Source: Thermoguttaceae bacterium
GTDB lineage: Bacteria; Planctomycetota; Planctomycetia; Pirellulales; Thermoguttaceae
Assembly (NCBI GenBank): GCA_017557195.1
Contig: JAFZAL010000053.1
Span: 1 to 63,977, forward strand
Length of the DNA stretch: 63,977 nt
Direction: 5' to 3'
In this document: positions 1-63,977 of the stretch, one piece after another
Position numbering within the stretch: the stretch's first letter is position 1
Layout of the letters: each line of letters opens with the position of its first letter
The notes under the pieces: generated by a model
What the model saw: only the letters and a program-made list of their open reading frames with translations
What the model was told of the DNA's origin: nothing
Databases searched by the model: none
Program-made: the position numbers and the translations under genes

Positions 1-773
1 AAGAAGTCGGAGTCTTCGTCGAAGGCGTCCAGCGAATCGTCTGACAAATCGCTCAGGTCGTCTTCAAAATCGTCTGAGGAGTCGTCGTAATTGTCTTCTT
101 CAAAAGAATCTTCTTCGTCCTCTTCTTCGTCGATTTCGAGTTCGTCAGCGTAGTCGTCTTCCAGAGGAATCTGTTCCGGTTCGATGCTTTTCTTAATGAG
201 TTCAATTTCCGGCTCAGACTTTTCGCTTTCAGCTTTCTTGCGTCGTTTTTGTTCGACTTTTTCGCGAATGGTAGACTTCTTGGGAGCGTCTTCCGTTACA
301 TCGAGCGTTTGCTGAACTTCTTTATCGGCTTTAGCAGTTTTCTTTGCAGAAGTTTTTTTAGCTTTTGTTGTTTTCGCCGTCGATTCTTCTACTGGCGTTT
401 TGACCGCAGCTTTTTTAGCCGTTGTTTTTTTGGCAGCCTTTTTATCTTCTGAGGTCTTTGAGACAGGAGCTTTTGCAGTCTTCGATTCTTTTGCTGAAGA
501 CTTGACTCCAGCTTTTTTCGCCGCTGTCTTTTTTGTTTTTGGAGCGGCAGTTTTTTCTTCTTCGATATCAGCAGTCATGGATTTTTTCGCAGTCTTTTTT
601 GTGGGTTTCTCTGACGAAACGTCTGCCTTTTTTGCTGACTTTTTAGCGGTTGAAGCAGATGCAGACGTCTTCTTTCCGGCTACTGAGGTTGATTTAGCGG
701 CTTTGGACGCGTCTGATTTTTTTGCAGACGTCTTTTTGTCGGGAGCCGCAGCAGGTTTGGCCTTCGTACTCAT
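1..773 (-). CDS. Lys/Ala-rich then acidic N-terminal region of a protein cut by the window edge
   Basis: The minus frame is open from ATG at 773 (preceded by an AGAGG purine stretch) to the window edge, so the C-terminus is missing. About 257 residues are visible. The first ~160 are low-complexity Lys/Ala/Thr/Ser sequence with many AKK and KKTA motifs, like histone H1-type tails. A basic patch (REKVEQKRRKKAE) follows, and the last ~60 visible residues are almost all Asp/Glu/Ser. I cannot name the protein. Charged extensions of this kind occur ahead of core domains in planctomycete nucleic-acid proteins, for example primary sigma factors or topoisomerases; that is only a suggestion. The plus-strand readings across it are Phe/Ser-rich mirror images and were rejected. 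Confidence 0.75.
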   Translation of the reverse strand, partial: MSTKAKPAAAPDKKTSAKKSDASKAAKSTSVAGKKTSASASTAKKSAKKADVSSEKPTKKTAKKSMTADIEEEKTAAPKTKKTAAKKAGVKSSAKESKTAKAPVSKTSEDKKAAKKTTAKKAAVKTPVEESTAKTTKAKKTSAKKTAKADKEVQQTLDVTEDAPKKSTIREKVEQKRRKKAESEKSEPEIELIKKSIEPEQIPLEDDYADELEIDEEEDEEDSFEEDNYDDSSDDFEDDLSDLSDDSLDAFDEDSDF

Positions 774-1401
774 TTAGGATACCTCTGTGAAGGGTCAAAA
801 CGCAATGCAGAACGTAACAAAACTCCTGTAAGAGTTATTTCTGCCAAAGCGTTAGCGGGATAGCAATAGACGCGTTGTTTGAGGAAACAAATGCGCCGGA
901 CTAATATGCCGCATACCAAAAATATAACCGTTCGATATTGCCATTCTCATACGTCTGTCGGATAGAACGCCATAAAAATTAAAAACAGTTGAGCGTTTCA
1001 ACAGATACAGGTATTGACGCAGGTTTATATCGAAGTAATAACCGGATTGAATCATAGCGCTATCGGAACAGGCTTAGAACGAAACAGGTTCTCAGTATCG
1101 TAATAAGTCTATTCTAAACGATTATAATATATTACAGCATTTCTACAGTTTTTTCCAGTGGGAGAGCCCGTTTTTTTCAGGTTTTTTTCCAAAAATTTTT
1201 TAATTTTAATCAGAAAACGTCAAATTACAGTTTCCTAATAGAGGAATTTCGGATATACTCAAGCGTACTTTAAGTTGCGAGCGCTAGTGGTTAGTGGTTA
1301 GGACGCAAGCGTTCATCTAACTTACCACTTTCCACTAACTACTTACTACTAACTACTGCCTACTGCCTACTGCCTGAATAATCCCTTTTAAGAGTCCTCA
1401 G
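774..1401. other. 628-bp intergenic region with one heptamer array, no gene seen
   Basis: This separates two divergently transcribed genes. No ORF here has convincing composition; the 67-codon minus reading at 852-1055 has no features. T-rich tracts lie around 1165-1205. A degenerate 7-bp repeat array with two inverted arms occupies about 1287-1378: a GTGGTTA-type arm on the left and TAACTAC/CTACTGC units on the right, around a centre with GGACGCAAGCGTTC. The array ends about 24 bp before the next start codon. Confidence 0.6.
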
Positions 1402-2370
1402 ATGCCTGAACATCAGTTTATCAAAGACCTTGCCGATAAAGCAGAAGTCTGTTCCGTATACCGTATCGCCAACAAACAGGTTCGTCTTAACAGAAACGGA
1501 GACTCGTATCTTCAAATTGAAATTTATGATAAGACCGGGACGCTGACCGTTCGCATGTGGAACGCTGGCGAAAACGTCGCGCGCATGTTTGAAGCAGGCG
1601 ATTACGCTCAGGTTTTTGGGAAAGCTCAGGTTTTTCAGGGGAATTTGCAGATTATTGCCAAAAAATTGGTTCACGCAGAGGAGGACTCTTACAATCCGGA
1701 CGACTACGTCAAGCAGTCGGGAATTGACGTCGCGAAACTTGTCAAACGCCTTAAACAGCTTGTTGAAACAATTAAAACGCCTGCGCTTCGGAATCTGGCG
1801 GACTGTTTACTGGTCGACAACGAGTTCATGACGCAGTTCTGCGACGCTCCCGCCGGGGTCAAAAACCATCACGCTTACAAGGGCGGGCTGCTGGAACACA
1901 CCTTGTCGGTTATGGAACTGGCGGACAAGACGGCGGCTCTGTATCCGATTTTGAATCGGGATTTGCTTCTTACCGGCGCGCTGGTTCACGACATCAGCAA
2001 AATTGACGAGATTCGCTTTGACGTTGAGATTGCCTATTCGGACGAAGGGCAGCTGCTGGGGCATCTGGTTATGGGCGTTGAAAAGCTCAACGAAAAGATT
2101 GCGGAATCAGAGCGGATGTCGGGCGAAGACATGCCGGAATACCTCAAAACGCAGCTTAAACATCTCATCATCAGCCATCATGGGGAGTACGAGTTCGGCT
2201 CTCCCAAACTGCCAATGACGCTCGAGGCGATAACGCTCCATCATTTGGATTGCATGGACTCCAAAATCGTCGGATTCGCTCAGCTCATCCAGGAAGACCT
2301 CAACGAGGATTCCAACTGGACGTGTTACGTTCCGTCGCTGCAGCGGAAAATATTTAAGGGAGAAAAGTAA
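1402..2370 (+). CDS. 3'-5' exoribonuclease, YhaM-like (OB-fold + HD domain)
   Basis: This 322-residue protein has the layout of the YhaM family of 3'-5' exoribonucleases. An OB-fold nucleic-acid-binding domain spans about residues 15-90, and an HD hydrolase domain about 155-290 with HHAYKGGLLEHT (156-167) and the metal-binding VHD at 195-197. Family members trim RNA, and sometimes DNA, from the 3' end in the cytoplasm using divalent metal. Length fits the family (about 310-325). It overlaps the next gene by one base (TAATG), so the two are probably translationally coupled. The start is the ATG 24 bp past a heptamer array; no strong Shine-Dalgarno sequence is seen. Confidence 0.85.
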   Translation: MPEHQFIKDLADKAEVCSVYRIANKQVRLNRNGDSYLQIEIYDKTGTLTVRMWNAGENVARMFEAGDYAQVFGKAQVFQGNLQIIAKKLVHAEEDSYNPDDYVKQSGIDVAKLVKRLKQLVETIKTPALRNLADCLLVDNEFMTQFCDAPAGVKNHHAYKGGLLEHTLSVMELADKTAALYPILNRDLLLTGALVHDISKIDEIRFDVEIAYSDEGQLLGHLVMGVEKLNEKIAESERMSGEDMPEYLKTQLKHLIISHHGEYEFGSPKLPMTLEAITLHHLDCMDSKIVGFAQLIQEDLNEDSNWTCYVPSLQRKIFKGEK

Positions 2371-4346
2371 TGCGTGCGCTGGCGTTATTGATTTCTGCCG
2401 TATTGTCTGTGACGCTGGTTTGTTACGCCGCTCCGCCGGCGTCTTACGATGCGGATTTTGTCAAAACGCTGCGAGAAATGCGGCTTTATCGGCTGGGGGA
2501 ATCCTATCTGACGGAGAAAATACTTCAGGACGAATTGTCAGACAGTCAGTCGGCTGAGTTGACAAGCGCGTTGATCGAACTGCTGGGAGAAGAAAGCCTT
2601 TGCGTTTCTTCCGATAAACAGGGCGAAATCGTCGATAAAACGCAGCAAATTGCAGACGAGTATCTTAAATCGCATGGCGACAGCCCCTTCAGAATTCGGG
2701 TTCTGCTGGCGTTGACTCTCAACGGCGTCAAGGCGGGCGAGTTAAGCGCGATGAACGTCCAACTGCGTCCTGACGACGAGTCAATGCGTCAGGCGGCGTT
2801 AACGCGGCTGCGTCAAAGCGACGACCAGATTCGCGAATTGCTGCGAATACTCAATACGCCCTCTAACGCGATTGACCCGAAAACAAATCAAAAAGCTTTT
2901 TCTGACGACCTTTGGCAGAGAATCAAAAATCAAACGTCGTTTCTGTCCGCTCGGCGGGCTTTGGCAATGGCGAAATGCTATCCATCGGGAAGCCCGGAAT
3001 TCTCTGACTGCGTTGTTCAGGCAAACGCTGAACTCAAAACGTTGGGATCGATTCCGTCCACAGACCCTTTATGCTGGCAGTCGCGGTTGCTTCGAGTTCG
3101 TGCGGAGAGAATGTCCGGCGACGCTCAAGCGGCTCTTAACGCGCTGGAATTCATGCTCGACCAGCAAAAGCCGCCGACGGAATTTCTTCCGGAATTGCAA
3201 GCGGAGAAACTGTATACGCTCATGGCTGTCAACCGCCCCGCCGCCGTTCAAACGCTGTCTGAAATGGAACGCTCTTTTGGCGATTCGTTTTCCAATACGG
3301 ATTCCTCAGACGACTCAGCGCATTTGGCGGTTCTGGACGCTTACGTTATATTTGAAAAAGAGGCGTCGGCGCGGGGCGACAAAAACGAGCAAAAGGTCTG
3401 GCGCGACAAAACGGCTCAATGGGCGGAAAAAATGCGTCTGTACGACAGAGGTTTTTACGCCCGAAGCGCTCAGCAGGTTTTGGCGGCTCTGGCGGTTAAA
3501 AGCCTGGAAGAAGAATCCGCTGGCGAGAATGTTACAAATAACCAGTCGCCGGCAGCGATTGCTCTGGCGGCAGAAAACCTCTTTAGAGAAGGACAGTATC
3601 AAAAAGCGATTGACGCCTATTTGAAAGCGGCAAAGGCGGAATTGGTTCTCCGCGCTGACGGTTCCGATTCCAGTAACGTTTTCCAGTATCAGTACGTTGC
3701 GGCGGCAATTGCTCATAAACTCAACGACCACGATCAGGCGGCGCAGCTGTTTCGTCAGGCGGCGATTGACAATCCAAACAATCCCAAAGCCGGCGCGGCG
3801 TTCAAAACGGCTCTGTTTCATGCTGGAAAGCTGGTTGACGTCAGCAAGCCGGAAACGATTGAACGCTATTCCGCCATGCTGGACGAGTTCCTCAAGACGT
3901 TTCCTGATTCTCCGGACGTCAATTTGATTCGTCAGCAAAAACAGCGTCTTGCCGACGCGGTTAAAGCCATTCCCAAGTCGCCGGCTGAGCGGCTTTCCGA
4001 GGCACAAAGCGCGCTGAAGGAAAACCGTCCAGAGGAAGCGGTCGCGCTGTTCAAGCCGTTGGCTAAAGAGTTCCCCAATGCCGAGGACGTTCAGATCGGG
4101 TTTGCGGAATCGTTGTCTGCGGCAAACGCAGACCAGGACGCGCTGGATCAATGGCGAAAAGTCGCTCAAAACGTCAAACAGTATTCTCCGCAATGGTATC
4201 GCGCCAAGTACGAAGTCGCTTCGCTGCTTGTTAAAACAGGGCAAAGAGATAAAGCAGCGGAAATGATTCGTCTTCTTAAACTGCTTCGACCTGACTTGGG
4301 CGGCGCTGAATGGTCTGAAAAATTTGAAAATTTGCTCATTAAATAA
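2370..4346 (+). CDS. Exported TPR-repeat protein
   Basis: The 658-residue product starts with a hydrophobic signal peptide (about residues 1-20, ending near VCYAAPP). The rest is Ala/Leu-rich helical sequence with tetratricopeptide-like pairs, clearest around 390-460 (LFREGQYQKAIDAYLKAA, then a DHDQAAQLFRQAA helix) and 540-640 (ALKENRPEEAVALFKPLA). No catalytic motif is visible, so a periplasmic scaffold or binding role is the best inference. The start codon overlaps the stop of the exoribonuclease gene, implying one transcript. Family-level function is unknown. Confidence 0.75.
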   Translation: MRALALLISAVLSVTLVCYAAPPASYDADFVKTLREMRLYRLGESYLTEKILQDELSDSQSAELTSALIELLGEESLCVSSDKQGEIVDKTQQIADEYLKSHGDSPFRIRVLLALTLNGVKAGELSAMNVQLRPDDESMRQAALTRLRQSDDQIRELLRILNTPSNAIDPKTNQKAFSDDLWQRIKNQTSFLSARRALAMAKCYPSGSPEFSDCVVQANAELKTLGSIPSTDPLCWQSRLLRVRAERMSGDAQAALNALEFMLDQQKPPTEFLPELQAEKLYTLMAVNRPAAVQTLSEMERSFGDSFSNTDSSDDSAHLAVLDAYVIFEKEASARGDKNEQKVWRDKTAQWAEKMRLYDRGFYARSAQQVLAALAVKSLEEESAGENVTNNQSPAAIALAAENLFREGQYQKAIDAYLKAAKAELVLRADGSDSSNVFQYQYVAAAIAHKLNDHDQAAQLFRQAAIDNPNNPKAGAAFKTALFHAGKLVDVSKPETIERYSAMLDEFLKTFPDSPDVNLIRQQKQRLADAVKAIPKSPAERLSEAQSALKENRPEEAVALFKPLAKEFPNAEDVQIGFAESLSAANADQDALDQWRKVAQNVKQYSPQWYRAKYEVASLLVKTGQRDKAAEMIRLLKLLRPDLGGAEWSEKFENLLIK

Positions 4347-4501
4347 AAAATGATGCAAAATTGCTCTGGATTTATTTGTAATAATTCGGTATTATGAGAG
4401 CGCTGTTAGCTGCGAGGCGCCAAGTTTCGAGAAGGTTTTGTGAACTCCTGACCACTCGCTCCTTACTCAAATCAATTCGACTTTAACCATTTATTATACT
4501 T

Positions 4502-5794
4502 ATGAAAGAAACCTTACGCATATTATTTTCGGCGGCCTTTCTTTCTACCGTATTTTTATGCGCGTATAACTACGTCAATTCCACGGCAGACGATCGGGAG
4601 AATTCCATCACGTCATTTTTTGGAGGCGGTTCTGATCAACAGGACGAAAATGCGTCGGCGCCTACAGACGAGAGCTTTCCGTTTGGTACAACGGATTCGT
4701 CTGCGTCGCTGACGTCTCAAACTTTTCATGAATCTCCGTCCGCTCCGCTTGACAACAGAGCGTCAGACATGACGCTTCCGTTATTGGCGCCGGAAAGTCA
4801 ATCGGCTACGCCGTCCGCGCCGTACGGGTCTTCCGTTCACGCTGCAGCAGATAACGCTGCTCCGCTCATGCCGGAATCGCCTGTTGTAGAACCGCTTGCG
4901 CCAGACGTTTCTATGGATGCTGTTGTTGGTCCAATTGACCCGGAAGCGTCCAACGCCAACGTTGTTACGCCGCCTGTACCAACGCCGCCTGTACAAATTA
5001 TTTCGAACAACGTCAATCCATCTCAGGTCAACGACGACCGGGCAAAAGTTGCCGCTTTTATTGAAGAAGCTAAACAAAGAATTAACAACGGGGATATTTA
5101 TAATACTCTTGTCAAACTCAGTCAATTTTACAACGCGCCTGAGTTCACGCCGAATGAAGCTCAGGAAGTTCATTATTTGCTCATGCAGTTGGCTGGAGAA
5201 GTTATTTATCTTCATCCAGAAAAGTACTTTAATACGCATACGGTTCAACCGGGAGATACAATAACGACTATTGCCAAACAATATCAGGTTCCCTGGCAGT
5301 TTATCGCCAAAATCAACGGAATGACAGCTCCATTTCACGTTCAGCCGGGCGAACAGATTAAAGTTGTGCCTGGTCCGTTCAACGCTGAAGTTCATCTGGA
5401 TAAATTTGAATTGACTCTTTGGCTGCCAATCGGAACAGACTGCAGCGATTCGTTATATGCTGGAACGTTTCCCATTGGGCTGGGAGGCGACTGCCCCAGA
5501 TTACAGGGAGATTATATTGTAGACGGCAAATTCATCAATCCGGAATACCCGAAAATTTCTAACAATCCAACGACCTTTGGTCCGGGCGACGCCAATAATC
5601 CGTATGGAAAACGACTCTTGTCGCTGACGTGCGTTACCGATCCGAACCACGTTAAGATTGGCATTCACGGTACAAACAATTCACAGTATATTCGTCATTC
5701 AGTTCCATACGGATTTATCTGTCTGGGAGATCTCGACATTAATAATTTGTACGATATTTTATCCGTTGGATCGAGAGTTAAAATTGAAAGATAA
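4502..5794 (+). CDS. LysM + YkuD-type L,D-transpeptidase-like protein with altered active site
   Basis: The 430-residue protein has an N-terminal hydrophobic anchor or signal (about 5-22), a long Pro/Ser/Ala-rich linker (25-175), a helical segment, a LysM peptidoglycan-binding motif (about 246-289, HTVQPGDTITTIAKQY) and a YkuD-like domain to the end. The conserved HGT is at 389-391. Where active YkuD enzymes carry a G-C-I-R motif, this one reads GFIC (404-407): the nucleophilic Cys is Phe and the conserved Arg is Cys. The surroundings (H-x-V-x-x-G before, a D-I-x-x-L-Y pattern after) align without gaps, so this is not misalignment. It may be a pseudo-enzyme that binds peptidoglycan, or use a shifted Cys. 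Sited in the envelope by its signal. Confidence 0.8.
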   Translation: MKETLRILFSAAFLSTVFLCAYNYVNSTADDRENSITSFFGGGSDQQDENASAPTDESFPFGTTDSSASLTSQTFHESPSAPLDNRASDMTLPLLAPESQSATPSAPYGSSVHAAADNAAPLMPESPVVEPLAPDVSMDAVVGPIDPEASNANVVTPPVPTPPVQIISNNVNPSQVNDDRAKVAAFIEEAKQRINNGDIYNTLVKLSQFYNAPEFTPNEAQEVHYLLMQLAGEVIYLHPEKYFNTHTVQPGDTITTIAKQYQVPWQFIAKINGMTAPFHVQPGEQIKVVPGPFNAEVHLDKFELTLWLPIGTDCSDSLYAGTFPIGLGGDCPRLQGDYIVDGKFINPEYPKISNNPTTFGPGDANNPYGKRLLSLTCVTDPNHVKIGIHGTNNSQYIRHSVPYGFICLGDLDINNLYDILSVGSRVKIER

Positions 5795-5801
5795 GGAAAG
5801 T

Positions 5802-5860
5802 GACAATAGACAGTAGTATTAAAATCGCTACTGCCTATTGCCTACTGCCTACTGCCTGAT
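5802..5860. repeat. Heptamer array forming inverted arms directly before a start codon
   Basis: A short left arm (GACAATAGACAGTAG) and a longer right arm (CTACTGC and CTATTGC units with 7-bp periodicity) are complementary across a short AT-rich loop. The right arm ends two bases before the ATG at 5862, where a ribosome binding site would normally lie. Confidence 0.75.
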
Positions 5861-5861
5861 T

Positions 5862-6806
5862 ATGAAATACCTTGTAACCGGCGGCGCCGGATTTATCGGT
5901 TCCAATTTAACGCATTTTTTACTCGAACAGGGACAGTCGGTCGTTGTCTTTGACGACCTGTCAACCGGCAAGGCGGTCAACCTTGCCGATATCTGTAACA
6001 AAATCGAATTCGTTCAGGGCGACGTTCGAGACAAATGCGCCGTCAGCCGCGCCATGACTGGCTGCAGCGGCGTGTTTCATCTGGCGGCGATGGCGTCTGT
6101 ACAAAAAAGCATTGACCATCCGAAAGACGCTCACGCGATTAACGTCGGCGGAACGCTCAACGTTTTGGAATCCATGAAAGAGCAGGGGATTCGACGAGTC
6201 GTTCTGGCGGCGTCTGCAGCGGCGTACGGCAATCAGCCTCAGACGCCCAAAACGGAATCGATGCCCGTCGAGCCGCTGTCGCCCTACGCAGCAGACAAAA
6301 TTGCCTGCGAAGCGTATATGCAGGCGTACCACAACAGCTACGGTCTGGAAACGATTTGTCTGCGATATTTCAATATCTTTGGACCTCGTCAAGACCCAAA
6401 AGGCGCATACGCCGCCGTCATTCCAGCTTTTGTCTGCAAACTCATCGCCGGTCAGCGTCCCGTTGTTTACGGGGACGGCGAACAGACCCGGGATTTCTGC
6501 TTTATCGAAAACGTCTGCCGCGCCAATTGGTTGGCGATGAACGCTCCCGCCGAGAAATGTGACGGCAAACCGATTAACATCGCCTGCGCCGAAGCTGTTT
6601 CGTTAAACGTGATTCTCAAAACGCTCAAAGAATTGCTCTGTTCAGATATTGAGCCGATTTACGAACCGCCGCGCGTTGGAGACGTCAAACATTCGCTGGC
6701 GGACATTTCCAGAGCAAAAGAAGTTCTCGGATACGAACCAACCGTCCGATTCGCCAAAGGTCTTGAACTGGCGATTGACTTTTACAAGAGCATCGCAAAG
6801 AAATAG
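5862..6806 (+). CDS. NAD-dependent epimerase/dehydratase (extended SDR, UDP-sugar 4-epimerase-like)
   Basis: The 314-residue protein starts MKYLVTGGAGFIGSN, the Rossmann TGxxGxxG motif of extended short-chain dehydrogenases. It carries the catalytic YxxxK as YAADK within SPYAADKIACE, preceded by an AASAAAYG strand. GDGEQTRDF and the region after it match UDP-glucose/UDP-glucuronate 4-epimerase relatives, so interconversion of nucleotide sugars for envelope glycans is likely; exact substrate is not readable. An ATG 24 bp upstream is in frame, but its extra residues are encoded by the heptamer array, so the MKYLV start is preferred. Convergent with the DUF58 gene downstream. Confidence 0.85.
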   Translation: MKYLVTGGAGFIGSNLTHFLLEQGQSVVVFDDLSTGKAVNLADICNKIEFVQGDVRDKCAVSRAMTGCSGVFHLAAMASVQKSIDHPKDAHAINVGGTLNVLESMKEQGIRRVVLAASAAAYGNQPQTPKTESMPVEPLSPYAADKIACEAYMQAYHNSYGLETICLRYFNIFGPRQDPKGAYAAVIPAFVCKLIAGQRPVVYGDGEQTRDFCFIENVCRANWLAMNAPAEKCDGKPINIACAEAVSLNVILKTLKELLCSDIEPIYEPPRVGDVKHSLADISRAKEVLGYEPTVRFAKGLELAIDFYKSIAKK

Positions 6807-6815
6807 ATAGGCGAG

Positions 6816-6852
6816 CCGGGGCGCTTAGCCCCGGAAAAACCGCGAAGCGGTT
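6816..6852. repeat. Two small hairpins between convergent genes
   Basis: CCGGGGC pairs with GCCCCGG (6816-6834, 5-nt loop), followed at once by AACCGC-gaa-GCGGTT (6838-6852). No T-run follows, so a canonical terminator is uncertain. The second motif recurs as GAACCGC-ata-GCGGTTC at 62421-62437 and may be a dispersed mini-palindrome family. Confidence 0.6.
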
Positions 6853-6882
6853 CAATAATTCCGCATTCCGAATTCTTACTGC

Positions 6883-7803
6883 CTACTGCCTCCCATACTG
6901 TAACGCCTGCGCCAAAACTGCGTCCAGAGGCGTTGACGTCTTAACGAGGTTGTACTGAACCTGGTTGGCGGCGCAGCCTTTGGCAACTTCTTTCAAATAA
7001 TCGTTAAGCGCTTCTATGTATCCGTCGCGGAGCGCTCGGGGGTTGCAGCGCAGCGTCTGCGGCATTTCCAGCCCTTCAAATCGAGTGGGACCGGAGAACT
7101 CGAAGTCCATTTCGTCGTCGTCTAAAATATGGAAGATGACCACGTCGCTGCCGCGGGCGCGAAGGGCTTTAATTCCCTCAAACAGATCGTCACGATTGAC
7201 GAACAGGTCTGAAAAGATAAAGAACATCCCTTTTCGGGAATACGTCTGAGCCAGTCGGGAAAAGACCGGTTTGGGCCAGAACTGAGAATCCTGCTCGGAC
7301 ATCGCCGCCTTGCCGCGTTTGATCGGCTGACCCTCTTCCAGCATGGCGCAGATTGTATCGAGCTGATTGCCCTGGGAATGCTGAGGAATAAGCGAATCTA
7401 TATCTGCGTTGAATCGGGCGCAGCCGACGGCGTCGGACTGACGGAGCAGCAAATGCCCCAGACTGACGGCGGCGGTGCAGGCGTAGTCGTATTTGTTCAT
7501 TGCAGATTTCGCGCCCTGATAGTTCATGCTGTTGGACGAGTCCACAATCAAAGCCGCGTTGAGGTTTGTTTGCGCTTCGTACTGCTTGATATAGAATTTG
7601 TCCTGCTTTGCCAACACCTTCCAGTCGAGGTTTCTCAGGTCGTCGCCGGGCACGTACTGACGGTGCTGTTTGAAGTCGACCGAGGAACCAAAAAAGGGGC
7701 TTCTGTGCTGACCGGAAAGGAACCCTTCCACCACATATCGGGCGCGAACCTGCAATCGAGCGATTCGGCTTATCGTTTCGGGAGAAAAATAGGAGTTTGG
7801 CAT
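6883..7803 (-). CDS. DUF58 domain protein (vWA-like)
   Basis: The 306-residue protein is a full-length member of the DUF58 family. It has the diagnostic YVPGDDLRNLDWKVLAK segment near residues 50-66, then a von Willebrand A-like fold with a degenerate metal site (IVDSSNSMN). DUF58 proteins usually partner MoxR AAA ATPases and act in envelope or complex assembly; no moxR gene lies next to this one here. The stop codon TAG lies inside a GGCAGTA heptamer that runs on downstream, and the region before the start is a heptamer array rather than a clear ribosome binding site. Confidence 0.85.
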   Translation of the reverse strand: MPNSYFSPETISRIARLQVRARYVVEGFLSGQHRSPFFGSSVDFKQHRQYVPGDDLRNLDWKVLAKQDKFYIKQYEAQTNLNAALIVDSSNSMNYQGAKSAMNKYDYACTAAVSLGHLLLRQSDAVGCARFNADIDSLIPQHSQGNQLDTICAMLEEGQPIKRGKAAMSEQDSQFWPKPVFSRLAQTYSRKGMFFIFSDLFVNRDDLFEGIKALRARGSDVVIFHILDDDEMDFEFSGPTRFEGLEMPQTLRCNPRALRDGYIEALNDYLKEVAKGCAANQVQYNLVKTSTPLDAVLAQALQYGRQ

Positions 7804-7805
7804 GA

Positions 7806-7898
7806 TGATTTGGGGAGTAGGGAATAGGGAGTAGGGAGTAGTTTTTAAATTCTCCTTTAGGCGAATAACTATTCCCTATTCCCCATTTCCTATTCCCT
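7806..7898. repeat. Heptamer array, inverted arms, filling an intergenic gap
   Basis: GGGAGTA and GGAATAG units (7815-7842) face CTATTCC and CCTATTC units (7869-7898) across an AT-rich loop. It occupies nearly the whole gap between two same-strand genes. Confidence 0.8.
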
Positions 7899-7899
7899 A

Positions 7900-9078
7900 T
7901 TACGGCGTAATAATAATCTTGTTTCCCTGACGCGTCATTTTACAGCCGGCTTTCTGACCCAGGGCGTCAAAAAACTGGTCGACGGTTGCGTCTTGAATTT
8001 CAAATTCGATGACCTTTTCTGGAGCCATTCCCGCAGCGCGAAGCTGTTCCACATTGACTTCCACCTGAAGACCAAGGCGATCAGCAATCTTTTGCGCCAA
8101 AATTATCGGGGGAACGGAGACCTTCGGCAAGGTCAAGCGCTGTTTATCCAAATCGGCTGTTGGAGCCGGTTGTTTCGACACGACGCGATAGTTCTGCCCC
8201 GGCTGCGCTGCATTTTGAGTTTGTGCGACATAAACGGGTTTGACGGTTCCGTTGGGAAGAATCCGTTCCAGGTCTTCGACCAGTCCGCGAACGTAAACCT
8301 TGCCGTTTTTGGCGACAAACTGACAGCGGGGCAGTTCCATCTTCCACGATTCGATTCGTTGCTGCGCCTGACCGCCGTCCGGCAAAGAACGCACCGTTGC
8401 AACACTATCTATTTTAATCGGAATCAGAGCAATTTTCAAACCGGTGGAATCAAATTTAAACGTAAATCCAAATTGACCGACGATAAACTGAACTCGATTT
8501 GCCAGCGACAACGATGGCGTCCAGCCGGCGCCCCAAATGTCGTGCGGGATTTTATCCAGACCGTAAATCTGAACCCCCGCCTCGTCAGCCAGCGATTCCA
8601 AAAGCTTTTTGGGATTCGTTCCCTCTTCCCATTGCAGGTTTTGATGTCTCGCCCAGATTTTCGCTGCGTCAGACGGCAGCTTGCGAGCGTCCTCGCCCCG
8701 GAGAACAAACAGAGTCCGTAAAATCGCAGTATACTCTTTCGGTCCAACGTAAACCAGCCCGTTGGGATACGAAACTCCCCAGTCCAGCTGATCCGCCGCC
8801 TGATCGAAGAACTCTCGAACGCAAATATTATTCGCGTTAAGAGAGAACATCTTGTCCGACGGACAGCGGCGATCAAGATAAAATCCCAGCGAGTTCACCT
8901 GAGCAAACCGCGCCAGCGACGTCCCGGAAACCGCCTCGTTGTACGTCGTCCCGGCAATGGGAGCCGACAGCTGCGTCTGGAACATCTGACCAGTTAAATG
9001 CGTTGACGTCTGCGCCAGCAAACTGGACGCCATCAACGCAAACAAAGATATCGACAGAAATAGATATTTGCTTTTCAT
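7900..9078 (-). CDS. Exported protein with STN-like domains
   Basis: The 392-residue product starts with a clear signal peptide (MKSKYLFLSISLFALMASS, then LLAQ). The C-terminal ~70 residues (VPPIILAQKIADRLGL to the end, with FEIQDATVDQFFDALG) look like an STN module, the short fold found at the N-termini of secretins and TonB receptors. A second, weaker one lies near residues 80-125 (VREFFDQAADQLDWGVSY). No secretin barrel is present. This type of exported protein recurs in planctomycetes without known function. It ends with the stop immediately before a heptamer array. Confidence 0.65.
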   Translation of the reverse strand: MKSKYLFLSISLFALMASSLLAQTSTHLTGQMFQTQLSAPIAGTTYNEAVSGTSLARFAQVNSLGFYLDRRCPSDKMFSLNANNICVREFFDQAADQLDWGVSYPNGLVYVGPKEYTAILRTLFVLRGEDARKLPSDAAKIWARHQNLQWEEGTNPKKLLESLADEAGVQIYGLDKIPHDIWGAGWTPSLSLANRVQFIVGQFGFTFKFDSTGLKIALIPIKIDSVATVRSLPDGGQAQQRIESWKMELPRCQFVAKNGKVYVRGLVEDLERILPNGTVKPVYVAQTQNAAQPGQNYRVVSKQPAPTADLDKQRLTLPKVSVPPIILAQKIADRLGLQVEVNVEQLRAAGMAPEKVIEFEIQDATVDQFFDALGQKAGCKMTRQGNKIIITP

Positions 9079-9124
9079 AACCCTTTAAACATATCGCCCC
9101 ATTAAAGAAAAGTCAATGGGGGGG

Positions 9125-9195
9125 GAGGCAATAGGCAATAGGCAGTAGGCAGTAGAGTTTTTTAAACTACTGCCTCTTGCCTACTGCCTACTGCC
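9125..9195. repeat. Heptamer hairpin
   Basis: GGCAATA and GGCAGTA units on the left face CTACTGC and CTTGCCT units on the right around a T/A-rich loop (ttttttaaa), giving arms of about 30 bp. The right arm touches the stop codon of the PPK2 gene on the minus strand with no spacer. Confidence 0.85.
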
Positions 9196-10083
9196 TTAAT
9201 TCTCCAGCGCCTTTCGCGCGTCGGCGAACGCAGCTTTTTGAATCTCGGAAACGGCGGGGAATTGGGGGTTGAGGTCTTCCAGGGTCAGGTAAATCGTTGC
9301 TGCAACCGCCAAACGGGTAAACCACTTTTTGTCGGCAGGAATGACGTACCACGGCGCGGCGGCGGTGCTGGTTGCGCTGAGCATGTCGTTAAAGGCGGCT
9401 TGATACTCGTCCCAGCAAGCGCGCTCTTTGAGATCGGACGTCGAGAACTTCCAGTTTTTCTCCTCGTTTTTCAGACGTTCCAGAAACCGTTTTTTCTGCT
9501 CTTCCGCTGAGACGTTGAGGAAGAACTTCAAAATCGTTGTGCCGGTTGACGTCAGATAATCCTCAAAGACGTTTATCTGATTGTAACGGCGCGCCCAGAA
9601 TTTTTTGTCGTATTCTTTATCTGGAAGCTTTTGAGCGTCGAGGATTTCCGGGTGAACTTTTGTTACAAGAACCTCCTCGTAATACGAACGGTTGAAAATC
9701 CCGATGAACCCTTTGGGCGGGACGGCTTTGGCGCATCGCCACAGGTATCCGTACGACAGTTCCTGCGCTGTGGGCGTTTTGAAGCTGGTAACCTGACAGC
9801 CCTGCGGATTCAGCCCGGACATGACGTGTTTAATCGTTGAGTCCTTCCCGGCGGCATCCATTGCCTGAAAGATAATCAGCAGACTCCGCGTTCCTTCCGC
9901 ATAGAGCTTTTCCTGCCATTGAGCCAAATGGACAATCCCTTCCTGCAGCGCGTCGGCGGCAGAGTTTTTATCGAAATAATCGCCGTGAAATCCGGGGTCA
10001 AAATCCTTTTTCAAATTGACGTTCTTCCCCGGCTTGACGCGAAACTGCTCGACGAATTCATCTAACGTTTTGGTTTTGCTCAT
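9196..10083 (-). CDS. Polyphosphate kinase 2 family (polyphosphate:nucleotide phosphotransferase)
   Basis: The 295-residue protein is a single-domain PPK2 enzyme, which uses polyphosphate to phosphorylate nucleoside mono- or diphosphates. Walker A is QAMDAAGKDS (73-82), followed by the STIKHVMSGLNPQG segment, and the lid/Walker B area reads IGIFNRSYYEEVLV (127-140). Length matches one-domain PPK2 enzymes. Whether AMP, ADP or both are substrates cannot be read from sequence alone. Its stop codon abuts a heptamer hairpin. Confidence 0.9.
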   Translation of the reverse strand: MSKTKTLDEFVEQFRVKPGKNVNLKKDFDPGFHGDYFDKNSAADALQEGIVHLAQWQEKLYAEGTRSLLIIFQAMDAAGKDSTIKHVMSGLNPQGCQVTSFKTPTAQELSYGYLWRCAKAVPPKGFIGIFNRSYYEEVLVTKVHPEILDAQKLPDKEYDKKFWARRYNQINVFEDYLTSTGTTILKFFLNVSAEEQKKRFLERLKNEEKNWKFSTSDLKERACWDEYQAAFNDMLSATSTAAAPWYVIPADKKWFTRLAVAATIYLTLEDLNPQFPAVSEIQKAAFADARKALEN

Positions 10084-10134
10084 GATAATTCAATTCCGAA
10101 TGTTTAATTCAAAATGCGTAACAGACGCAACGCG

Positions 10135-10168
10135 CCTAACTACTGCCTACTGCCTATTGTCTATTGCC
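10135..10168. repeat. Heptamer array, single arm
   Basis: CTACTGC, CTATTGT and CTATTGC units follow one another with 7-bp periodicity. The array begins 4 bp past the stop codon (minus strand) of the SDR gene. Confidence 0.7.
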
Positions 10169-10172
10169 TAAA

Positions 10173-10964
10173 CTATAATCTGATAACCGACATTCCGCCG
10201 TCGACCATGATAACCTGTCCAGGACTGTAGGCGATGTCGCCGCGGAGAAGCATTGCCGCCGCCTTGCCGACGTCTTCCGGTTCTCCCCAGCGGGGTTGAA
10301 GCGTCAGCCCTTCGGCAATGAGTTTGTCGTACTTTTGTGTAACAACGGCTGTCATGTCGGAGTGAATGATTCCCGGACGAATTTCGTATACGCCGATTCC
10401 TTCCGGAGCGACGCGCGCCGCCCAAAGCTGGGTTGCCATGCTCACGCCGGCTTTGGAAATGCAGTATTCTCCCCGGCTGATAGACGCAACCGTCGCACTG
10501 ATGGACGAGACGTTAATTACCGCGGCGGGGAAGTCCGGATCGGCTTTCTTTTCTTCCAGCATCCAGCGAAGAACCGCCTGCGTGAGAAAGAACGGACCTT
10601 GCAGGTTGATTTTCATCAGCCATTCAAAATTCTCTTCCGCCATTTCCAAAACGTCGGCGCGAACCTTCGCCCCAACGCCGGCGTTGTTGACCAGAGCGTT
10701 GATTTTGCCGAAATCGCGGCGGACGTTTTCCAGCAAAGCCGCGCGAGCGGAGGCATCGGAAACGTTACACGTATAATATTCCAGGCGAATCTCTTTTCCT
10801 GCCTGCTTGGCGGCGTCGAGAATCTGATTTAACGCGTCCTGACAGTCGGCTTTTTGCCGCGTTCCACAGCAGACGACGTCCCAGCCTTCTTTTGCCAGCT
10901 GTTTGGAAATTCCCAAACCGATTCCGCGCGCTCCTCCCGTTACAAGGGCAACTTTATTCGACAT
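10173..10964 (-). CDS. Short-chain dehydrogenase/reductase, FabG-like
   Basis: The 263-residue protein begins MSNKVALVTGGARGIGLG, the classical SDR cofactor motif. It has NNAGVG near residue 96, a serine in VINVSSISA and YCISKAG (YxxxK) as catalytic residues, then a PGIIHSDMT loop. It is closest in style to 3-oxoacyl-ACP reductase-like or glucose dehydrogenase-like oxidoreductases; the substrate is unknown. A start two codons earlier (10970) is possible, but an AGGG box sits 7 nt before the ATG chosen here. It stands alone between PPK2 and a large exported protein. Confidence 0.85.
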   Translation of the reverse strand: MSNKVALVTGGARGIGLGISKQLAKEGWDVVCCGTRQKADCQDALNQILDAAKQAGKEIRLEYYTCNVSDASARAALLENVRRDFGKINALVNNAGVGAKVRADVLEMAEENFEWLMKINLQGPFFLTQAVLRWMLEEKKADPDFPAAVINVSSISATVASISRGEYCISKAGVSMATQLWAARVAPEGIGVYEIRPGIIHSDMTAVVTQKYDKLIAEGLTLQPRWGEPEDVGKAAAMLLRGDIAYSPGQVIMVDGGMSVIRL

Positions 10965-11016
10965 ATACATACCCTTTTTGTATGATGGTTTTTGAATGAT
11001 AATATAAACAACCAGA

Positions 11017-11058
11017 GGTTAGCGGTTTGTCGCCCAAAAAGAACGCTGACCGCTAACC
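11017..11058. terminator. Long-loop hairpin between two minus-strand genes
   Basis: GGTTAGCGGT pairs perfectly with ACCGCTAACC across a 22-nt loop. It lies just downstream of the 11088-13061 gene. There is no adjacent T-run, so this could be a processing hairpin or a relic of a heptamer (GGTTAGC) array. Confidence 0.45.
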
Positions 11059-11087
11059 CCCTTGAAACGTTTGATTAATGAAAAACG

Positions 11088-13061
11088 TTAGTTTTCGTCA
11101 TTACTTTGAATTGAGGAAAAGCCCAAATAGCCAGCAGAAATAAACAGGTCTGGCAGCGGCAATCCTGAATTGGCGTCAATGCGAACGGCGTTGTCTGTTG
11201 AATAAACGCCAATGACGATCGGCAGATTGCTTTCTGCAACCATTTTAATCAAGGCTTCGTTAGGCTCGGCGCTAGAAGCCGACATCGCTAATGCAGCGAA
11301 ACCAACAATAGCCTTGGGATCAGAATAAATCAGGTAAGACGGGTTGTTGGACATCATCTTGGCAACAGCTTTATTGGAGCTGATGTTTTTAGTTCCGTCA
11401 AACGTCACGTACTTTTCAGCATAAGACTTGGTTGAAAAAACAAGGTTTTTCCCAACAATGCCAATGACGATGTTGCTGGAATTGTCTTCGCCATTTTTGA
11501 GCAGCCAGAAATCATAGCTGCCGATTTTAATCTTTTCGATAGATTCGGGAATAAGTCCCATCAGCATGGTCGGGTCAACGTTTCCGGCGTTAAGCTGAAC
11601 CCGTCCTCCGCCCATCGGAGCGGCTCCAGGAGGAAGCTGACCGCCGGGCATAACCTGAATTGGGACGGCTCCGTTGGGAAGCTGACCGCCGGGAATGACA
11701 ACCTGTCCTTGACCTTGAATCTTAATTCTGGCGTTGGGTGGAAGGTTGTTATTGTTGTCGTCTTCGTCTTCGTCTTCATCGTCTCCAAAGAGCTTGAGCT
11801 GAGTTGGAATTACTCGCATTTCCCGGTTGTTGAAGCCCATGTCTTCGAATTCCATTTGTTCGGTTCTCTGCATGTTCTTCTTGAGCATTTCCATGAGCTG
11901 ATTAAGCTGAATTTTAGCCATTGCCGAGTTCTTAAGCGACCATACCAGCGCGCCGCCGGGAGCGTCGCCTTCATCCGTCATAAAGAACGCCCACGAATCG
12001 CCAAGGGAAGACAAATACGGTGTAACAACCATGCCTCCCATTGCAATTTGCATTTTCATTTCGTCTGAAAGACCTTCCGCTTGAGACACAGCCTTGAACA
12101 ATCCGTTGAGATCCGTCTTGCCAGCTAAAGCGACAACGGCGTTGCTGGGAATGACCGCCAAATCTTTTTCTGTTAAGGACTTGTCAATCATAACGCCTGG
12201 AAGCGTGTTCTTCCAGCCGTCTTTCATGTAAACGGCGGTCTTGTGAACGGCGCCAACGTTATCCAGACCGGAAGCGGCAACGACTTTGTCTACATAATCG
12301 CCGCCCAGGAATTTTTTCTGGAATTCCGCCATGGAAGCGTCTTCATCGTCGGCAGAGTCATCGCTCTTTGGCATGCTCTCTTTAATGAATTCTGCAGAAA
12401 AACCTGAAAGAGTGGATAAACGAGGAATGTCAAATTCCTTTTTAGCGTCGGCAACCCATGCGGGTTCGGGAGTTCGAGCGTTATTTAAAATTTTGGTCAG
12501 CCCTGCTTCACTCGAAGCCATAACAAGGACTCTTCCTTTGCCCAACGCTCCCCAGTAAAAATCCTGATCAGCGGCGTTTGAGGAAACTTTGTAGAACGAC
12601 ATCTTGCCAATGTTGATCGTCTTGACCTGGATGTCTCCTGATGCGGCGTCCTTTTTCATTTCAGCGGTTAATTTTTCAACCAGAGCCGGTCCTTTCTCGT
12701 CTAAAGAAACCATGCCGGCGAGATTTTCTTTCGTCGTTCCCAGGAAACATGCGCCGTTTTTAAAAGCCAGGTCGATGCATTTACTCGCAATGGGGTTGGA
12801 AGAGCCAAAGCTTTCGACAATAGAAGCCTGAATCTTTGAAAGTTCTTTTTGAATTTCCGGTTTTGCAAGAGCTTGTTCGACTTTATTGGTCGAGGAAGCG
12901 TCAGCGGGAACCGTTCCCTGCCAGCTTAAGAATCCGCCCAATTGATCTGGCGCAACCTTGGTTACCAACGGATTCTCTTTCGGAGGCATTCCCGGAGGAA
13001 ATGCAAAGACGACTGACGCAACAAACGCCAGACACAAACTCAATGCGATTGTTCTTTTCAT
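11088..13061 (-). CDS. Large exported protein of unknown function
   Basis: The 657-residue product has a clear signal peptide (about residues 1-20, ending VVFAFPPG). The body alternates helices and strands with no recognised domain. Near residues 425-500 is a low-complexity insert: an acidic run (DDEDEDEDD followed by Asn) and then Pro/Gly/Gln-rich sequence with two similar PGGQLP[NP]GA units. A consensus promoter lies upstream. I do not recognise the family; a periplasmic or surface role is inferred from the signal alone. Confidence 0.75.
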   Translation of the reverse strand: MKRTIALSLCLAFVASVVFAFPPGMPPKENPLVTKVAPDQLGGFLSWQGTVPADASSTNKVEQALAKPEIQKELSKIQASIVESFGSSNPIASKCIDLAFKNGACFLGTTKENLAGMVSLDEKGPALVEKLTAEMKKDAASGDIQVKTINIGKMSFYKVSSNAADQDFYWGALGKGRVLVMASSEAGLTKILNNARTPEPAWVADAKKEFDIPRLSTLSGFSAEFIKESMPKSDDSADDEDASMAEFQKKFLGGDYVDKVVAASGLDNVGAVHKTAVYMKDGWKNTLPGVMIDKSLTEKDLAVIPSNAVVALAGKTDLNGLFKAVSQAEGLSDEMKMQIAMGGMVVTPYLSSLGDSWAFFMTDEGDAPGGALVWSLKNSAMAKIQLNQLMEMLKKNMQRTEQMEFEDMGFNNREMRVIPTQLKLFGDDEDEDEDDNNNNLPPNARIKIQGQGQVVIPGGQLPNGAVPIQVMPGGQLPPGAAPMGGGRVQLNAGNVDPTMLMGLIPESIEKIKIGSYDFWLLKNGEDNSSNIVIGIVGKNLVFSTKSYAEKYVTFDGTKNISSNKAVAKMMSNNPSYLIYSDPKAIVGFAALAMSASSAEPNEALIKMVAESNLPIVIGVYSTDNAVRIDANSGLPLPDLFISAGYLGFSSIQSNDEN

Positions 13062-13170
13062 GATTTCTAAAATAAACGGTTAAGGGTTAGCAAGCTGCCA
13101 CCAGACAAATCGGGGCTTTTACTTGCAAATTAAACAAAAGAAACAATTATCCAAAGGATAACGTTAACTT

Positions 13171-13199
13171 ATTATATAGTATTTATACGCATTTTTCAA
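13171..13199 (-). promoter_or_regulatory. Sigma-70-type promoter for the 13061 gene
   Basis: On the minus strand, TTGAAA (13194-13199) and TATAAT (13171-13176) are 17 bp apart, about 110 bp before the start codon. Confidence 0.65.
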
Positions 13200-13283
13200 T
13201 AAAAAAGTAACGATTTCAAAACGATTTTTACAAGAAAGAATGAAAAAACATGAAACCGATGTTTGATTCCTCTGTAAATTGCG

Positions 13284-14123
13284 TTAAATAAACAGCTTAA
13301 GTCGTCCATCCAGACGCCCAGGCAGATATTTGTCCACCTGACGTTCAATCTGTTTTTCGGAATATCGCGTGCTGAAATGCGAGGCGATTACCACTTCGTT
13401 TTTAAATTGGTCTTTTAACGCAACGAAATCCGCCAAATCGGAATGACCATATTTATGAATGGTTGACAACGGATGTTCCAGAGAAATAAACGTCATTTCT
13501 GCAATTAAAACCTGAGCTGACAGGAAATCCGGGTGCGACGTCAACACATCCGGACGGCTGTCGCCGGTAAACGCAATAATCGGCGTTCGGACTTCATACG
13601 TTATTTCCGCACCGGACAGACGCAAATCTCGAATCTGTTCTCCCGACAAGTCCAGATATTCAGGCTTGAGCTTTGTTTTGACCTGATAGACTATAAACGC
13701 CATTGCGTTGTCGATACTGTGTTTTGCTGGAAATGTTTTGACCAGAACGTTGCGTGAAATCGCGATTTCCTTATTGGGATCAATCGGAACGAGCGTACAG
13801 GGAAGCCGACCACGATCCAGACGCTGCCATTGAAACAGCAATTGCTCCGCGGGAGCTTTTGCCTCCGATGGCAGATAGATTGTCGGCGGGGTCATTTTCA
13901 TCATTCTTCGGCGCGTTACGTACTGGGGCAGAGCCGCCAGGTGATCCATGTGGGAATGAGATATGATCCAGTTTGGCGTTCCCATAAAAGACCACGGCTG
14001 AGCGCCCAGGTCAAACCCCAGATGAAATTCCGGGATTCGCCAGTACGTTTGAACCGCTCCGCGAGAATAACCTTCTATTGTGTAATCGCGGTGTTTGAAA
14101 GAATAATAGGGTAAATCCTGCAT
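13284..14123 (-). CDS. MBL-fold hydrolase, ribonuclease Z-like
   Basis: The 279-residue protein has the metallo-beta-lactamase motif SHSHMDHL near residue 55, the AKHSIDN histidine, a FTGDSRPD aspartate and a final ASHFSTRY histidine, an arrangement typical of RNase Z/ElaC-like phosphodiesterases. The presence of HST-type residues after the last histidine (HFSTRY) fits that group. tRNA 3' processing is a plausible role, but the sequence diverges from classical RNase Z, so the function is held at family level. It lies just beyond the terminator of the clpP operon, on the same strand. Confidence 0.75.
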   Translation of the reverse strand: MQDLPYYSFKHRDYTIEGYSRGAVQTYWRIPEFHLGFDLGAQPWSFMGTPNWIISHSHMDHLAALPQYVTRRRMMKMTPPTIYLPSEAKAPAEQLLFQWQRLDRGRLPCTLVPIDPNKEIAISRNVLVKTFPAKHSIDNAMAFIVYQVKTKLKPEYLDLSGEQIRDLRLSGAEITYEVRTPIIAFTGDSRPDVLTSHPDFLSAQVLIAEMTFISLEHPLSTIHKYGHSDLADFVALKDQFKNEVVIASHFSTRYSEKQIERQVDKYLPGRLDGRLKLFI

Positions 14124-14144
14124 CTGTTTTATTTTACATATATT

Positions 14145-14181
14145 AAAAAACGCATGGCGTTGAGATAGTCCGCGCCATGCG
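14145..14181 (-). terminator. Rho-independent terminator of the tig-clpP-clpP group
   Basis: On the minus strand CGCATGGCG pairs with CGCCATGCG (9 bp, 13-nt loop) and is followed by six T residues. It lies 25 bp past the second clpP stop. Confidence 0.85.
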
Positions 14182-14205
14182 CTGTATTAGTCTGCGCGCA
14201 AGACG

Positions 14206-14796
14206 TTATGCGTTACGCTTTTCGAGAACCTGGTCAATCAAACCGTAGGCGACGGCTTCTTCCGCCGACATGAAATTGTCGCGATCGGTGTCTTTTTCAA
14301 TCGTGGCGTAATCGTGCCCGGTGTGCTTGATGAGAATGTTGTTAATCTTCTCTTTGACTTTGTTGAACTCCTTCATGTGAATAAGGATTTCTTCGGCTGT
14401 GCCTTCCATGCCAGCCAGAGGCTGATGAATCATAACCCGACCGTTGGGCAGGGCAAAGCGCTTTCCCTTTGTTCCGGCAGTAAGCAGAACGGCTCCCATA
14501 GAAGCGCACTGACCAATGCAGTACGTGCAGACGTCACAGGAAATAAACTGCATCGTATCGTAAATCGCCAATCCGGCTGAAACGGAACCGCCAGGCGAAT
14601 TGATGTAAATATGGACGTCTTTTTTGGGGTCTTCCGCCTGCAGATAAAGCAGCTGGGCGACGATGCTGTTGGCAACTTCGTCGTTGATCGCCGAGCCGAG
14701 GAAGATAATGCGGTCTGACAGCAGTCGGCTGTAGATGTCCATCGAGCGCTCTTCGCGCCCGTTGCGTTCGATTACAAATGGAATCAGATTTGGCAT
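14206..14796 (-). CDS. clpP: ATP-dependent Clp protease proteolytic subunit (copy A)
   Basis: This 196-residue serine protease subunit shows the full ClpP triad: Ser99 in [11 protein letters not shown], His124 in MIHQP and the Asp in the DTDRDNF segment. The [11 protein letters not shown] loop near 65-75 is also standard. It forms barrel-shaped peptidase rings fed by Clp ATPases in the cytoplasm. It sits 15 bp after the second clpP, with a good GGAG box 8-9 nt before ATG. Two adjacent divergent clpP genes suggest a mixed-ring ClpP1P2-type protease, as known in some other bacteria; this is inference here. No clpX is in the window. Confidence 0.95.
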
Positions 14797-14811
14797 GCTT
14801 TACTCCTTCAA

Positions 14812-15462
14812 TTATTCTTCTTCAGCGTCGTTTTCCTGTTTGGTGAGAATCTTGTCTACCAAGCCGTAAGCCTTCGCCTGTTCAGCCGTCATATAGTTAT
14901 CGCGATCCGTATCTTTGGCAATCTGTTCGATGGTCTGCCCGGTATGGAAGGCGAGAATTTCGTTGAGCGAATCTCGCGTTTGCTGCAGTTCTCGCGCCTG
15001 AATTTCCATGTCGGAAACCTGCCCGCCGATCTGTCCCCACGGCTGGTGAATCATGATTTTGGCGTGCGGAAGAGCAAAACGCTTTCCCTTCGCTCCGCCA
15101 GCCAGCAAAACCGCGCCAGCGCTGGCAGCCAAGCCGACGCAGTACGTACAAACCGGGCACGCCAGAACCTGCATTGTATCGTAAATCGCCATCGCGGCTG
15201 TAACAGACCCGCCAGGCGAATTGATGTAAAAATGAATATCCTTTCGGCGGTTTTCGCTTTGCAGATACAGCAATTTCATAACCAACTCGTTTGCGTTCCC
15301 ATCGTACAGTTCGCCCTGAAGGAAGACAACGCGATTTTCCAGCAGCAAGTCTCCCAGCGTCATTGTACGCTGACGCTGATAGTCGCGTTCCGCCATCGGA
15401 GAGAACGCCGCGCGAGGGTCAATCGACCCTGACATCTGAAACGGATAAGGTGAATTCATCAT
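14812..15462 (-). CDS. clpP: ATP-dependent Clp protease proteolytic subunit (copy B)
   Basis: The second ClpP paralogue has about 216 residues with GLAASAGAVLLAGG (Ser), MIHQPWGQ (His) and DTDRDNY (Asp segment), so it also looks active. It differs from copy A by a longer N-terminus and an acidic tail (QENDAEEE). The start is MMNSPYPF; the next Met one codon on is equally possible. It lies downstream of trigger factor across a structured spacer, giving the familiar tig-clpP gene order. Confidence 0.93.
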   Translation of the reverse strand: MMNSPYPFQMSGSIDPRAAFSPMAERDYQRQRTMTLGDLLLENRVVFLQGELYDGNANELVMKLLYLQSENRRKDIHFYINSPGGSVTAAMAIYDTMQVLACPVCTYCVGLAASAGAVLLAGGAKGKRFALPHAKIMIHQPWGQIGGQVSDMEIQARELQQTRDSLNEILAFHTGQTIEQIAKDTDRDNYMTAEQAKAYGLVDKILTKQENDAEEE

Positions 15463-15762
15463 TAGCAATATGTAATAAGTGGTTAGTAATTAGTGGTAAG
15501 TTGTTAGGGGATTTCTAATAATTGCTTTCGTTGTCAAGCGACGGAGTTTTTTTCGTCTGCACAGAGGAGAAAAGCCCCAGTATTAGACATACGAGTGGGC
15601 TTTTCGACTCAAAGCAGACGGAAAAAAGAACCTGCTTGACTCGAAATTGAATTATTAGAAGTTCCCGTTAGCATTTGATATAAAACGCCTTGCGTCCTTA
15701 TCGCTTAAAACTAACTACTTACCACTTAAAATTATACGAACCAAAGTCAAAACTGTTCAGAA
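15463..15762. other. Nested imperfect palindrome between tig and clpP
   Basis: The 300-bp gap has no gene. Outer arms are heptamer-like GTGGTTA units (15479-15505) and their complement (15706-15728). Inside, four collinear pairs are exact or nearly so: TTCTAATAATT (15513-15523) with AATTATTAGAA (15650-15660); GTCAAGC (15533-15539) with GCTTGAC (15634-15640); a T7 plus CGTCTGC block (ending 15560) with GCAGACGG plus A6 (15614-15627); GAAAAGCCC (15569-15577) with GGGCTTTTC (15597-15605). A transcript could fold into one long bulged rod. Confidence 0.75.
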
Positions 15763-17241
15763 TTATTCGGCTTTTTCTTCAGCGGGAGCTTCTTCGGCCG
15801 GAGCTTCTTCAGTCTTTTCTTCTGTTTCTTCAGGCTTGTCGCCGCCTGCCGTGTAATTGATAGCAGAGGTTGACAGCGAACCCGGCAGTTCGTATGGAAC
15901 TTCAACGAATTCCGCAGAAGCAGAAATCAGGTCGATAACTTTGTTTTCGACAATCTGATTTCGCAGAGCGTCTTCCTGACCGGCGTTTTCAATCTGGAGA
16001 CGAACGCGTCGGGGAGTGGTTCCCATCTGAATGGCGATCGTTTCGATTTCCTTATCGATGTCGTCTTCGGTGGCTTCGATCTTTTCCTGTTCAGCAATCT
16101 TTTCCAGAATGAAGTGTTCGCGCAGCAGCTTCGCCGTTTCTTCTTTGGCGTTTTGACGCAGTTGGTTCTGAACCAGCTGAATCATTTCAGCGTTGAGACC
16201 GGATCGCTGCATTTCCAGAGCTTTGCGATACATTTCGCGTTCGGTCTGATTTTCCAACAGCTTGGCGGGCAGATCCCAGTTGGCGTCTTTGAGCAGCTGA
16301 GAGGTGATGCCTTCGCGTTTGCTCTGATTTTGAGCGTAGGTAAGCTGATTCTTCAGACTGTCGAGAACGGCGTCGCGCAGTTCGGATTCCGATTCAAATC
16401 CGCCGAGGGATTCGAGCATTTCAGCGTCCAGAGCCGGCAGTTCCATGCGTTTGACGTCTTTAATTTTGAACGTCCCTTCAACTTCCTTGCCGCGGAAAAG
16501 CGGGTTGGGAGCGTTGTCAGACAACGTAACTTTAACCGTTTTGACGTCGCCGGGCTTGGCGCCGACCATCAGTTTGTCGAAGTTCTCAATGTTGGTGTCG
16601 CGGAACGACAGCGTCGGACGAATGCGAATCGTTTCGTCGTCAGCAGAGGAAATGACGTTGCCGTCATAGGTGAACGACAGACTTGTAACGATGTAATCGC
16701 CAGACTTCGCCGGTTCGTCAATCGGAGCCAACGTTCCCTTGCGGGCGAGGTAGTTTTCCAGAGCGTTGTCGACGTCTTTGTCGGTGAATTCGCGAACGGG
16801 CTTTTCGAGTTTGAGACCCTTCCACTGCGGAACGTCGAATTCCGGGCGGACTTCCAGATCGTACTCGTAAATGAACGGAGCGTTTTCGACCAGAACGATG
16901 GAATCAATTTTGAAATCCGGTTCGCTGATCGGAGCGAGTTCTTCGTCGTCGTTGACCTGGCTGATAGACGCGGTAAGCAGGTCAGCCTTGACTTTCTGAT
17001 TGACTTCTTTGCGATAGAAGCGTTCTACCAGTTTACGGGGTGCGTGACCAGCGCGGAAGCCGTGAATCTGAGCGTCCTTGGCAACCTGGGAGAATTCTTC
17101 TTCGAAAACGCGATTGACGTCTTCTGCTGAAACTTCAACGGTGATGTGTCGCTCGCAAGCGCCAACGGTTTCGACTGTAACTTTTTGATTGAGCTTGGTT
17201 ACCGTTTCTTCAGCGTCGATGGGGGTGTTTTCTTCGGACAT
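15763..17241 (-). CDS. tig: Trigger factor, ribosome-associated chaperone/prolyl isomerase
   Basis: The 492-residue protein has the N-terminal ribosome-binding domain with the signature-like GFRAGHAPRKLVERFY (residues ~60-75), a central FKBP-like domain and a long helical C-terminal domain. It ends with an acidic Ala/Pro/Glu tail rich in EE and APAEE. It binds nascent chains at the ribosome exit. The start MSEENTPIDAE is preferred; longer in-frame starts up to 17343 give hydrophobic sequence atypical of the family. Gene order tig-clpP-clpP supports a proteostasis operon. A consensus promoter lies about 125 bp upstream. Confidence 0.92.
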   Translation of the reverse strand: MSEENTPIDAEETVTKLNQKVTVETVGACERHITVEVSAEDVNRVFEEEFSQVAKDAQIHGFRAGHAPRKLVERFYRKEVNQKVKADLLTASISQVNDDEELAPISEPDFKIDSIVLVENAPFIYEYDLEVRPEFDVPQWKGLKLEKPVREFTDKDVDNALENYLARKGTLAPIDEPAKSGDYIVTSLSFTYDGNVISSADDETIRIRPTLSFRDTNIENFDKLMVGAKPGDVKTVKVTLSDNAPNPLFRGKEVEGTFKIKDVKRMELPALDAEMLESLGGFESESELRDAVLDSLKNQLTYAQNQSKREGITSQLLKDANWDLPAKLLENQTEREMYRKALEMQRSGLNAEMIQLVQNQLRQNAKEETAKLLREHFILEKIAEQEKIEATEDDIDKEIETIAIQMGTTPRRVRLQIENAGQEDALRNQIVENKVIDLISASAEFVEVPYELPGSLSTSAINYTAGGDKPEETEEKTEEAPAEEAPAEEKAE

Positions 17242-17365
17242 GGGATAATCCCTCACAATAAAAATATAAAAGGAAAAATATATTAAGCATTTGATTGTCT
17301 GAAAATGTCTGTTTGCACGCTCAGACAACGCAAATGCGACCATTTCAAATTTTTCGTTATTGTAG

Positions 17366-17393
17366 ATTATATATTAAATCTCAAATTTGACAA
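17366..17393 (-). promoter_or_regulatory. Sigma-70-type promoter for tig
   Basis: Minus strand TTGTCA (17388-17393) and TATAAT (17366-17371) are 16 bp apart. Between tig and the VIT/vWA gene (17242-17589) nothing else is seen except the heptamer hairpin at 17471-17562. Confidence 0.7.
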
Positions 17394-17470
17394 GTAGGCA
17401 GGGAAAAGAGAGAAAACTCAAGAATAGCTGACAGTAATCAGAGATACAGGAATGTTCAAAAGCATTTAAA

Positions 17471-17562
17471 AATGTGCAACGAGTTGCGAGAAGCGAGAAA
17501 CGTAAGTTCCTCATAAAAACTTCTCGCAACTCGCAACTCGCTACTCGCAACTAAAGGTATAC
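17471..17562. repeat. Heptamer hairpin, GAGTTGC/CGCAACT family
   Basis: Left arm units such as GAGTTGC and GAGAAGC face right arm units CGCAACT and CGCTACT over about 30 bp, around a centre AAACGTAAGTTCC. It sits just past the stop of the VIT/vWA gene. Confidence 0.8.
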
Positions 17563-17589
17563 AGTAATTAGTTGAGCCACAATCTTTTC

Positions 17590-20013
17590 TTACGGTTCAA
17601 TCAAAACCGGCTCATTGTTGACGTTGAGCAGAACGGGCTGTTCAAACGTCAGGCAGGCTGCCAGTTCCGGATCGGCGGTTCTCGCCAGGGCGAAGTATTC
17701 GTCGCTGAACTGCTTGATCTTGCGCGGAGCGGCGTTCTGCTGCGTTTCCGTCAGAGAGGAATCGATCCACTGATTGTTCTTGTAGAAGAACGTTCGGTTG
17801 TGAATCTGGCGCAGGTTCTGAGCGATAGCCGCCTTTTCCTGTTTGGCAGATGGGGCTGGGGCTGCTGCTGCCGGCGCGACTCTGCCGCCGAATGAGGGTC
17901 GAGCGTGATATGAGGGCGCTGCGGGCGCGGCTGCCGCTTCTTCCGCCATGACGGAATCCAAAGCCATGTCGGCGTCCGCCATGCGTTGAGCTTGAGGCGC
18001 AACGTTCTGAGCCATCTTGAACGCGCCTTTGAGAGCTCTCTGAGTTACTCCGCTGGCGTTGGACGTGTTCTCTGCCAGGGCGTCGACGCGTCGTTCAACC
18101 CGGCGAGCGTTGCTGGCAACGTCAAGCTGAGCGTTTTCGTCCGCAAGGAATGACGTGTACGGGGTCAGAATTCCGTGCTGAATCGAAAGCTGAATCAGCT
18201 CGTCCATGAGTTCCTTGTTTTTGCCATTCAGGTCGAGGTCGTCGAGAATGGCGCCGATTCGACGCATCGCCCACAGCTTTTCGGTAAACGCGTAGCGGGT
18301 GTTGGACGTCTTCTCGGTCAGTTCAATCGGATACGTAAATTCGAGTGTTTCGTCAGCGTTGATCTTGCCGGAAACCTTGAGCGTTCCCTTGCCGGGGAAT
18401 CGATATCGACCGGAAATGACAAGCTGTTCGCCGGCGAAGATGTCAAAGCCGCTGTCTGGATAAAGACGGTTAACCAGTGGGACGCCCTGTTTTTTCGCCT
18501 CGGAATCGTCGGCGGGCGTGAAAGTCAACTGAACGTTGGTCATGATGGGCGCCTGGAGTTTGTTAAACAGACGGCTGACGCGGTCTTCGATGTTCTCGTT
18601 TTCCCGGACGAATTCGCTCTGACCGGCGCTGTCGCGGACGAGTTTGTCCATCAGTCGGCTGTTGAGGTCGTATCCAACGCCAAAGGAGAACACGCGGGCT
18701 TTGCAGTCGTTGGCTTTTTTCGCATTGAGAGCGATTTGAACGTCGTTTGTTTCTCCAACGGTCGGGCAGCCGTCCGTCAGGAAGAGAATGTAATTCGGGT
18801 TGTCGGCAGACGCCTTTTTGAGCTGTTCAATCGACATCGTCATGGCGGAGTTGATGTCCGTTCCGCCGCCGGCGTAGATGCCTTCGATGAATACCAGCGC
18901 CTCGTTCCGGGTTTCTTCGGAAGCGACTTGCATGGAATCTTTGTACATCCTGACGTGCGTGTTGTAAATCAGGATGTTAAACGAATCCCCGTCGCGAAGG
19001 TTCTTGACGACGTATTTCAAAGCGTCTTTCGCCTGAGTGATTTTCTTGCCCATCATGGATCCGGAGGTGTCCAGAGCAAAGACGACGTTTTTCGCGCGCG
19101 GCTTTTCGTCTTTCGCCTTGATTTCCGGGCTGCCCAAAAGGAGGAAGTATCCTTCCTCGTCGTCTTTGTTGGGCATGTAGCTGACGGTTCGCGTTGTCAG
19201 CTTTTCCGTGCCGACGTCAAACAGAAGACGGAAATCGGCGTCCGGCACGATTTTTTCGACTTCCCAGGAAATTGACGCGGACTTTTCCGTCGGCCGCTGG
19301 ATTTTGATTTCCTGCGTGGGCGAATAGACGTTGCGAATCGGGTCGGCGCTGTCAATTGTTACATGAACGCTGATCTTTCCGACCGGCTTTGTCGAATACT
19401 TAGCCGTTGCCAGCGGGAAGAGGAAGTCCGTCAGACCGTCCGTCCGTTTGCAAAGCTGAGTGTACTTTAAGGAAACCGTTCTCGACGCCTTGGGAGGGAT
19501 CGGGAAAACGCTTGTCTTGAACATGCCGTATCCCATCCATTCCAGCAACGCCGGGTCCAGATTCTTCCGGACGATGCTCTCGTAAACCTCGCGGGCTTTA
19601 TCCGCCGCCATGATTTTAGCGGGGAACTCTTTGCCGTCTACCATAAGCGTCAGCTGATCAATTGCGCTGTCGTACGGGAGCGGGAACATGAACGACGCTT
19701 CCATCTGGACGGAACCTTCGTTCGTAAACGTTTGTGAAACCATGACTTCTGCCGCCTGATCGGTCATCGTAACGTGAACGTCGATGCTGTCGATCTTGTA
19801 TTCCAAAACGGGTCGTTCCGGACGAGGTCGCGGGGGAATAATCGGCGGGTGCGGCGGGAACGGAGGAAACGGCGGATGAATGATGATAATATCCGGACGC
19901 GGCAATCGGGCGTCTTCGGAAACCAAAACGCCCTGAGCGTACGTCGCAACGGCGCACAAAACAACCGCCGCCGCTGTAATCAGAGCTGTCAACAGGGAAA
20001 ATCGCTTGTTCAT
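17590..20013 (-). CDS. Exported VIT + von Willebrand A domain protein
   Basis: The 807-residue protein has a signal peptide (about 1-26), a Pro-rich stretch of His/Pro/Phe (45-70), a VIT domain (about 70-200, as in inter-alpha-trypsin inhibitor heavy chains), then a vWA domain. The vWA metal site is intact: DTSGS at 315-319, the Thr in GGGTDINSA and the Asp in LTDGCPTVGE. After it comes a beta region and an Ala/Pro/Glu-rich linker before a C-terminal segment with FFYKNNQWIDSSL. Such proteins are common in planctomycetes; ligand binding or surface adhesion is inferred. Monocistronic by context. Confidence 0.88.
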   Translation of the reverse strand: MNKRFSLLTALITAAAVVLCAVATYAQGVLVSEDARLPRPDIIIIHPPFPPFPPHPPIIPPRPRPERPVLEYKIDSIDVHVTMTDQAAEVMVSQTFTNEGSVQMEASFMFPLPYDSAIDQLTLMVDGKEFPAKIMAADKAREVYESIVRKNLDPALLEWMGYGMFKTSVFPIPPKASRTVSLKYTQLCKRTDGLTDFLFPLATAKYSTKPVGKISVHVTIDSADPIRNVYSPTQEIKIQRPTEKSASISWEVEKIVPDADFRLLFDVGTEKLTTRTVSYMPNKDDEEGYFLLLGSPEIKAKDEKPRAKNVVFALDTSGSMMGKKITQAKDALKYVVKNLRDGDSFNILIYNTHVRMYKDSMQVASEETRNEALVFIEGIYAGGGTDINSAMTMSIEQLKKASADNPNYILFLTDGCPTVGETNDVQIALNAKKANDCKARVFSFGVGYDLNSRLMDKLVRDSAGQSEFVRENENIEDRVSRLFNKLQAPIMTNVQLTFTPADDSEAKKQGVPLVNRLYPDSGFDIFAGEQLVISGRYRFPGKGTLKVSGKINADETLEFTYPIELTEKTSNTRYAFTEKLWAMRRIGAILDDLDLNGKNKELMDELIQLSIQHGILTPYTSFLADENAQLDVASNARRVERRVDALAENTSNASGVTQRALKGAFKMAQNVAPQAQRMADADMALDSVMAEEAAAAPAAPSYHARPSFGGRVAPAAAAPAPSAKQEKAAIAQNLRQIHNRTFFYKNNQWIDSSLTETQQNAAPRKIKQFSDEYFALARTADPELAACLTFEQPVLLNVNNEPVLIEP

Positions 20014-20734
20014 AAATTGTTCTCCTTGTAAAAAAGAGGGAAAGAGTCAAAATTTTGCCTTTTCAAACTGGGCTTTACTTATTATTACGGATTAGAAGAA
20101 AAAATGCAAGCGAAAAAAAGAGAAATTTTTTCGAGAGGGGATCAGGATAACCATATTTTTTCTTTGTGGCTGTTAAAAATACCTACGCGTTTACAACACG
20201 AGGGTGCACGCAAATTTTTCCGGCGCTCAATAGAGTTTTGACTTTGCAAAAACGTCTGATATAATACGTCGCGATAGCGGCAGCGGACGCAGTCCGCCGC
20301 ATAGTCCCGAAGGGACGTAACTCTCTATAACCGGCGGTTTCAACCTCCGGAAGGAGACAAACCAAGTCCTTTAATCGAATTGACCCCTTTTCCTCCCCTC
20401 CTGCGCCAGCGGCGCTGGAGGGGAGGAAAAGGGTATTTATCGATTTTGTTATTATCGAGCCTATTCCGTGGGCTGAAGCCCACGGTTACAAGGGTTACGT
20501 CCCTTCGGGACGAGATTCAGCTTCTCATCTTATCTGTCTTTACAAGAAATATTAGTATGCGTCCTAAATACGATCCATTTTTATCCCCCGCCTTGAAAGA
20601 ATCTATTAATATGAGATAATACAAGGAAATAGGGAATGGGGAACAGGAAATAGTTTTTTCCATTTGACGTTTTAAAATCTATTCCCTCTTTCCTGTTCCC
20701 AACTTCTTTTTACCTTTTACCCCTTTCACAAACC
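20014..20734. other. 721-bp intergenic region rich in palindromes, no gene seen
   Basis: Between divergent genes lie: GCGGAC-gca-GTCCGC (20283-20297); GTCCC-gaa-GGGAC (20304-20316); a large near-perfect palindrome at 20385-20433 (17-bp outer arms, one mismatch, then GCGCC-agc-GGCGC); CCGTGGGCT-ga-AGCCCACGG (20466-20485); CGTCCC-ttc-GGGACG (20498-20512); and a heptamer array with inverted arms at 20629-20705. No reading frame has protein-like composition. Confidence 0.7.
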
Positions 20735-22162
20735 ATGGACTACAATCAGTACGACAACCCGTTAATTACCCGTTACGCATCTTCCACCATGAGCGAGCTG
20801 TTTTCCCCGCAGCGGAAATTCAGCACGTGGCGGCGCCTTTGGGTCGCTCTGGCGGAAACGGAAATGGAGTTGGGGCTGCCCATCACTCAGGAACAGGTTG
20901 ACGAACTCCGCTCTCAGGTAGACAACATCGATTTCGATGCGGCGGCGGAATACGAGAAAAAGTTTCGGCACGACGTCATGGCGCACAACCACGCCTTCGG
21001 CGACGTCTGCCCCAACGCGAAGGGGATTATTCACTGGGGAGCGACCAGCTGTTACGTAACGGACAACACCGACTGCATTCTCGCCCGGGAGGCGATGCAG
21101 CTCGTCCGCGCCCGACTGGTTGACGTCCTCCGCGTACTGGGCAAGTTCGCCCTGGAAAATAAAGACCTCGCCTGTCTGGGATTTACTCACCTTCAGCCCG
21201 CCCAGCCGACGACTATCGGCAAACGCGCGACGCTCTGGATGTACGACCTGACCATGGATCTGGAAGACCTCGAACACCGCTTGGCGACCATCAAAACCCG
21301 CGGCGCTAAAGGCACGACCGGCACCCAGGCAAGCTTCCTCGATATCTTTGAGGGGGATCACGAAAAAGTCCGCGAGCTGGACAGACGCGTCTGCAAAAAG
21401 ATGGGCTTCGACGAACCGTACGCCGTTACCGGTCAGACGTCCCCGCGCAAGCTGGACTCGCAGGTTCTCGCCGTCTTGTCCGGGCTGGCGCAGACGTGTC
21501 ACAAGATCGCGACCGACATCCGAATTTTGGCTCACCGCAAGGAAATGGAAGAGCCGTTTGAAAAGAGTCAAATCGGGTCGTCCGCCATGCCGTACAAACG
21601 CAACCCGATGCGAAGCGAACGCATTTGCTCTCTGGCGCGGTTTGTGATGAGTCTGGAATCGTCGCCCGGCATGACGCTGGCAACGCAATGGTTTGAACGG
21701 ACGCTGGACGATTCCGCCAACCGCCGCCTTGTCATTCCGCAGGCGTTTATGGCTATCGACGCCATTCTGATTATTCTCCGCAACGTCTGTGACGGTCTGG
21801 TCGTCTATCCGAAGGTTATCGAGAAGAACCTGAGAGAAGAACTGCCGTTCATGGCAAGCGAAAACATCATGATGGAAGCGGTCAAACAGGGCGGCGACCG
21901 ACAGGAGCTTCACGAGTTGATTCGTCAGCACGCTCAGGCGGCGGGCGCTGTCGTCAAACAGGAAGGACGCCCCAACGACCTGCTGGAACGTCTGAAGAAC
22001 GACCCGGCGTTCGCAAACGTGAATTTCGGCGAGGTTACCAACCCGTCCAAGTACGTTGGCCGCGCCCCGGAACAGGTCGTAGAATTCATGACGGAAGTCA
22101 TGCAGCCCATCTACGATAAATACGAAGGCGTAACCGCCGAAGTCGAAGCGATGAAGTGCTAA
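20735..22162 (+). CDS. purB: Adenylosuccinate lyase
   Basis: The 475-residue protein belongs to the fumarase/aspartase superfamily and carries the signature [11 protein letters not shown] near residue 286. The [10 protein letters not shown] and [10 protein letters not shown] segments supply the active-site Ser/His regions. It cleaves SAICAR and adenylosuccinate, releasing fumarate, in purine synthesis. Length matches the longer eukaryote-like PurB branch (about 475). No Shine-Dalgarno is visible before the ATG. It is convergent with nadK across a hairpin. Confidence 0.95.
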
Positions 22163-22203
22163 TCGCGCCTAATTCTATTGTGACAGATTTGCGCCGATTG
22201 ACA

Positions 22204-22230
22204 ACAGCCGATCGTCATTTGATCGGCTGT
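22204..22230. terminator. Bidirectional hairpin between convergent purB and nadK
   Basis: ACAGCCGATC pairs perfectly with GATCGGCTGT (10 bp, 7-nt loop GTCATTT). It lies 42 bp after the purB stop and 9 bp before the nadK stop. Flanking T/A runs are short. Confidence 0.7.
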
Positions 22231-22238
22231 ATTGAGCG

Positions 22239-23141
22239 TTAGTTCCGAACCCGATAGATCGGCTGTCCGCTCCAGCCGAGTTTTTCTCTGAGAGTTTGAT
22301 AATAGCTTTTGTTAGGCGCAGCGACAAGTTGAACGCTTAGATGGGATTTTCGAATCTCAATCTGATCTCCCGGTTCCAGTCTGTCGAGAATTTGACCGTC
22401 TACGACTACGCTTGTTTCCGGATTCGGATTGACAATTTCCATAACAAAAACGCGATTGGCGTCGTCTACAACAGGGCGATTGGTAAGCGTATGAGCGGAA
22501 ATCGGGCAGACGACAAACGCCTGCATCGTTTTATGCAAAATCGGACCGCCGGCAGACAGATTATGCGCCGTTGACCCGACAGGCGTTGAAATAATCAAGC
22601 CGTCACAACTGTACGTTGTAACCAGTTCAAAGCGGCGATCAAAAGGAAGCGGGGCGTCTGCCAGGGTTTGCCGGGTTGTCGGATCCGTTCTGTCGGCGTA
22701 CAGCTTGATTTCCATAATGGAAAACGGCGCGCCGTTAAGAATCGCCGCTTCGTTGACTCCCTGAACCGTTTTAAGCGCTTTTCCGTTACGCAGAATCCTG
22801 CACTGATACATCATCAACGGGACGACGGGCAGCGGATTTTTGTCGAAAAATTTCAGCAACGGAACCAGTTCCTCAATAGCGACGTCTGCCAGGAAGCCAA
22901 GCCTGCCCAGATTGACGGCTATTAACGGCCGCTGTTTTTCGCCCATCTGATTTACAGCGCGAAAAATGGATCCGTCTCCGCCCAAAACGACAACGGCGTC
23001 CGCCTTGTAATGCGCGAGATTTTTGGTACCGGTAAAATCTGAGCAAACAATATCGGCGGCCTTGCTGATTTCAGGCGTTAAATCCTGAGCGATTTTTTCA
23101 ATTCCTGCGCGGTTGGGATAGCCCAGAAGGATAATTTTCAT
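22239..23141 (-). CDS. nadK: NAD kinase
   Basis: The 300-residue protein has the NAD kinase hallmark GGDGS (54-58), then NLGRLGFLAD, and the second conserved block STPVGSTAHNLSAGGPI with DGLI just upstream. It phosphorylates NAD to NADP using ATP or polyphosphate. Length is standard. The downstream genes on the same strand are not functionally linked, and no clear ribosome binding site precedes the ATG at 23141. Confidence 0.93.
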   Translation of the reverse strand: MKIILLGYPNRAGIEKIAQDLTPEISKAADIVCSDFTGTKNLAHYKADAVVVLGGDGSIFRAVNQMGEKQRPLIAVNLGRLGFLADVAIEELVPLLKFFDKNPLPVVPLMMYQCRILRNGKALKTVQGVNEAAILNGAPFSIMEIKLYADRTDPTTRQTLADAPLPFDRRFELVTTYSCDGLIISTPVGSTAHNLSAGGPILHKTMQAFVVCPISAHTLTNRPVVDDANRVFVMEIVNPNPETSVVVDGQILDRLEPGDQIEIRKSHLSVQLVAAPNKSYYQTLREKLGWSGQPIYRVRN

Positions 23142-23207
23142 AATAGGGTGTAAAAACAGACAAGTCGAGAATGTTCTCCTCTCGACAGTTTGACGTCTTT
23201 TAATTGT

Positions 23208-23942
23208 TTACTGTCTTTTAATTGTCAACTCGCCGGTAGTACGCATTTCCAGTTTATAGGTTGCTCCCTCTTCCAGCTGCATATAAGGAGCAGTGCCGTG
23301 AGTGGCGCGAACGCCTTTTTTGTGAGCGTAATCCGGGTCTTGAGCCAGCTTCCAGAACTCCTTCCAAAGATTCTCCTGAAACTGCTGAAAACGCGAGTTG
23401 TCTGAAATGCAGGCTTGAGGCGTTTGCCCTTCCGGGTCAATTGGAAATCCGTCGTCCGGTCTGATTTTTTCGCTGAAAAGCCGGCGAATCAAACACAACG
23501 CCTTTCCCTTGAAGTCGTCGCCTTTTTCGATGTATTTGTCTTCAAATTTGATGACCATGGAGTCAATGTAAAGACAGCAGCCTTCAATTGTAAACACTCT
23601 TTTTTGACCGTACGGTTCTTCGGACGGATCCAGTTCGGTGAACGAAAAAGTCGTTTTTACGGTTCCGTTCTCTTCCGATTTTTTAATATCGGAAATGACA
23701 GCCATGCGCTTGCTCATTTTTAAGAACGCGTTGGCTTGAAGAAGCCTTTGAATTTCATGATCCTGCCAATAGGATTTCAGCCCCAGATAAATCAGCGGAC
23801 CTCCAACGGCGATAGCGATGAGATAAGTTGGCAATCCTTTGGGAAGCGATCCAAACAAGAAAAACAGTAACAGAACCGCTATGCCAATTCCAGCAATGAT
23901 AACGCCGTTAGAAAGGTTTTTCAACATTAACAGGTATTTCAT
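23208..23942 (-). CDS. Membrane-anchored protein, paralogue of the next gene (two TM segments)
   Basis: The product (244 residues from MKYLLML, with AGGAG 10 nt upstream) has two N-terminal hydrophobic segments (about 15-35 and 42-60). A soluble domain of ~180 residues begins MSKRMAVISDIKK. It shares many blocks with the 23976-24680 product: AVISDI, VKTTFSF, LYID-MVIKFED, ALCL-RLFSEK, W-FWKLAQDP and YKLEMR-TGE. I know of no named domain. The soluble part, rich in strands, probably faces the periplasm or cytoplasm depending on anchor topology. Confidence 0.7.
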   Translation of the reverse strand: MKYLLMLKNLSNGVIIAGIGIAVLLLFFLFGSLPKGLPTYLIAIAVGGPLIYLGLKSYWQDHEIQRLLQANAFLKMSKRMAVISDIKKSEENGTVKTTFSFTELDPSEEPYGQKRVFTIEGCCLYIDSMVIKFEDKYIEKGDDFKGKALCLIRRLFSEKIRPDDGFPIDPEGQTPQACISDNSRFQQFQENLWKEFWKLAQDPDYAHKKGVRATHGTAPYMQLEEGATYKLEMRTTGELTIKRQ

Positions 23943-23975
23943 GATGAACAACTCCTGGTGGTGTTAAGCGGATTA

Positions 23976-24680
23976 TTATTGTTTTGTAATAGATTGCTCG
24001 CCGGTGTTGCGCATTTCGAGTTTGTAGGTTGAACCTTCCTGAAGTTTCATTGAAGGAGCTTGACCGTGAGCGGCTCTAACGCCTTTTGTTTTAGCAAAAG
24101 CCGGGTCTTGAGCCAGTTTCCAGAAATTCCCCCAAAGCTCTTTTTCGAATTCGGTGGAATCTGGAGAGTCCAGCTTGTACGGTTTGGGAGTTTCGCCTTC
24201 CGCGTCAAGCCGGAAACCTTCTTCGGGCTTTTGCTTTTCGCTGAAAAGACGATTAAACAGACACAGAGCGCTTCCTTTTAAGACGTCCCCTTGTTCGACA
24301 AAATCGTCTTCAAATTTGATTACCATCGTGTCAATGTAAAGGACGTCGCCGTCAATGGTAAACGTGCGTTTTTCTCCGATAGGCTTGTCTGACAGGTCAA
24401 CTTCAGAAAAGGAAAACGTTGTTTTGACAGCGTCTGAGCCTTCCTGATTTTCCTTGACGATGTCAGAAATGACCGCCAGACGGCGAGTCTTTTTCAGGAA
24501 AAGGTTTGCCATTTCCAGCTTTTGATTTGTAACCTCGAGCTGAGCAATCTTTTCCTCGGCGTCTTTAAGCTGTTTTTGCGTAGTTGCAAAGTTGTTGTCA
24601 AGATACGTAAAAATCTGCCAACCAAGAGCTGTAACAGCTAAAATAACAACTGCATAAATCAAAGAAATAAGTTTTTTCAT
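23976..24680 (-). CDS. Membrane-anchored protein, paralogue of the previous gene (one TM plus coiled coil)
   Basis: The 234-residue product has one N-terminal hydrophobic segment (about 4-24), then a heptad-like helix (TQKQLKDAEEKIAQLEVTNQ) before the same soluble domain as its neighbour (AVISDIVKENQ onward). It is separated from the next gene by only 33 bp, so the pair is probably cotranscribed after a tandem duplication in which the anchors diverged. No function can be assigned. Confidence 0.7.
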   Translation of the reverse strand: MKKLISLIYAVVILAVTALGWQIFTYLDNNFATTQKQLKDAEEKIAQLEVTNQKLEMANLFLKKTRRLAVISDIVKENQEGSDAVKTTFSFSEVDLSDKPIGEKRTFTIDGDVLYIDTMVIKFEDDFVEQGDVLKGSALCLFNRLFSEKQKPEEGFRLDAEGETPKPYKLDSPDSTEFEKELWGNFWKLAQDPAFAKTKGVRAAHGQAPSMKLQEGSTYKLEMRNTGEQSITKQ

Positions 24681-24725
24681 GCTTTTGATCTTGTTTATAA
24701 AATAAAGTTGTAAAAGGAGTTGGAT

Positions 24726-25346
24726 TTAGTGCGACATGGACAGCGCAATCATAACAACGATAAAAATGACGGCAAGTACAATGGCGACAATTGCCCATTG
24801 AAACCAGAATTTTGCCATTTTTTTATCTTCGAGTTCTTCTGCGTGTTTCCTTTTGTTGATATACTCAACAGTTCGTTCCAGAGCGATAACAAACGTCTTT
24901 TGACAGTACGGGCACATTGCCTTTTGCCCAATCATCTTTCTGTCAATTTCCAGCGAATGTCCCGTCGGACACAAACAGTGGAGTCTGTCGTCTTTATCCG
25001 GGTCGCCAATATTCATTTTTTGTTCCGGTTTTTGAGCGGCGTTTTCTGCCTCTTGAGCGGCAGCCTGAGAAGCTCCGAAATTGAAATTCTTCTTTTTTTT
25101 CTGAAAATTTAGAGAATCCAACTGAGGATTGGCTGTCTGGTTTTGAGGATTGAACCCGGTAAAAGACGTTACTGGAGGCTGCGTTGTTGGCGCAGTCGGA
25201 GGCGTCGGAGGCGCAGCAGGGGCGTATCCAGCTGGAGCCGGGATTATAATTTCGATCTGACAATGTGGACAAACGCAAGGTTGACCGATTTGGTTCTCAT
25301 TTGCCTGAAGCAGATGTCCATTAGGGCAATAAAACTGAAATGGCAT
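24726..25346 (-). CDS. Tail-anchored zinc-ribbon protein
   Basis: The 206-residue protein has two zinc-ribbon-like modules: residues 5-32 (CPNGHLL ... CVCPHC) and about 125-150 (CPTGHSLEI ... AMCPYCQKTF). A Pro/Ala/Thr/Gln-rich linker joins them, and a single TM helix lies at the C-terminus (about 182-203). It probably sits in the cytoplasmic membrane with the ribbons in the cytoplasm. Gene order (45 bp upstream of the paralogue pair) suggests one operon of three small membrane proteins. The function is unknown. Confidence 0.7.
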   Translation of the reverse strand: MPFQFYCPNGHLLQANENQIGQPCVCPHCQIEIIIPAPAGYAPAAPPTPPTAPTTQPPVTSFTGFNPQNQTANPQLDSLNFQKKKKNFNFGASQAAAQEAENAAQKPEQKMNIGDPDKDDRLHCLCPTGHSLEIDRKMIGQKAMCPYCQKTFVIALERTVEYINKRKHAEELEDKKMAKFWFQWAIVAIVLAVIFIVVMIALSMSH

Positions 25347-25551
25347 TGGCGTGTAATTTTGTCTAAAAGAAAATGGGTAATTTGAAAAAGTTCCTAAAAG
25401 GATATTAAAACATAATTATCCATTATTCAATTTTACTTTCTTATTTAAATGATTATACTCCAAAATAACGATGAAGGAAAGAACGAAAAGCTCTTTTTGG
25501 GATTTTTTTCCAAAAAATCTCAGGATTTTACCGACTTTTCGGTCAGGGGAA

Positions 25552-25579
25552 TTGACGAAACCATATTTATATGTATAAT
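25552..25579 (+). promoter_or_regulatory. Sigma-70-type promoter for the S1-domain gene
   Basis: TTGACG (25552-25557) and TATAAT (25574-25579) are 16 bp apart. The predicted 5' leader is about 125 nt long. Confidence 0.8.
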
Positions 25580-25616
25580 TTTAAGGAAATCTCTTGTTTA
25601 ATAAGGAGTTTTTCAG

Positions 25617-25643
25617 ATGTATTCCGTTTGGACTGCAGAGTAA
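25617..25643 (+). CDS. Candidate 8-codon leader peptide
   Basis: ATG is preceded by AAGGAG with 8-nt spacing, a better site than before most genes here, and codes for MYSVWTAE then TAA. The leader hairpin arm TTCCGTTTG (25622-25630) lies within the ORF and pairs with CAAACGGAA (25657-25665). Ribosome occupancy of the ORF would therefore open the hairpin. A regulatory upstream ORF is inferred; translation is not shown. Confidence 0.45.
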   Translation: MYSVWTAE

Positions 25644-25712
25644 TTTGTGAAAACTGCAAACGGAACTGTCAGGTTATTTTAAAGTGTTGTATCATATCAG
25701 AGGTTTTATGCC

Positions 25713-27653
25713 ATGAGCGAGGAAAACCCGGAAAAAACCCCGGAATCAGATTCCCCTACGCCAGAGACTGCGCCGCTTAAACCAGCGCCGCCGCGTCGCA
25801 AAATTTTAATTGGAACCCAGCGACCGGGAGCTTTAGAGGCTTTCCGTGCAGAAGCTGCAAAGGCTGCTGAAGGTAAGAAAGAAGCGTCGCCCGCTCCCGC
25901 TGCTCAAACCAAACCGGAAACGGTAGAGCAGAAGCCTGTCGTTCAGCCGGAACCGGTTGTTCAAACCAAGCCGGAAGTCGTCGAACAGAAGCCTGAAGTC
26001 AAACCGGAACCGGTTGTTCAAGCTGAGCCGGAAGTCGTCGAACAGAAGGCGGAAGTCAAACCGGAACCGGTTGCTGAAGTCAAGCCGGAAGTCGTCGAAC
26101 AGAAGGCGGAAGTCAAACCGGAGCCGGTTGCTGAAGTCAAGCCGGAAGTCGTCGAGCAGAAGCCGGAAGTTCAGCCTGAACCAAGCGCTCAAGCCAAGCC
26201 TGAACCGACAGATCAAAAGACAGAATCCAAAGACGAATCCGATCGCCGCGATCGACGTGGGAATAAACGCGAACCGAGAGTCAGCAAGGCGCAGCAGATT
26301 CTTGCCGCCGGTCCGGTAGGAAAAGTTTCCAAAATCCCCGTTCCCAACTCTCGAATGCCGTTGCCAGACGAACTTCAAGAGGTATTCGATGCCGTTGTGG
26401 GTCCTTTAGCGGAAGATAACGGTTTTGACGCGGTTCTTGATAACGACACTGTACATAAAGCTGGGGTCGAATTCCAGCAGGACGATAAAGTTGAAGCCAT
26501 CGTTCAGCACATTTCTCGCGAAGACGTCATTCTTGACCTGGGCAACTTTAACCAGGGCGTTGTCTCGCTTCGTCAGTTTGCTGAAACGCCTGAAATTGGA
26601 ACGAAAGTCAAAGTTTCAATCGTTCGATATAACGATGCAGAAGGCTTGTACGAAGTAACTCTGCCATACGCCGCGGCTATTATCGGCGACTGGTCAGAGG
26701 TTCAGGAAGGCATGGTTGTCGACGCTGCCGTTACCGGTCAGAACACCGGCGGTCTGGAATGTGAAGTCGCTCATATTCGCGCCTTCATGCCGGCGGGACA
26801 GGTCAGCATTTATCATCGCGACAACTTCGACGACTTAATCAATACGCACCTGATGGCAGTCGTTCTGGAAGCGAAGCCGGAAAAGCGCAATCTGGTTATC
26901 AGTCACAAGGCGTACGAATTCCGTCAGCAGGAAGCCGAAAAGAAGGAATTCCTCGCCACGATGAAAGAGGGCGACGTTTTCGACGCGGTTGTTCGCAAGA
27001 TTATGCCCTTTGGCTGCTTTGTCGATCTCGGTCACGGCGTTGAAGGTCTGGTTCACATCAGCCGCCTTTCCTGGGGACACGTTACAGATCCCAACGAAGT
27101 CGTTAAAGAGGGCGAGATGATTAAAGTCATGTACCTCAAGACGGACGACAAGGGCAAGCTGAGCTTCTCCCGCCGCGAAACGATGGCAAGTCCATGGGAA
27201 ACCGCGCCGGTCAAGTACGCTGTCAATACGGTTTGCACGGCTAAAATCGTCAAGGTTGAACAGTTTGGCGCGTTTTGCGAACTGGAGCCGGGCGTTGAAG
27301 GTTTGCTTCACATTTCCGAATTGGCTCACCAGCGAGTTGGTCACGTTTCCGACATCGTCAAAATCGGTCAGGAAGTCCAGGTTCAGGTTATTTCCATGGA
27401 TCCGCTGGCGCGCAAAATCGGGCTTTCCATCAAAGCTCTGATTGCTCCTCCGGTTAAGGAAGAATCTGACGAAGACAACCCTGGACATAAGAAAAAGAAA
27501 GAGAATCCGGAAGACCTCGAAGCCAAGCCGCTGGCGAAGAAATATCGCAACAACAAAACCGACAACCTCAAAGGCGGAACGGCTTCCAATTCCGGCTCAA
27601 AATGGGCAACCGATTTCTCAGCGTTGCTGGGAAGCGTCAAAGAAGAAGAGTAA
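25713..27653 (+). CDS. S1-domain RNA-binding protein with Pro/Glu repeat N-terminus (ribosomal protein S1-like)
   Basis: The 646-residue product has a disordered N-terminal third with five to six imperfect 19-residue units (EPVAEVKPEVVEQKAEVKP type, residues ~62-170), then a charged Arg/Asp stretch. About four S1 (OB) domains fill residues ~255-570. The two best are ~420-490 (FGCFVDLGHGVEGLVHIS) and ~505-575 (FGAFCELEPGVEGLLHIS). It probably acts like ribosomal protein S1 in mRNA binding during initiation. The C-terminal tail is basic with KKKK and KKYRNNK. An upstream promoter and leader ORF suggest regulated expression. Confidence 0.85.
   Translation: MSEENPEKTPESDSPTPETAPLKPAPPRRKILIGTQRPGALEAFRAEAAKAAEGKKEASPAPAAQTKPETVEQKPVVQPEPVVQTKPEVVEQKPEVKPEPVVQAEPEVVEQKAEVKPEPVAEVKPEVVEQKAEVKPEPVAEVKPEVVEQKPEVQPEPSAQAKPEPTDQKTESKDESDRRDRRGNKREPRVSKAQQILAAGPVGKVSKIPVPNSRMPLPDELQEVFDAVVGPLAEDNGFDAVLDNDTVHKAGVEFQQDDKVEAIVQHISREDVILDLGNFNQGVVSLRQFAETPEIGTKVKVSIVRYNDAEGLYEVTLPYAAAIIGDWSEVQEGMVVDAAVTGQNTGGLECEVAHIRAFMPAGQVSIYHRDNFDDLINTHLMAVVLEAKPEKRNLVISHKAYEFRQQEAEKKEFLATMKEGDVFDAVVRKIMPFGCFVDLGHGVEGLVHISRLSWGHVTDPNEVVKEGEMIKVMYLKTDDKGKLSFSRRETMASPWETAPVKYAVNTVCTAKIVKVEQFGAFCELEPGVEGLLHISELAHQRVGHVSDIVKIGQEVQVQVISMDPLARKIGLSIKALIAPPVKEESDEDNPGHKKKKENPEDLEAKPLAKKYRNNKTDNLKGGTASNSGSKWATDFSALLGSVKEEE
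25896..26223 (+). repeat. 57-bp tandem repeats in the S1-domain gene
   Basis: The unit encodes 19 residues (EPVxxxKPEVVEQKxEVxP). At least four full and two partial copies are seen, differing mainly by synonymous or conservative changes, with near-identical central copies that suggest recent slippage. Confidence 0.8.
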
Positions 27654-27661
27654 AAACCGAT

Positions 27662-27685
27662 GCGGCAAGTTTAACCGCTTGCCGC
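27662..27685 (+). terminator. Hairpin after the S1-domain gene
   Basis: GCGGCAAG pairs with CTTGCCGC (8 bp, 8-nt loop), 8 bp past the stop codon. No T-run follows, so termination may be weak and metK may receive read-through. Confidence 0.5.
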
Positions 27686-27737
27686 TAATTACATAAACAT
27701 TTACCACTAACCACTCATTTATACAGGAGAAATTAAA

Positions 27738-28955
<1,218 letters not shown>

Positions 28956-28997
28956 TCACTGCTTTGGGCGGCGTCCTTATCAGGACGTATAAAAACA

Positions 28998-29039
28998 AAA
29001 AAAGCGAGAGTGGCGCGTTTGCAACTCTCGCTTTTTTTA
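28998..29039 (+). terminator. Rho-independent terminator of metK
   Basis: AAAAAAGCGAGAGT pairs with ACTCTCGCTTTTTT around a 12-nt loop; the A-tract/T-tract symmetry may let it act on both strands. Confidence 0.9.
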
Positions 29040-29096
29040 TTCCCGAGTAACCGAATATGATTCTTCTTTTGGAGAGACGTTCAAGAAATAAAAAAA

Positions 29097-29170
29097 TGGG
29101 CGAAACTGGACTCGAACCAGCGACATCTACCTTGTAAGGGTAGCGCTCTAACCAACTGAGCTAATCGCCC
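29097..29170 (-). tRNA. tRNA-Val (anticodon UAC)
   Basis: The minus strand folds as a cloverleaf: acceptor GGGCGAT with TTCGCCC (last pair T-T), D-stem GCTC/GAGC, anticodon stem CTACC/GGTAG with loop CTTACAA (anticodon TAC) and T-arm GCTGG-TTCGAGT-CCAGT. CCA is not encoded. It is 74 nt long with discriminator A. Confidence 0.95.
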
Positions 29171-29446
29171 TTTGCGAAATGTAAATTTCAGTATTTAATT
29201 ATATTGATTATTGCTTTTTGTCAAGGGGGCAAACAGGGCAAGGCAGGGCGGCAAAAGTTAAAAAGGATTCTTTTCTATCAAATTACATTTTAATACCCGG
29301 GCGGGAGGATGAGATTTCTGGGAAGCGGACATTGTCCGCGAAAAAACAATATGTTAGTTATTTTTGGCGGGTAATACCCGCCCCCCGTAAGCAATGTTCC
29401 CAAATTCTGAACGCACCCCGGGAGCGGCGCCTCGCCGCCGGCCCGG
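29171..29446. other. Intergenic region with small palindromes
   Basis: The stretch between the tRNA and the argC promoter holds GCGGAC-att-GTCCGC (29325-29339), GGCGGGT-aat-ACCCGCC near 29364-29380 and a reversed fragment (about 29420-29437) of the GGCGAGGCGCCGCTCCC repeat seen at 31.4 and 47.6 kb. No gene is seen. Confidence 0.55.
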
Positions 29447-29474
29447 TTGAATAATCTTCAAAACTTGCTATAAT
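29447..29474 (+). promoter_or_regulatory. Sigma-70-type promoter for argC
   Basis: TTGAAT (29447-29452) and TATAAT (29469-29474) are 16 bp apart, about 55 bp before the start codon. Confidence 0.75.
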
Positions 29475-29529
29475 TCATTTATCTATATTATTTACAACAA
29501 CCTTGGTTTTATCGGAGAAAGATTCAGCC

Positions 29530-30546
29530 ATGACTAAAACGCGAGTCGCAATTTTAGGCGCGACGGGGTACACCGCCAGCGAATTGATTCACCTGTTTGC
29601 CCGCCATCCGTACGCGGAAATCACCGCATTGACAACGCGAAGCGAAGACCGTCCGCACGTTGCCGACGTCCATCCGTCCGTCCGCGGGCTTTTGGACTTG
29701 TATCTTGAACCGCTCACGGACGACGAACTGGCGGCGCGCGCGGACTGCGTGTTCTGCTGTCTGCCGCACAAGGCGTCGGCTGACCGCGTACCGGGGCTGC
29801 TGGACCGAGGAATGAAGGTTATCGACCTCTCCGCCGACTATCGTCTGGACGACGCTCAGACGTTTACGGAATGGTACGGCGAAACCCACCCCGATCCGGA
29901 CCGATTGGGCAAGACGCCCTACGGGCTGCCGGAACTGTTCCGTGACAAGATCGTCGGCGCGAATCTGGTTGCCAATCCCGGCTGCTATCCGACATCGTCG
30001 ATTCTGCCGCTGACGCCCTTGCTGCTCAACGGGTACATCAAGCCGGAAGACATTATTATCGACTCCAAATCCGGAACCAGCGGAGCGGGAAAATCCCTCA
30101 AGCCGGGGAACATGTACTGCACCGTCAACGAGAACTTTCAGGCGTACGGCGTTGGCACACACCGTCACAGACCGGAAATTGAACAGGTTATCGCCCGCAA
30201 AACCGGGACGCTGCCGTCGGTGATTTTCACGCCCCACCTGGTCGCCATGGACAGAGGCATTTTCACAACAACGTACTCGTTGCCCGCCAAGGCGGCAGAC
30301 GAAAAAGAACTTATCGCCTGTCTGCGAGATTTCTATAAGAACGAGCAATTCGTTCGCGTTATGGATGCGCTGCCTTGCGTCAAGGCGGTAGCGCATACCA
30401 ACTTCTGCGACATGACGGTTCGCGTCGTTCGCAACCGCGTCATGACGCTCAGCTGCATTGACAACCTCGTTAAAGGCGCGTCCGGCGCCGCGCTGCAGAA
30501 TTTCAATATTCTGTACGGATACCCGGAGAACACCGCGTTGATTTAG
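29530..30546 (+). CDS. argC: N-acetyl-gamma-glutamyl-phosphate reductase
   Basis: The 338-residue protein has an N-terminal Rossmann motif (VAILGATGYTASEL) and the catalytic Cys in NPGCYPTSS, with the family's later HRHRPEI histidine segment. It makes N-acetylglutamate semialdehyde with NADPH in arginine synthesis. Other arg genes are not adjacent, so the pathway is dispersed. The MTKTRV start is chosen over a TTG nine codons upstream because GGAG sits at a workable 12-nt distance. The stop is followed within a few bases by a heptamer array. Confidence 0.93.
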   Translation: MTKTRVAILGATGYTASELIHLFARHPYAEITALTTRSEDRPHVADVHPSVRGLLDLYLEPLTDDELAARADCVFCCLPHKASADRVPGLLDRGMKVIDLSADYRLDDAQTFTEWYGETHPDPDRLGKTPYGLPELFRDKIVGANLVANPGCYPTSSILPLTPLLLNGYIKPEDIIIDSKSGTSGAGKSLKPGNMYCTVNENFQAYGVGTHRHRPEIEQVIARKTGTLPSVIFTPHLVAMDRGIFTTTYSLPAKAADEKELIACLRDFYKNEQFVRVMDALPCVKAVAHTNFCDMTVRVVRNRVMTLSCIDNLVKGASGAALQNFNILYGYPENTALI

Positions 30547-30547
30547 T

Positions 30548-30647
30548 TGCGAGTGCATAGTGCTTAGTGCATAGTGAGGGGAGCGCTTTGCGTACTAGCG
30601 CTAAGTACGACTTCCTATTCCCTACTCCCTATTCCCCATTCCCTAAA
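30548..30647. repeat. Double heptamer array, two families
   Basis: A TAGTGCA/TAGTGCT array (30554-30580) leads into a centre GGAGCGCTTTGCGTAC, then a CTATTCC/CTACTCC array (30612-30645) that runs to the ATG of folE. The two arms are of different families, so this one is not self-complementary throughout. Confidence 0.75.
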
Positions 30648-31241
30648 ATGATTGACAAACCACGAATCGAAAAAGCCGTTCGAGAGATCCTGCTTGCTAT
30701 TGGCGAGAACCCGGACAGAGAAGGGTTGCTGGAAACGCCGGCGCGCGTTGCCAGAATGTACGAAGAGATTTTTTCAGGGCTGGAGCAAGACCCGGCGATA
30801 CATCTGAAAAAGTTTTTTACGGAAGAGTATAACGAAGTCGTGCTGGTAAAGGACATTTCATTTAACAGCATGTGCGAGCATCATCTTATGCCGTTTTTCG
30901 GGAAAGTTCATATCGGATACATTCCTGGCGGGAAAGTAATCGGTCTGAGCAAGATGGCGCGCGTTGTGGAAACGATCGCCCGCCGTCCGCAGATTCAAGA
31001 ACGCATGACGGAATCCATCGCCAAGCTGATGGTCGAAGAGCTTCACGTCAAAGGCGTTGCTGTTATCGTCGAAGCGGTGCATACGTGCATGACGATGCGC
31101 GGAATCAAAAAGCCGGGATCGAAATGCGTTACATCGGCGTTAAAGGGCGTGTTCATGAAGAACCCTGCTGCAAGAAGCGAACTTCTCACGCTCATTTTCG
31201 GACACGAGCACGGCGGTGCCGGCGTGTTCGATATAGACTAG
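30648..31241 (+). CDS. folE: GTP cyclohydrolase I
   Basis: The 197-residue protein has the zinc Cys/His motif [10 protein letters not shown], the catalytic HIGYIP and GLSKMAR segments and the second Cys in [10 protein letters not shown]. It makes dihydroneopterin triphosphate from GTP, the first step to folate or related pterins and queuosine. An upstream ATG at 30567 is in frame, but the 27 residues it adds are encoded by the heptamer array (FPTPYSPFP), so the [11 protein letters not shown] start is preferred; no Shine-Dalgarno is present. Confidence 0.94.
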
Positions 31242-31402
31242 CGGCGGCGAGGCGTTTTGCTGGTTCGTTAGCACACAGATTTAACAGATTGAACGGATTC
31301 GTGCCGATTGGTTATCGGTCGTCTTTTATTGATTTTCTCCCCTTTACTAAAGTTTTTTGGAAAGGGGAGTTTGAGGGGAAGAACCTTTTTTTCAAAAAAG
31401 GG

Positions 31403-31472
31403 CGGCGAGGCGCCGCTCCCAATCCGCGCTGCCGCGCGCATGCCGACAATCGCTCCCGTTGGTCGCTTGCGT
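31403..31472 (+). repeat. Dispersed repeat B, copy 1
   Basis: It begins CGGCGAGGCGCCGCTCCC and ends with GCTCCCGTTGGTCGCTTGCG. The same order recurs at 47609-47680, and a reversed fragment lies near 29420-29437. GGCGAGGCGCC is itself palindromic. Confidence 0.8.
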
Positions 31473-31474
31473 CA

Positions 31475-31547
31475 AACGTCGAGAAGTGTGCATTACAAAA
31501 CGACGAAGCCGAAAACCTTCTCTGGATGGCGCCCGTCCCTGGGCGCC
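31475..31547 (+). repeat. Dispersed repeat A, partial copy
   Basis: It shares GACGAAGCCGAAAACCTTCT and flanking sequence with 37306-37485 and with the reversed copy at 44035-44206. The final palindrome differs: GGCGCCC-gtccct-GGGCGCC here instead of GTAGCCC/GGGCTAC. Confidence 0.8.
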
Positions 31548-31704
31548 TTGTTTGTATATCAAATAAACGCTGTTCGGGACGCTGTTTCATTGGCAGGCGA
31601 GGACGCCTGCGGTCGACGAGGACGTCGACCCTCCGTAGAACATTGATCAGCGCTTTGCGCCAACTCCTCACTCCTCACTCCTAACTAATTCCCCCCCTCT
31701 CTCC

Positions 31705-31732
31705 TTGAAAGATTTCTCTTATTATATATAAT
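31705..31732 (+). promoter_or_regulatory. Sigma-70-type promoter for ileS
   Basis: TTGAAA (31705-31710) and TATAAT (31727-31732) are 16 bp apart. The leader is about 50 nt, too short for a T-box. Confidence 0.8.
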
Positions 31733-31789
31733 ATGCTCTAACGTATTTTGTATAGATTAACCCAAATACAAACAGCAAGAGAATAAATC

Positions 31790-34700
31790 ATGTTTCAGCC
31801 GGTCGATAAATCATCGTTTCCGAAACAGGAAGAATCGTTGGTAAAGTGGTGGGAAGAAAACCGCATTTACGAAAAGTCGTTGGAACTGCGGAAAAACGCG
31901 CCGTCGTTCGTCTTCTTTGAAGGTCCGCCGACAGCGAACGGGCATCCGCACCCGGGGCACTGCCTCACCCGCGCCATTAAAGACCTTTTCCCGCGCTATA
32001 AGACGATGAAAGGGTTCCTCTGCACTCGTAAAGCGGGCTGGGACACCCACGGGCTTCCCGTCGAGGGCGAAGTCTGCAAAGAGCTGGGCATCAAAACCAA
32101 AGAGCAGATTATCGAATACGGAATCGAGCCGTTCGTTCAGCTGTGCCAGAAAAGCGTCTTCCGGTACATTACCGAATGGGAAGACCTGACCAAGCGAATC
32201 GGATTCTGGGTCAATCTCGACGAGGCGTACGTAACGTATCACAAGAGCTTTGTCGAGTCGGTCTGGCATTCTCTCAAAACGCTCTTTGACCAGGGCTTGC
32301 TGTACCAGGGACACAAAATTGTCTGGTGGTGGGCGCAGGGCGGAACCGCTCTGTCTTCCGGCGAAGTCGGGCAGGGCTATCGCGAAGTTGCCGACCCGTC
32401 TGTATTTATCAAGTTCCCGCTGGTAGACGACCAGACGTTCCCGGACGAATCCCTTCGCGGGGCGAGCCTTGTCGTCTGGACAACCACGCCGTGGACGCTG
32501 CCGTCTAACCAGTTCGCCGCCGTCAAGCCGGATCTGGACTACGCCTTGCTGGAATTCGAGCCGATTCCCGATAAAAACGGAAACGTTGCCCCGGCAGACC
32601 CCGCCGCCAACGACGCTGGGAAGTTTGTCGTCGCCGTCGCTTTGGCAGACGTCGTTGCTGGCAAGCTGAAGAAAAAGGCGAGAATCCTCAAGACGTTCAA
32701 GGGTTCAGACTTGATCGGTCTGCGATACGTCCCGCCGTTTGACTACTATTACAAAACGCTCGGAAACCAGCAGGGCGAACTGCTCGACGGTACAAAAGAA
32801 TACATCGCCTGGCGAGTCGTTCCGGCGGAATTCGTTACAACCGATTCCGGGTCTGGTCTGGTTCATCAGGCGCCCGCCTTTGGCGAAGACGACCACGGCG
32901 TTCTGCTCGATCAGCAAAAGCGTTACAAGGTTGACGAAAACGGAAACACGACGGGACCGGAACTCATCTGCGCCGTCGGTCCGGACGGGAAGTTTACGGA
33001 AATCGCCTCTGACTGGACGGGACGCTGGGTCAAAGAAGCCGACAAAGACATTTCCCGCAACCTCAAAGAGCGCGGAATCCTGCTCCATCTGGAACAGTAC
33101 CTGCACGAATACCCGTTCTGCTATCGCGAAGAGAAAGACCCGTTGATTCAGTATCCGCGTAAAAGCTGGTATATCAAAACGACGTCGTTTGTCGACCAGA
33201 TGCTGGAAAACAACAGCCAAATCAACTGGATGCCGGATCACATCAAAGACGGTCGTTTCGGCAACTTCCTGGCAACCAACGTTGACTGGGCGCTGTCGCG
33301 CGAACGGTTCTGGGGCACCCCGCTGCCGATTTGGGTTTGCGAAAAAACGGGGCAGATGGAAGCTATCGGCTCGTTTGACGAACTGCTCAGCAAACCCGGC
33401 GTAACAGGTCGGGAAGAATGGGAGAAGGCAAAGGCAAAATACAAAGCCGAGACCGGCGAAGATCTCTGTGACGATCTCCAGGTTCACAAGCCGTATATTG
33501 ACTACATCACCTACGATTCCCCCTTCGCGCCGGGCGCCAGAATGAAGCGCGTTCCGGAAGTTATCGACTGCTGGTACGATTCCGGCTCGATGCCGTTCGC
33601 TCAGTGGGGCTGGCCCAACAAACCGGGGTCAGACGCAGACCTCAAAGAGCATTTCCCCGCCGACTTCATTTCCGAAGCCATCGACCAAACCCGCGGCTGG
33701 TTCTACTCTCAGCTGGCGATCAGCACAATGATGTTCGGGAAAACCGGTACGGAACGAGAAAACGCGCTGGCGAAAGACCTGCCGTATCCGCACCCGTTCA
33801 AAAACTGCATCGTTTTGGGCTTGATGCTTTCGGAATGGTGGGAATCGGCAGACGGAAAAGTCTTCCTCACCGCCGACGCCGCTAAAGAGGCGGGCGTCAA
33901 GGCAGAAAAGAAAGTCGGGAAGATGTCGAAATCCAAGCGGAACTACCCGTCGCCGCAGCAGATTTTCGACACGCTCGGCGCGGACGCCTTGCGCTGGTAC
34001 TTCTACGCCACTCAGGCGCCGTGGAACTCCGTGATTTACTCCACCCAGGCGATTCGCGATTCCGTGCCGGAATTCCTGCTGCGTCTGTGGAACGTCTACG
34101 GGTTCTTTACCATTTACGCCAACATCGACGGCTTCGACCCGAAAAAGGCTCAGCCTCGACCTGTCGCGCAGCGCGCGGAACTGGATCGCTGGATTCTGTC
34201 CGAACTCAACAAGACGATTAAAACTGTTACAGAAAAGATGGACGCCTACGACAGTTTCGGCGCCAGCGCCTGCATTTCCGCATTTGTAGACGCGTTGAGC
34301 AACTGGTACGTCCGTTCCAGCCGCGACCGGTTCTGGGCGTCTGACAAACAGGACGCAGACAAGATCGACGCGTACTCTACGCTCTACGAGTGCTTGACGA
34401 CGCTGGTCAAGGTTATCGCGCCGTTCGTCCCGTTCATTTCCGAAAAGATTTATCAGGCGCTCGTCGCCAGCCAAAACGCGTCCGCGCCGGAATCGGTTCA
34501 TCTGTGCGACTACCCCGTCGCAGACGAATCCCTCATCGACGAAACGCTGTCCTTCCGCATGGGTCTGGTTCGGGAAATCGTTTCTCTCGGACGCGCCGCC
34601 CGCAGTTCCGCGAAGCTCAAGGTTCGTCAGCCGCTGAAAAAAGTGGAAGTCGTTCTGACGGACGATTCCAACGTCGAATGGCTTGTCAGTCACGAAACGC

Positions 34701-35290
34701 TTGTCGCAGACGAACTCAACGTCAAACAGGTTGCCTATACAACCGACGCGGCAGAGTATATCGAATACAATATTCTGCCGGACTTGAAAAAGCTCGGTCC
34801 GAAACTCGGCAAAAACATCGGCGCGCTTCGCAACTGGCTCAAAACCGCCAACGCCAAAGAGTTGCTGGAACAGATGAAAGCCAACGGCAAAGTAACAGTC
34901 GAACTCAACGGAACGGCTGTCGATTTGGCGGAAGACGAGCTGATTATTCGTCTGTCTGCAAAAGAGGGCTGGACGGCAGCTCAAGGCGACTATTGCGTCG
35001 TCGTCCTGTCGACTGAACTGGACGAGGCGTTGCTGGCGGAAGGTTTGGCGCGAGAAATCGTCCACGCGATTCAGAACTTGAGAAAAGAATCCGGCTGCGA
35101 GTACACCGACCGCATTCAGGTCTCGCTCGTTTCCGACGCCGCCGACCTGACAGCCGCTCTGCTCCGGTTCGCCGACTACATCAAGGCGGAAACGCTCAGC
35201 ACCGAGCTGACGTCCGCACCGCTTGACGGCGTCGCCCCGGTCGAAGTCAAACTGGACGGCAAACTCGCGCAGCTGTACTTGAAGAAGTAG
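31790..35290 (+). CDS. ileS: Isoleucyl-tRNA synthetase (eukaryote-like type)
   Basis: The 1166-residue enzyme charges tRNA-Ile. The class I HxGH motif is HPGH (54-57, in ANGHPHPGH) and the KMSKS motif is intact at about 711-715. The editing domain ([12 protein letters not shown]) is present. The length, the GHPHPGH variant and the long C-terminal region match the IleRS2 group, whose members often resist mupirocin; that property is family knowledge, not tested here. Strong promoter and terminator flank it, so it is monocistronic. Confidence 0.95.
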
Positions 35291-35349
35291 GAATTCGTAA
35301 CAACCGCAAGTGTCACGCTTGCGTCGGGGAGTGCAGTATTTTTCGGAGT

Positions 35350-35386
35350 GCGAGAGGGAAGCGTAAGCGGAACTCTCGCTTTTTTG
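35350..35386 (+). terminator. Rho-independent terminator of ileS
   Basis: GCGAGAG pairs with CTCTCGC across a 16-nt loop and is followed by seven T residues. Confidence 0.85.
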
Positions 35387-35743
35387 TTAATCAGAATCGC
35401 TCTAATCGGCGAGCGTAGCTCGCTACAGAAAACCTCTTCTTGACGGCAAGCCGTCAAGTACGAAAGCGGCGCCAAGGCGCCGCACTCCGAAACGCAGTCG
35501 TCCCCTGCCGCCGAAGAAAACTTTTAAGCCGCAAAGAACGCAAAGAGCGCAAAGCAATCTTTAAAACTTTGCGTACTTTGCGAACTTCGCGTGAGTTCTT
35601 TTCCGGGCGCTTACGCACCCCGGCTCGTCTGCGCTTTGCGGCGGCAGCATCAGAGAATCTTTTTCGCAGGAAAGCCCGCTCGAACAGCTGGTTCGCGGAC
35701 ATCCTGTCCGCAAAAGAATTCCATCTGAATAAACGTTCCTCTC

Positions 35744-35771
35744 TTGCAATCGACTAAATTTACGTTATAAT
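35744..35771 (+). promoter_or_regulatory. Sigma-70-type promoter for the LRR-like gene
   Basis: TTGCAA (35744-35749) and TATAAT (35766-35771) are 16 bp apart, about 70 bp before the start. Confidence 0.75.
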
Positions 35772-35839
35772 CAAGTATAATAAACAAGTTGAATCATTTC
35801 CCCCTTTTGTTCAAATCGCCATCCGTTCCGAGAAAAATC

Positions 35840-37090
35840 ATGAAAGCATACATTTATTCCTTTTTCGCGCTGTTAGTCCTATTGGCAACCGCAATATATG
35901 CCGACGCCAATTTAGACTTGGAGAATGACGAAAAATTTACGGAATTATCGTCAATCGAGAAAGAAGCAATTAAAGAATTGAACTCTGAATGTAACGACTT
36001 CAGTTTCTATATAAGGCATGAAGATGATTATGTAGACTATGTTTATATCGAAACAATAAAAATCAGCAACCGCATGCTGGACAATCTCTATAAATTAAAG
36101 AACCTCCGATCTCTGTTTCTTGATTTTTCTGAAATCGACCAGAACGCTGTTTTGGATCTGAAAAGACTTCCACATCTGAAAGAATTATACGTTGAATACT
36201 GGAATAAAGATGAACTTGTCAGAGACCTTGACTATGATAAAGATCGCAGTTCACTCCAAAGACTTTTCGAAAGTTTGAAAGATTGCGATCCAAATGATAC
36301 TGAAGTTGACGATTTAGACGACTTAAATAATATTGAAGATGACAATTCATTTGAGACGCCTCCTCTTCCTGAATGCGATAAATCCAAAATTCCAGATAAA
36401 TATAAATCGCTGGATTGGATAGTCAATTTTTCATCAGCAAAAGAATTGCATCTGATTCATATAGGCTGGTTATCTAAACAAGGACTTGAAAAGCTTGTTC
36501 CAAATAAATCCATACACTCTTTAACATTGTTTGATCCTTCGCTGGAAGAACTACAAATAATTAAAAAAATGGCGGTTACAAAGCTTCATGTTTCTCTAGG
36601 TTGTTCCTTTGAAAATCTGGCGGAGTTTAAAGAATATCAGAAGAAATTTGGCGATATTCTATCTGAAATTTCACAATTACAGATTTTAGTAATTGGTGGA
36701 GCATATTATGATTTGGAAACAGATCGTTTTTATAGTTTAGTTGACGATGAAATGATCGTGAAACTTGGCAAGCTGCATCTTAAGGCGTTACAATTATCAA
36801 AGGCGGATATCTCTCAGGAAAGCATTCAATTGTTGTCAAAATCAGAATCGTTATACGAAGTTGGTTTACCCAAACATCTTATTGAGAAATACGGCAGTTT
36901 AAAAGGCAAGGTTGTTTTCTATTCTTACGAACCCTTTTATAATATTTTAATTGACGACAATGGCTCTTATATTCCCAGGTTTTATAAACTCTTGATACGT
37001 GCTAAAGGAAATAAGATGACCGATGATGAAATTAAAAAGGCGTTACAGCGTGAAGAGGAAAAGCTGAGAAATAACTATAAGGATCAGTGA
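35840..37090 (+). CDS. Exported leucine-rich-repeat-like protein
   Basis: From MKAYIYSFFALL the product has 416 residues with a signal peptide (about 1-22). Leu-spaced segments (LYKLKNLRSLFLDFSEI, LKRLPHLKELYVEYW, AKELHLIHIGWLSKQGLEKL, LGKLHLKALQLSKADIS) resemble degenerate LRRs. An acidic Asp-rich insert lies near 150-175. The gene is visibly more AT-rich than ileS and may have been acquired. An in-frame ATG 17 codons earlier is possible but would bury the signal peptide. The function is unknown. Confidence 0.65.
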   Translation: MKAYIYSFFALLVLLATAIYADANLDLENDEKFTELSSIEKEAIKELNSECNDFSFYIRHEDDYVDYVYIETIKISNRMLDNLYKLKNLRSLFLDFSEIDQNAVLDLKRLPHLKELYVEYWNKDELVRDLDYDKDRSSLQRLFESLKDCDPNDTEVDDLDDLNNIEDDNSFETPPLPECDKSKIPDKYKSLDWIVNFSSAKELHLIHIGWLSKQGLEKLVPNKSIHSLTLFDPSLEELQIIKKMAVTKLHVSLGCSFENLAEFKEYQKKFGDILSEISQLQILVIGGAYYDLETDRFYSLVDDEMIVKLGKLHLKALQLSKADISQESIQLLSKSESLYEVGLPKHLIEKYGSLKGKVVFYSYEPFYNILIDDNGSYIPRFYKLLIRAKGNKMTDDEIKKALQREEEKLRNNYKDQ

Positions 37091-37497
37091 GAGAATTTTA
37101 AGTTTGGCGGACTTCGCGTTTGGAGTGCGACGGCTTGCCGTCGCTTTTCCAACGCCCTGTTGATAATCTTAGACGTAGCCGAAAACGCTTCCAGGTCGCG
37201 GATGAAGTCCGCCGGAGAAACCTCACGCAAAGTCCGCAAAGAAATGAAAGGCGGTAATGAAGCGAACGAAGTGAGCGGAATTACGCATTCGCCGAAGGCG
37301 AACCGAAACGTTGAGAAGTGTGCATACCAAACCGACGAAGCCGAAAACCTTCTCTGGATGTAGCCCGTCCCCGGGCTACAACTTGACGGCGAAAGCCGTC
37401 AAGAAATGCGGCAGCCTCCAAAAATCTCTTTCGCAGGAAAGCCCGCACGAACAGCTGGTTCGTGGGCGTCTTCGCCCGCCGAAGCTTCTTTGCCCCG
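37091..37497. other. 407-bp intergenic region, mostly repeat A copy 2
   Basis: A GCGACGGCTTGCCGTCGC palindrome (about 37127-37145) and AT-balanced filler precede repeat A. No gene is supported; the 67- and 73-codon readings are repeat sequence. Confidence 0.6.
37245..37485 (+). repeat. Dispersed repeat A, long copy (left border of accessory island)
   Basis: It is collinear over roughly 170-240 bp with the reverse strand of 44035-44265. Modules in order: the GACGAAGCCGAAAACCT segment, GTAGCCCG-tcc-CCGGGCTAC, CTTGACGGC-gaa-GCCGTCAAG, ATCTCTTTCGCAG, ACGAACAGCTGGTTCG and GGGCG-tcttcgCCC. It ends 13 bp from the methyltransferase stop codon. Confidence 0.8.
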
Positions 37498-40014
37498 CTA
37501 CTCCCTCAAGAATCCGTATTCGTAAACTTTAGGTTCGATTTGTTTTGCCAAGTCTTTCAAAGCAGAACGCAGATTTCCAATCAGTTTGTTATACTTTTCG
37601 TCTGCGCTGCTGTTGTTCATCTTGCCCTTGTCGTTGCGACCTTGAAAAAACGCTTTGATGTCGTATAAAGATGCGTTATGATCATATTTATATTCAGAAG
37701 ATTTCTCGTGATAATATCGCCACAACTCCCGACCCGCTTTTAAAACTGCCTTTGCCTCGCTGGAATACTTCAACTTTACCTTTTTCGGCTTCTGATTGGA
37801 CGCGAACAACCCTCCATCCAGACTTTCCGTTGTGATTTTTCCAGAAAGAAAATCATTCATGAAATGCGACGCGAACACATCATTGGAGCCAACTTCCTGC
37901 TCGGAAAACGGAATCCAATGGTTGACGCCATCTTTACAGGAAATTCGGTTTTGTCCGTGAAAGATCGTGAAAACTAAGCAATCAGTTTGAAATTCAGAAT
38001 CCGTTTTCCAGCCGTCATTGGGATATAAGAACTGATCGCGGTCATTAAGCCAATCGGCAGGAATACAATGCCGAATAGCTAAATATACACAACCCTCAAT
38101 CAAATTGTGCTGATTAAAATAATATGGATTGCGAACCATTCTCGCGCCCATATCGTGTGCAATATTGACGAATTTATTATTTTGATAATCAGAAGGCGCA
38201 GTATCCATTAATCCCAAACAATCGCCTTGTTTATCGTCGAATTGTTTTATCCATTTATTTAAACTCAATGAATTCGCATCATCTACTTGAATAATTTTGT
38301 TACAATAAAAACTGCCGTCAGCGTTGTAAACATCTGCATTAATCTTCGTGAATTGTTCTTTAATGTCGCTGTCCCAGATATGAAATCCGATTGGAAAAGC
38401 TCCCCTTACATTATCAAATGTTTTAGCAGGTACAAGAAACAGCTTTTCCAACTTAGCTTGATAAATATTTCGAAACTCTGCAAAGTTGAAAGCGCAAAGC
38501 GCTTTCAACGTTGCAAAATTTGCAATTTTGCAACGTTGTAATTCGCAGTATATCCGGATTAAAAATTGTGCAAAAATCTCATTTGATGCTTTTCCTATTT
38601 TATTTTTGTATTTTTTGTATGTTTCATTTGTATTGGCGACGCCAGCTTTGTTGCTTCCTGTCTTTGTTACCGTAGTCGCTGTCGTCGCTTCCGCATAAGG
38701 CGGATTGATGTAAATAACCAGTTTTTTCCGCTTTTCTGGGTCAGAAAGAATACTTTTAAGGTCATCAGGGACTTTTTTGCAATTGAAATCATCGTTGAGA
38801 AAATCAAATTGGAATACGTGACCTTTGAAGAGATTTGCTCCATTTTTAATTCGGTCGTACATGACGTCGACATCCGCTTGGTCGAGTGTAGACGCCCAGA
38901 TGTTCTTTGGATTGGTCAGACCGGCTAGCAAATTGCCTGTTCCGGCGGCACAGTCCCAAACGTAATATTCGTCCTGCCAGTTTTCGCCCAGAACATCGGC
39001 AAGGTACAGCTGCGACAGTTCCACCCATTGCTGCGGCGTAAAGAACGAACCTTTGCGTTCACGTACGTCCTGCGGTGTGAGCAGGTCGCGGCGCTGAACA
39101 ATATAGTCCCAAAACTCTTTTCTGGGCGGACGGTCGTAGATATTCCAGAATTCGTGGTGAGCCTTTTGGTTATCGTAAAACGATACATCCATTTTCAATT
39201 TCATTCCCCAAGCGTTAACGCCTTGTTTCACTTCGTAACGGTTGGATTTCAACAGGACGTTGAGCGAATCTTTAATACTTTCATTATCTTTCGACAACAG
39301 ATCGGCTAAATAAAAGTCGGCGTCAAGAATGCCTTCTTGCTTGGCATTCTCCCAATCAATTTTAATAGTTGGCTTTACGCGCTGAAGCCATTTGTAATAA
39401 ACTGTCGTAAAATTATTTTTGGTAATTTTGATGCCTTGGACGCCAGCCCGTCCAATTTTGAAACTATTTTTAATAAACTCGCGAAGCGCGACATCGTCGT
39501 CTCCAAAACGAAACTGGCGCGCGTTGTTTTCCAGTTCGTTTTTTACTGTTTCATAAAGTTGTTTAAATTCTTTGGTACTATGGTTTGACGGGGTTACTTC
39601 CCAATTAAAATCGTTTTGTGAAAAGACGTCTGAAATAGCAATATAGGGAATAAACGCAATCTTTTGAGCGTCAAACGCTCCCAAAAACAATGGCGGGAGT
39701 TGTTCCCCTCTTACCTTCGATTTGCCAATCGTGAGAATAAGCTGAACGATGGATTCGTAAATGTCCTTTTTTGTGCCCATTTTGGCTTCCGCCCAGAAGA
39801 ATGACTGAATCACGTTCATTTCTTCGAATAAGGATTTCTGAGCGCCCTTTGTTTTTTCGGTAACTTTGGCAATGCAGAAGTCTATTTTGCCGATTATATT
39901 AGTTGTGTCGTAATCGCTAAAATAATCGTGAGCAACCTTGTTTTTCAGTTGTTCTTCACAAATATTGAGCGGATACGGACCGGAACCCTTCTGTGCTGAC
40001 GTCTTTTTTGCCAT
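37498..40014 (-). CDS. Adenine-specific DNA methyltransferase-like protein (possible type II/IIG R-M or orphan)
   Basis: The 838-residue protein has a long N-terminal region (1-315) without recognisable motif, then RKGSFFTPQQW (320-330), SAM-binding motif I as WDCAAGTGNLL (353-363) and catalytic motif IV INPPY (436-440), the N6-adenine pattern. A target-recognition-like C-terminal half follows. The N-terminal region could hold a nuclease, but I see no clear PD-(D/E)XK signature. Residues ~493-510 are encoded by two adjacent perfect palindromes (38485-38538). No restriction gene is adjacent. The start ATG lies 82 bp from the divergent mini-ORF at 40097. Confidence 0.8.
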   Translation of the reverse strand: MAKKTSAQKGSGPYPLNICEEQLKNKVAHDYFSDYDTTNIIGKIDFCIAKVTEKTKGAQKSLFEEMNVIQSFFWAEAKMGTKKDIYESIVQLILTIGKSKVRGEQLPPLFLGAFDAQKIAFIPYIAISDVFSQNDFNWEVTPSNHSTKEFKQLYETVKNELENNARQFRFGDDDVALREFIKNSFKIGRAGVQGIKITKNNFTTVYYKWLQRVKPTIKIDWENAKQEGILDADFYLADLLSKDNESIKDSLNVLLKSNRYEVKQGVNAWGMKLKMDVSFYDNQKAHHEFWNIYDRPPRKEFWDYIVQRRDLLTPQDVRERKGSFFTPQQWVELSQLYLADVLGENWQDEYYVWDCAAGTGNLLAGLTNPKNIWASTLDQADVDVMYDRIKNGANLFKGHVFQFDFLNDDFNCKKVPDDLKSILSDPEKRKKLVIYINPPYAEATTATTVTKTGSNKAGVANTNETYKKYKNKIGKASNEIFAQFLIRIYCELQRCKIANFATLKALCAFNFAEFRNIYQAKLEKLFLVPAKTFDNVRGAFPIGFHIWDSDIKEQFTKINADVYNADGSFYCNKIIQVDDANSLSLNKWIKQFDDKQGDCLGLMDTAPSDYQNNKFVNIAHDMGARMVRNPYYFNQHNLIEGCVYLAIRHCIPADWLNDRDQFLYPNDGWKTDSEFQTDCLVFTIFHGQNRISCKDGVNHWIPFSEQEVGSNDVFASHFMNDFLSGKITTESLDGGLFASNQKPKKVKLKYSSEAKAVLKAGRELWRYYHEKSSEYKYDHNASLYDIKAFFQGRNDKGKMNNSSADEKYNKLIGNLRSALKDLAKQIEPKVYEYGFLRE
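38485..38538 (-). repeat. Two perfect palindromes in frame inside the methyltransferase gene
   Basis: Hairpin 1: GTTGAAAGCGC (38485-38495), loop aaa, GCGCTTTCAAC (38499-38509). Hairpin 2: CAACGTTGCAAAATT (38506-38520), loop tgc, AATTTTGCAACGTTG (38524-38538). They share four bases and keep the reading frame. Confidence 0.9.
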
Positions 40015-40047
40015 TTGATTCTTTTATTTGTAATGAGTTTTTCAGTT

Positions 40048-40053
40048 TATAAT
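40048..40053 (+). promoter_or_regulatory. Minus-10 box upstream of the mini-ORF
   Basis: TATAAT lies 44 bp before the ATG at 40097. The best -35 (TTTGTA or TTGTAA around 40027-40033) has a spacer of only 14-15 bp, so the promoter is less certain than others here. Confidence 0.5.
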
Positions 40054-40214
40054 AAAAAACCCCTAACCGCCCCAGGGGAGTAGAAAGGAGTTCGAGATGA
40101 AACGAATCATCAAAGTTGTGGTGGTCATCGCAATTCTGATTCTTATCATTCTTGTCATGATCGCCTATTAAGGCTAGCTGACAACGACAAGCGGGAGAGG
40201 CACCTCCCATTTGC
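40054..40214 (-). ncRNA. Candidate antisense RNA opposite the mini-ORF (type I antitoxin-like)
   Basis: An extended -10 promoter (TGGTATAAT, minus strand, 40221-40229) would start transcription near 40214. The transcript runs antisense across the whole 24-codon ORF and ends at a terminator-like hairpin: CCCCT (78-74) with AGGGG (64-60) followed by six T residues opposite 40054-40059. The predicted RNA is about 160 nt. It is inferred from sequence signals; expression is not shown. Confidence 0.5.
40097..40171 (+). CDS. 24-residue hydrophobic peptide, type I toxin-like (Ibs-like)
   Basis: The ORF has a strong ribosome binding site (AGGAG, 7 nt before ATG). It encodes MKRIIK, an 18-residue run made almost only of Val, Ile, Leu and Ala, and ends IAY. 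Enterobacterial Ibs toxins have the same plan: a basic N-terminus, a Val/Ile/Leu transmembrane run and a terminal Tyr. GGGAG-aggcac-CTCCC follows 21 bp past the stop. The antisense strand carries its own promoter and terminator signals. It is placed between the methyltransferase and the AT-rich cassette. The resemblance is in pattern, not proven homology. Confidence 0.6.
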   Translation: MKRIIKVVVVIAILILIILVMIAY

Positions 40215-40889
40215 TCATTTATTATACCACAAAAAATATTAAAGTGCGAAAAAAATTGAAATTTTCTCTTAGATATTTTACCCTTAAAAAGTTTGAACAT
40301 TTTATGCTATTACTAACCCTTGTATTATCAACCCTTTGCGTTAAAATGGAAATAAAACTTGGGGGGATTGCTCAACTAAAGAAGATAGAATAGTTTAACG
40401 CAAAGAATAGAATTCGTTGATTACGCAGGTACTCGAATAAGAATCCAATCATAATTTGCGTAGACTAGATAAGACAGGAGAAACTCCGACAAAACTATCA
40501 TTTTTTAATATTTTATCATTATTTTCTTTTCAAATGCTGTTTTGTGATTAAATACAATATATGCACCGACTTAACGGAAAAGTGGACTAATACTAACAGG
40601 AAAAACTCATTTCCTCGAGTATTTTGATACACTATAATTCGGCTAGTGTTTAACTAAAACCTTGGTGACTAACATCGACTCAAAAACTGAAATAATTATG
40701 TATTAAGGAAATTTTTCTAAATTTTTCTAAGTTGTGTAAAGATAACCCCTATAATTGTTGTTAATATATGATATAATAATAAATGAATCAATAAAAAAAC
40801 GTGTTTTCTAATTTTTAATAGGTCAATGTATTTTCAAAAAGCAACATTGACTCCAAATTTATAATTTGTTAAATTATAGAATCGGTAAC
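40172..40889. other. 718-bp AT-rich non-coding stretch
   Basis: I find no gene. It holds the antisense promoter (40221-40229), many AT tracts and a repeated ATTTTTCTAA just before 40730, and it precedes the two-TM gene. TATAAT-like boxes occur near 40633, 40750 and 40775, but none has a well-spaced -35. Confidence 0.55.
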
Positions 40890-41510
40890 ATGAACGAAGA
40901 ACATCATAAGAATAATAAATTGGAATTCATAATGTTACTTGCAGTCCCAATTGCTATTATTACTATAGTTTTTGTGTTTTGGTACTTACATTGTTCTGCG
41001 ATATCATCGATAACGTTTAGTACATGTAGTGAAACAATGTTGCAGCAACTAACATCGTATTATGAAACAATGATAACGGTATTAGTGATAATTATTACGA
41101 TTCTTCTTGCAACATCCTTTGTTTCAATTTATTACGTTACAAAAAGACAGGTTAAAAGTACAATTGAGGAAGTCGTTATTGAGACCGTTGACGCTGAATT
41201 TAAGCGTAATTCTTTTATTGATCGAATAGAAGAAAAGGTTAAAGAATTTTGCCAAAGTCCAGAAGGACTTGATTTATTTGAAAATAACCCTGAATATGAA
41301 AAAGAAATAACGAATTTAAAAGGGTATTATTCATTACTTTATGGATATTATTCATCCCTTGACGATCGAATAAGTGTTATTCTACAAGATTTACAAGAAT
41401 TGAAAGATAAAACAAATAATAGCAATAGCAAAAGAACAAATTCAAAGAGAAGAACAGATAGGAGTTCAAAAAATGGGATTCAAGAAACGGATAATAAACA
41501 ACAAGATTGA
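40890..41510 (+). CDS. Two-TM membrane protein with cytoplasmic helical tail
   Basis: The 206-residue protein has TM helices at about 13-33 and 62-87, a short Cys-containing loop (HCSAISSITFSTCSE), then a charged helical region (IEEVVIETVDAEFKRNSF ... IEEKVKEFCQ) and a Ser/Asn/Arg/Lys-rich tail. No enzyme motif is seen. It overlaps the ImmA/IrrE gene by 38 bp, so the two are translated from one message; co-function is likely. In two-gene protease systems a membrane partner can be the substrate or anchor, but that is speculation here. Strongly AT-rich. Confidence 0.7.
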   Translation: MNEEHHKNNKLEFIMLLAVPIAIITIVFVFWYLHCSAISSITFSTCSETMLQQLTSYYETMITVLVIIITILLATSFVSIYYVTKRQVKSTIEEVVIETVDAEFKRNSFIDRIEEKVKEFCQSPEGLDLFENNPEYEKEITNLKGYYSLLYGYYSSLDDRISVILQDLQELKDKTNNSNSKRTNSKRRTDRSSKNGIQETDNKQQD

Positions 41511-42126
41511 TTTTCCAGAAATTGAGAAACCAGAATTGATTGATTCTCCCTCTCGACTTTTACTTTTTGCAAAGAATCAAGGAATAACATGTGTTCCTTT
41601 AGACTTGAATTCTTTATGCAAGAAACTAAATATTAATATCGTATATCAGTCTCTATTTCAACTTCCAGAAATTCAACGTTCAGAAATTCAACGTTCAGAG
41701 ATCCAACGTTCTGACAAAAATAATATTTCAGGAATTCTTTTTCGAAATTTTGATGGTAGTTGGACAATTTCCGTTAATGAAAATCATCATATAAATCGAC
41801 AACGTTTTACAATAGCTCATGAGTTAGGACACTATTTTCTTCATAGGCATGAAGGAAGCGTATTTACTGACGAAATTTTTTTTCGTTCCATGTATTTTGG
41901 AAATGAAAAGAAGCAGAAAATGGAATGGCAGGCAAATGAATTTGCAGCTACTATTTTAATGCCGCGTCAAGAAATTGTTAAATTAATAAGCAATGGTATC
42001 GTTGATATAGAGTCTCTTGCTAGAACATTTCAAGTTTCCACATTAGCAATGCGTTTTCAATTGGAAAGAACACAATTGTTGAATGATAATAAAGTAAATT
42101 ATGTATATTCCGATATTAAAAACTAG
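41473..42126 (+). CDS. ImmA/IrrE-family zinc metallopeptidase
   Basis: The 217-residue protein has the zinc motif HELGH (116-120, in FTIAHELGHYFLH) and the downstream EWQANEFAATILMP segment supplying the third ligand, as in ImmA and IrrE proteases that cleave regulators on phage induction or DNA damage. AGGAG lies 9 nt before ATG. A 5-residue unit, EIQRS, is repeated three times at 66-80, encoded by a 15-bp tandem repeat (41668-41712). No Xre regulator gene, the usual target, is adjacent. It overlaps genes on both sides. Confidence 0.88.
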   Translation: MGFKKRIINNKIDFPEIEKPELIDSPSRLLLFAKNQGITCVPLDLNSLCKKLNINIVYQSLFQLPEIQRSEIQRSEIQRSDKNNISGILFRNFDGSWTISVNENHHINRQRFTIAHELGHYFLHRHEGSVFTDEIFFRSMYFGNEKKQKMEWQANEFAATILMPRQEIVKLISNGIVDIESLARTFQVSTLAMRFQLERTQLLNDNKVNYVYSDIKN

Positions 42127-43234
42127 ACAATCTGAATTGAAAGCTGTTGAACATTTGGACAACGTAATTAAAGATAATATTTGTCCATTATTTGAATTGA
42201 CTCGTTCAAGAAAAAGTAAATCATCTCCTGATGGTGATATTGAAAAACGAATGGAGGACATTACTGAGAAATATGGTTCAGATCGACCGTTTATTTTAGA
42301 CATTACAACCATTGAATATCTTTCGAATAACCAAATTGAAGAACTGCAAGATAGCGCCAATGATTACGGGAACTGGATTTCGTTTGTAGCGAAACAAAAA
42401 AAACATTTTCCAAAACTTATTCCTACAGTGATCTCAAACGATTCAGATGCCTTATCTGATGAGGATAATCAACAACGTTTTTTAAATCAAATTAAGGCGT
42501 TGTCTGATGATTTTGATTTATTTGCTTATCGGTATCCTGCTGATTACGGTTCTTCATTATGTGCTGCTGATTTCGAATTATTTCAGGATAATGGTATAAA
42601 TTTAAATAAAATCATCTTTATTATTGATCATGGCTTTTTTCAACAAGTAAATATTTCAGATAATAATCGCATATTGGAATCCAGAAAGAAGTGTACTTTC
42701 GATATTATTTATAACGACAATATAAAACAATATAGATTTCATGACATTTTTGTCTCTGCAGAGAGTTTTCCTAGCAACCCTGCAGAAGCTTCAGATAATA
42801 TAAATATTTCCTCAAGAGACTATCATGATGGAAAAATACCTATTGGAGCATACGAGTTATACAAAAGAATTAACAATAACAATATTAAATATTCTGATTA
42901 TGCTACAGTATTTCCAGAACCAACGTTACAAGAAGGAGGGCGTGGTTGGATTCCAAGAATTGATTTGCCTACAGAAACAGATATTATTTTTGGACGTGAA
43001 AGACGCAAGCCTAATGAAAATTATCAACGACCGTATAGAGAGATCGCAGAGAATATTATTCAGACTGATAATTTCAAATTTATTTCTGAAAAATATCCAT
43101 GTTGGGGAATTGATAACATTAAAGAATCAGCTATTGATCCTACAGGTTTATCCCCCTCCCACTGGATTGCAGTTCGCGTTAATATTCATATGACGATACG
43201 TTGCATGATGAACTTCCCAAATGAAACCCCATAG
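42101..43234 (+). CDS. Beta/sce7725-like family protein
   Basis: The 377-residue product begins MYIPILKTRQSELKAVEHL with the CPLFELTR block, the pattern of the beta-protein family (phage T4/P4 type annotation, including sce7725). A GGRGW block and a C-terminal SHWIAVRVNIHMT segment also fit. The family has no known enzymatic activity; its members often sit next to sce7726-type genes, as here. It overlaps the protease gene by 26 bp and runs tail-to-tail into the sce7726-like gene with a 56-bp overlap. Family assignment is from memory of the motif. Confidence 0.7.
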   Translation: MYIPILKTRQSELKAVEHLDNVIKDNICPLFELTRSRKSKSSPDGDIEKRMEDITEKYGSDRPFILDITTIEYLSNNQIEELQDSANDYGNWISFVAKQKKHFPKLIPTVISNDSDALSDEDNQQRFLNQIKALSDDFDLFAYRYPADYGSSLCAADFELFQDNGINLNKIIFIIDHGFFQQVNISDNNRILESRKKCTFDIIYNDNIKQYRFHDIFVSAESFPSNPAEASDNINISSRDYHDGKIPIGAYELYKRINNNNIKYSDYATVFPEPTLQEGGRGWIPRIDLPTETDIIFGRERRKPNENYQRPYREIAENIIQTDNFKFISEKYPCWGIDNIKESAIDPTGLSPSHWIAVRVNIHMTIRCMMNFPNETP

Positions 43235-43856
43235 GCATTTTCAACGTTAGCATACACGTGTCGTCTATTGTACTTCCATTTTGAGTATCCAAAAGATAAT
43301 ATTGAAATAAACGTCGATATTTCCTCTGCAACTCTTGAATAACTATTTTTTTCAATTTTAGCAAAGATACTTTTTGGACAACAATTTCACGAACTTGAAA
43401 TGTATCGTTTTTTTTATATTGAGTGCCAACAAGTTGCAGTAAAACTGATTTTGGAAGTAAAGTTGCAAGATACTTTTTATTAAGTCGTTTAATGCAATTA
43501 GCTGGACGTATTTCTGTAAAATTATTGTCTTCAAAAAGAATAATCCCAACATTCCGCGGCAAAATTGACTTAGCGGACCGTAAATGATTCTTTGTTAAAA
43601 CAACGCTTGTTTTATCGAATGTTTGAGTGTATTCAGAAATTTGTTCTGAAAGTCTTGACAAGCTGTCTTTTTCGCTTTTAATCTCTAAAGCGTGTAATCC
43701 AGATGCAGAAATAAGCAATAGATCGACACGACGCATTTTAGGTCCATATAATGGCTCATTTGCTATGGCTCCATCGGTCTTATCAAAACCGAGATTGCCA
43801 TCACAAATCCAATTGATCAGGTCGACTTTGATGCTTTCAGCATAATATTTCTTCAT
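43179..43856 (-). CDS. sce7726-like PD-(D/E)XK family protein
   Basis: The 225-residue protein opens with a helix ending in INWICDGN, then NEPLYGPKMRRVDLLLI and HALEIKSEKDSLSRL. The Asp of RRVD and the E-I-K triad match the PD-(D/E)XK nuclease core, and the DSLSRLxEQ tail is typical of sce7726-type proteins. A DNA- or RNA-cleaving role is inferred. It is encoded on the opposite strand to its partner gene with overlapping 3' ends, so messages could form 56 bp of sense-antisense duplex. AT-rich like the rest of the cassette. Confidence 0.7.
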   Translation of the reverse strand: MKKYYAESIKVDLINWICDGNLGFDKTDGAIANEPLYGPKMRRVDLLLISASGLHALEIKSEKDSLSRLSEQISEYTQTFDKTSVVLTKNHLRSAKSILPRNVGIILFEDNNFTEIRPANCIKRLNKKYLATLLPKSVLLQLVGTQYKKNDTFQVREIVVQKVSLLKLKKIVIQELQRKYRRLFQYYLLDTQNGSTIDDTCMLTLKMPMGFHLGSSSCNVSSYEY

Positions 43857-44414
43857 AATTATTTATACCATTGATTATTATTTTAATGTTACTCTTGTTT
43901 TGTGTCAAGCTCTTTCTGAGAATTATTTCAATTCATTTACTGATATTATATCACTTTGTCTAACTTTATCTGTTTTATCTATTTGCACCCGCGACTCGCC
44001 CAACATTCATTTCTTTAAGTTCTTTGTAGTGAATATTTTCGGTGGACGACACGCCCGCGAACCAGAGGGACGGTCTGCCAATTCTGCGAAAGAGATTTTC
44101 GGGAGCTTCCGTATTTCTTGACGGCTTCCGCCGTCAAGTTGTAGCCCGAGGACGGGCTACATCCAGAGGAGGTTTTCGGCTTCGTCGTTTTGGTATGTAC
44201 GCTTCAAACAAAGCGTAACTACGTTCGCTTCGCGAACTCCGTTACCGCCTTCCATTAACCAATCGGCGAAAATCCGTTTAATCCGTAAAATCCGTGTGCG
44301 GACTGACCTGCACATAACCATGGGGGGCGGCAGGGGACTGCCGCGTGCCGGGCTTATCACAGGTTTTTAGCGGGTCAGTGGTTAAGGCGGCGTCAAGCCG
44401 CCGCATTCCCCGAC
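43857..44414. other. 558-bp intergenic region with repeat A reversed
   Basis: About 180 bp of AT-rich sequence follows the sce7726-like start, then repeat A on the minus strand, an AATCCGT 9-mer repeat (about 44273-44302) and GC-rich palindromic sequence (44310-44400). No gene is supported. Confidence 0.6.
44035..44265 (-). repeat. Dispersed repeat A, long reversed copy (right border of accessory island)
   Basis: Read on the minus strand it follows 37245-37485 module by module: the GACGAAGCCGAAAACCTCCT segment, GTAGCCCG-tcc-TCGGGCTAC, CTTGACGGC-gga-GCCGTCAAG, ATCTCTTTCGCAG, then a diverged CTGGTTCGCGGGCGT end. Confidence 0.8.
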
Positions 44415-45491
44415 CTAACGCCCCGACCGCGCCTCGCCGTCGCCTAAGACTTTGCGGACGTTTTCTTCTGTAACGGGGGAAATGACGCCGAATTCTGTGA
44501 TGATTCCCGTAATGTATTTCGCGGGAGTAACGTCGAAGGCGGGATTGTAGACGTCAACGCCGTCAGGGGCGGTCTGCTTTCCGAATCCGCAGGTTACTTC
44601 TTTCGGGTCGCGCTGTTCAATCGGGATTTCCGCCCCGGTCGCGATCGATAAATCGAACGTGCTTTTCGGCGCGGCAACGTAGAACGGGACGCCGTGTTCC
44701 TTCGCAACAATCGCCAGCTGATACGTCCCGATTTTGTTGGCGGCGTCTCCGTTTGCGGCGATTCTGTCAGCGCCGACGACGGCGGCTTGTACGCGTCCTT
44801 CTCTCATGACCTGCGCCGCCATGTTGTCACAGATAAGCGTAACGGGAATCCCGCGCTGCATCAGTTCCCAGGTCGTCAGACGCGCGCCCTGAAGCAGAGG
44901 CCGGGTTTCGTCCGCGTACACGTGAATCTTTTTCCCTTCTTCCGCGCAGGCGAAACAGACGCCCAGCGCCGTGCCGAAGTCCGCCGTCGCCAGCCCGCCG
45001 GCGTTGCAGTGCGTATGAACGCCCCAGCCGTCCTGAATGAGCGCAGAACCGTATTTTCCGATAGCGCGGCAGATCGCCCGGTCGTCAGACTGAATCTGGA
45101 ACGCCTCCGCCAGCAGCTTTTCAGCAACGTCGCGCGGCGATTCCTCCGCCCCGGCGCTCTGACCGACTTTCTTCAGCCGGTCTAACGCCCAAAACAGATT
45201 GACCGCCGTCGGGCGGCTGGTTGCCAGATAGTCGATTACTTCCGCCAGACGAGCGTCGAACTCCGCTCGCGATTTATCCAGCGCCGGCTGAACTCCAATC
45301 ACAACGCCGAACCCGGCGGCAATTCCAATAGCGGGCGCGCCGCGAACGCGAAGCTTTTTAATCGCTTCCCAAACGACTTCCACCGTCGGGCAGAGAATTT
45401 CCGTAAACTCCTGCGGAAGGAGCGTCTGATCTATCATAAACAGGCGACCGTCAATGCCGCCTTCATAGCGTACTGTTTCTGGAATTGGCAT
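44415..45491 (-). CDS. mtnA: S-methyl-5-thioribose-1-phosphate isomerase
   Basis: The 358-residue protein matches MtnA: RGAPAIGIAAGFG near residue 50, THCNAGGLAT (catalytic Cys) near 160 and GADRIAANGDAANKIGTY (catalytic Asp) near 240. It converts methylthioribose-1-phosphate to methylthioribulose-1-phosphate in methionine salvage. It resembles eIF2B subunits in fold, but the catalytic residues favour MtnA. No other salvage gene is adjacent. It begins a three-gene minus-strand run with cmk and a ROK kinase, separated by heptamer arrays. Confidence 0.94.
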   Translation of the reverse strand: MPIPETVRYEGGIDGRLFMIDQTLLPQEFTEILCPTVEVVWEAIKKLRVRGAPAIGIAAGFGVVIGVQPALDKSRAEFDARLAEVIDYLATSRPTAVNLFWALDRLKKVGQSAGAEESPRDVAEKLLAEAFQIQSDDRAICRAIGKYGSALIQDGWGVHTHCNAGGLATADFGTALGVCFACAEEGKKIHVYADETRPLLQGARLTTWELMQRGIPVTLICDNMAAQVMREGRVQAAVVGADRIAANGDAANKIGTYQLAIVAKEHGVPFYVAAPKSTFDLSIATGAEIPIEQRDPKEVTCGFGKQTAPDGVDVYNPAFDVTPAKYITGIITEFGVISPVTEENVRKVLGDGEARSGR

Positions 45492-45507
45492 GGTTAATGG
45501 GGAATTC

Positions 45508-45597
45508 TAATTTGAGTGCTTAGTGCCTAGTGCCTAGTGCCTAGTAAGAGGAGCGCTTTGCGCCCTAAGCACTAAGCACTATGCACTATGCACTACT
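45508..45597. repeat. Heptamer hairpin, TAGTGC family
   Basis: Left arm: TAGTGCT and TAGTGCC units (about 45512-45545). Centre: GGAGCGCTTTGCGCCC. Right arm: AAGCACT and ATGCACT units (to 45594). The arms are complementary over about 30 bp. The cmk stop codon TAG is the first three bases of a TAGTGCA unit on the minus strand. Confidence 0.85.
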
Positions 45598-46246
45598 TAT
45601 TCATAAATGACTTAATTTTCTCAACGACCTGTTCCACGTTCAAATCGTCGGTATGGACGAAAATGGCGTCAGGGGCGGGTTTGAGCGGGCCGACGGCGCG
45701 GGATTCGTCTAATCGGTCGCGTTCCACAATGGATTCTAAAACGCTTTGGAAGTCCGCCGATTCGCCTTTTTCCTGAAGTTCCTTGAATCGTCGCTGGGCG
45801 CGGGTTTCCGCCCGGGCGAGAAGGTAAATTTTCAGCTCGGCGCGGGGAAAGACGACCGTTCCCTGATCGCGTCCTTCTGTTACAAGGTTCTGACGGTTTC
45901 CGAAATCCTGCTGCAGCGCGACCATCAAAGCGCGAACGTCCGGGTTGTTGGCGGCGAATTTGGTAATAGCCGTAACCTCGGGAGTGCGAACCTGATCGGT
46001 AACGTCTTCCGACCCCAGATAGATTTTCTGGCTGCCGCAGTCGTTTTCCATCCGCAGAGGAATGCGTTTGACGGCGTCCGTCAGCTCGTCTGGATTGTCC
46101 CAGTCGACTCCCTGTTTCTGTCCCCATAAGGCGCAGGCGCGATACATCGCCCCCGTATCCAAATAGGTAAACCCTAAATCCTTTGCCAGCCGCTTGGCGA
46201 CTGTGCTTTTCCCTGTCCCAGCAGGACCGTCGATGGTGATTATCAT
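45593..46246 (-). CDS. cmk: Cytidylate kinase
   Basis: The 217-residue protein has a P-loop GPAGTGKS (7-14), the YLDTGAMYR nucleotide-binding segment and EGRDQGTVVFP (GRDIGTVVFP in most homologues). It phosphorylates CMP and dCMP. The length is standard for bacterial Cmk. Its stop codon lies inside a heptamer array. Confidence 0.94.
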   Translation of the reverse strand: MIITIDGPAGTGKSTVAKRLAKDLGFTYLDTGAMYRACALWGQKQGVDWDNPDELTDAVKRIPLRMENDCGSQKIYLGSEDVTDQVRTPEVTAITKFAANNPDVRALMVALQQDFGNRQNLVTEGRDQGTVVFPRAELKIYLLARAETRAQRRFKELQEKGESADFQSVLESIVERDRLDESRAVGPLKPAPDAIFVHTDDLNVEQVVEKIKSFMNK

Positions 46247-46264
46247 GTGATTGTTGTTTGTTGT

Positions 46265-46366
46265 GAAAGGAGCGCTTAGTACCTAGTGCCTAGTGCTTAG
46301 TGCTTAGGACGCAAAGCGCTCATCTTACTATGCACTAAGCACTATGCACTATGCACTAATTCCGCA
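46265..46366. repeat. Heptamer hairpin, TAGTGC family
   Basis: TAGTACC/TAGTGCC/TAGTGCT units on the left, centre GGACGCAAAGCGCTC, then AAGCACT/ATGCACT units on the right. It lies between the cmk start and the ROK gene stop. Confidence 0.8.
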
Positions 46367-46395
46367 TTCCGCATTACGAATTACGAATTAAACCT

Positions 46396-47478
46396 CTATC
46401 CCACCAAATCGCGGGACTTTCTCATTGCCTGACGCGTGGCGGAGGGGCCTTTGCGTCTCTGGAATTCCAGACGGGCGATTCCCGCCGCGCCGAGGTACCC
46501 GGCGTCCGACCCGAGCGAGGCGAATTCAATAATCGTGTTTTCCGCCAGAGTCGGGAACGTTCGGCAGCAGACCTCTTCCCGAATCCGTTGGATGAACTGT
46601 TCGCCCAAGGTCGAGTTTTCGAGCTGAAACGTCATGCTTCCGCCGATAAGAATCCCGGTGGGGTCGATCGTGTGCATGAGGGAAATCAGCCCCAACGCGA
46701 CGTATCGGGCGGTGTCCATAACAATTCTCATGGCGACGGCGTCGCCCTTTTCCGCTTCCTGAGCGACCAGCAGCGGAGTAACCTCTTCGCCGGCGCGAAC
46801 GCGTTTTCTGAGCGTGGTCGGCTCGTTTGTTTTGAGGATGTCTTTCGTTCTCTGAATAACGGCTGTGGCGGACGCATACGCTTCCAGATGCCCCAGCTGC
46901 CCGCACGAGCATTTTCGAGCGTTATCGGACGAGTCGATAATGATGTGCCCGCACTCGGTTCCGTGCCCGTTTTCGCCCTCGATAATCAGGTCGCCGACGA
47001 TAATTCCGCAGCCGACGCCGGTGCCCAGCGTGAGCATAACCATCGAATGGAACTGGCGGCCGGAGCCGACCCAGAACTCTCCGTAGGCGGCGGCAGAGGC
47101 GTCGTTGACAAACGAAACCGGAATTCCGGACTGTTTCGCTAACGCATCGCGAATCGGGAACCCGTTCCAGCCCGGGAAGTTGGTTGGATTGACCATCTTG
47201 CCAGCGGCGAAATCGAGAATGCCCGGCGCGCCCAAACCGATTCGGGCGATCTCCGCCGGCTTCAGCCCCGCGTTGGCGATGATTTTATGAATCGCGTCGC
47301 TGATACGTTCGACAACGTCTTCCGGCCCCGCGTTGGAACACGTAGGCGTTTCCCCCCACGACAACGGATGTCCGCAGTCGTCAACAAGACCGATTTTCGT
47401 ATTCGTACCGCCGAGGTCGACCCCGATATAAAACGGAGCGCGGGCGTCGGCGACAGGGATGTATTCGCGTTTTGACAT
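46396..47478 (-). CDS. ROK-family sugar kinase (glucokinase-like)
   Basis: The 360-residue protein has the ROK ATP motif GVDLGGTNTKIG (18-29), the catalytic FVNDASAAAYGE block, LGTGVGCGII and the zinc motif GTECGHIII ... CSCGQLGHLEAYAS. The full zinc set suggests a kinase rather than a repressor; no helix-turn-helix precedes it. Glucose or N-acetylmannosamine-type substrates are possible. It likely feeds glycolysis. Confidence 0.88.
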   Translation of the reverse strand: MSKREYIPVADARAPFYIGVDLGGTNTKIGLVDDCGHPLSWGETPTCSNAGPEDVVERISDAIHKIIANAGLKPAEIARIGLGAPGILDFAAGKMVNPTNFPGWNGFPIRDALAKQSGIPVSFVNDASAAAYGEFWVGSGRQFHSMVMLTLGTGVGCGIIVGDLIIEGENGHGTECGHIIIDSSDNARKCSCGQLGHLEAYASATAVIQRTKDILKTNEPTTLRKRVRAGEEVTPLLVAQEAEKGDAVAMRIVMDTARYVALGLISLMHTIDPTGILIGGSMTFQLENSTLGEQFIQRIREEVCCRTFPTLAENTIIEFASLGSDAGYLGAAGIARLEFQRRKGPSATRQAMRKSRDLVG

Positions 47479-47795
47479 GTCTGGAATGCAAGCGTTTGGC
47501 TTGCGGGGTTAATTCAATACAGAAAAGGCGAAAGACACAGGCGTTTCGCCGCTCTTCTCTTATATTATAATCAATTTACCATAAATAGAGAGAGTTGTCC
47601 AGAGCAATCGGCGAGGCGCCGCTCCCAATCCGCGCTACCGCGCGAGAACTCAAAAACCGCTCCCGTTGGTCGCTTGCGTTTTCTCGCTAATTGTTTTTTA
47701 ATGAGATAGTATAAGGGAGTAGGAGAATAGGGAGCAGGCAAGCGAACGACTTTGAGTTACGCTTGCGTCAACTCCTCACTCCTCACTCCTAATTT
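47479..47795. other. 317-bp intergenic region with repeat B and heptamers
   Basis: Repeat B copy 2 (47609-47680) and a heptamer array (about 47714-47800; GGGAGTA-type left, ACTCCTC-type right, centre with CAAGCGAACGAC) fill most of it. No gene is seen. Confidence 0.65.
47609..47680 (+). repeat. Dispersed repeat B, copy 2
   Basis: It matches 31403-31472 at both ends (CGGCGAGGCGCCGCTCCC, then GCTCCCGTTGGTCGCTTGCG) with a diverged middle. Confidence 0.8.
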
Positions 47796-49877
47796 CTAAC
47801 TACGTTTACGCAGGAGTAACGCGATAACGCCAAGTACCAGCAGCGCCCACGTGGACGGTTCCGGAACGGCGTTGGGGTCGACCTTGCCGGAAAGAACCCA
47901 GTAGCCGCCAACCAAGCCATAATCCAAGTCGGTGTAATAGTAAGAATCAACAAAGCTAAGCACGTCAAGGGCGGCGCTGTTATCGGCGTCTATAACAATG
48001 GCAAATTCCTCATTGGGCGCCATTCCATCTACGAATTGTAACAGAATGGACGAACCGTCAGCCAAGCTTAAGTCTCCATTGATAATGAGCTGGTCGCTGC
48101 CAGCCGCGCTGACTTCCATCAGCAGCGTCGCGCCGGACGCCAGGTTCAACGAGCCGGAATCAATTGTCAGCGTTCCAATAGAGTTGCCCGGCGAGAAGAT
48201 AACGCCTGTATTGGCAGCTCCGTTGACACCAACGTTGAGAATGCCTTTGAAATGCTCTTGCAAATCCAGACGTCCGCCGGTAACGGTAAATTCTTTGACA
48301 ATTAGTTCGTCAGCGTCTGCGTTAAACTGAGCCGTTCCCTCTCCCGACTTGACAAAGGAGAGGTCTTTATAAGACTTGCCGCCTGACTGGGTGGCGACGC
48401 CGTAAACAACGCCTTCGAATTTGGTAGTTTCTTCTGCTGGAACGTTGAGCGTAATCGTCGCATCGGCAGTCCCTCTGTTAATCAGATTTCCCGTTCCCGT
48501 CAATCCGCCAAAGGTTTGATTGTACCCGTTAATATCGACCCAGCCATTGTCTTGCAGCGTTCCGACGGATTCCCCGAAAGCGTTTTCCTTTGCCATGACA
48601 AGCATATTGTAGCCGCTGTTGGTAATAACGTTTCCAGTAAAGTCAGAAGACGAAAAATTAGCGACTAACGGGGCAATTTGAGACAACGCCGTGGGCGCGT
48701 CTTTGTTGGTTTCAAGGATAAAATCTCCTGCTCCGGAAAGCGATCCATTAAGCTGAAGCTTAGAATCTGGATAAGTGTTTTTCGCCCAGCCAACGTTGAA
48801 CGTTCCCGTTTTGCCTTCTTCGATAACAATCGCGTTGTTGACAATTGTTTCAGCGGTAGCGGTTCCGCTTACCGTTCTTCCGAGGTTCATGAGCGTTCCG
48901 CCGTCCATGACAATGGTTCCGTTGCCAGAAACGCCCCACGTTCTCAAACGCCCGTTGGTAACGGTAATTGTCCCGTCGTTTTGAACAGTTCCGCTAACTC
49001 CGGCGGCTCCGTCGGCTGCAGGCAGATTAACGGTCATTTGAGCGTCTTGAGCAATTGTTACGCCTGTTACAGTGTTCATGGCGCCTGCCTGAGCGTAAAC
49101 GACTTCTCCCGCTTGAATGTCAACGGTTCCAGTCATGCTGTTGGCGCTGTTGAGAACCAAAACGCCGTCGCCGGTTTTAGTCACAGAGAGCGATCCGCCG
49201 ATGGCGCCGGAGTACGTATGCGTTACGCCCTCGTTCGGGTTGACGATTAACGTTCCCGCTCCGTCGAATTTTGAATAAACGTCAAAGTTGTTGTTTTGCG
49301 TATTGAACGAAAGCGTCGCGCCAGCGTTGATAGCAACGTTTGACGCTACGAAGCTGGCGTCAGAGCTGGTTACAAAGCTGCCATCGGAGAACGTCCAGTT
49401 GTCGCCGAGGTAATTGAGCGGGAGATACTCGCCGTCCGTTCCGCTGACCCTGGCGCCCATGCCGACGAGCGTTCCGCCAAATCCGTTGACTCCGCCGCCG
49501 TTGGCGCCGATGGTTCTGTTAAATCGGAATATACGAGCTTCAATTGTATAAGTTTCACCCGGTTCAAAGGTATATTCGCCGGTATTGGTTGCAAAACTAT
49601 AATTTGTTCCATCAATTGAATGAGCAGACGTGGTTGCCCAGTTCATAACGACTGTTCTGTTCCCTTCGGAATCGGTAACCGCCAGATATGCGCTGTTGTG
49701 GAACTGATACGCGAAATCCAGCGTAATGGGCGCATCTGTCGTATTGACGATTTTTGTCATCAACAGGTTCGTGTTGTTTTGGTCGCCTGTAGTACTGCCC
49801 CAAATGTCCTCGGTGAAATAGGTGGCGGTATCAGCTGGAAGATATGCCGTATTGGCAATTTTATCCATATTGGACAT
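47796..49877 (-). CDS. PEP-CTERM autotransporter-type protein, C-terminal part
   Basis: The 693-residue reading is Gly/Ala/Thr/Asn-rich beta-helix-like sequence with autotransporter-associated repeats (GAGTLIVNPNEG, KTGDGVLVLNSANSMTGTV). It ends with a PEP-CTERM sorting signal: VPEPSTWALLVLGVIALLL then RKRS. It lacks a signal peptide; the upstream overlapping frame (49861-52143) has one but no C-terminal signal. The two frames meet at 49861-49877 and are probably one gene split by a frameshift. PEP-CTERM proteins are processed by exosortase; none is in this window. The stop codon falls in a heptamer-like region. Confidence 0.75.
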   Translation of the reverse strand: MSNMDKIANTAYLPADTATYFTEDIWGSTTGDQNNTNLLMTKIVNTTDAPITLDFAYQFHNSAYLAVTDSEGNRTVVMNWATTSAHSIDGTNYSFATNTGEYTFEPGETYTIEARIFRFNRTIGANGGGVNGFGGTLVGMGARVSGTDGEYLPLNYLGDNWTFSDGSFVTSSDASFVASNVAINAGATLSFNTQNNNFDVYSKFDGAGTLIVNPNEGVTHTYSGAIGGSLSVTKTGDGVLVLNSANSMTGTVDIQAGEVVYAQAGAMNTVTGVTIAQDAQMTVNLPAADGAAGVSGTVQNDGTITVTNGRLRTWGVSGNGTIVMDGGTLMNLGRTVSGTATAETIVNNAIVIEEGKTGTFNVGWAKNTYPDSKLQLNGSLSGAGDFILETNKDAPTALSQIAPLVANFSSSDFTGNVITNSGYNMLVMAKENAFGESVGTLQDNGWVDINGYNQTFGGLTGTGNLINRGTADATITLNVPAEETTKFEGVVYGVATQSGGKSYKDLSFVKSGEGTAQFNADADELIVKEFTVTGGRLDLQEHFKGILNVGVNGAANTGVIFSPGNSIGTLTIDSGSLNLASGATLLMEVSAAGSDQLIINGDLSLADGSSILLQFVDGMAPNEEFAIVIDADNSAALDVLSFVDSYYYTDLDYGLVGGYWVLSGKVDPNAVPEPSTWALLVLGVIALLLRKRS

Positions 49878-52143
49878 GGGTTCCGGATTGCAAGTCCGTC
49901 ATCGGAACAGAAATAACCGTACCGCTTTCTGATATGACGAATTTTGTGTTTTTCGTAAATTTATTGTCGGGATAAGCAAAAGCGGTGGTTTGCAAGTTGA
50001 CGGTAGTCGCCATAGAAGCCTCGGTCTTTGGAACCAGAGTTCCGCCTTCTTTGACGGTAATGCTTTGCGCTCCGGTGTTGTCGCCGGAAAGAACCAGAGT
50101 TCCTTCGCTGACGACTAACGCGCCGGTATTGGCGCCAGATATAGTCAGCGTTCCCGTTCCCTGCTTCTCTACTGTCGCGGAACCGGTAACTTTGCCCGCG
50201 AACGTGTAATCGCCATTGCCAACCAAAGTCAGCGTTGCCGGAGTATCGGAGGTAATAACGCCCTTCGTGGAATCGCCGGAAATGCCGGCAACGGTTTCGT
50301 TGTATCCTTTTAAGTCGAGCTTTATATTGCCGCTGGTACCGTTTCCTTCAGCATTCTTGCCGAATACAACTTCCGTTGAATCGGGCAGGACTCCGCTGGC
50401 GCCCAAATTGAGCGTAGCATCGCCAGAAGTGTTCGTACTTCTCCATTGGAAGTTGCCGATATAGGTTTTGCCCTGGTAATCGTTCGCCTGGTTGGTCAGA
50501 GTAATCGATCCGTCGTAAACGATTTCCAATGAACCAACGCCGGTAATGTAAGCGTCTAAGTTACCGGTCGAACTGCCAGAAAAACGAATCGCGCCGCGTT
50601 CGCCCTTGCTGGCGTCGCCGACCAGATTGATCGTATAGCCTTCATACGACAGCTTGGTCATTAAGCTGCCATGCTTCATATCAATTTGTTTGCTCGTACC
50701 CAGAGCGCCGTAATCGTCAACTCGGGCAGTTCCCTGTTCGATAAACAAACCGCCAGTATAGTCGCTGGAAGTATTGGTAATCATCAGTCGGCTGTCGTTG
50801 TTTTGATTAGTCTTCAGATGGACAACCAGACGCGTATTGCCGGAAACCTTTTTATCAAAGGTTTGCTGTGTTACATCGGCTGTGGGAGCGATTGTCAAAA
50901 CAGACTGTGTTTCCTCGTTGGTATTGGTAATATTGAGGCTGCTAAAGTCGCCCGATACGTTGGACGTATACGTCAAATTCGCGCCGTTTAAATCCAGCGT
51001 TGAATCAGGAATCGTAATTTTTCCGGCGACCGTCATGGTAACGTTAGGCGTTATAGCCAACGTCCCATCGCTGACGGTAAGGCTGGTAAGACCAACGGAG
51101 TCCGCGCTCAGGGTTAGCGTTCCCGACCCGGATTTGGTTAAACTGGCGTTGGAAATGTTTCCGGAAAGGGTTTGATTTCCTGCGCCGGTAACGGTCAGAT
51201 TGGTTACATTGGTCGCGCTGTTTCCAGCAATCGTACCCGAATATTCGTATGAAGCGCCGTCCGCGAGGTCGATCGTCAGATTGGCAACAGCGGCTGTTCC
51301 GTTGGTAATTGACGCTTTCCCGGCGCCGTACAGACCGGCAATGGTTTGCGTTGTACCGGCGAGGTTAAGTCTTGATGCTGAAGCGCCGGTAAACGAATAG
51401 TTTGGGTTTTGCGATTTGCCGATTTCAACAACTGTAGTTGACGGCAGGGTGTAGTCTGCGCCGAGATCAAGATACGCATACAAATTGGTCCCGCCCTGAA
51501 TCGTTCCGATAGACGTAACGCCGGTATAGTCGTTCGCGCCCTTCATCGTTACAACGTTGTTATTTTCGGTAACAATAACCAAATCGCCGCCGCCGGTAAC
51601 TTTCTGATTCAGAACGATACCGCCTCCGCTGGCGCGCATGCCGCCAAAAGAACCCGCCGGAATTGTTACGTCGAAATTGCAATCGCCATACGCCATAAAA
51701 ACGGCGTTGTCGAGAGTAAGCCCGCCGCTGAAACTGACAAGCTGATTGCTGTTGTTAACAAACAGAATCCCGCCGTGCATGGCTAGCCCGCCAGTAAATG
51801 TGTTGTTCGCGTTAGAAATCGTAAAGCGGTTGTCGTTGTTCGTATGCGTTTGGTGTGTAACGTCGACATGAATATTGCCTGTCAGCGCGCCGGAATACGT
51901 GTATCGCGTTCCACTGTTAAGAGGACCGATAATAATATATGACGTTACTCCCGTATTCGTGTTGGTATATGCGGCATCCCATGGTCCCGCGGCATTAATT
52001 ACCAAGTCTGAGCCGTCCAAATCGGTCTGAGCGACAGCGATTCCGCCGAAGGCAAACATGCTCAAAACGACTATAGCCGCCAACGCGCCGCGAAAGATAT
52101 TATGGAAACGATTCATCGTGGATTTTACGCTATTGAAATCCAT
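49861..52143 (-). CDS. PEP-CTERM autotransporter-type protein, N-terminal part
   Basis: From MDFNSVKSTM the reading has 760 residues with a signal peptide (hydrophobic run near 19-35, ending VAQT). Beta-helix-type repeats follow (NTFTGGLAMHGGILFVNN, KSGSGTLTLSADS, KQGTGTLTISGANTG). AAGGAG lies 7 nt before ATG, and a consensus promoter lies 105 bp upstream. The stop overlaps the start of the downstream frame by 17 bp. Longer upstream starts give AT-rich hydrophobic sequence and are not favoured. It is probably a large surface or secreted adhesin-like protein. Confidence 0.7.
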   Translation of the reverse strand: MDFNSVKSTMNRFHNIFRGALAAIVVLSMFAFGGIAVAQTDLDGSDLVINAAGPWDAAYTNTNTGVTSYIIIGPLNSGTRYTYSGALTGNIHVDVTHQTHTNNDNRFTISNANNTFTGGLAMHGGILFVNNSNQLVSFSGGLTLDNAVFMAYGDCNFDVTIPAGSFGGMRASGGGIVLNQKVTGGGDLVIVTENNNVVTMKGANDYTGVTSIGTIQGGTNLYAYLDLGADYTLPSTTVVEIGKSQNPNYSFTGASASRLNLAGTTQTIAGLYGAGKASITNGTAAVANLTIDLADGASYEYSGTIAGNSATNVTNLTVTGAGNQTLSGNISNASLTKSGSGTLTLSADSVGLTSLTVSDGTLAITPNVTMTVAGKITIPDSTLDLNGANLTYTSNVSGDFSSLNITNTNEETQSVLTIAPTADVTQQTFDKKVSGNTRLVVHLKTNQNNDSRLMITNTSSDYTGGLFIEQGTARVDDYGALGTSKQIDMKHGSLMTKLSYEGYTINLVGDASKGERGAIRFSGSSTGNLDAYITGVGSLEIVYDGSITLTNQANDYQGKTYIGNFQWRSTNTSGDATLNLGASGVLPDSTEVVFGKNAEGNGTSGNIKLDLKGYNETVAGISGDSTKGVITSDTPATLTLVGNGDYTFAGKVTGSATVEKQGTGTLTISGANTGALVVSEGTLVLSGDNTGAQSITVKEGGTLVPKTEASMATTVNLQTTAFAYPDNKFTKNTKFVISESGTVISVPMTDLQSGTHVQYG

Positions 52144-52252
52144 TGTTTTCTCCTTAAAGGAATATTTGGGAAAATCGTGGAATGTTGAACTGTAATTTTG
52201 TGAACTAATATACTCACAAAAATACAGATTAATATACTCTACTATAATATAA

Positions 52253-52281
52253 AGTATAATCAATATTTCCCATTTTGTCAA
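52253..52281 (-). promoter_or_regulatory. Sigma-70-type promoter for the PEP-CTERM gene
   Basis: Minus strand TTGACA (52276-52281) and TATACT (52253-52258) are 17 bp apart. Confidence 0.75.
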
Positions 52282-52461
52282 CGCGCTGGAAAAAATTTTG
52301 AAAAATATTTTGAGTGTTATCGCAGGAAAAACCTGCATAAAAGGAATATGTTAGCAAGCGTAGACGTTAAGTGAGAGTTCTCTGGAGAAAAGCGTCTTTT
52401 GTCGTTCTTGGGGAATGTTTTGGGGAATTTTTAATCTTTTTTTGAAAAATTAACAAAATAG

Positions 52462-52503
52462 ATGACTGACAGTCATTGACTTCCGGTCAATATCTGCTAT
52501 AAT
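52462..52503 (+). promoter_or_regulatory. Promoter and candidate operator of the TetR gene
   Basis: TTGACT (52476-52481) and TATAAT (52498-52503) are 16 bp apart. ATGACTGACAGTCAT (52462-52476) is a perfect 7-1-7 palindrome touching the -35, and TTGAC-ttccg-GTCAA follows at 52476-52490. The palindrome is typical in size for a TetR dimer site, so autorepression is inferred. Only 6 nt separate the -10 from ATG, so the message is probably leaderless. The remaining gap (52144-52461) shows only the divergent promoter. Confidence 0.75.
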
Positions 52504-52509
52504 GAGGGT

Positions 52510-53154
52510 ATGGAAACTGAAAATAGAACTAAAACTCTGACGAAGAGACAGAAATCGGCGCTTGAAACTCGCAAAAAGCTTCTTGACACCGCGCGCAAAA
52601 TTTTGTGCGAACGCGGGCTTTGTCATGTAACGGTTGAGGAACTGACGGCGGCGTGCGGCGTTGCCAAAGGGACGTTTTATACGTACTTTCGGCAAAAGGA
52701 AGACATCGTCTATGCGTTATGTCGAGAGACGTTTGCCTGTATTCGCGACGACGCCCTGGCAAGCAAGGGGGCGTTTCTGGAACGTCTGCAAATATATATG
52801 GAAAAGTTCTCTAAATATATTGAACAGACCGGTCTGAAGCTCTGTCAGGAGTGGATTCGCAATACCGTTGAACCGGAAGACCTGACGACGTCTAACGGTT
52901 ACGACAAACTCATTTTTGATTTGGAGTCCATTAGAGCGCTTTTGCAAGACGGCGTCAAAAAGGGCGAAATCGTTCCCGAGGCGCCGATTGACCAGATTGC
53001 TCATGCGCTCAATGGCGTTTTGTACGGTCAGATGTTATCCTGGGCGACGTCCAACGGCGAATTTGTTTTTTCGGTTCAAACCCGTGAATATTGCAATCTG
53101 TTTCTCAAGTCGGCGTTACAGCGCTGGCTGAATGAGAAAGGCGATTGTAAATAA
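52510..53154 (+). CDS. TetR-family transcriptional regulator
   Basis: The 214-residue protein has a TetR N-terminal helix-turn-helix (residues ~20-66: RKKLLDTARKILCERG, VTVEELTAACGVAKGTFYTYF, KEDIVYAL). The helical ligand-binding domain is divergent. By position it regulates itself and the redox genes downstream, probably in response to an electrophile or flavin-active compound. The ATG lies at the predicted transcription start, so no ribosome binding site exists. Confidence 0.92.
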   Translation: METENRTKTLTKRQKSALETRKKLLDTARKILCERGLCHVTVEELTAACGVAKGTFYTYFRQKEDIVYALCRETFACIRDDALASKGAFLERLQIYMEKFSKYIEQTGLKLCQEWIRNTVEPEDLTTSNGYDKLIFDLESIRALLQDGVKKGEIVPEAPIDQIAHALNGVLYGQMLSWATSNGEFVFSVQTREYCNLFLKSALQRWLNEKGDCK

Positions 53155-53204
53155 TATTGCAGTTTTTAGAGGTTTTCAAAGTCTAAACGACAGGGAGGTA
53201 AATA

Positions 53205-54086
53205 ATGAAGAAATTATCCGTACTGCTTACAGCGTTTATTGCGTTGGCGCTGGCAACGAGTTTTGTCTTTGCCGACGAACGCAGCGAAAACGCACAGGAG
53301 AATCAAACCATGTCAAATAAAATCGTTCAAACCGCCGGGCGAGACAATTTGGGTTCGTTCGCACCGGAATTCGCCCATTTTAACGACGACGTCCTGTTCG
53401 GCGAGAACTGGAACAATCAGGACATTCCGCTTAAAACGAGGTGCATCGTTACGGTGGTCGCGTTAATGTCGCAGGGCATTGCAGACTCGTCCATGAAACA
53501 TCATCTTCAAAACGCCAAAAACGCCGGCGTTACAAAAGAAGAAATTGCCGCTGTGATTACGCATACGGCGTTCTATGCCGGCTGGCCCAAAGCCTGGGCG
53601 ACGTTTAATCTCGCAAAAGAGGTTTGGGACGAAGACGCCCCTGCGCTGACAGAAAAGGACAAATACGCCAAAACCATCTTTTTTCCCATCGGCGAACCGA
53701 ATACAGCGTACAGCAAATATTTTATAGGTCAAAGCTATCTTGCCCCCGTTTCAACACAGCAGGTCAGGGTCGTAAATGTTACGTTTGAACCCAAATGCCG
53801 AAACAACTGGCATATTCATCATGCTGCAACTGGCGGCGGTCAGATACTCATTGCAGTCGGCGGCCGCGGCTATTATCAGGAATGGGACAAAGCTCCGGTG
53901 GAACTCAAACCGGGCGACGTTGTCAACATTCCAGCCAACACAAAGCATTGGCACGGCGCGGCTCCGGATTCCTGGTTTTCCCATTTAGCCATTGAAGTTG
54001 ACGGAACAGACGTTTCCAACGAATGGCTGGAACCTGTAACAGATGCGGAGTATTCAGCAGCGTGTTCCCCCACTAACAATAACTGA
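53205..54086 (+). CDS. Exported carboxymuconolactone decarboxylase-like + cupin fusion
   Basis: The 293-residue protein has a signal peptide (about 1-23, ending VFADER), a CMD/AhpD-like helical domain (about 45-150, HHLQNAKNAGVTKEEIAAVITHTAFYAGWPKAW) and a cupin (about 180-275, with NNWHIHHAATGGGQILI and KPGDVVNIPANTKHWHG metal-histidine motifs). The AhpD CxxC pair is absent. Similar fusions accompany flavodoxins and reductases in anaerobes; detoxification of quinones or peroxides is inferred. GGAGG lies 9 nt before ATG. It starts 50 bp after the TetR stop, probably the same operon. Confidence 0.88.
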   Translation: MKKLSVLLTAFIALALATSFVFADERSENAQENQTMSNKIVQTAGRDNLGSFAPEFAHFNDDVLFGENWNNQDIPLKTRCIVTVVALMSQGIADSSMKHHLQNAKNAGVTKEEIAAVITHTAFYAGWPKAWATFNLAKEVWDEDAPALTEKDKYAKTIFFPIGEPNTAYSKYFIGQSYLAPVSTQQVRVVNVTFEPKCRNNWHIHHAATGGGQILIAVGGRGYYQEWDKAPVELKPGDVVNIPANTKHWHGAAPDSWFSHLAIEVDGTDVSNEWLEPVTDAEYSAACSPTNNN

Positions 54087-54092
54087 TAAATT

Positions 54093-54569
54093 ATGTTTCG
54101 AGAAATGAGACGCGCCAAACAGCGTCTTTCCGACGAGGAGGCGTTAAACGTCCTCAAAACTGCCAAACGAGGCGTTCTTTCCATGACGGGAGACGACGGC
54201 TGGCCGTACGGAGTTTATCTCAATCCGTATTATAACGACGCGGACGGGAGAATCTATTTTCACGGTTCCAAAATTGGACATAAAGCCGATTCTCTCCGCA
54301 AAGACAACCGGGTTTCCTTTACCGTTATTGACGACGGAACGCAGGACGCGGGCGGCTGGGCGCTGACGTTTCAAAGCGTGGTTGTTTTCGGACGCATTGA
54401 ATTCGTCGCCGATCATGAATTCGCCATTCAGATTTGCCGTCAGCTGGCGCGCCGGTTTAATCCTGACGAATCGGATATAGAAGACGAAATTCGCCGCGCT
54501 GGGAGCGCTGTCCAGGTTTTGGCTCTCGTTCCTGAACGTATTACCGGAAAGCGGGTTCACGAAGCGTAG
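54093..54569 (+). CDS. Pyridoxamine 5'-phosphate oxidase-like FMN protein (NimA-type)
   Basis: The 158-residue split-barrel protein has LSDEEALNVLKTAKRGVLSM, GWPYGVYLNPYYNDADGRIYFHGS and GHKADSLRKDNRVSFTV, a pattern shared with nitroimidazole-resistance NimA-type and other small FMN-binding proteins. A reductase acting on nitro compounds or F420/FMN substrates is inferred. It starts 6 bp after the previous stop without a strong ribosome binding site. Confidence 0.85.
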   Translation: MFREMRRAKQRLSDEEALNVLKTAKRGVLSMTGDDGWPYGVYLNPYYNDADGRIYFHGSKIGHKADSLRKDNRVSFTVIDDGTQDAGGWALTFQSVVVFGRIEFVADHEFAIQICRQLARRFNPDESDIEDEIRRAGSAVQVLALVPERITGKRVHEA

Positions 54570-54635
54570 GAATTGAAAAAAATAAAACGTAACAGGTTAG
54601 CAGGAAACGCTGCCATTTTTAAGGAGTCAGTCAAA

Positions 54636-55274
54636 ATGAAAGTATTGATGTTAAACGGAAGTTGTAACGTAGATGGTTCGACCCGCTGCGGTTTGGACGT
54701 TATGGCTCGCACTTTTGCCGAATGCGGCATTGAATCGGAAATTGTCAACGTCGGAAACAAGCCTGTTCAGGACTGTATCGGCTGTGGCAAATGCGCTGAA
54801 AAGAAGCAGTGCATTTTCTCCAACGATGGAGTCAACGAATTCGTTCAAAAGGCGTACGACGCTGACGGGTTCGTCTTTGCGTCTCCGGTTTACTACGCTC
54901 ATCCCAGCGGGCGAATCCAGAGTTTTTTGGATCGCGTATTCTTCAGCTCAATGTCGGCTGACCGTTACGCTGCGTTCAAGCACAAGCCGGGGGCGGCGGT
55001 GGTCGTGGCGCGTCGAGCGGGTACGTCCGCCTCGTTTGACGTTCTCAACAAGTACTTTGGAATTGCCAAAATGCTTGTTGTCGGAAGCACGTACTGGAAC
55101 GAATTCCATGCGCTGACAAAAGACGACGTCCCGCAGGACGAAGAAGGCGTTCAGACGCTGGAAAACCTGGCTTGGCACATGGCGTGGCTGATTAAATGCC
55201 TTAAAGCCGGACGCGATGCTGGAATTCCTCTGCCGGACATTCGGGAAGAGGTTATGACCAATTTTGTTCGTTAA
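54636..55274 (+). CDS. NADPH-dependent FMN reductase-like flavodoxin-fold protein with ferredoxin-type Cys motif
   Basis: The 212-residue protein has a flavodoxin-like start (MKVLMLNGSCN), then CIGCGKCAEKKQC near residues 47-59 and ASPVYYAHPSG for FMN binding. This is the iron-sulfur flavoprotein-like arrangement, although the Cys set here may bind metal or act in thiol chemistry rather than a 4Fe-4S cluster. It probably transfers electrons from NAD(P)H to FMN. AAGGAG lies 9 nt before ATG; an in-frame ATG at 54573 would lack this site. Confidence 0.88.
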   Translation: MKVLMLNGSCNVDGSTRCGLDVMARTFAECGIESEIVNVGNKPVQDCIGCGKCAEKKQCIFSNDGVNEFVQKAYDADGFVFASPVYYAHPSGRIQSFLDRVFFSSMSADRYAAFKHKPGAAVVVARRAGTSASFDVLNKYFGIAKMLVVGSTYWNEFHALTKDDVPQDEEGVQTLENLAWHMAWLIKCLKAGRDAGIPLPDIREEVMTNFVR

Positions 55275-55289
55275 TTTGAGAGGATAACC

Positions 55290-55886
55290 ATGAACATCGT
55301 TAAAGGACTTTTTATTATGCTGACAGCTGTTTTTTTGTCCAGTACCGCTGACGCGGCGAATAAAGCAATCGTTGTTTATTTCTCCCACGCCGGCGAGAAT
55401 TATGGCGTTGGGAACGTCGCGGAAGGCAACACGGCGAAAGTCGCCAAAGAGATTGCCCGGCGGCTCAACGCTGACATTTACGAAATCAAAGAAGCCAAGC
55501 CGTATCCGACAAAATATGACGCGTGCGTCGATTTGGCGAAAGAGGAACAGCGGCTCAACGCTCGTCCGGCGATTGCAGGGAATCTGCCGGACTTGTCTTC
55601 CTACAAAGTTATTTTTCTCGGATACCCAAACTGGTGGGGCGACTGCCCGATGATTGTCTATTCTTTCCTGGAGAAAGAAAATATCGACGGCAAAATCATC
55701 GTCCCGTTCTGCACGCACGAGGGGTCTGGACTGGGCGCAACTGCCAGCAATCTACAGAAACATTTCCCCAAGTCGAAAGTCGTCCAGAAAGGTTTGGCGA
55801 TTAAAGGCACAATCGCTCAAAAGGACGCTAAAACAACGGCAAAAGCCGTCGAAACGTGGCTCAAGGCGCTTAAGGCGATTAAGTAA
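55290..55886 (+). CDS. Exported flavodoxin, copy 1
   Basis: The 198-residue protein has a signal peptide (about 1-22, ending STADA) before a flavodoxin domain starting AIVVYFSHAGEN. The GYPNWWGDCPMIVYSFLE segment and FCTHEGSGLG are flavin-binding loops. It is strikingly similar to copy 2 (57819-58415), including the signal. An exported flavodoxin would need FMN and an electron donor outside the cytoplasm; the exported CMD-cupin protein is a candidate partner. GAGAGGA lies 6 nt before ATG. Confidence 0.88.
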   Translation: MNIVKGLFIMLTAVFLSSTADAANKAIVVYFSHAGENYGVGNVAEGNTAKVAKEIARRLNADIYEIKEAKPYPTKYDACVDLAKEEQRLNARPAIAGNLPDLSSYKVIFLGYPNWWGDCPMIVYSFLEKENIDGKIIVPFCTHEGSGLGATASNLQKHFPKSKVVQKGLAIKGTIAQKDAKTTAKAVETWLKALKAIK

Positions 55887-55902
55887 GGCGCTTTCAAATC
55901 TG

Positions 55903-55983
55903 TCTCATGCGGAGATCCTCCGCATCTCCGTGCCTCCGCGTGAGATATATCTGCTCAAGTGTATCCGCATCTCCGCGTGAGCT
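55903..55983 (-). repeat. Solo copy of the GxxExxY flank repeat (no gene)
   Basis: Read on the minus strand it runs CTCACGCGGAGATGCGGATA, CACTTGAGCAG, ATCTCACGCGGAGGCACGG, AGATGCGGAGG, then TCTCCGCATGAGAC. The same order flanks the GxxExxY gene at 58906-58975, but no coding part is present here. Confidence 0.8.
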
Positions 55984-55987
55984 TTCC

Positions 55988-56926
55988 CTATGCGCGGTTG
56001 AACTTTTCCTTCGGCTGTTTGCAGCGCGGGCAGCGCCAGTCGGAAGGGAGGTCCTCGAACGCGACGCCGTCATGTTCGGCTGGATCGTAGACATAGCCGC
56101 ATACAGAGCAGACGTATTTGCCGCTGGGCGTTTTGAATACGATCTCGCCGGGCGGAATGATCTCAGGCGGATTGTTGAGATCGACAACGCGTTTTGCTTC
56201 GAGGCTTTCCAGAGCCTCCGGCGTGTGGGTTCCCAGCCAAACTGTTGGACGGGCGCTGACGAACGCGCGGACTCGGTCGAGCGTTTGGCGGGCAGCCGTC
56301 TGGTCTTCAAAAACGACGGAGAGTTTGTTCTCATAAAGCGCGGTGTCCGTATAGGTAACGTCGCCGTGAATGAGATAGAAAAGCCCGTCAGATTCGACTG
56401 CAACAATGCAGTTCCCTTTGGTGTGTCCCGGCGCGAAAATATACGTTACGCCTTCCGCGATGCGCTGGGATTCCGGGAACTCGTAGTACGGACCGTCGGA
56501 GAAGGTCGCAACGGTTGGATTGTACGGTTTAATCTCGTCCGATTCCGCTTCGTCAGCGGAACAGATAATCTCCGCATTCGGAAACGCGCGAAGTTCGCCG
56601 GTATGATCGACGTGTTTGTGAGTGATGAGGATTTTTGAAATCTGTTCCGGCTTGTAGCCGAGGTCAACAAGGGCTTCCAGGTATGGCTTTATGGTTGTTC
56701 CCAAATAGATGGTTGAGTCCTTGTCGGGAGCCGTTTCAGGGAACTCGGCAGGCAGTCCCGTATCGACCAGAATTACCTCGCTGCCGGTGTCAATTACCCA
56801 GTTTTGAAGGCAAGAACGATATTTAACCGAAGGGTCAAGATCTGCCGCTCCTTCGCCGCCAAGGGCAAATGGGCAAGTCATAAAGCCGTTTTCAGTGAAA
56901 CGGACAGGTTTAATTGTAATGCTCAT
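55988..56926 (-). CDS. MBL-fold hydrolase fused to rubredoxin
   Basis: The 312-residue protein has an N-terminal metallo-beta-lactamase domain with [11 protein letters not shown] near residues 105-115, GHTKGN and [11 protein letters not shown]-terminal rubredoxin (about 268-312) holds [12 protein letters not shown] and WRCPRCKQP. The rubredoxin iron ligands are all present, though CPxCK replaces the usual CPxCG. In rubredoxin:oxygen oxidoreductases an MBL diiron domain pairs with flavodoxin; here rubredoxin is fused directly and separate flavodoxin genes sit on each side. An oxygen- or NO-scavenging or lactonase role is possible. Confidence 0.85.
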
Positions 56927-56982
56927 AATAAGGTCCTTCCTTGAGAAAAGTTAATACCTATATATGGAATTCTGTTCATCTT

Positions 56983-57540
56983 TTACTTCAGTTCCGCTCC
57001 GCAGGAAAACGCCTTGGCGACGACTTCTCCCATGAGACGATAAACGTGAGCGCAGGAATCGAAACAGATCGGTTTCATTTTGTCTGCGTCGGGCTTGCCG
57101 TCTGTCATAGCAGACTCTTCGACGGCGCAATTGACGATTCTGCCGACAACGTTGCATTTGCTTTCGTTCATTGATACGAGCTGACATTCAAGGACAAGCG
57201 GCAATTCGTTGATAACAGGCGCGTCGACGAACTCGCTTTTAACGGTCGTGAAGCCGCTTTTCGCAACTTTGTCCGGGGTTTTGTTTCCGCTTACAATGCC
57301 AAGATAGTCGCAAGATTTAACCGCATCAGCGGTTCCAAAAGCGACTGTAAACGCTTTTTTGGCGGCGATGTTTGCCCAAGTTTTGTGAGCAGTGTCAATG
57401 CAGATGGTAATCTCGTCTTCCAGAGTGATTCCACCCCAGGCGGCGTTCATTACGTTTGGCGTTCCGTCCTCGTTATACGTGCCGATTATCAAAACCGGCA
57501 TGGGGAACATCAAATTTTTCACTCCGAGGTTTTTCTTCAT
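56983..57540 (-). CDS. Flavin reductase-like (flavoredoxin family)
   Basis: The 185-residue split-barrel protein has the start FPMPVLIIGTYNEDGTPNVMNAAWGG, an FMN-binding pattern of flavoredoxins and flavin reductases, and CDYLGIVSGNKTPDK. It would move electrons between FMN and a partner such as rubredoxin. It is 56 bp upstream of the MBL-rubredoxin gene on the same strand, so the two are probably cotranscribed. Confidence 0.88.
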   Translation of the reverse strand: MKKNLGVKNLMFPMPVLIIGTYNEDGTPNVMNAAWGGITLEDEITICIDTAHKTWANIAAKKAFTVAFGTADAVKSCDYLGIVSGNKTPDKVAKSGFTTVKSEFVDAPVINELPLVLECQLVSMNESKCNVVGRIVNCAVEESAMTDGKPDADKMKPICFDSCAHVYRLMGEVVAKAFSCGAELK

Positions 57541-57707
57541 TTTGTAAATCCTTTCTTGTCAGTCAGCGTCTTGCCGAGATTCAGTGTACAAACATATAGG
57601 AAAACAGAATCCTCCTGAAACTGATATTATGATACCGCATTAGCGGGTATTGAGCAAGGGGGGAGAAGAGTTCGCCCTGAATTTTTAGCGTACTTTTTTA
57701 CTGGTTA

Positions 57708-57735
57708 TTGACCCGGGTTCGGATTAGAGTATAAT
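57708..57735 (+). promoter_or_regulatory. Sigma-70-type promoter for flavodoxin copy 2
   Basis: TTGACC (57708-57713) and TATAAT (57730-57735) are 16 bp apart, about 84 bp before the start codon. Confidence 0.8.
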
Positions 57736-57818
57736 AGAAAGAAAAAAGCGGCTGCGCCGATTGGATAGCGGCGCGAGCGTTTCACCCCGTTTTCCCCTAA
57801 TTATCGAAAGGAATAATC

Positions 57819-58415
57819 ATGAACTTCCTCAAAGGACTTTTTGTCGTCTTAACCGTTGCGATGCTGTCCGGTACTGCGGCGGCAGCTGATAAAGCTATTG
57901 TTATTTATTTCTCCCACGCCGGCGAGAACAACGCCGTTGGATACGTCCAGGAAGGCAACACGGCAAAAGTCGCCAAGACGATTGCCCGACGGCTCAACGC
58001 AGATATTTACGAAATCAAAGAAGCCCGACCGTACTCGCCAAAGTTTGAAGCGTGCGTCGGTCAGGCGAAAGAAGAACAGCGGCGCAACGCCCGCCCGGCG
58101 ATTGCGGGACAGCTGCCGGATTTGTCCTCCTACAAAGTTATCTTTATCGGCTACCCGATCTGGTTTGGCGACTGCCCGATGATCATCTATTCGTTCCTGG
58201 AGAAGGAGAATCTCAACGGCAAAATCATCGTCCCGTTCTGCACGCATGAAGGATCTGGATTGGGCAAAACCGCTCAAAATTTGCAGAGACGCTTCCCCCG
58301 CGCGAAAGTCGTCCAGAAAGGTTTGGCGATTAAAGGTACAATCGCCCAAAGAGATCCCAAGATGACCGCAAAAGCCGTTGAAATGTGGCTCAAAGCGCTG
58401 AAGATAGTTAAATAG
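57819..58415 (+). CDS. Exported flavodoxin, copy 2
   Basis: The 198-residue protein matches copy 1 along its whole length, with the same signal peptide plan (ending GTAAA) and flavin loops (FSHAGENNAVGYVQEGN, GYPIWFGDCPMIIYSF, FCTHEGSGLG). Differences are spread evenly, which suggests an old duplication kept under selection. It has its own promoter. AAAGGA lies 7 nt before ATG. Its stop codon TAG runs straight into a heptamer array. Confidence 0.88.
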   Translation: MNFLKGLFVVLTVAMLSGTAAAADKAIVIYFSHAGENNAVGYVQEGNTAKVAKTIARRLNADIYEIKEARPYSPKFEACVGQAKEEQRRNARPAIAGQLPDLSSYKVIFIGYPIWFGDCPMIIYSFLEKENLNGKIIVPFCTHEGSGLGKTAQNLQRRFPRAKVVQKGLAIKGTIAQRDPKMTAKAVEMWLKALKIVK

Positions 58416-58535
58416 GCAAGAGGCAAGAGGCAGTAGGCAGGAGTACCTAGTGCATAGTACTTAGCGCTAGTACGCAAAACGTTCCCCTCACTATGCACTA
58501 CGCACTATGCACTATGCACTCGCAACTATAGGTAC
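58413..58535. repeat. Compound heptamer array
   Basis: It begins at the flavodoxin stop with GGCAAGA and GGCAGTA units, continues with TAGTGCA/TAGTACT units, a centre with AGTACGCAAAACGTTCCCC, then ATGCACT-type units. Two repeat families are joined head to tail. Confidence 0.8.
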
Positions 58536-58570
58536 GCAGAAACCGAATAAGCATTTTTGGAGATCAAACC

Positions 58571-58888
58571 ATGAACAACGCATTAGAATTTTTTCAAATG
58601 ACGCCGCATAAGAACTGCGCTCAATCGGTCGCGATGGGCTGCGGGTTTCCCGAGTTGGAAGAAGAACTTTCCAAGTGCGGCGGCGGGCGCGCTCCCGGCG
58701 GACGCTGCGGCGCGCTGCATGCAGCGTTAAGAATCACGCCGGAAGACAAGCATGAAGCTATTATCAAAGGTTTTGTCGCTCAGACCGGCTCGGAACTGTG
58801 CAAAGAAATCAAAACGGTCTGTAAAACGCCTTGTACAAAGTGCGTTGAAGTCGCCGCTGCATTAGCGGAAAAAGCGCTTGGAAGGTAG
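58571..58888 (+). CDS. C_GCAxxG_C_C-type putative redox protein
   Basis: The 105-residue protein has NCAQSVAMGCGF, a CGGGRAPGGRCGALHAAL block and a later CKTPCTKCVE cluster, the C...GCA/GxxG...C...C pattern of a small putative redox-active family. Its position at the end of the flavodoxin cluster supports a thiol or metal electron-transfer role. GGAG lies 9 nt before ATG. Confidence 0.8.
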   Translation: MNNALEFFQMTPHKNCAQSVAMGCGFPELEEELSKCGGGRAPGGRCGALHAALRITPEDKHEAIIKGFVAQTGSELCKEIKTVCKTPCTKCVEVAAALAEKALGR

Positions 58889-58901
58889 TTCGTTCAATCC
58901 C

Positions 58902-59168
58902 CGGAAAAAACTCACGCGGAGACGCAGAGACACTAGAGCAGGTAAATCTCACGCGGAGGCGCGGAGATGCGGAGGATTCAAAATGAGTGAGAATGATATT
59001 ACCAAGGGCTTTTGGATGCCGAGTAGGTAAATCTCACGCGGAGGCGCGGAGATGCGGAGGATTAAAAGTGAGTGAAGCCGAGTGTCGTCGCGCTGGAAAT
59101 GTTCGTTAGAGAGAGGATGCCGAGCAAGTAAATCTCACGCGGAGACGCGGAGATGCGGAGGATTCAAA
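58902..59168 (+). repeat. GxxExxY upstream flank: serial CTCACGCGGAG repeats
   Basis: Three to four units of CTCACGCGGAG-x-GCGGAG-ATGCGGAGGATT precede the gene. Between them are truncated gene starts: 58983-59030, then a piece beginning near 59068 (AAGCCGAGTGTCGTCGCGCT, GGAAATGTTCGTTAGAG) that recurs downstream at about 59645-59705. Confidence 0.85.
58983..59030 (+). pseudogene. Truncated 5' fragment of the GxxExxY gene
   Basis: It reads MSENDITKG then FWMPSR and stops. The first 8 residues equal the start of the intact gene, and the preceding repeat is the same. This is a remnant or an aborted copy. Confidence 0.8.
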
Positions 59169-59570
59169 ATGAGTGAAAACGATATTACCAAGGACATTCT
59201 GGATGCGGCAATAAAGATTCACAAACAGTTTGGACCGGGCATGCTTGAATCGGTATATGAACAGTTGCTTGAGGTGGAATTGACGCGCCGCGGGCACAAG
59301 GTGGAACGTCAAAAGGAAGTGTCATTTGAATATGAAGGCGTAAAGCTGGACAATGCTTTTCGCCTTGATATGCTTGTTGACGACTCCGTTATTGTCGAGT
59401 TGAAGTCAACGGAAAACATGCTGCCCGTGTATCTTAAACAAGTAAAGACCTATCTTGTGGTAACGGGATTGCAGGTTGGCGTCCTCATTAATTTCGGAAT
59501 GAACCATCTTAAAGATGGGTATGCACGAGTAGTTAACGGCTACACCGGCCCCAAACCATCAGAAGAATAA
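59169..59570 (+). CDS. GxxExxY protein (PD-(D/E)XK-like)
   Basis: The 133-residue protein has the name motif at 24-30 (GMLESVY), the metal-site pattern FRLDMLVDDSVIVELKS (D, then E-x-K) and YLKQVKTYL. The fold belongs with PD-(D/E)XK nucleases, but activity is not known. The start is MSENDITKD, at the position where every truncated copy begins; an in-frame upstream ATG (59082) reads through repeat sequence. The last ~19 codons are repeated, progressively degraded, several times downstream. Confidence 0.9.
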   Translation: MSENDITKDILDAAIKIHKQFGPGMLESVYEQLLEVELTRRGHKVERQKEVSFEYEGVKLDNAFRLDMLVDDSVIVELKSTENMLPVYLKQVKTYLVVTGLQVGVLINFGMNHLKDGYARVVNGYTGPKPSEE

Positions 59571-60135
59571 TCCTCCGCGAAGCGGATACACTAGAGCAGG
59601 TAAAACTCACGCGGAGCTGCGGAGAAGCGGAGGATTTAAAATGAGTGAAGTCGAGCTTCGTCGCGCTGGAAATGTTCGTTAGAGAGAGGATGGCGAGCAG
59701 GTAAATCTCCGCGTGAGACAGAAAGATGGGTATTCGCGAGTAGTTAACGGCTACACCGGTTCTAAACCATCAGAAGAATAACCCTCCGCACCTCCGCGAC
59801 TCCGCGTGAGACAGAAACTAAACGCAATGAACCAGCATAAAGATGGGTATACACGGCTACACCGGTCCCAAACCCTCCCAACAATAACCCTCCGCTCCTC
59901 CGCGGCTCCGCGTGAGACATAAAGGAACCGGCTTAAACGCGAGTTTTTAACGGCTACACCGGTCCCAAACCCTCCCAACAATAACCCTCCGCTCCTCCGC
60001 GGCTCCGCGTGAGACATAAAGGAACCGGCTTAAACGCGAGTTTTTAACGGCTACACCGGTTCCAAACCCTCCCAACAATAACCCTCCGCTCCTCCGCGGC
60101 TCCGCGTGAGAATTATCTTTGCGTTCTTTGCGGCT
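59571..60135 (+). repeat. GxxExxY downstream flank with iterated C-terminal fragments
   Basis: The 3' coding end (GGCTACACCGG-x-CCAAACC then a TAA) recurs at about 59725-59781, 59838-59887, 59938-59984 and 60034-60080. Each copy is followed by CCTCCGC repeats ending CTCCGCGTGAGA, the complement of the upstream flank. The last two form a 97-bp direct tandem repeat (59925-60021, 60022-60110). A TTTGCGTTCTTTGCGGC unit (60117-60133) closes the block. Confidence 0.9.
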
Positions 60136-60179
60136 ATATTTTTAGGGTGAGTTAGAAGATGATATTTATCTACGTTCCT

Positions 60180-61037
60180 TCATAGAAAATGCACCGCTGA
60201 ACGTATAGTTATCGGATCTGTCGGCATGTCGGCAGTGAGATGAATATACGCTGGCGTATCGTCACAGCAGTCTAAAACAATTTGAATGGGATTCGGTTCT
60301 TTGAATCCCATTTCCATGCAGGGTTCGTGCCCTGTGATGAGGAATTTCGCTCCGATTTCTTCGGCAAAAGTTCGGGCGTTGTCTTCAAAATAATCGCGTC
60401 CCCAAACCAGACGGGAAAATGCGCCGTTATAAGAAAAATCCTTTTCCTCAAGAGAACGGTCAAAGAATGAACTGTCGAAAGGATATGACATGCAGTCAGA
60501 GGGAATGGAATGAGCGAAAAATACGTCTTTTTTCCAGCGAACCGCGACCGGGCACGACCAAAACCATTTCGTCATCCATTCATGAACCTGCCAGGCGTTA
60601 GCAGTTCCGTATCGATATTGAAGCCCTTTGGCAAAAAGAATATTGAGCAAATGTCCTCGCTTGCGAATTGGGAAGTTGGTCATTTCCGCCATTTCGTGGT
60701 TGCCCAAGACCAGATGAACCCGGCCCGGATACTGACAGACCATTTTCGCAACGTCTTCCACCAGCAGATGCGACGCGCAGCTGCCGTCGGAATAAACGCT
60801 GCCCCCGTGACAAAGCTCCTGAAAAACCAGATGACGGCGCGGGTTGTTCCCTAAATCCGCCAATTCGCACAAATCGTAGAAATTCCCTCGATGCCCATGC
60901 AAATCCCCGGTAAAGATAACGTCTGACGCGTTAGTCTCGTCCAGCCAGACAACGCCTCCCTCGCGTCCCGGCGTATTGTAATTGTACACCGACGCCTGAG
61001 CGTAAAGAACTCGAAGAGCGTTGAGAATAGAATCCAT
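60180..61037 (-). CDS. Calcineurin-like metallophosphoesterase
   Basis: From MDSILNALRV the protein has 285 residues. It has the metallophosphatase motifs in order: GDLHGH (D and H ligands), LVLGNHEMAEM, HSIP and ITGHEP. It resembles bis(5'-nucleosyl)-tetraphosphatase/serine-threonine phosphatase relatives, but the substrate is not readable. A TTG start at 61118 would add 27 residues and overlap the upstream spacer less well. It follows the DUF1559 gene by about 110 bp on the same strand. Confidence 0.8.
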   Translation of the reverse strand: MDSILNALRVLYAQASVYNYNTPGREGGVVWLDETNASDVIFTGDLHGHRGNFYDLCELADLGNNPRRHLVFQELCHGGSVYSDGSCASHLLVEDVAKMVCQYPGRVHLVLGNHEMAEMTNFPIRKRGHLLNILFAKGLQYRYGTANAWQVHEWMTKWFWSCPVAVRWKKDVFFAHSIPSDCMSYPFDSSFFDRSLEEKDFSYNGAFSRLVWGRDYFEDNARTFAEEIGAKFLITGHEPCMEMGFKEPNPIQIVLDCCDDTPAYIHLTADMPTDPITIRSAVHFL

Positions 61038-61147
61038 GGAACTGATTGATTCGTTTTCTATTAACAACAAGGGAACAAAGGAGGATTGTGTTTCCTGACC
61101 ATTGTTCCCTTGCAGCAAACTTATGCGTTTAAACCGCTAACCCAATA

Positions 61148-62053
61148 TCATGGATAGTTGTTGTCAACCTGGTTGATGTCAATATTAGGTTTAACCGCAG
61201 AATCCGTTGACGACATGCAGCCTCTGTCATTGGGACACATAATCATTTTGTACGTATTGTACTGAATACTGTCTTTGAGGGAAAGAACGTGCGTGTCTGC
61301 AAAGGCGACCAGAGCAACGCCTCGGTGTCGGCTGGACGGACGGGCGATTTTAATATTGTTGTCCGTTGCGTCCATATTGCGGTTGATAAGATACTGTTTG
61401 GAACCCCAGTCAGTATCTGATGTGTACATAAGGCAGGTTTGGAACTGACCCATGGAGGTTCTCCAGTCAGAGCGGTTGTTGGCGTCTTCTCCAACCAGAA
61501 TTGTGTTAGCCGCCCCGTCAACGATTTGGCTGGTTCCAATTTTGAGATCGTTTTTAGCTGTGCCGGTCAGATCGAAGGAAAGCCCGGTAATACGCCATTT
61601 TTTATCTGCGCCGCTAGCGCCTTCCATACCGCCGTTGATGCGATAAGATTGACGGCATTTAACGCGGGCGTCTGACGGGCAGTTCAAAACGGACAAGTGA
61701 GGCGTGTCTGTAATTGTGGAGCCTTGTTTCATCGCAATTGTTTTGTAGAGGTCTCCATTGCCCAACTGTTCCAGGATCATTGTATACCAGGAAACATTAC
61801 TTCCGCGGAAATTTTGAACATATCCTGGAAAGTAGTTTTTCGAGGATTCAAAGTTTACCAACGCCACGGCAACGTTTCGGAGGTTTTCCTGGCACTGAGC
61901 GCGGCGCGCTTCGTTTTGAGCGTTCATAACAGCCGGCATGAGCAGCCCGACCAGAATGCCGATAATAGCAATAACAACCAGCAATTCGACCAGCGTAAAG
62001 GCGCGACGGGAAGACATTTGAACGTGATTCCTCGTTACGGTTTTAAAAGTCAT
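61148..62053 (-). CDS. DUF1559 pseudopilin-like exported protein
   Basis: The 301-residue protein has a type IV pilin-like N-terminus (RRAFTLVELLVVIAIIG, with F-T-x-V-E) and an ARRAQCQENLRNVAVALVNFES segment, standard for planctomycete DUF1559 proteins. Cleavage would be by a prepilin peptidase. The C-terminal H-X9-DG-like block reads SSRHRGVALVAFADTHVLSL, with DT in place of DG. GAGGTG lies 6 nt before ATG. The paralogue at 62609-63589 is divergent. Confidence 0.92.
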   Translation of the reverse strand: MTFKTVTRNHVQMSSRRAFTLVELLVVIAIIGILVGLLMPAVMNAQNEARRAQCQENLRNVAVALVNFESSKNYFPGYVQNFRGSNVSWYTMILEQLGNGDLYKTIAMKQGSTITDTPHLSVLNCPSDARVKCRQSYRINGGMEGASGADKKWRITGLSFDLTGTAKNDLKIGTSQIVDGAANTILVGEDANNRSDWRTSMGQFQTCLMYTSDTDWGSKQYLINRNMDATDNNIKIARPSSRHRGVALVAFADTHVLSLKDSIQYNTYKMIMCPNDRGCMSSTDSAVKPNIDINQVDNNYP

Positions 62054-62608
62054 TGTTCACCTCAAATTCTCTATTAGCTTATGATTAGTTTTGCCCGATT
62101 ATATTATCGTGTATAAACGACCATATCAATAAGTTATTTCAGGGATTGTTCCCGACAGCCAAATCGTTGACTGCCGTAAGAGTTTTCGATTCTGTAACTC
62201 TGAATAAAAAATCCCTATATTCTATTTTGTACCATATTCTCAGATTCTGCCAGCCCCTGTCGGCGTATTTTTCAAGAATTTCGAAAAAATTTTTGAAATT
62301 TTCTGAAATAAAGGCGATTTTTTACTCAAATTAACTGGACAAGAGAGAATTTTTATGCAAAATAGAAGTAGCGAGTAGCGAGTTGCGAGAGAATCTGGCG
62401 CCCCGCTTGCGCTTCTGCTAGAACCGCATAGCGGTTCAATATCAATAGTCGTGGGTTTTAACCTACGGGGTGAGCTGTGAGTTGCGAAAATCAGAAGGAG
62501 ATATATTTAGTTTATCAATTACACAAACGCGCTTCTCCTGATGTTCGAAACGCTATGCGCTATTAAATAATCATTTTCCCTCCATTTATTTTCAAGGAGA
62601 ACTTGATA
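62054..62608. other. 555-bp divergent intergenic region between DUF1559 genes
   Basis: Contents: AT-rich promoter-like sequence on both sides, a heptamer remnant (AGTAGCGAGTTGCGAG, about 62369-62384), GAACCGC-ata-GCGGTTC (62421-62437) and CGTGGGTT-tt-AACCTACG (62450-62467, one mismatch). No gene is seen. Confidence 0.6.
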
Positions 62609-63589
62609 ATGTTCAGAAATCAGATTTCCTCAAACCGCCAGCAGTCTGCGGCGCGGAGTTGTCGTTTGATTCGTCCGGCTTTTACGCTGGTTGAATTGTT
62701 GGTTGTTATTTCAATTATTGCTGTGCTTATTTCCATCGCTATTCCTGCAACAACTGCAGCTCGCGATCGTGCGCGACAGGCAAAATGCATCAGCAACATC
62801 AAGCAAACCAACCTGGCAACGATGGAATTTATTACCCGCAATGGTTATTTTCCCGGCTGGAAGAATCAATTTCAAAAGGCAACAGACAGCACAAAGAAAG
62901 TTAACGGGTCCTGGGTTGCTGCGCTGCTGCCGTTCTTCAACGAAGGCGCGCTGGAAAAGAAATGGGTTGAAGCCGTTCCCGATTCCGGCTGTCTGCTGTA
63001 TCTGATTTGTCCGGCAGACGCCAGACCGGATAAAATTGACCCCCATCTTTCCTATGTTGTCAACTGCGGCAATGCAACCGGAAGCAGTCGTGACGCGGGA
63101 GTATTTCTTAATCTTGAACCTACAAGTTCTAACAAACGTCCAACCAAACAAACGCTGGATTTTATCACGTCGAACGACGGTTTGTCTTCAACAATTATGA
63201 CGTCAGAAAACAACCAGGCGTACATGTGGAGCTATCCCAACAATACCTCTACGAGCGTTGCTCATGCCAATATTTCCTGGCAGGGATTTGTGTTTTTCGA
63301 TTCCAATCCCAATAACATGGGTACGTCTCAAGCTGTTAACTGGGATTACCGGGGGGTAAAGATGGGTAGTCAGTCGAATCGAGGTGCAGATGCTGCCGAC
63401 CTTTACGCACGTCCGAGCAGTTACCATCCCGGCGGCGTCAACACGTCGTGGTGCGACAGCCGCGTCGTTAAAGTTCATGACGATATTGACTACGAAATTT
63501 ATAAAATGATGCTGGCTCCCAACGACCGCGGCTGCGGCGTTTCTCAGGCTTCATTGTCGATTCTCCATGAAATGATTAATGTCCAGTAA
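62609..63589 (+). CDS. DUF1559 pseudopilin-like exported protein
   Basis: The 326-residue protein has the pilin-like start RPAFTLVELLVVISIIAVL (about residues 22-40), then ARQAKCISNIKQTNLA. The late block RPSSYHPGGVNTSWCDSRVV replaces the usual DG by DS. It is divergent from the other copy, with which it shares overall plan but little sequence beyond the N-terminus. GGAG lies 10 nt before the chosen ATG; the ATG two codons later than an upstream TTG is preferred. Confidence 0.92.
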   Translation: MFRNQISSNRQQSAARSCRLIRPAFTLVELLVVISIIAVLISIAIPATTAARDRARQAKCISNIKQTNLATMEFITRNGYFPGWKNQFQKATDSTKKVNGSWVAALLPFFNEGALEKKWVEAVPDSGCLLYLICPADARPDKIDPHLSYVVNCGNATGSSRDAGVFLNLEPTSSNKRPTKQTLDFITSNDGLSSTIMTSENNQAYMWSYPNNTSTSVAHANISWQGFVFFDSNPNNMGTSQAVNWDYRGVKMGSQSNRGADAADLYARPSSYHPGGVNTSWCDSRVVKVHDDIDYEIYKMMLAPNDRGCGVSQASLSILHEMINVQ

Positions 63590-63592
63590 TTT

Positions 63593-63766
63593 AGGCAGTA
63601 GGCAAGAGGCAGTAGGCAGTAGTTTTTTGATTCCTACTGCCTACTCTCTACTGTCTATTCCTTACTGTCTACTGTCTACTCCTTACTCCCTATTCCCTAC
63701 TCCCTTCTGCCTACTCCCTTCGCACCTATCCCCTATTCCCTACTGCCTACTGCCTACTGCCTCAAC
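63593..63766. repeat. Longest heptamer array (about 170 bp)
   Basis: A left arm of GGCAGTA and GGCAAGA units (63593-63624) meets a right arm of over 15 units of CTACTGC, CTACTGT, CTATTCC and CTACTCC types in 7-bp register, around a TTTTTTGATT loop. Unit types change along the array, as in stepwise expansion and drift. Confidence 0.9.
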
Positions 63767-63940
63767 AACCGCCGATATAACCCTTAAAACCGTTATATCC
63801 GCGTCCATTTTTATTTTTTATTGGTATTTTGAGAAAATTTTGGGGAACTTTTCGATAATTACTCGAACTATTTTCTTTTTTCATCGTTTTAAGTAATATT
63901 GAAGTAAAAATTTGCTTAATAAAAATCCGAAAAACAGATA

Positions 63941-63969
63941 TTGTCAATTTGTATTTATTTTGTTATAAT
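63941..63969 (+). promoter_or_regulatory. Sigma-70-type promoter at the window edge
   Basis: TTGTCA (63941-63946) and TATAAT (63964-63969) are 17 bp apart; the downstream gene is beyond the window. Confidence 0.8.
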
Positions 63970-63977
63970 TCATCAAC

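Follow-up and report, generated by a model that had tools for sequence, protein, structure and literature searches.

Why should a small gene be surrounded by several copies of its own ends? The question is raised by a GxxExxY gene in a draft genome of a Thermoguttaceae bacterium, found in the 63,977-nucleotide stretch of DNA that was analysed here (the window). The answer we favour, and hold to be probable, is that a GxxExxY gene and its two flanking arms form a miniature mobile element of ~450-500 bp that is RAYT/REPIN-like, with a PD-(D/E)XK enzyme replacing the HUH transposase.

Architecture of the locus and its protein

The window gene is bracketed by inverted arms of ~30 bp built of 8-nt units (CGCGGAG), and is accompanied by extra copies of both of its ends (Table 1). 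Four plus-strand arms (CTCACGCGG...) lie 5' of the gene, and one displaced plus-strand arm and four minus-strand arms lie 3' of it. The repeat units are located at 58911, 58948, 59033, 59134, and 59606 on the plus strand and at 59792, 59898, 59995, and 60092 on the minus strand. With up to 3 mismatches allowed, CTCACGCGGAGNNGCGGAG matches 12 times in the window, compared with 0.11 matches expected. The extra 5'-end copies consist of an arm plus ~35 nt of the gene, and the extra 3'-end copies of ~60 nt of the gene plus an arm.

The initial annotation had described repeat units and a truncated copy of the gene start upstream, at least four copies of the last codons downstream, each with an inverted arm, and a piece beginning with AAGCCGAGTGTCGTCG on both sides. 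All of these are present: the 3'-end copies start at ~59722, 59828, 59925, and 60022, and the shared piece is found at 59076 and 59648, within a 135-nt pair that is 84% identical. We additionally found that the arm behind the stop codon is truncated and that one 5'-end copy is displaced downstream of the gene.

Table 1. Positions of the gene, its arms and the copies of its ends in the window.
Feature	Position	Strand	Basis or remark
Solo copy, two tandem arms, away from the gene	55915-55985	-	repeat search
Outermost partial arm	58907-58930	+	repeat family D5
Extra 5'-end copy, arm + truncated gene start	58936-59020	+	repeat family D3; 92% like the true 5' end at 59122
Variant 5'-end copy with the AAGCCGAGTGTCGTCG piece	59021-59121	+	repeat families D3, D4
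5' arm of the gene, TCTCACGCGGAGACGCGGAGATGCGGAGGATT	59129-59164	+	adjoins start codon; inverted match to 60080-60115, 86%
GxxExxY gene	59169-59570	+	133 aa, PD-(D/E)XK nuclease family; E27, D67, E77-x-K79 intact
Truncated 3' arm, directly after stop codon	59571-59588	-	sequence
Displaced variant 5'-end copy	59594-59693	+	repeat family D4; 84% like 59021-59155
3'-end copy 1, last codons (91%) + inverted arm	59722-59811	+	repeat family D2, inverted repeats I5-I6
3'-end copy 2 + inverted arm	59828-59917	+	repeat families D1, D2
Two identical 97-bp units, each 3' end + inverted arm	59853-60046	+	100% identity, tandem array
Last 3'-end copy + outermost inverted arm	60047-60115	+	repeat family D1, inverted repeats I1-I4

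The protein matches TIGR04256 (130.4 bits, curated cut-off 35) and PF13366 (128.9 bits, cut-off 22), and residues E27, D67, E77, and K79 are invariant across 67 sequences. Its predicted structure (pLDDT 94, pTM 0.86) is most similar to Cas4 SSO0001 (4ic1, Z 9.4) and the restriction-like protein 3ijm (Z 8.4); the weaker matches to BglII (Z 7.0) and the junction resolvase Hjc (Z 6.9) are in a range that possibly reflects just a common arrangement. The modelled fold and the active-site residues thus place the protein in the PD-(D/E)XK nuclease superfamily, with a predicted nuclease activity. A search of the PDB by sequence gave no convincing relative. A phage-borne origin was rejected (2 relatives among 2.9 million viral contigs), as was identity with a defence gene (best PADLOC match Cas4b, E 1e-3).

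The possibility that the flank repeat has no further copies in the genome does not hold: ~102 copies of CTCACGCGGAGNNGCGGAG (at most 2 mismatches) are scattered through the draft, and the reversed control has 0. Among the copies away from the gene that were read, mostly the tail GATGTTCGCGAAGTTTTAAA replaces the gene start. The genome encodes three GxxExxY genes. One paralogue (L054) has AACACAAAGAA units 5' of the gene and TTCTTTGTG units 3', and the other (L055) has TTCACGCAAAGTTCGCAAAG 5' and its inverse 3'; the arms of both are unlike those of the window gene.

Elsewhere in the window, neighbouring flavodoxin-like genes (55290-55886 and 57819-58415, 81% DNA identity) are a local gene duplication, and a tandem array at 25901-26204 (57-bp unit, 5.3 copies) apparently encodes a Pro/Glu/Lys/Val-rich repeat.

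Mirrored arms at GxxExxY genes across bacteria

We compared 80 GxxExxY loci from many phyla, chosen by protein similarity alone. The generic unit GCNNAGNNGCNNAG occurs 748 times per 100 kb on the plus strand within 100 nt before the gene and 588 times per 100 kb on the minus strand within 100 nt after it. More than 600 nt from the gene it occurs ~1-9 times per 100 kb, and the flanks are enriched more than 100-fold over the local background. The sequence of the arms varies between loci, yet it is mirrored within each locus: the mean mirroring score is 22.5 for own pairs, compared with 13.3 for re-paired loci, 13.9 for the distal control and 15.7 for the highest of 20000 permutations. A strict arm score of at least 16 is reached by 37% of the protein-picked loci and 64% of a second (paralogue) set, and by 0.9% of 324 neighbouring genes. 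The typical arm is ~30 nt long, ends ~25 nt before the start codon or begins ~5 nt after the stop codon, and has a unit period that, where clear, is nearly always 8-10 nt. The enrichment, mirroring and arm scores bear out the statement in the initial annotation that GxxExxY genes recurrently occur between flanks of this kind.

A complete chromosome (L124) shows the same layout, as do some, although not all, finished plasmid records (L346, L350), and assembly error is therefore excluded as its general cause. For the window itself, the two identical 97-bp units in a 239-contig draft could suggest an artefact, and the number of these units is uncertain in a draft of this kind. However, an equivalent layout is present in the sister species (G351), and recurrence across many phyla and in finished records refutes artefact or chance as the general cause of the pattern, an explanation that we consider extremely improbable.

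Arm type follows the gene lineage. Paralogues that share a genome have an identity of just 52-64%, and no two of them use the same arm (for example, ATTCGTGTT, CATGAAGCA, CGCCGATGAA, AACAGGATA or ACACAGATT units). Protein similarity and arm similarity are correlated across 74 loci (rank correlation 0.26, 0 of 2000 permutations as high), a correlation that partly reflects common descent, i.e. co-inheritance. In a tree of the 74 proteins, based on too few alignment columns for a claim of transfer, phyla are partly clustered but mixed (31 changes, minimum 13). No recent duplication of a GxxExxY gene was seen, which counts against the explanation that we favour. So do the Sphingomonas loci, where only the upstream arm is found. 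The position of the gene in this genus is directly ahead of fabG (e.g. L116, L130, L147, L162, L171, and L347, the last with the gene between fabD and fabG), as if it had been fixed there and had lost its mobility.

Gene-less copies and variation of the unit among relatives

A survey of the phylum covered 294 genomes, 139 of them with a GxxExxY gene, using the solo pattern CRCGCRRAGNCGCRRAG. At least 10 solo copies were detected in 21 of the 139 gene carriers and in none of the 155 others (Fisher p=6e-8, with relatedness ignored, as in all the statistics given here). The 21 copy-rich genomes span many families. The solo copies of one genome (G044), among those read, are near-perfect palindromes of ~95 bp that fold as hairpins with z of -7.6 to -11. 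Many solo copies in two acidobacterial genomes (G324 and G328) are inverted pairs 30-80 bp apart. In 50 named genomes, the median number of CGC-type solo copies is 9 where a gene with the cognate arm is present and 0 otherwise (p=6e-4). For CAC-type copies the difference in the same genomes is not significant (p=0.10), a result that weighs against our explanation. The same is true of a genome (G004, L204-L207) with 75 CGC-type copies, several of them in tail-to-tail pairs ~75 bp apart, and with a single detected GxxExxY gene, whose arms are of a different type; a gene that matches the copies may have been lost or may be unassembled.

An alternative is that the gene is not mobile and that its arms function at the RNA level, as stems that are cut by RNase III or control translation, making the unit harmless in operons. 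This would fit the tight placement of units between operon genes (e.g. fabD/fabG and radA/next gene), as well as the Coxiella intervening sequence, a 428-nt element that contains an S23 gene and is cut out by RNase III (PMC4990558). The arm of the window gene also provides a GGAGG directly 5' of the start codon, a possible ribosome-binding site judging from its sequence. However, ~100 solo copies per genome and palindromes in either arm order are left unexplained, and we regard a purely RNA-based role as quite improbable, although such a role may exist in addition to mobility.

In the genus of G122, 11 genomes were compared at one intergenic site. Four genomes (G122, G217, G294, and G049) have a GxxExxY unit with CACCGCAGAG arms at this site, in three (G295, G296, and G299) it is occupied by another GxxExxY gene, with ACCACAGATT arms, and three (G153, G070, and G297) show the unit in a decayed state. 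In the remaining genome (G298) the flanking genes abut and the unit is absent, which could be a deletion. In G217 the unit occurs twice, the second copy aligning with it over the full length (454 bp, 71%). The inverted ends of the arm-gene-arm unit thus bound the mobile segment, a 454-bp unit that is absent, present or duplicated, and its mobility is well supported. Gene-less derivatives that have lost the middle of the unit are 222 bp, 174 bp, and 96-98 bp long. Several of these are orthologous between species and therefore old, so that the mobility need not be current, again counting against our explanation. A second empty-site case (G265c compared with G226 and G151) is less clean, as ~1 kb is absent, more than the unit. 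No target-site duplication was seen at the junctions examined and none was definable there, the pre-insertion sequence being uncertain and the exact target undefined, a further point against our explanation. Inside the decayed unit of G297 (L260), a small ORF that by eye resembles a GIY-YIG nuclease lies between inverted CATTCCCGCATGCTTTTAGCGGGAATCCAG copies, perhaps a third system of the same plan to judge by this arrangement.

Two different GxxExxY units at one site in congeners could also be the work of a homing-endonuclease-like inserter. The hairpin repeats would then be older, with a host role or moved otherwise, and the flanks of the gene would be the halves of its target. Consistent with this, the repeats are often nested, and without the unit its flanks would form an inverted pair. 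Homing would be expected to leave several near-identical gene copies per genome, whereas paralogues have the low identities (52-64%) given above. Moreover, the two units of the congeners differ in their arms, and in each unit the mirroring goes with the gene it encloses; a target common to both would not produce this. We therefore consider insertion by homing unlikely.

In the genus of the window, the gene occupies the corresponding position in the sister species G351, where there are fewer copies of its ends. A lone arm and a different hairpin are found in G352, and both are missing from G350. These differences indicate that the end copies change fast; meanwhile, dN/dS values (0.11 for the window gene compared with G351, 0.08-0.15 overall) indicate that purifying selection acts on the protein. 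The series of gene ends in the window is a local tandem duplication. The initial annotation had instead proposed a unit that copies itself partially and repeatedly, each copy carrying repeat plus gene end. It is true that repeat and gene-end pieces multiply, as a gene-less array with the same 5' and 3' ends on contig 45 demonstrates. However, the end series arose by local tandem duplication with a count that differs in G351, and the dispersed copies are mostly an arm with different downstream sequence, rather than repeat plus gene end. What varies between relatives is the whole ~450 bp arm-gene-arm segment or its gene-less derivatives.

Candidate mechanism and related systems

The four-helix-bundle genes of TIGR02436, taken as a control family (L287-L316), also have mirrored arms, mostly of 7-nt units, at 63% of 27 loci. 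Because the plan is common to two unrelated small proteins, a need for nuclease activity as such becomes less credible, and the generality of arm-bounded miniature elements more so. This family has no known nuclease domain, so the essential part of the plan may be something other than the nuclease. This observation is also consistent with an explanation in which an unrelated transposase, or errors of replication and repair, move the arm-bounded units and solo hairpins, while the nuclease rides along as a passenger and serves another purpose. Slippage is favoured by tandem units, and the end copies do vary fast. Against it, arm type tracks the protein and every copy-rich genome carries the gene, and we find a passenger role distinctly unlikely.

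Ten heptamer arrays lie in the window (1334, 5828, 7813, 7869, 17523, 30614, 45515, 46327, 58489, and 63633). They look like gene-less copies of TIGR02436-type arms, and a relationship to the heptanucleotide repeats of cyanobacteria is possible. One heptamer hairpin (58415-58540) separates the flavodoxin gene from the gene that follows. It is missing exactly in G352, where 58414 and 58541 abut, and has further copies in the genus of the window. As a candidate for a known RNA family it was rejected, with just a sub-threshold match to a microRNA model.

The closest likeness of the GxxExxY unit as a mobile element is to REPIN/RAYT systems. RAYTs are single-copy, diverged genes, and every one of them has a repeat type to itself (Bertels and Rainey 2011, PMC3116915). 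In both systems a distinct, single-copy gene with its own repeat type stands between short inverted repeats, which are also dispersed as hairpin-forming inverted pairs, and repeat clusters adjoin the gene. They differ in that the RAYT is an HUH Y1 transposase and GxxExxY a PD-(D/E)XK protein, in that GxxExxY arms are tandem 8-10-nt units whereas each REP is one palindrome, and in that the gene-bearing GxxExxY unit is itself present or absent. The GxxExxY system thus works like REPIN/RAYT but is no member of it, because it lacks the HUH transposase. A resemblance to MITEs and their parent insertion sequences lies in the gene-less derivatives (here 96-222 bp), which keep the ends but not the middle. 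Unlike MITEs and insertion sequences, GxxExxY has no known transposase (a single gene of a non-transposase family), no target-site duplication was found, and the full unit is only ~450 bp. The ribosomal intervening sequence is a comparable element of ~430 nt with one small gene, and has been called selfish (PMC4990558), but it encodes an S23/four-helix-bundle protein instead of a nuclease and is located in 23S rRNA.

Rpn/transposase_31 proteins (PF04754), among them the recombination-promoting nuclease RpnA, are likewise small PD-(D/E)XK nucleases, linked to RecA-independent recombination, and rpnC was apparently acquired twice at one site (PMC5350276). The Rpn proteins belong to another Pfam family, and the text consulted mentions no inverted repeats for them.

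By analogy to REPIN/RAYT (PMC3116915) and to RpnA (PMC5350276), we infer a step in which the nuclease acts on its own arms and a copying step by repair synthesis. Each arm of ~30 bp comprises two to four tandem units of 8-10 nt, and every gene lineage has a characteristic arm sequence that is inherited together with the protein. The PD-(D/E)XK protein would recognise its own arms, probably as a hairpin or cruciform, and cleave there; host synthesis and repair would then copy or move the arm-bounded DNA to other intergenic sites. Even where the gene is missing, arms spread or are maintained, in the form of single arms, strong-hairpin inverted pairs and internal-deletion derivatives, and the gene is rarely duplicated in a genome and is maintained by selection. 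The window element has accumulated tandem duplicates of both ends, for which the same repair, or slippage between tandem units, may be the source.

A literature search for GxxExxY and PF13366, with incomplete coverage that makes a prior description elsewhere possible, returned nothing on repeats, and the arm unit sequences searched as text gave no match. The arm-gene-arm elements probably form an apparently undescribed class of miniature mobile DNA. More tentatively, at somewhat short of even confidence, GxxExxY could be a new and widespread minimal mobile class in which a nuclease of ~125 residues alone mobilises tandem-unit arms; the heptamer-arm genes of TIGR02436 would be a second class, and many orphan repeats of bacterial genomes would be the gene-less offspring of such elements. 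If true, this would give a role to a nuclease family with almost no literature. It would also show where the abundant intergenic hairpins (CGCAAAG, CACAGAG, and CACAGATT types) of planctomycetes, cyanobacteria, acidobacteria, and other groups come from. Finally, the REPIN/RAYT lifestyle would have arisen again with an unrelated enzyme, and the rules of such systems would become testable by comparison.
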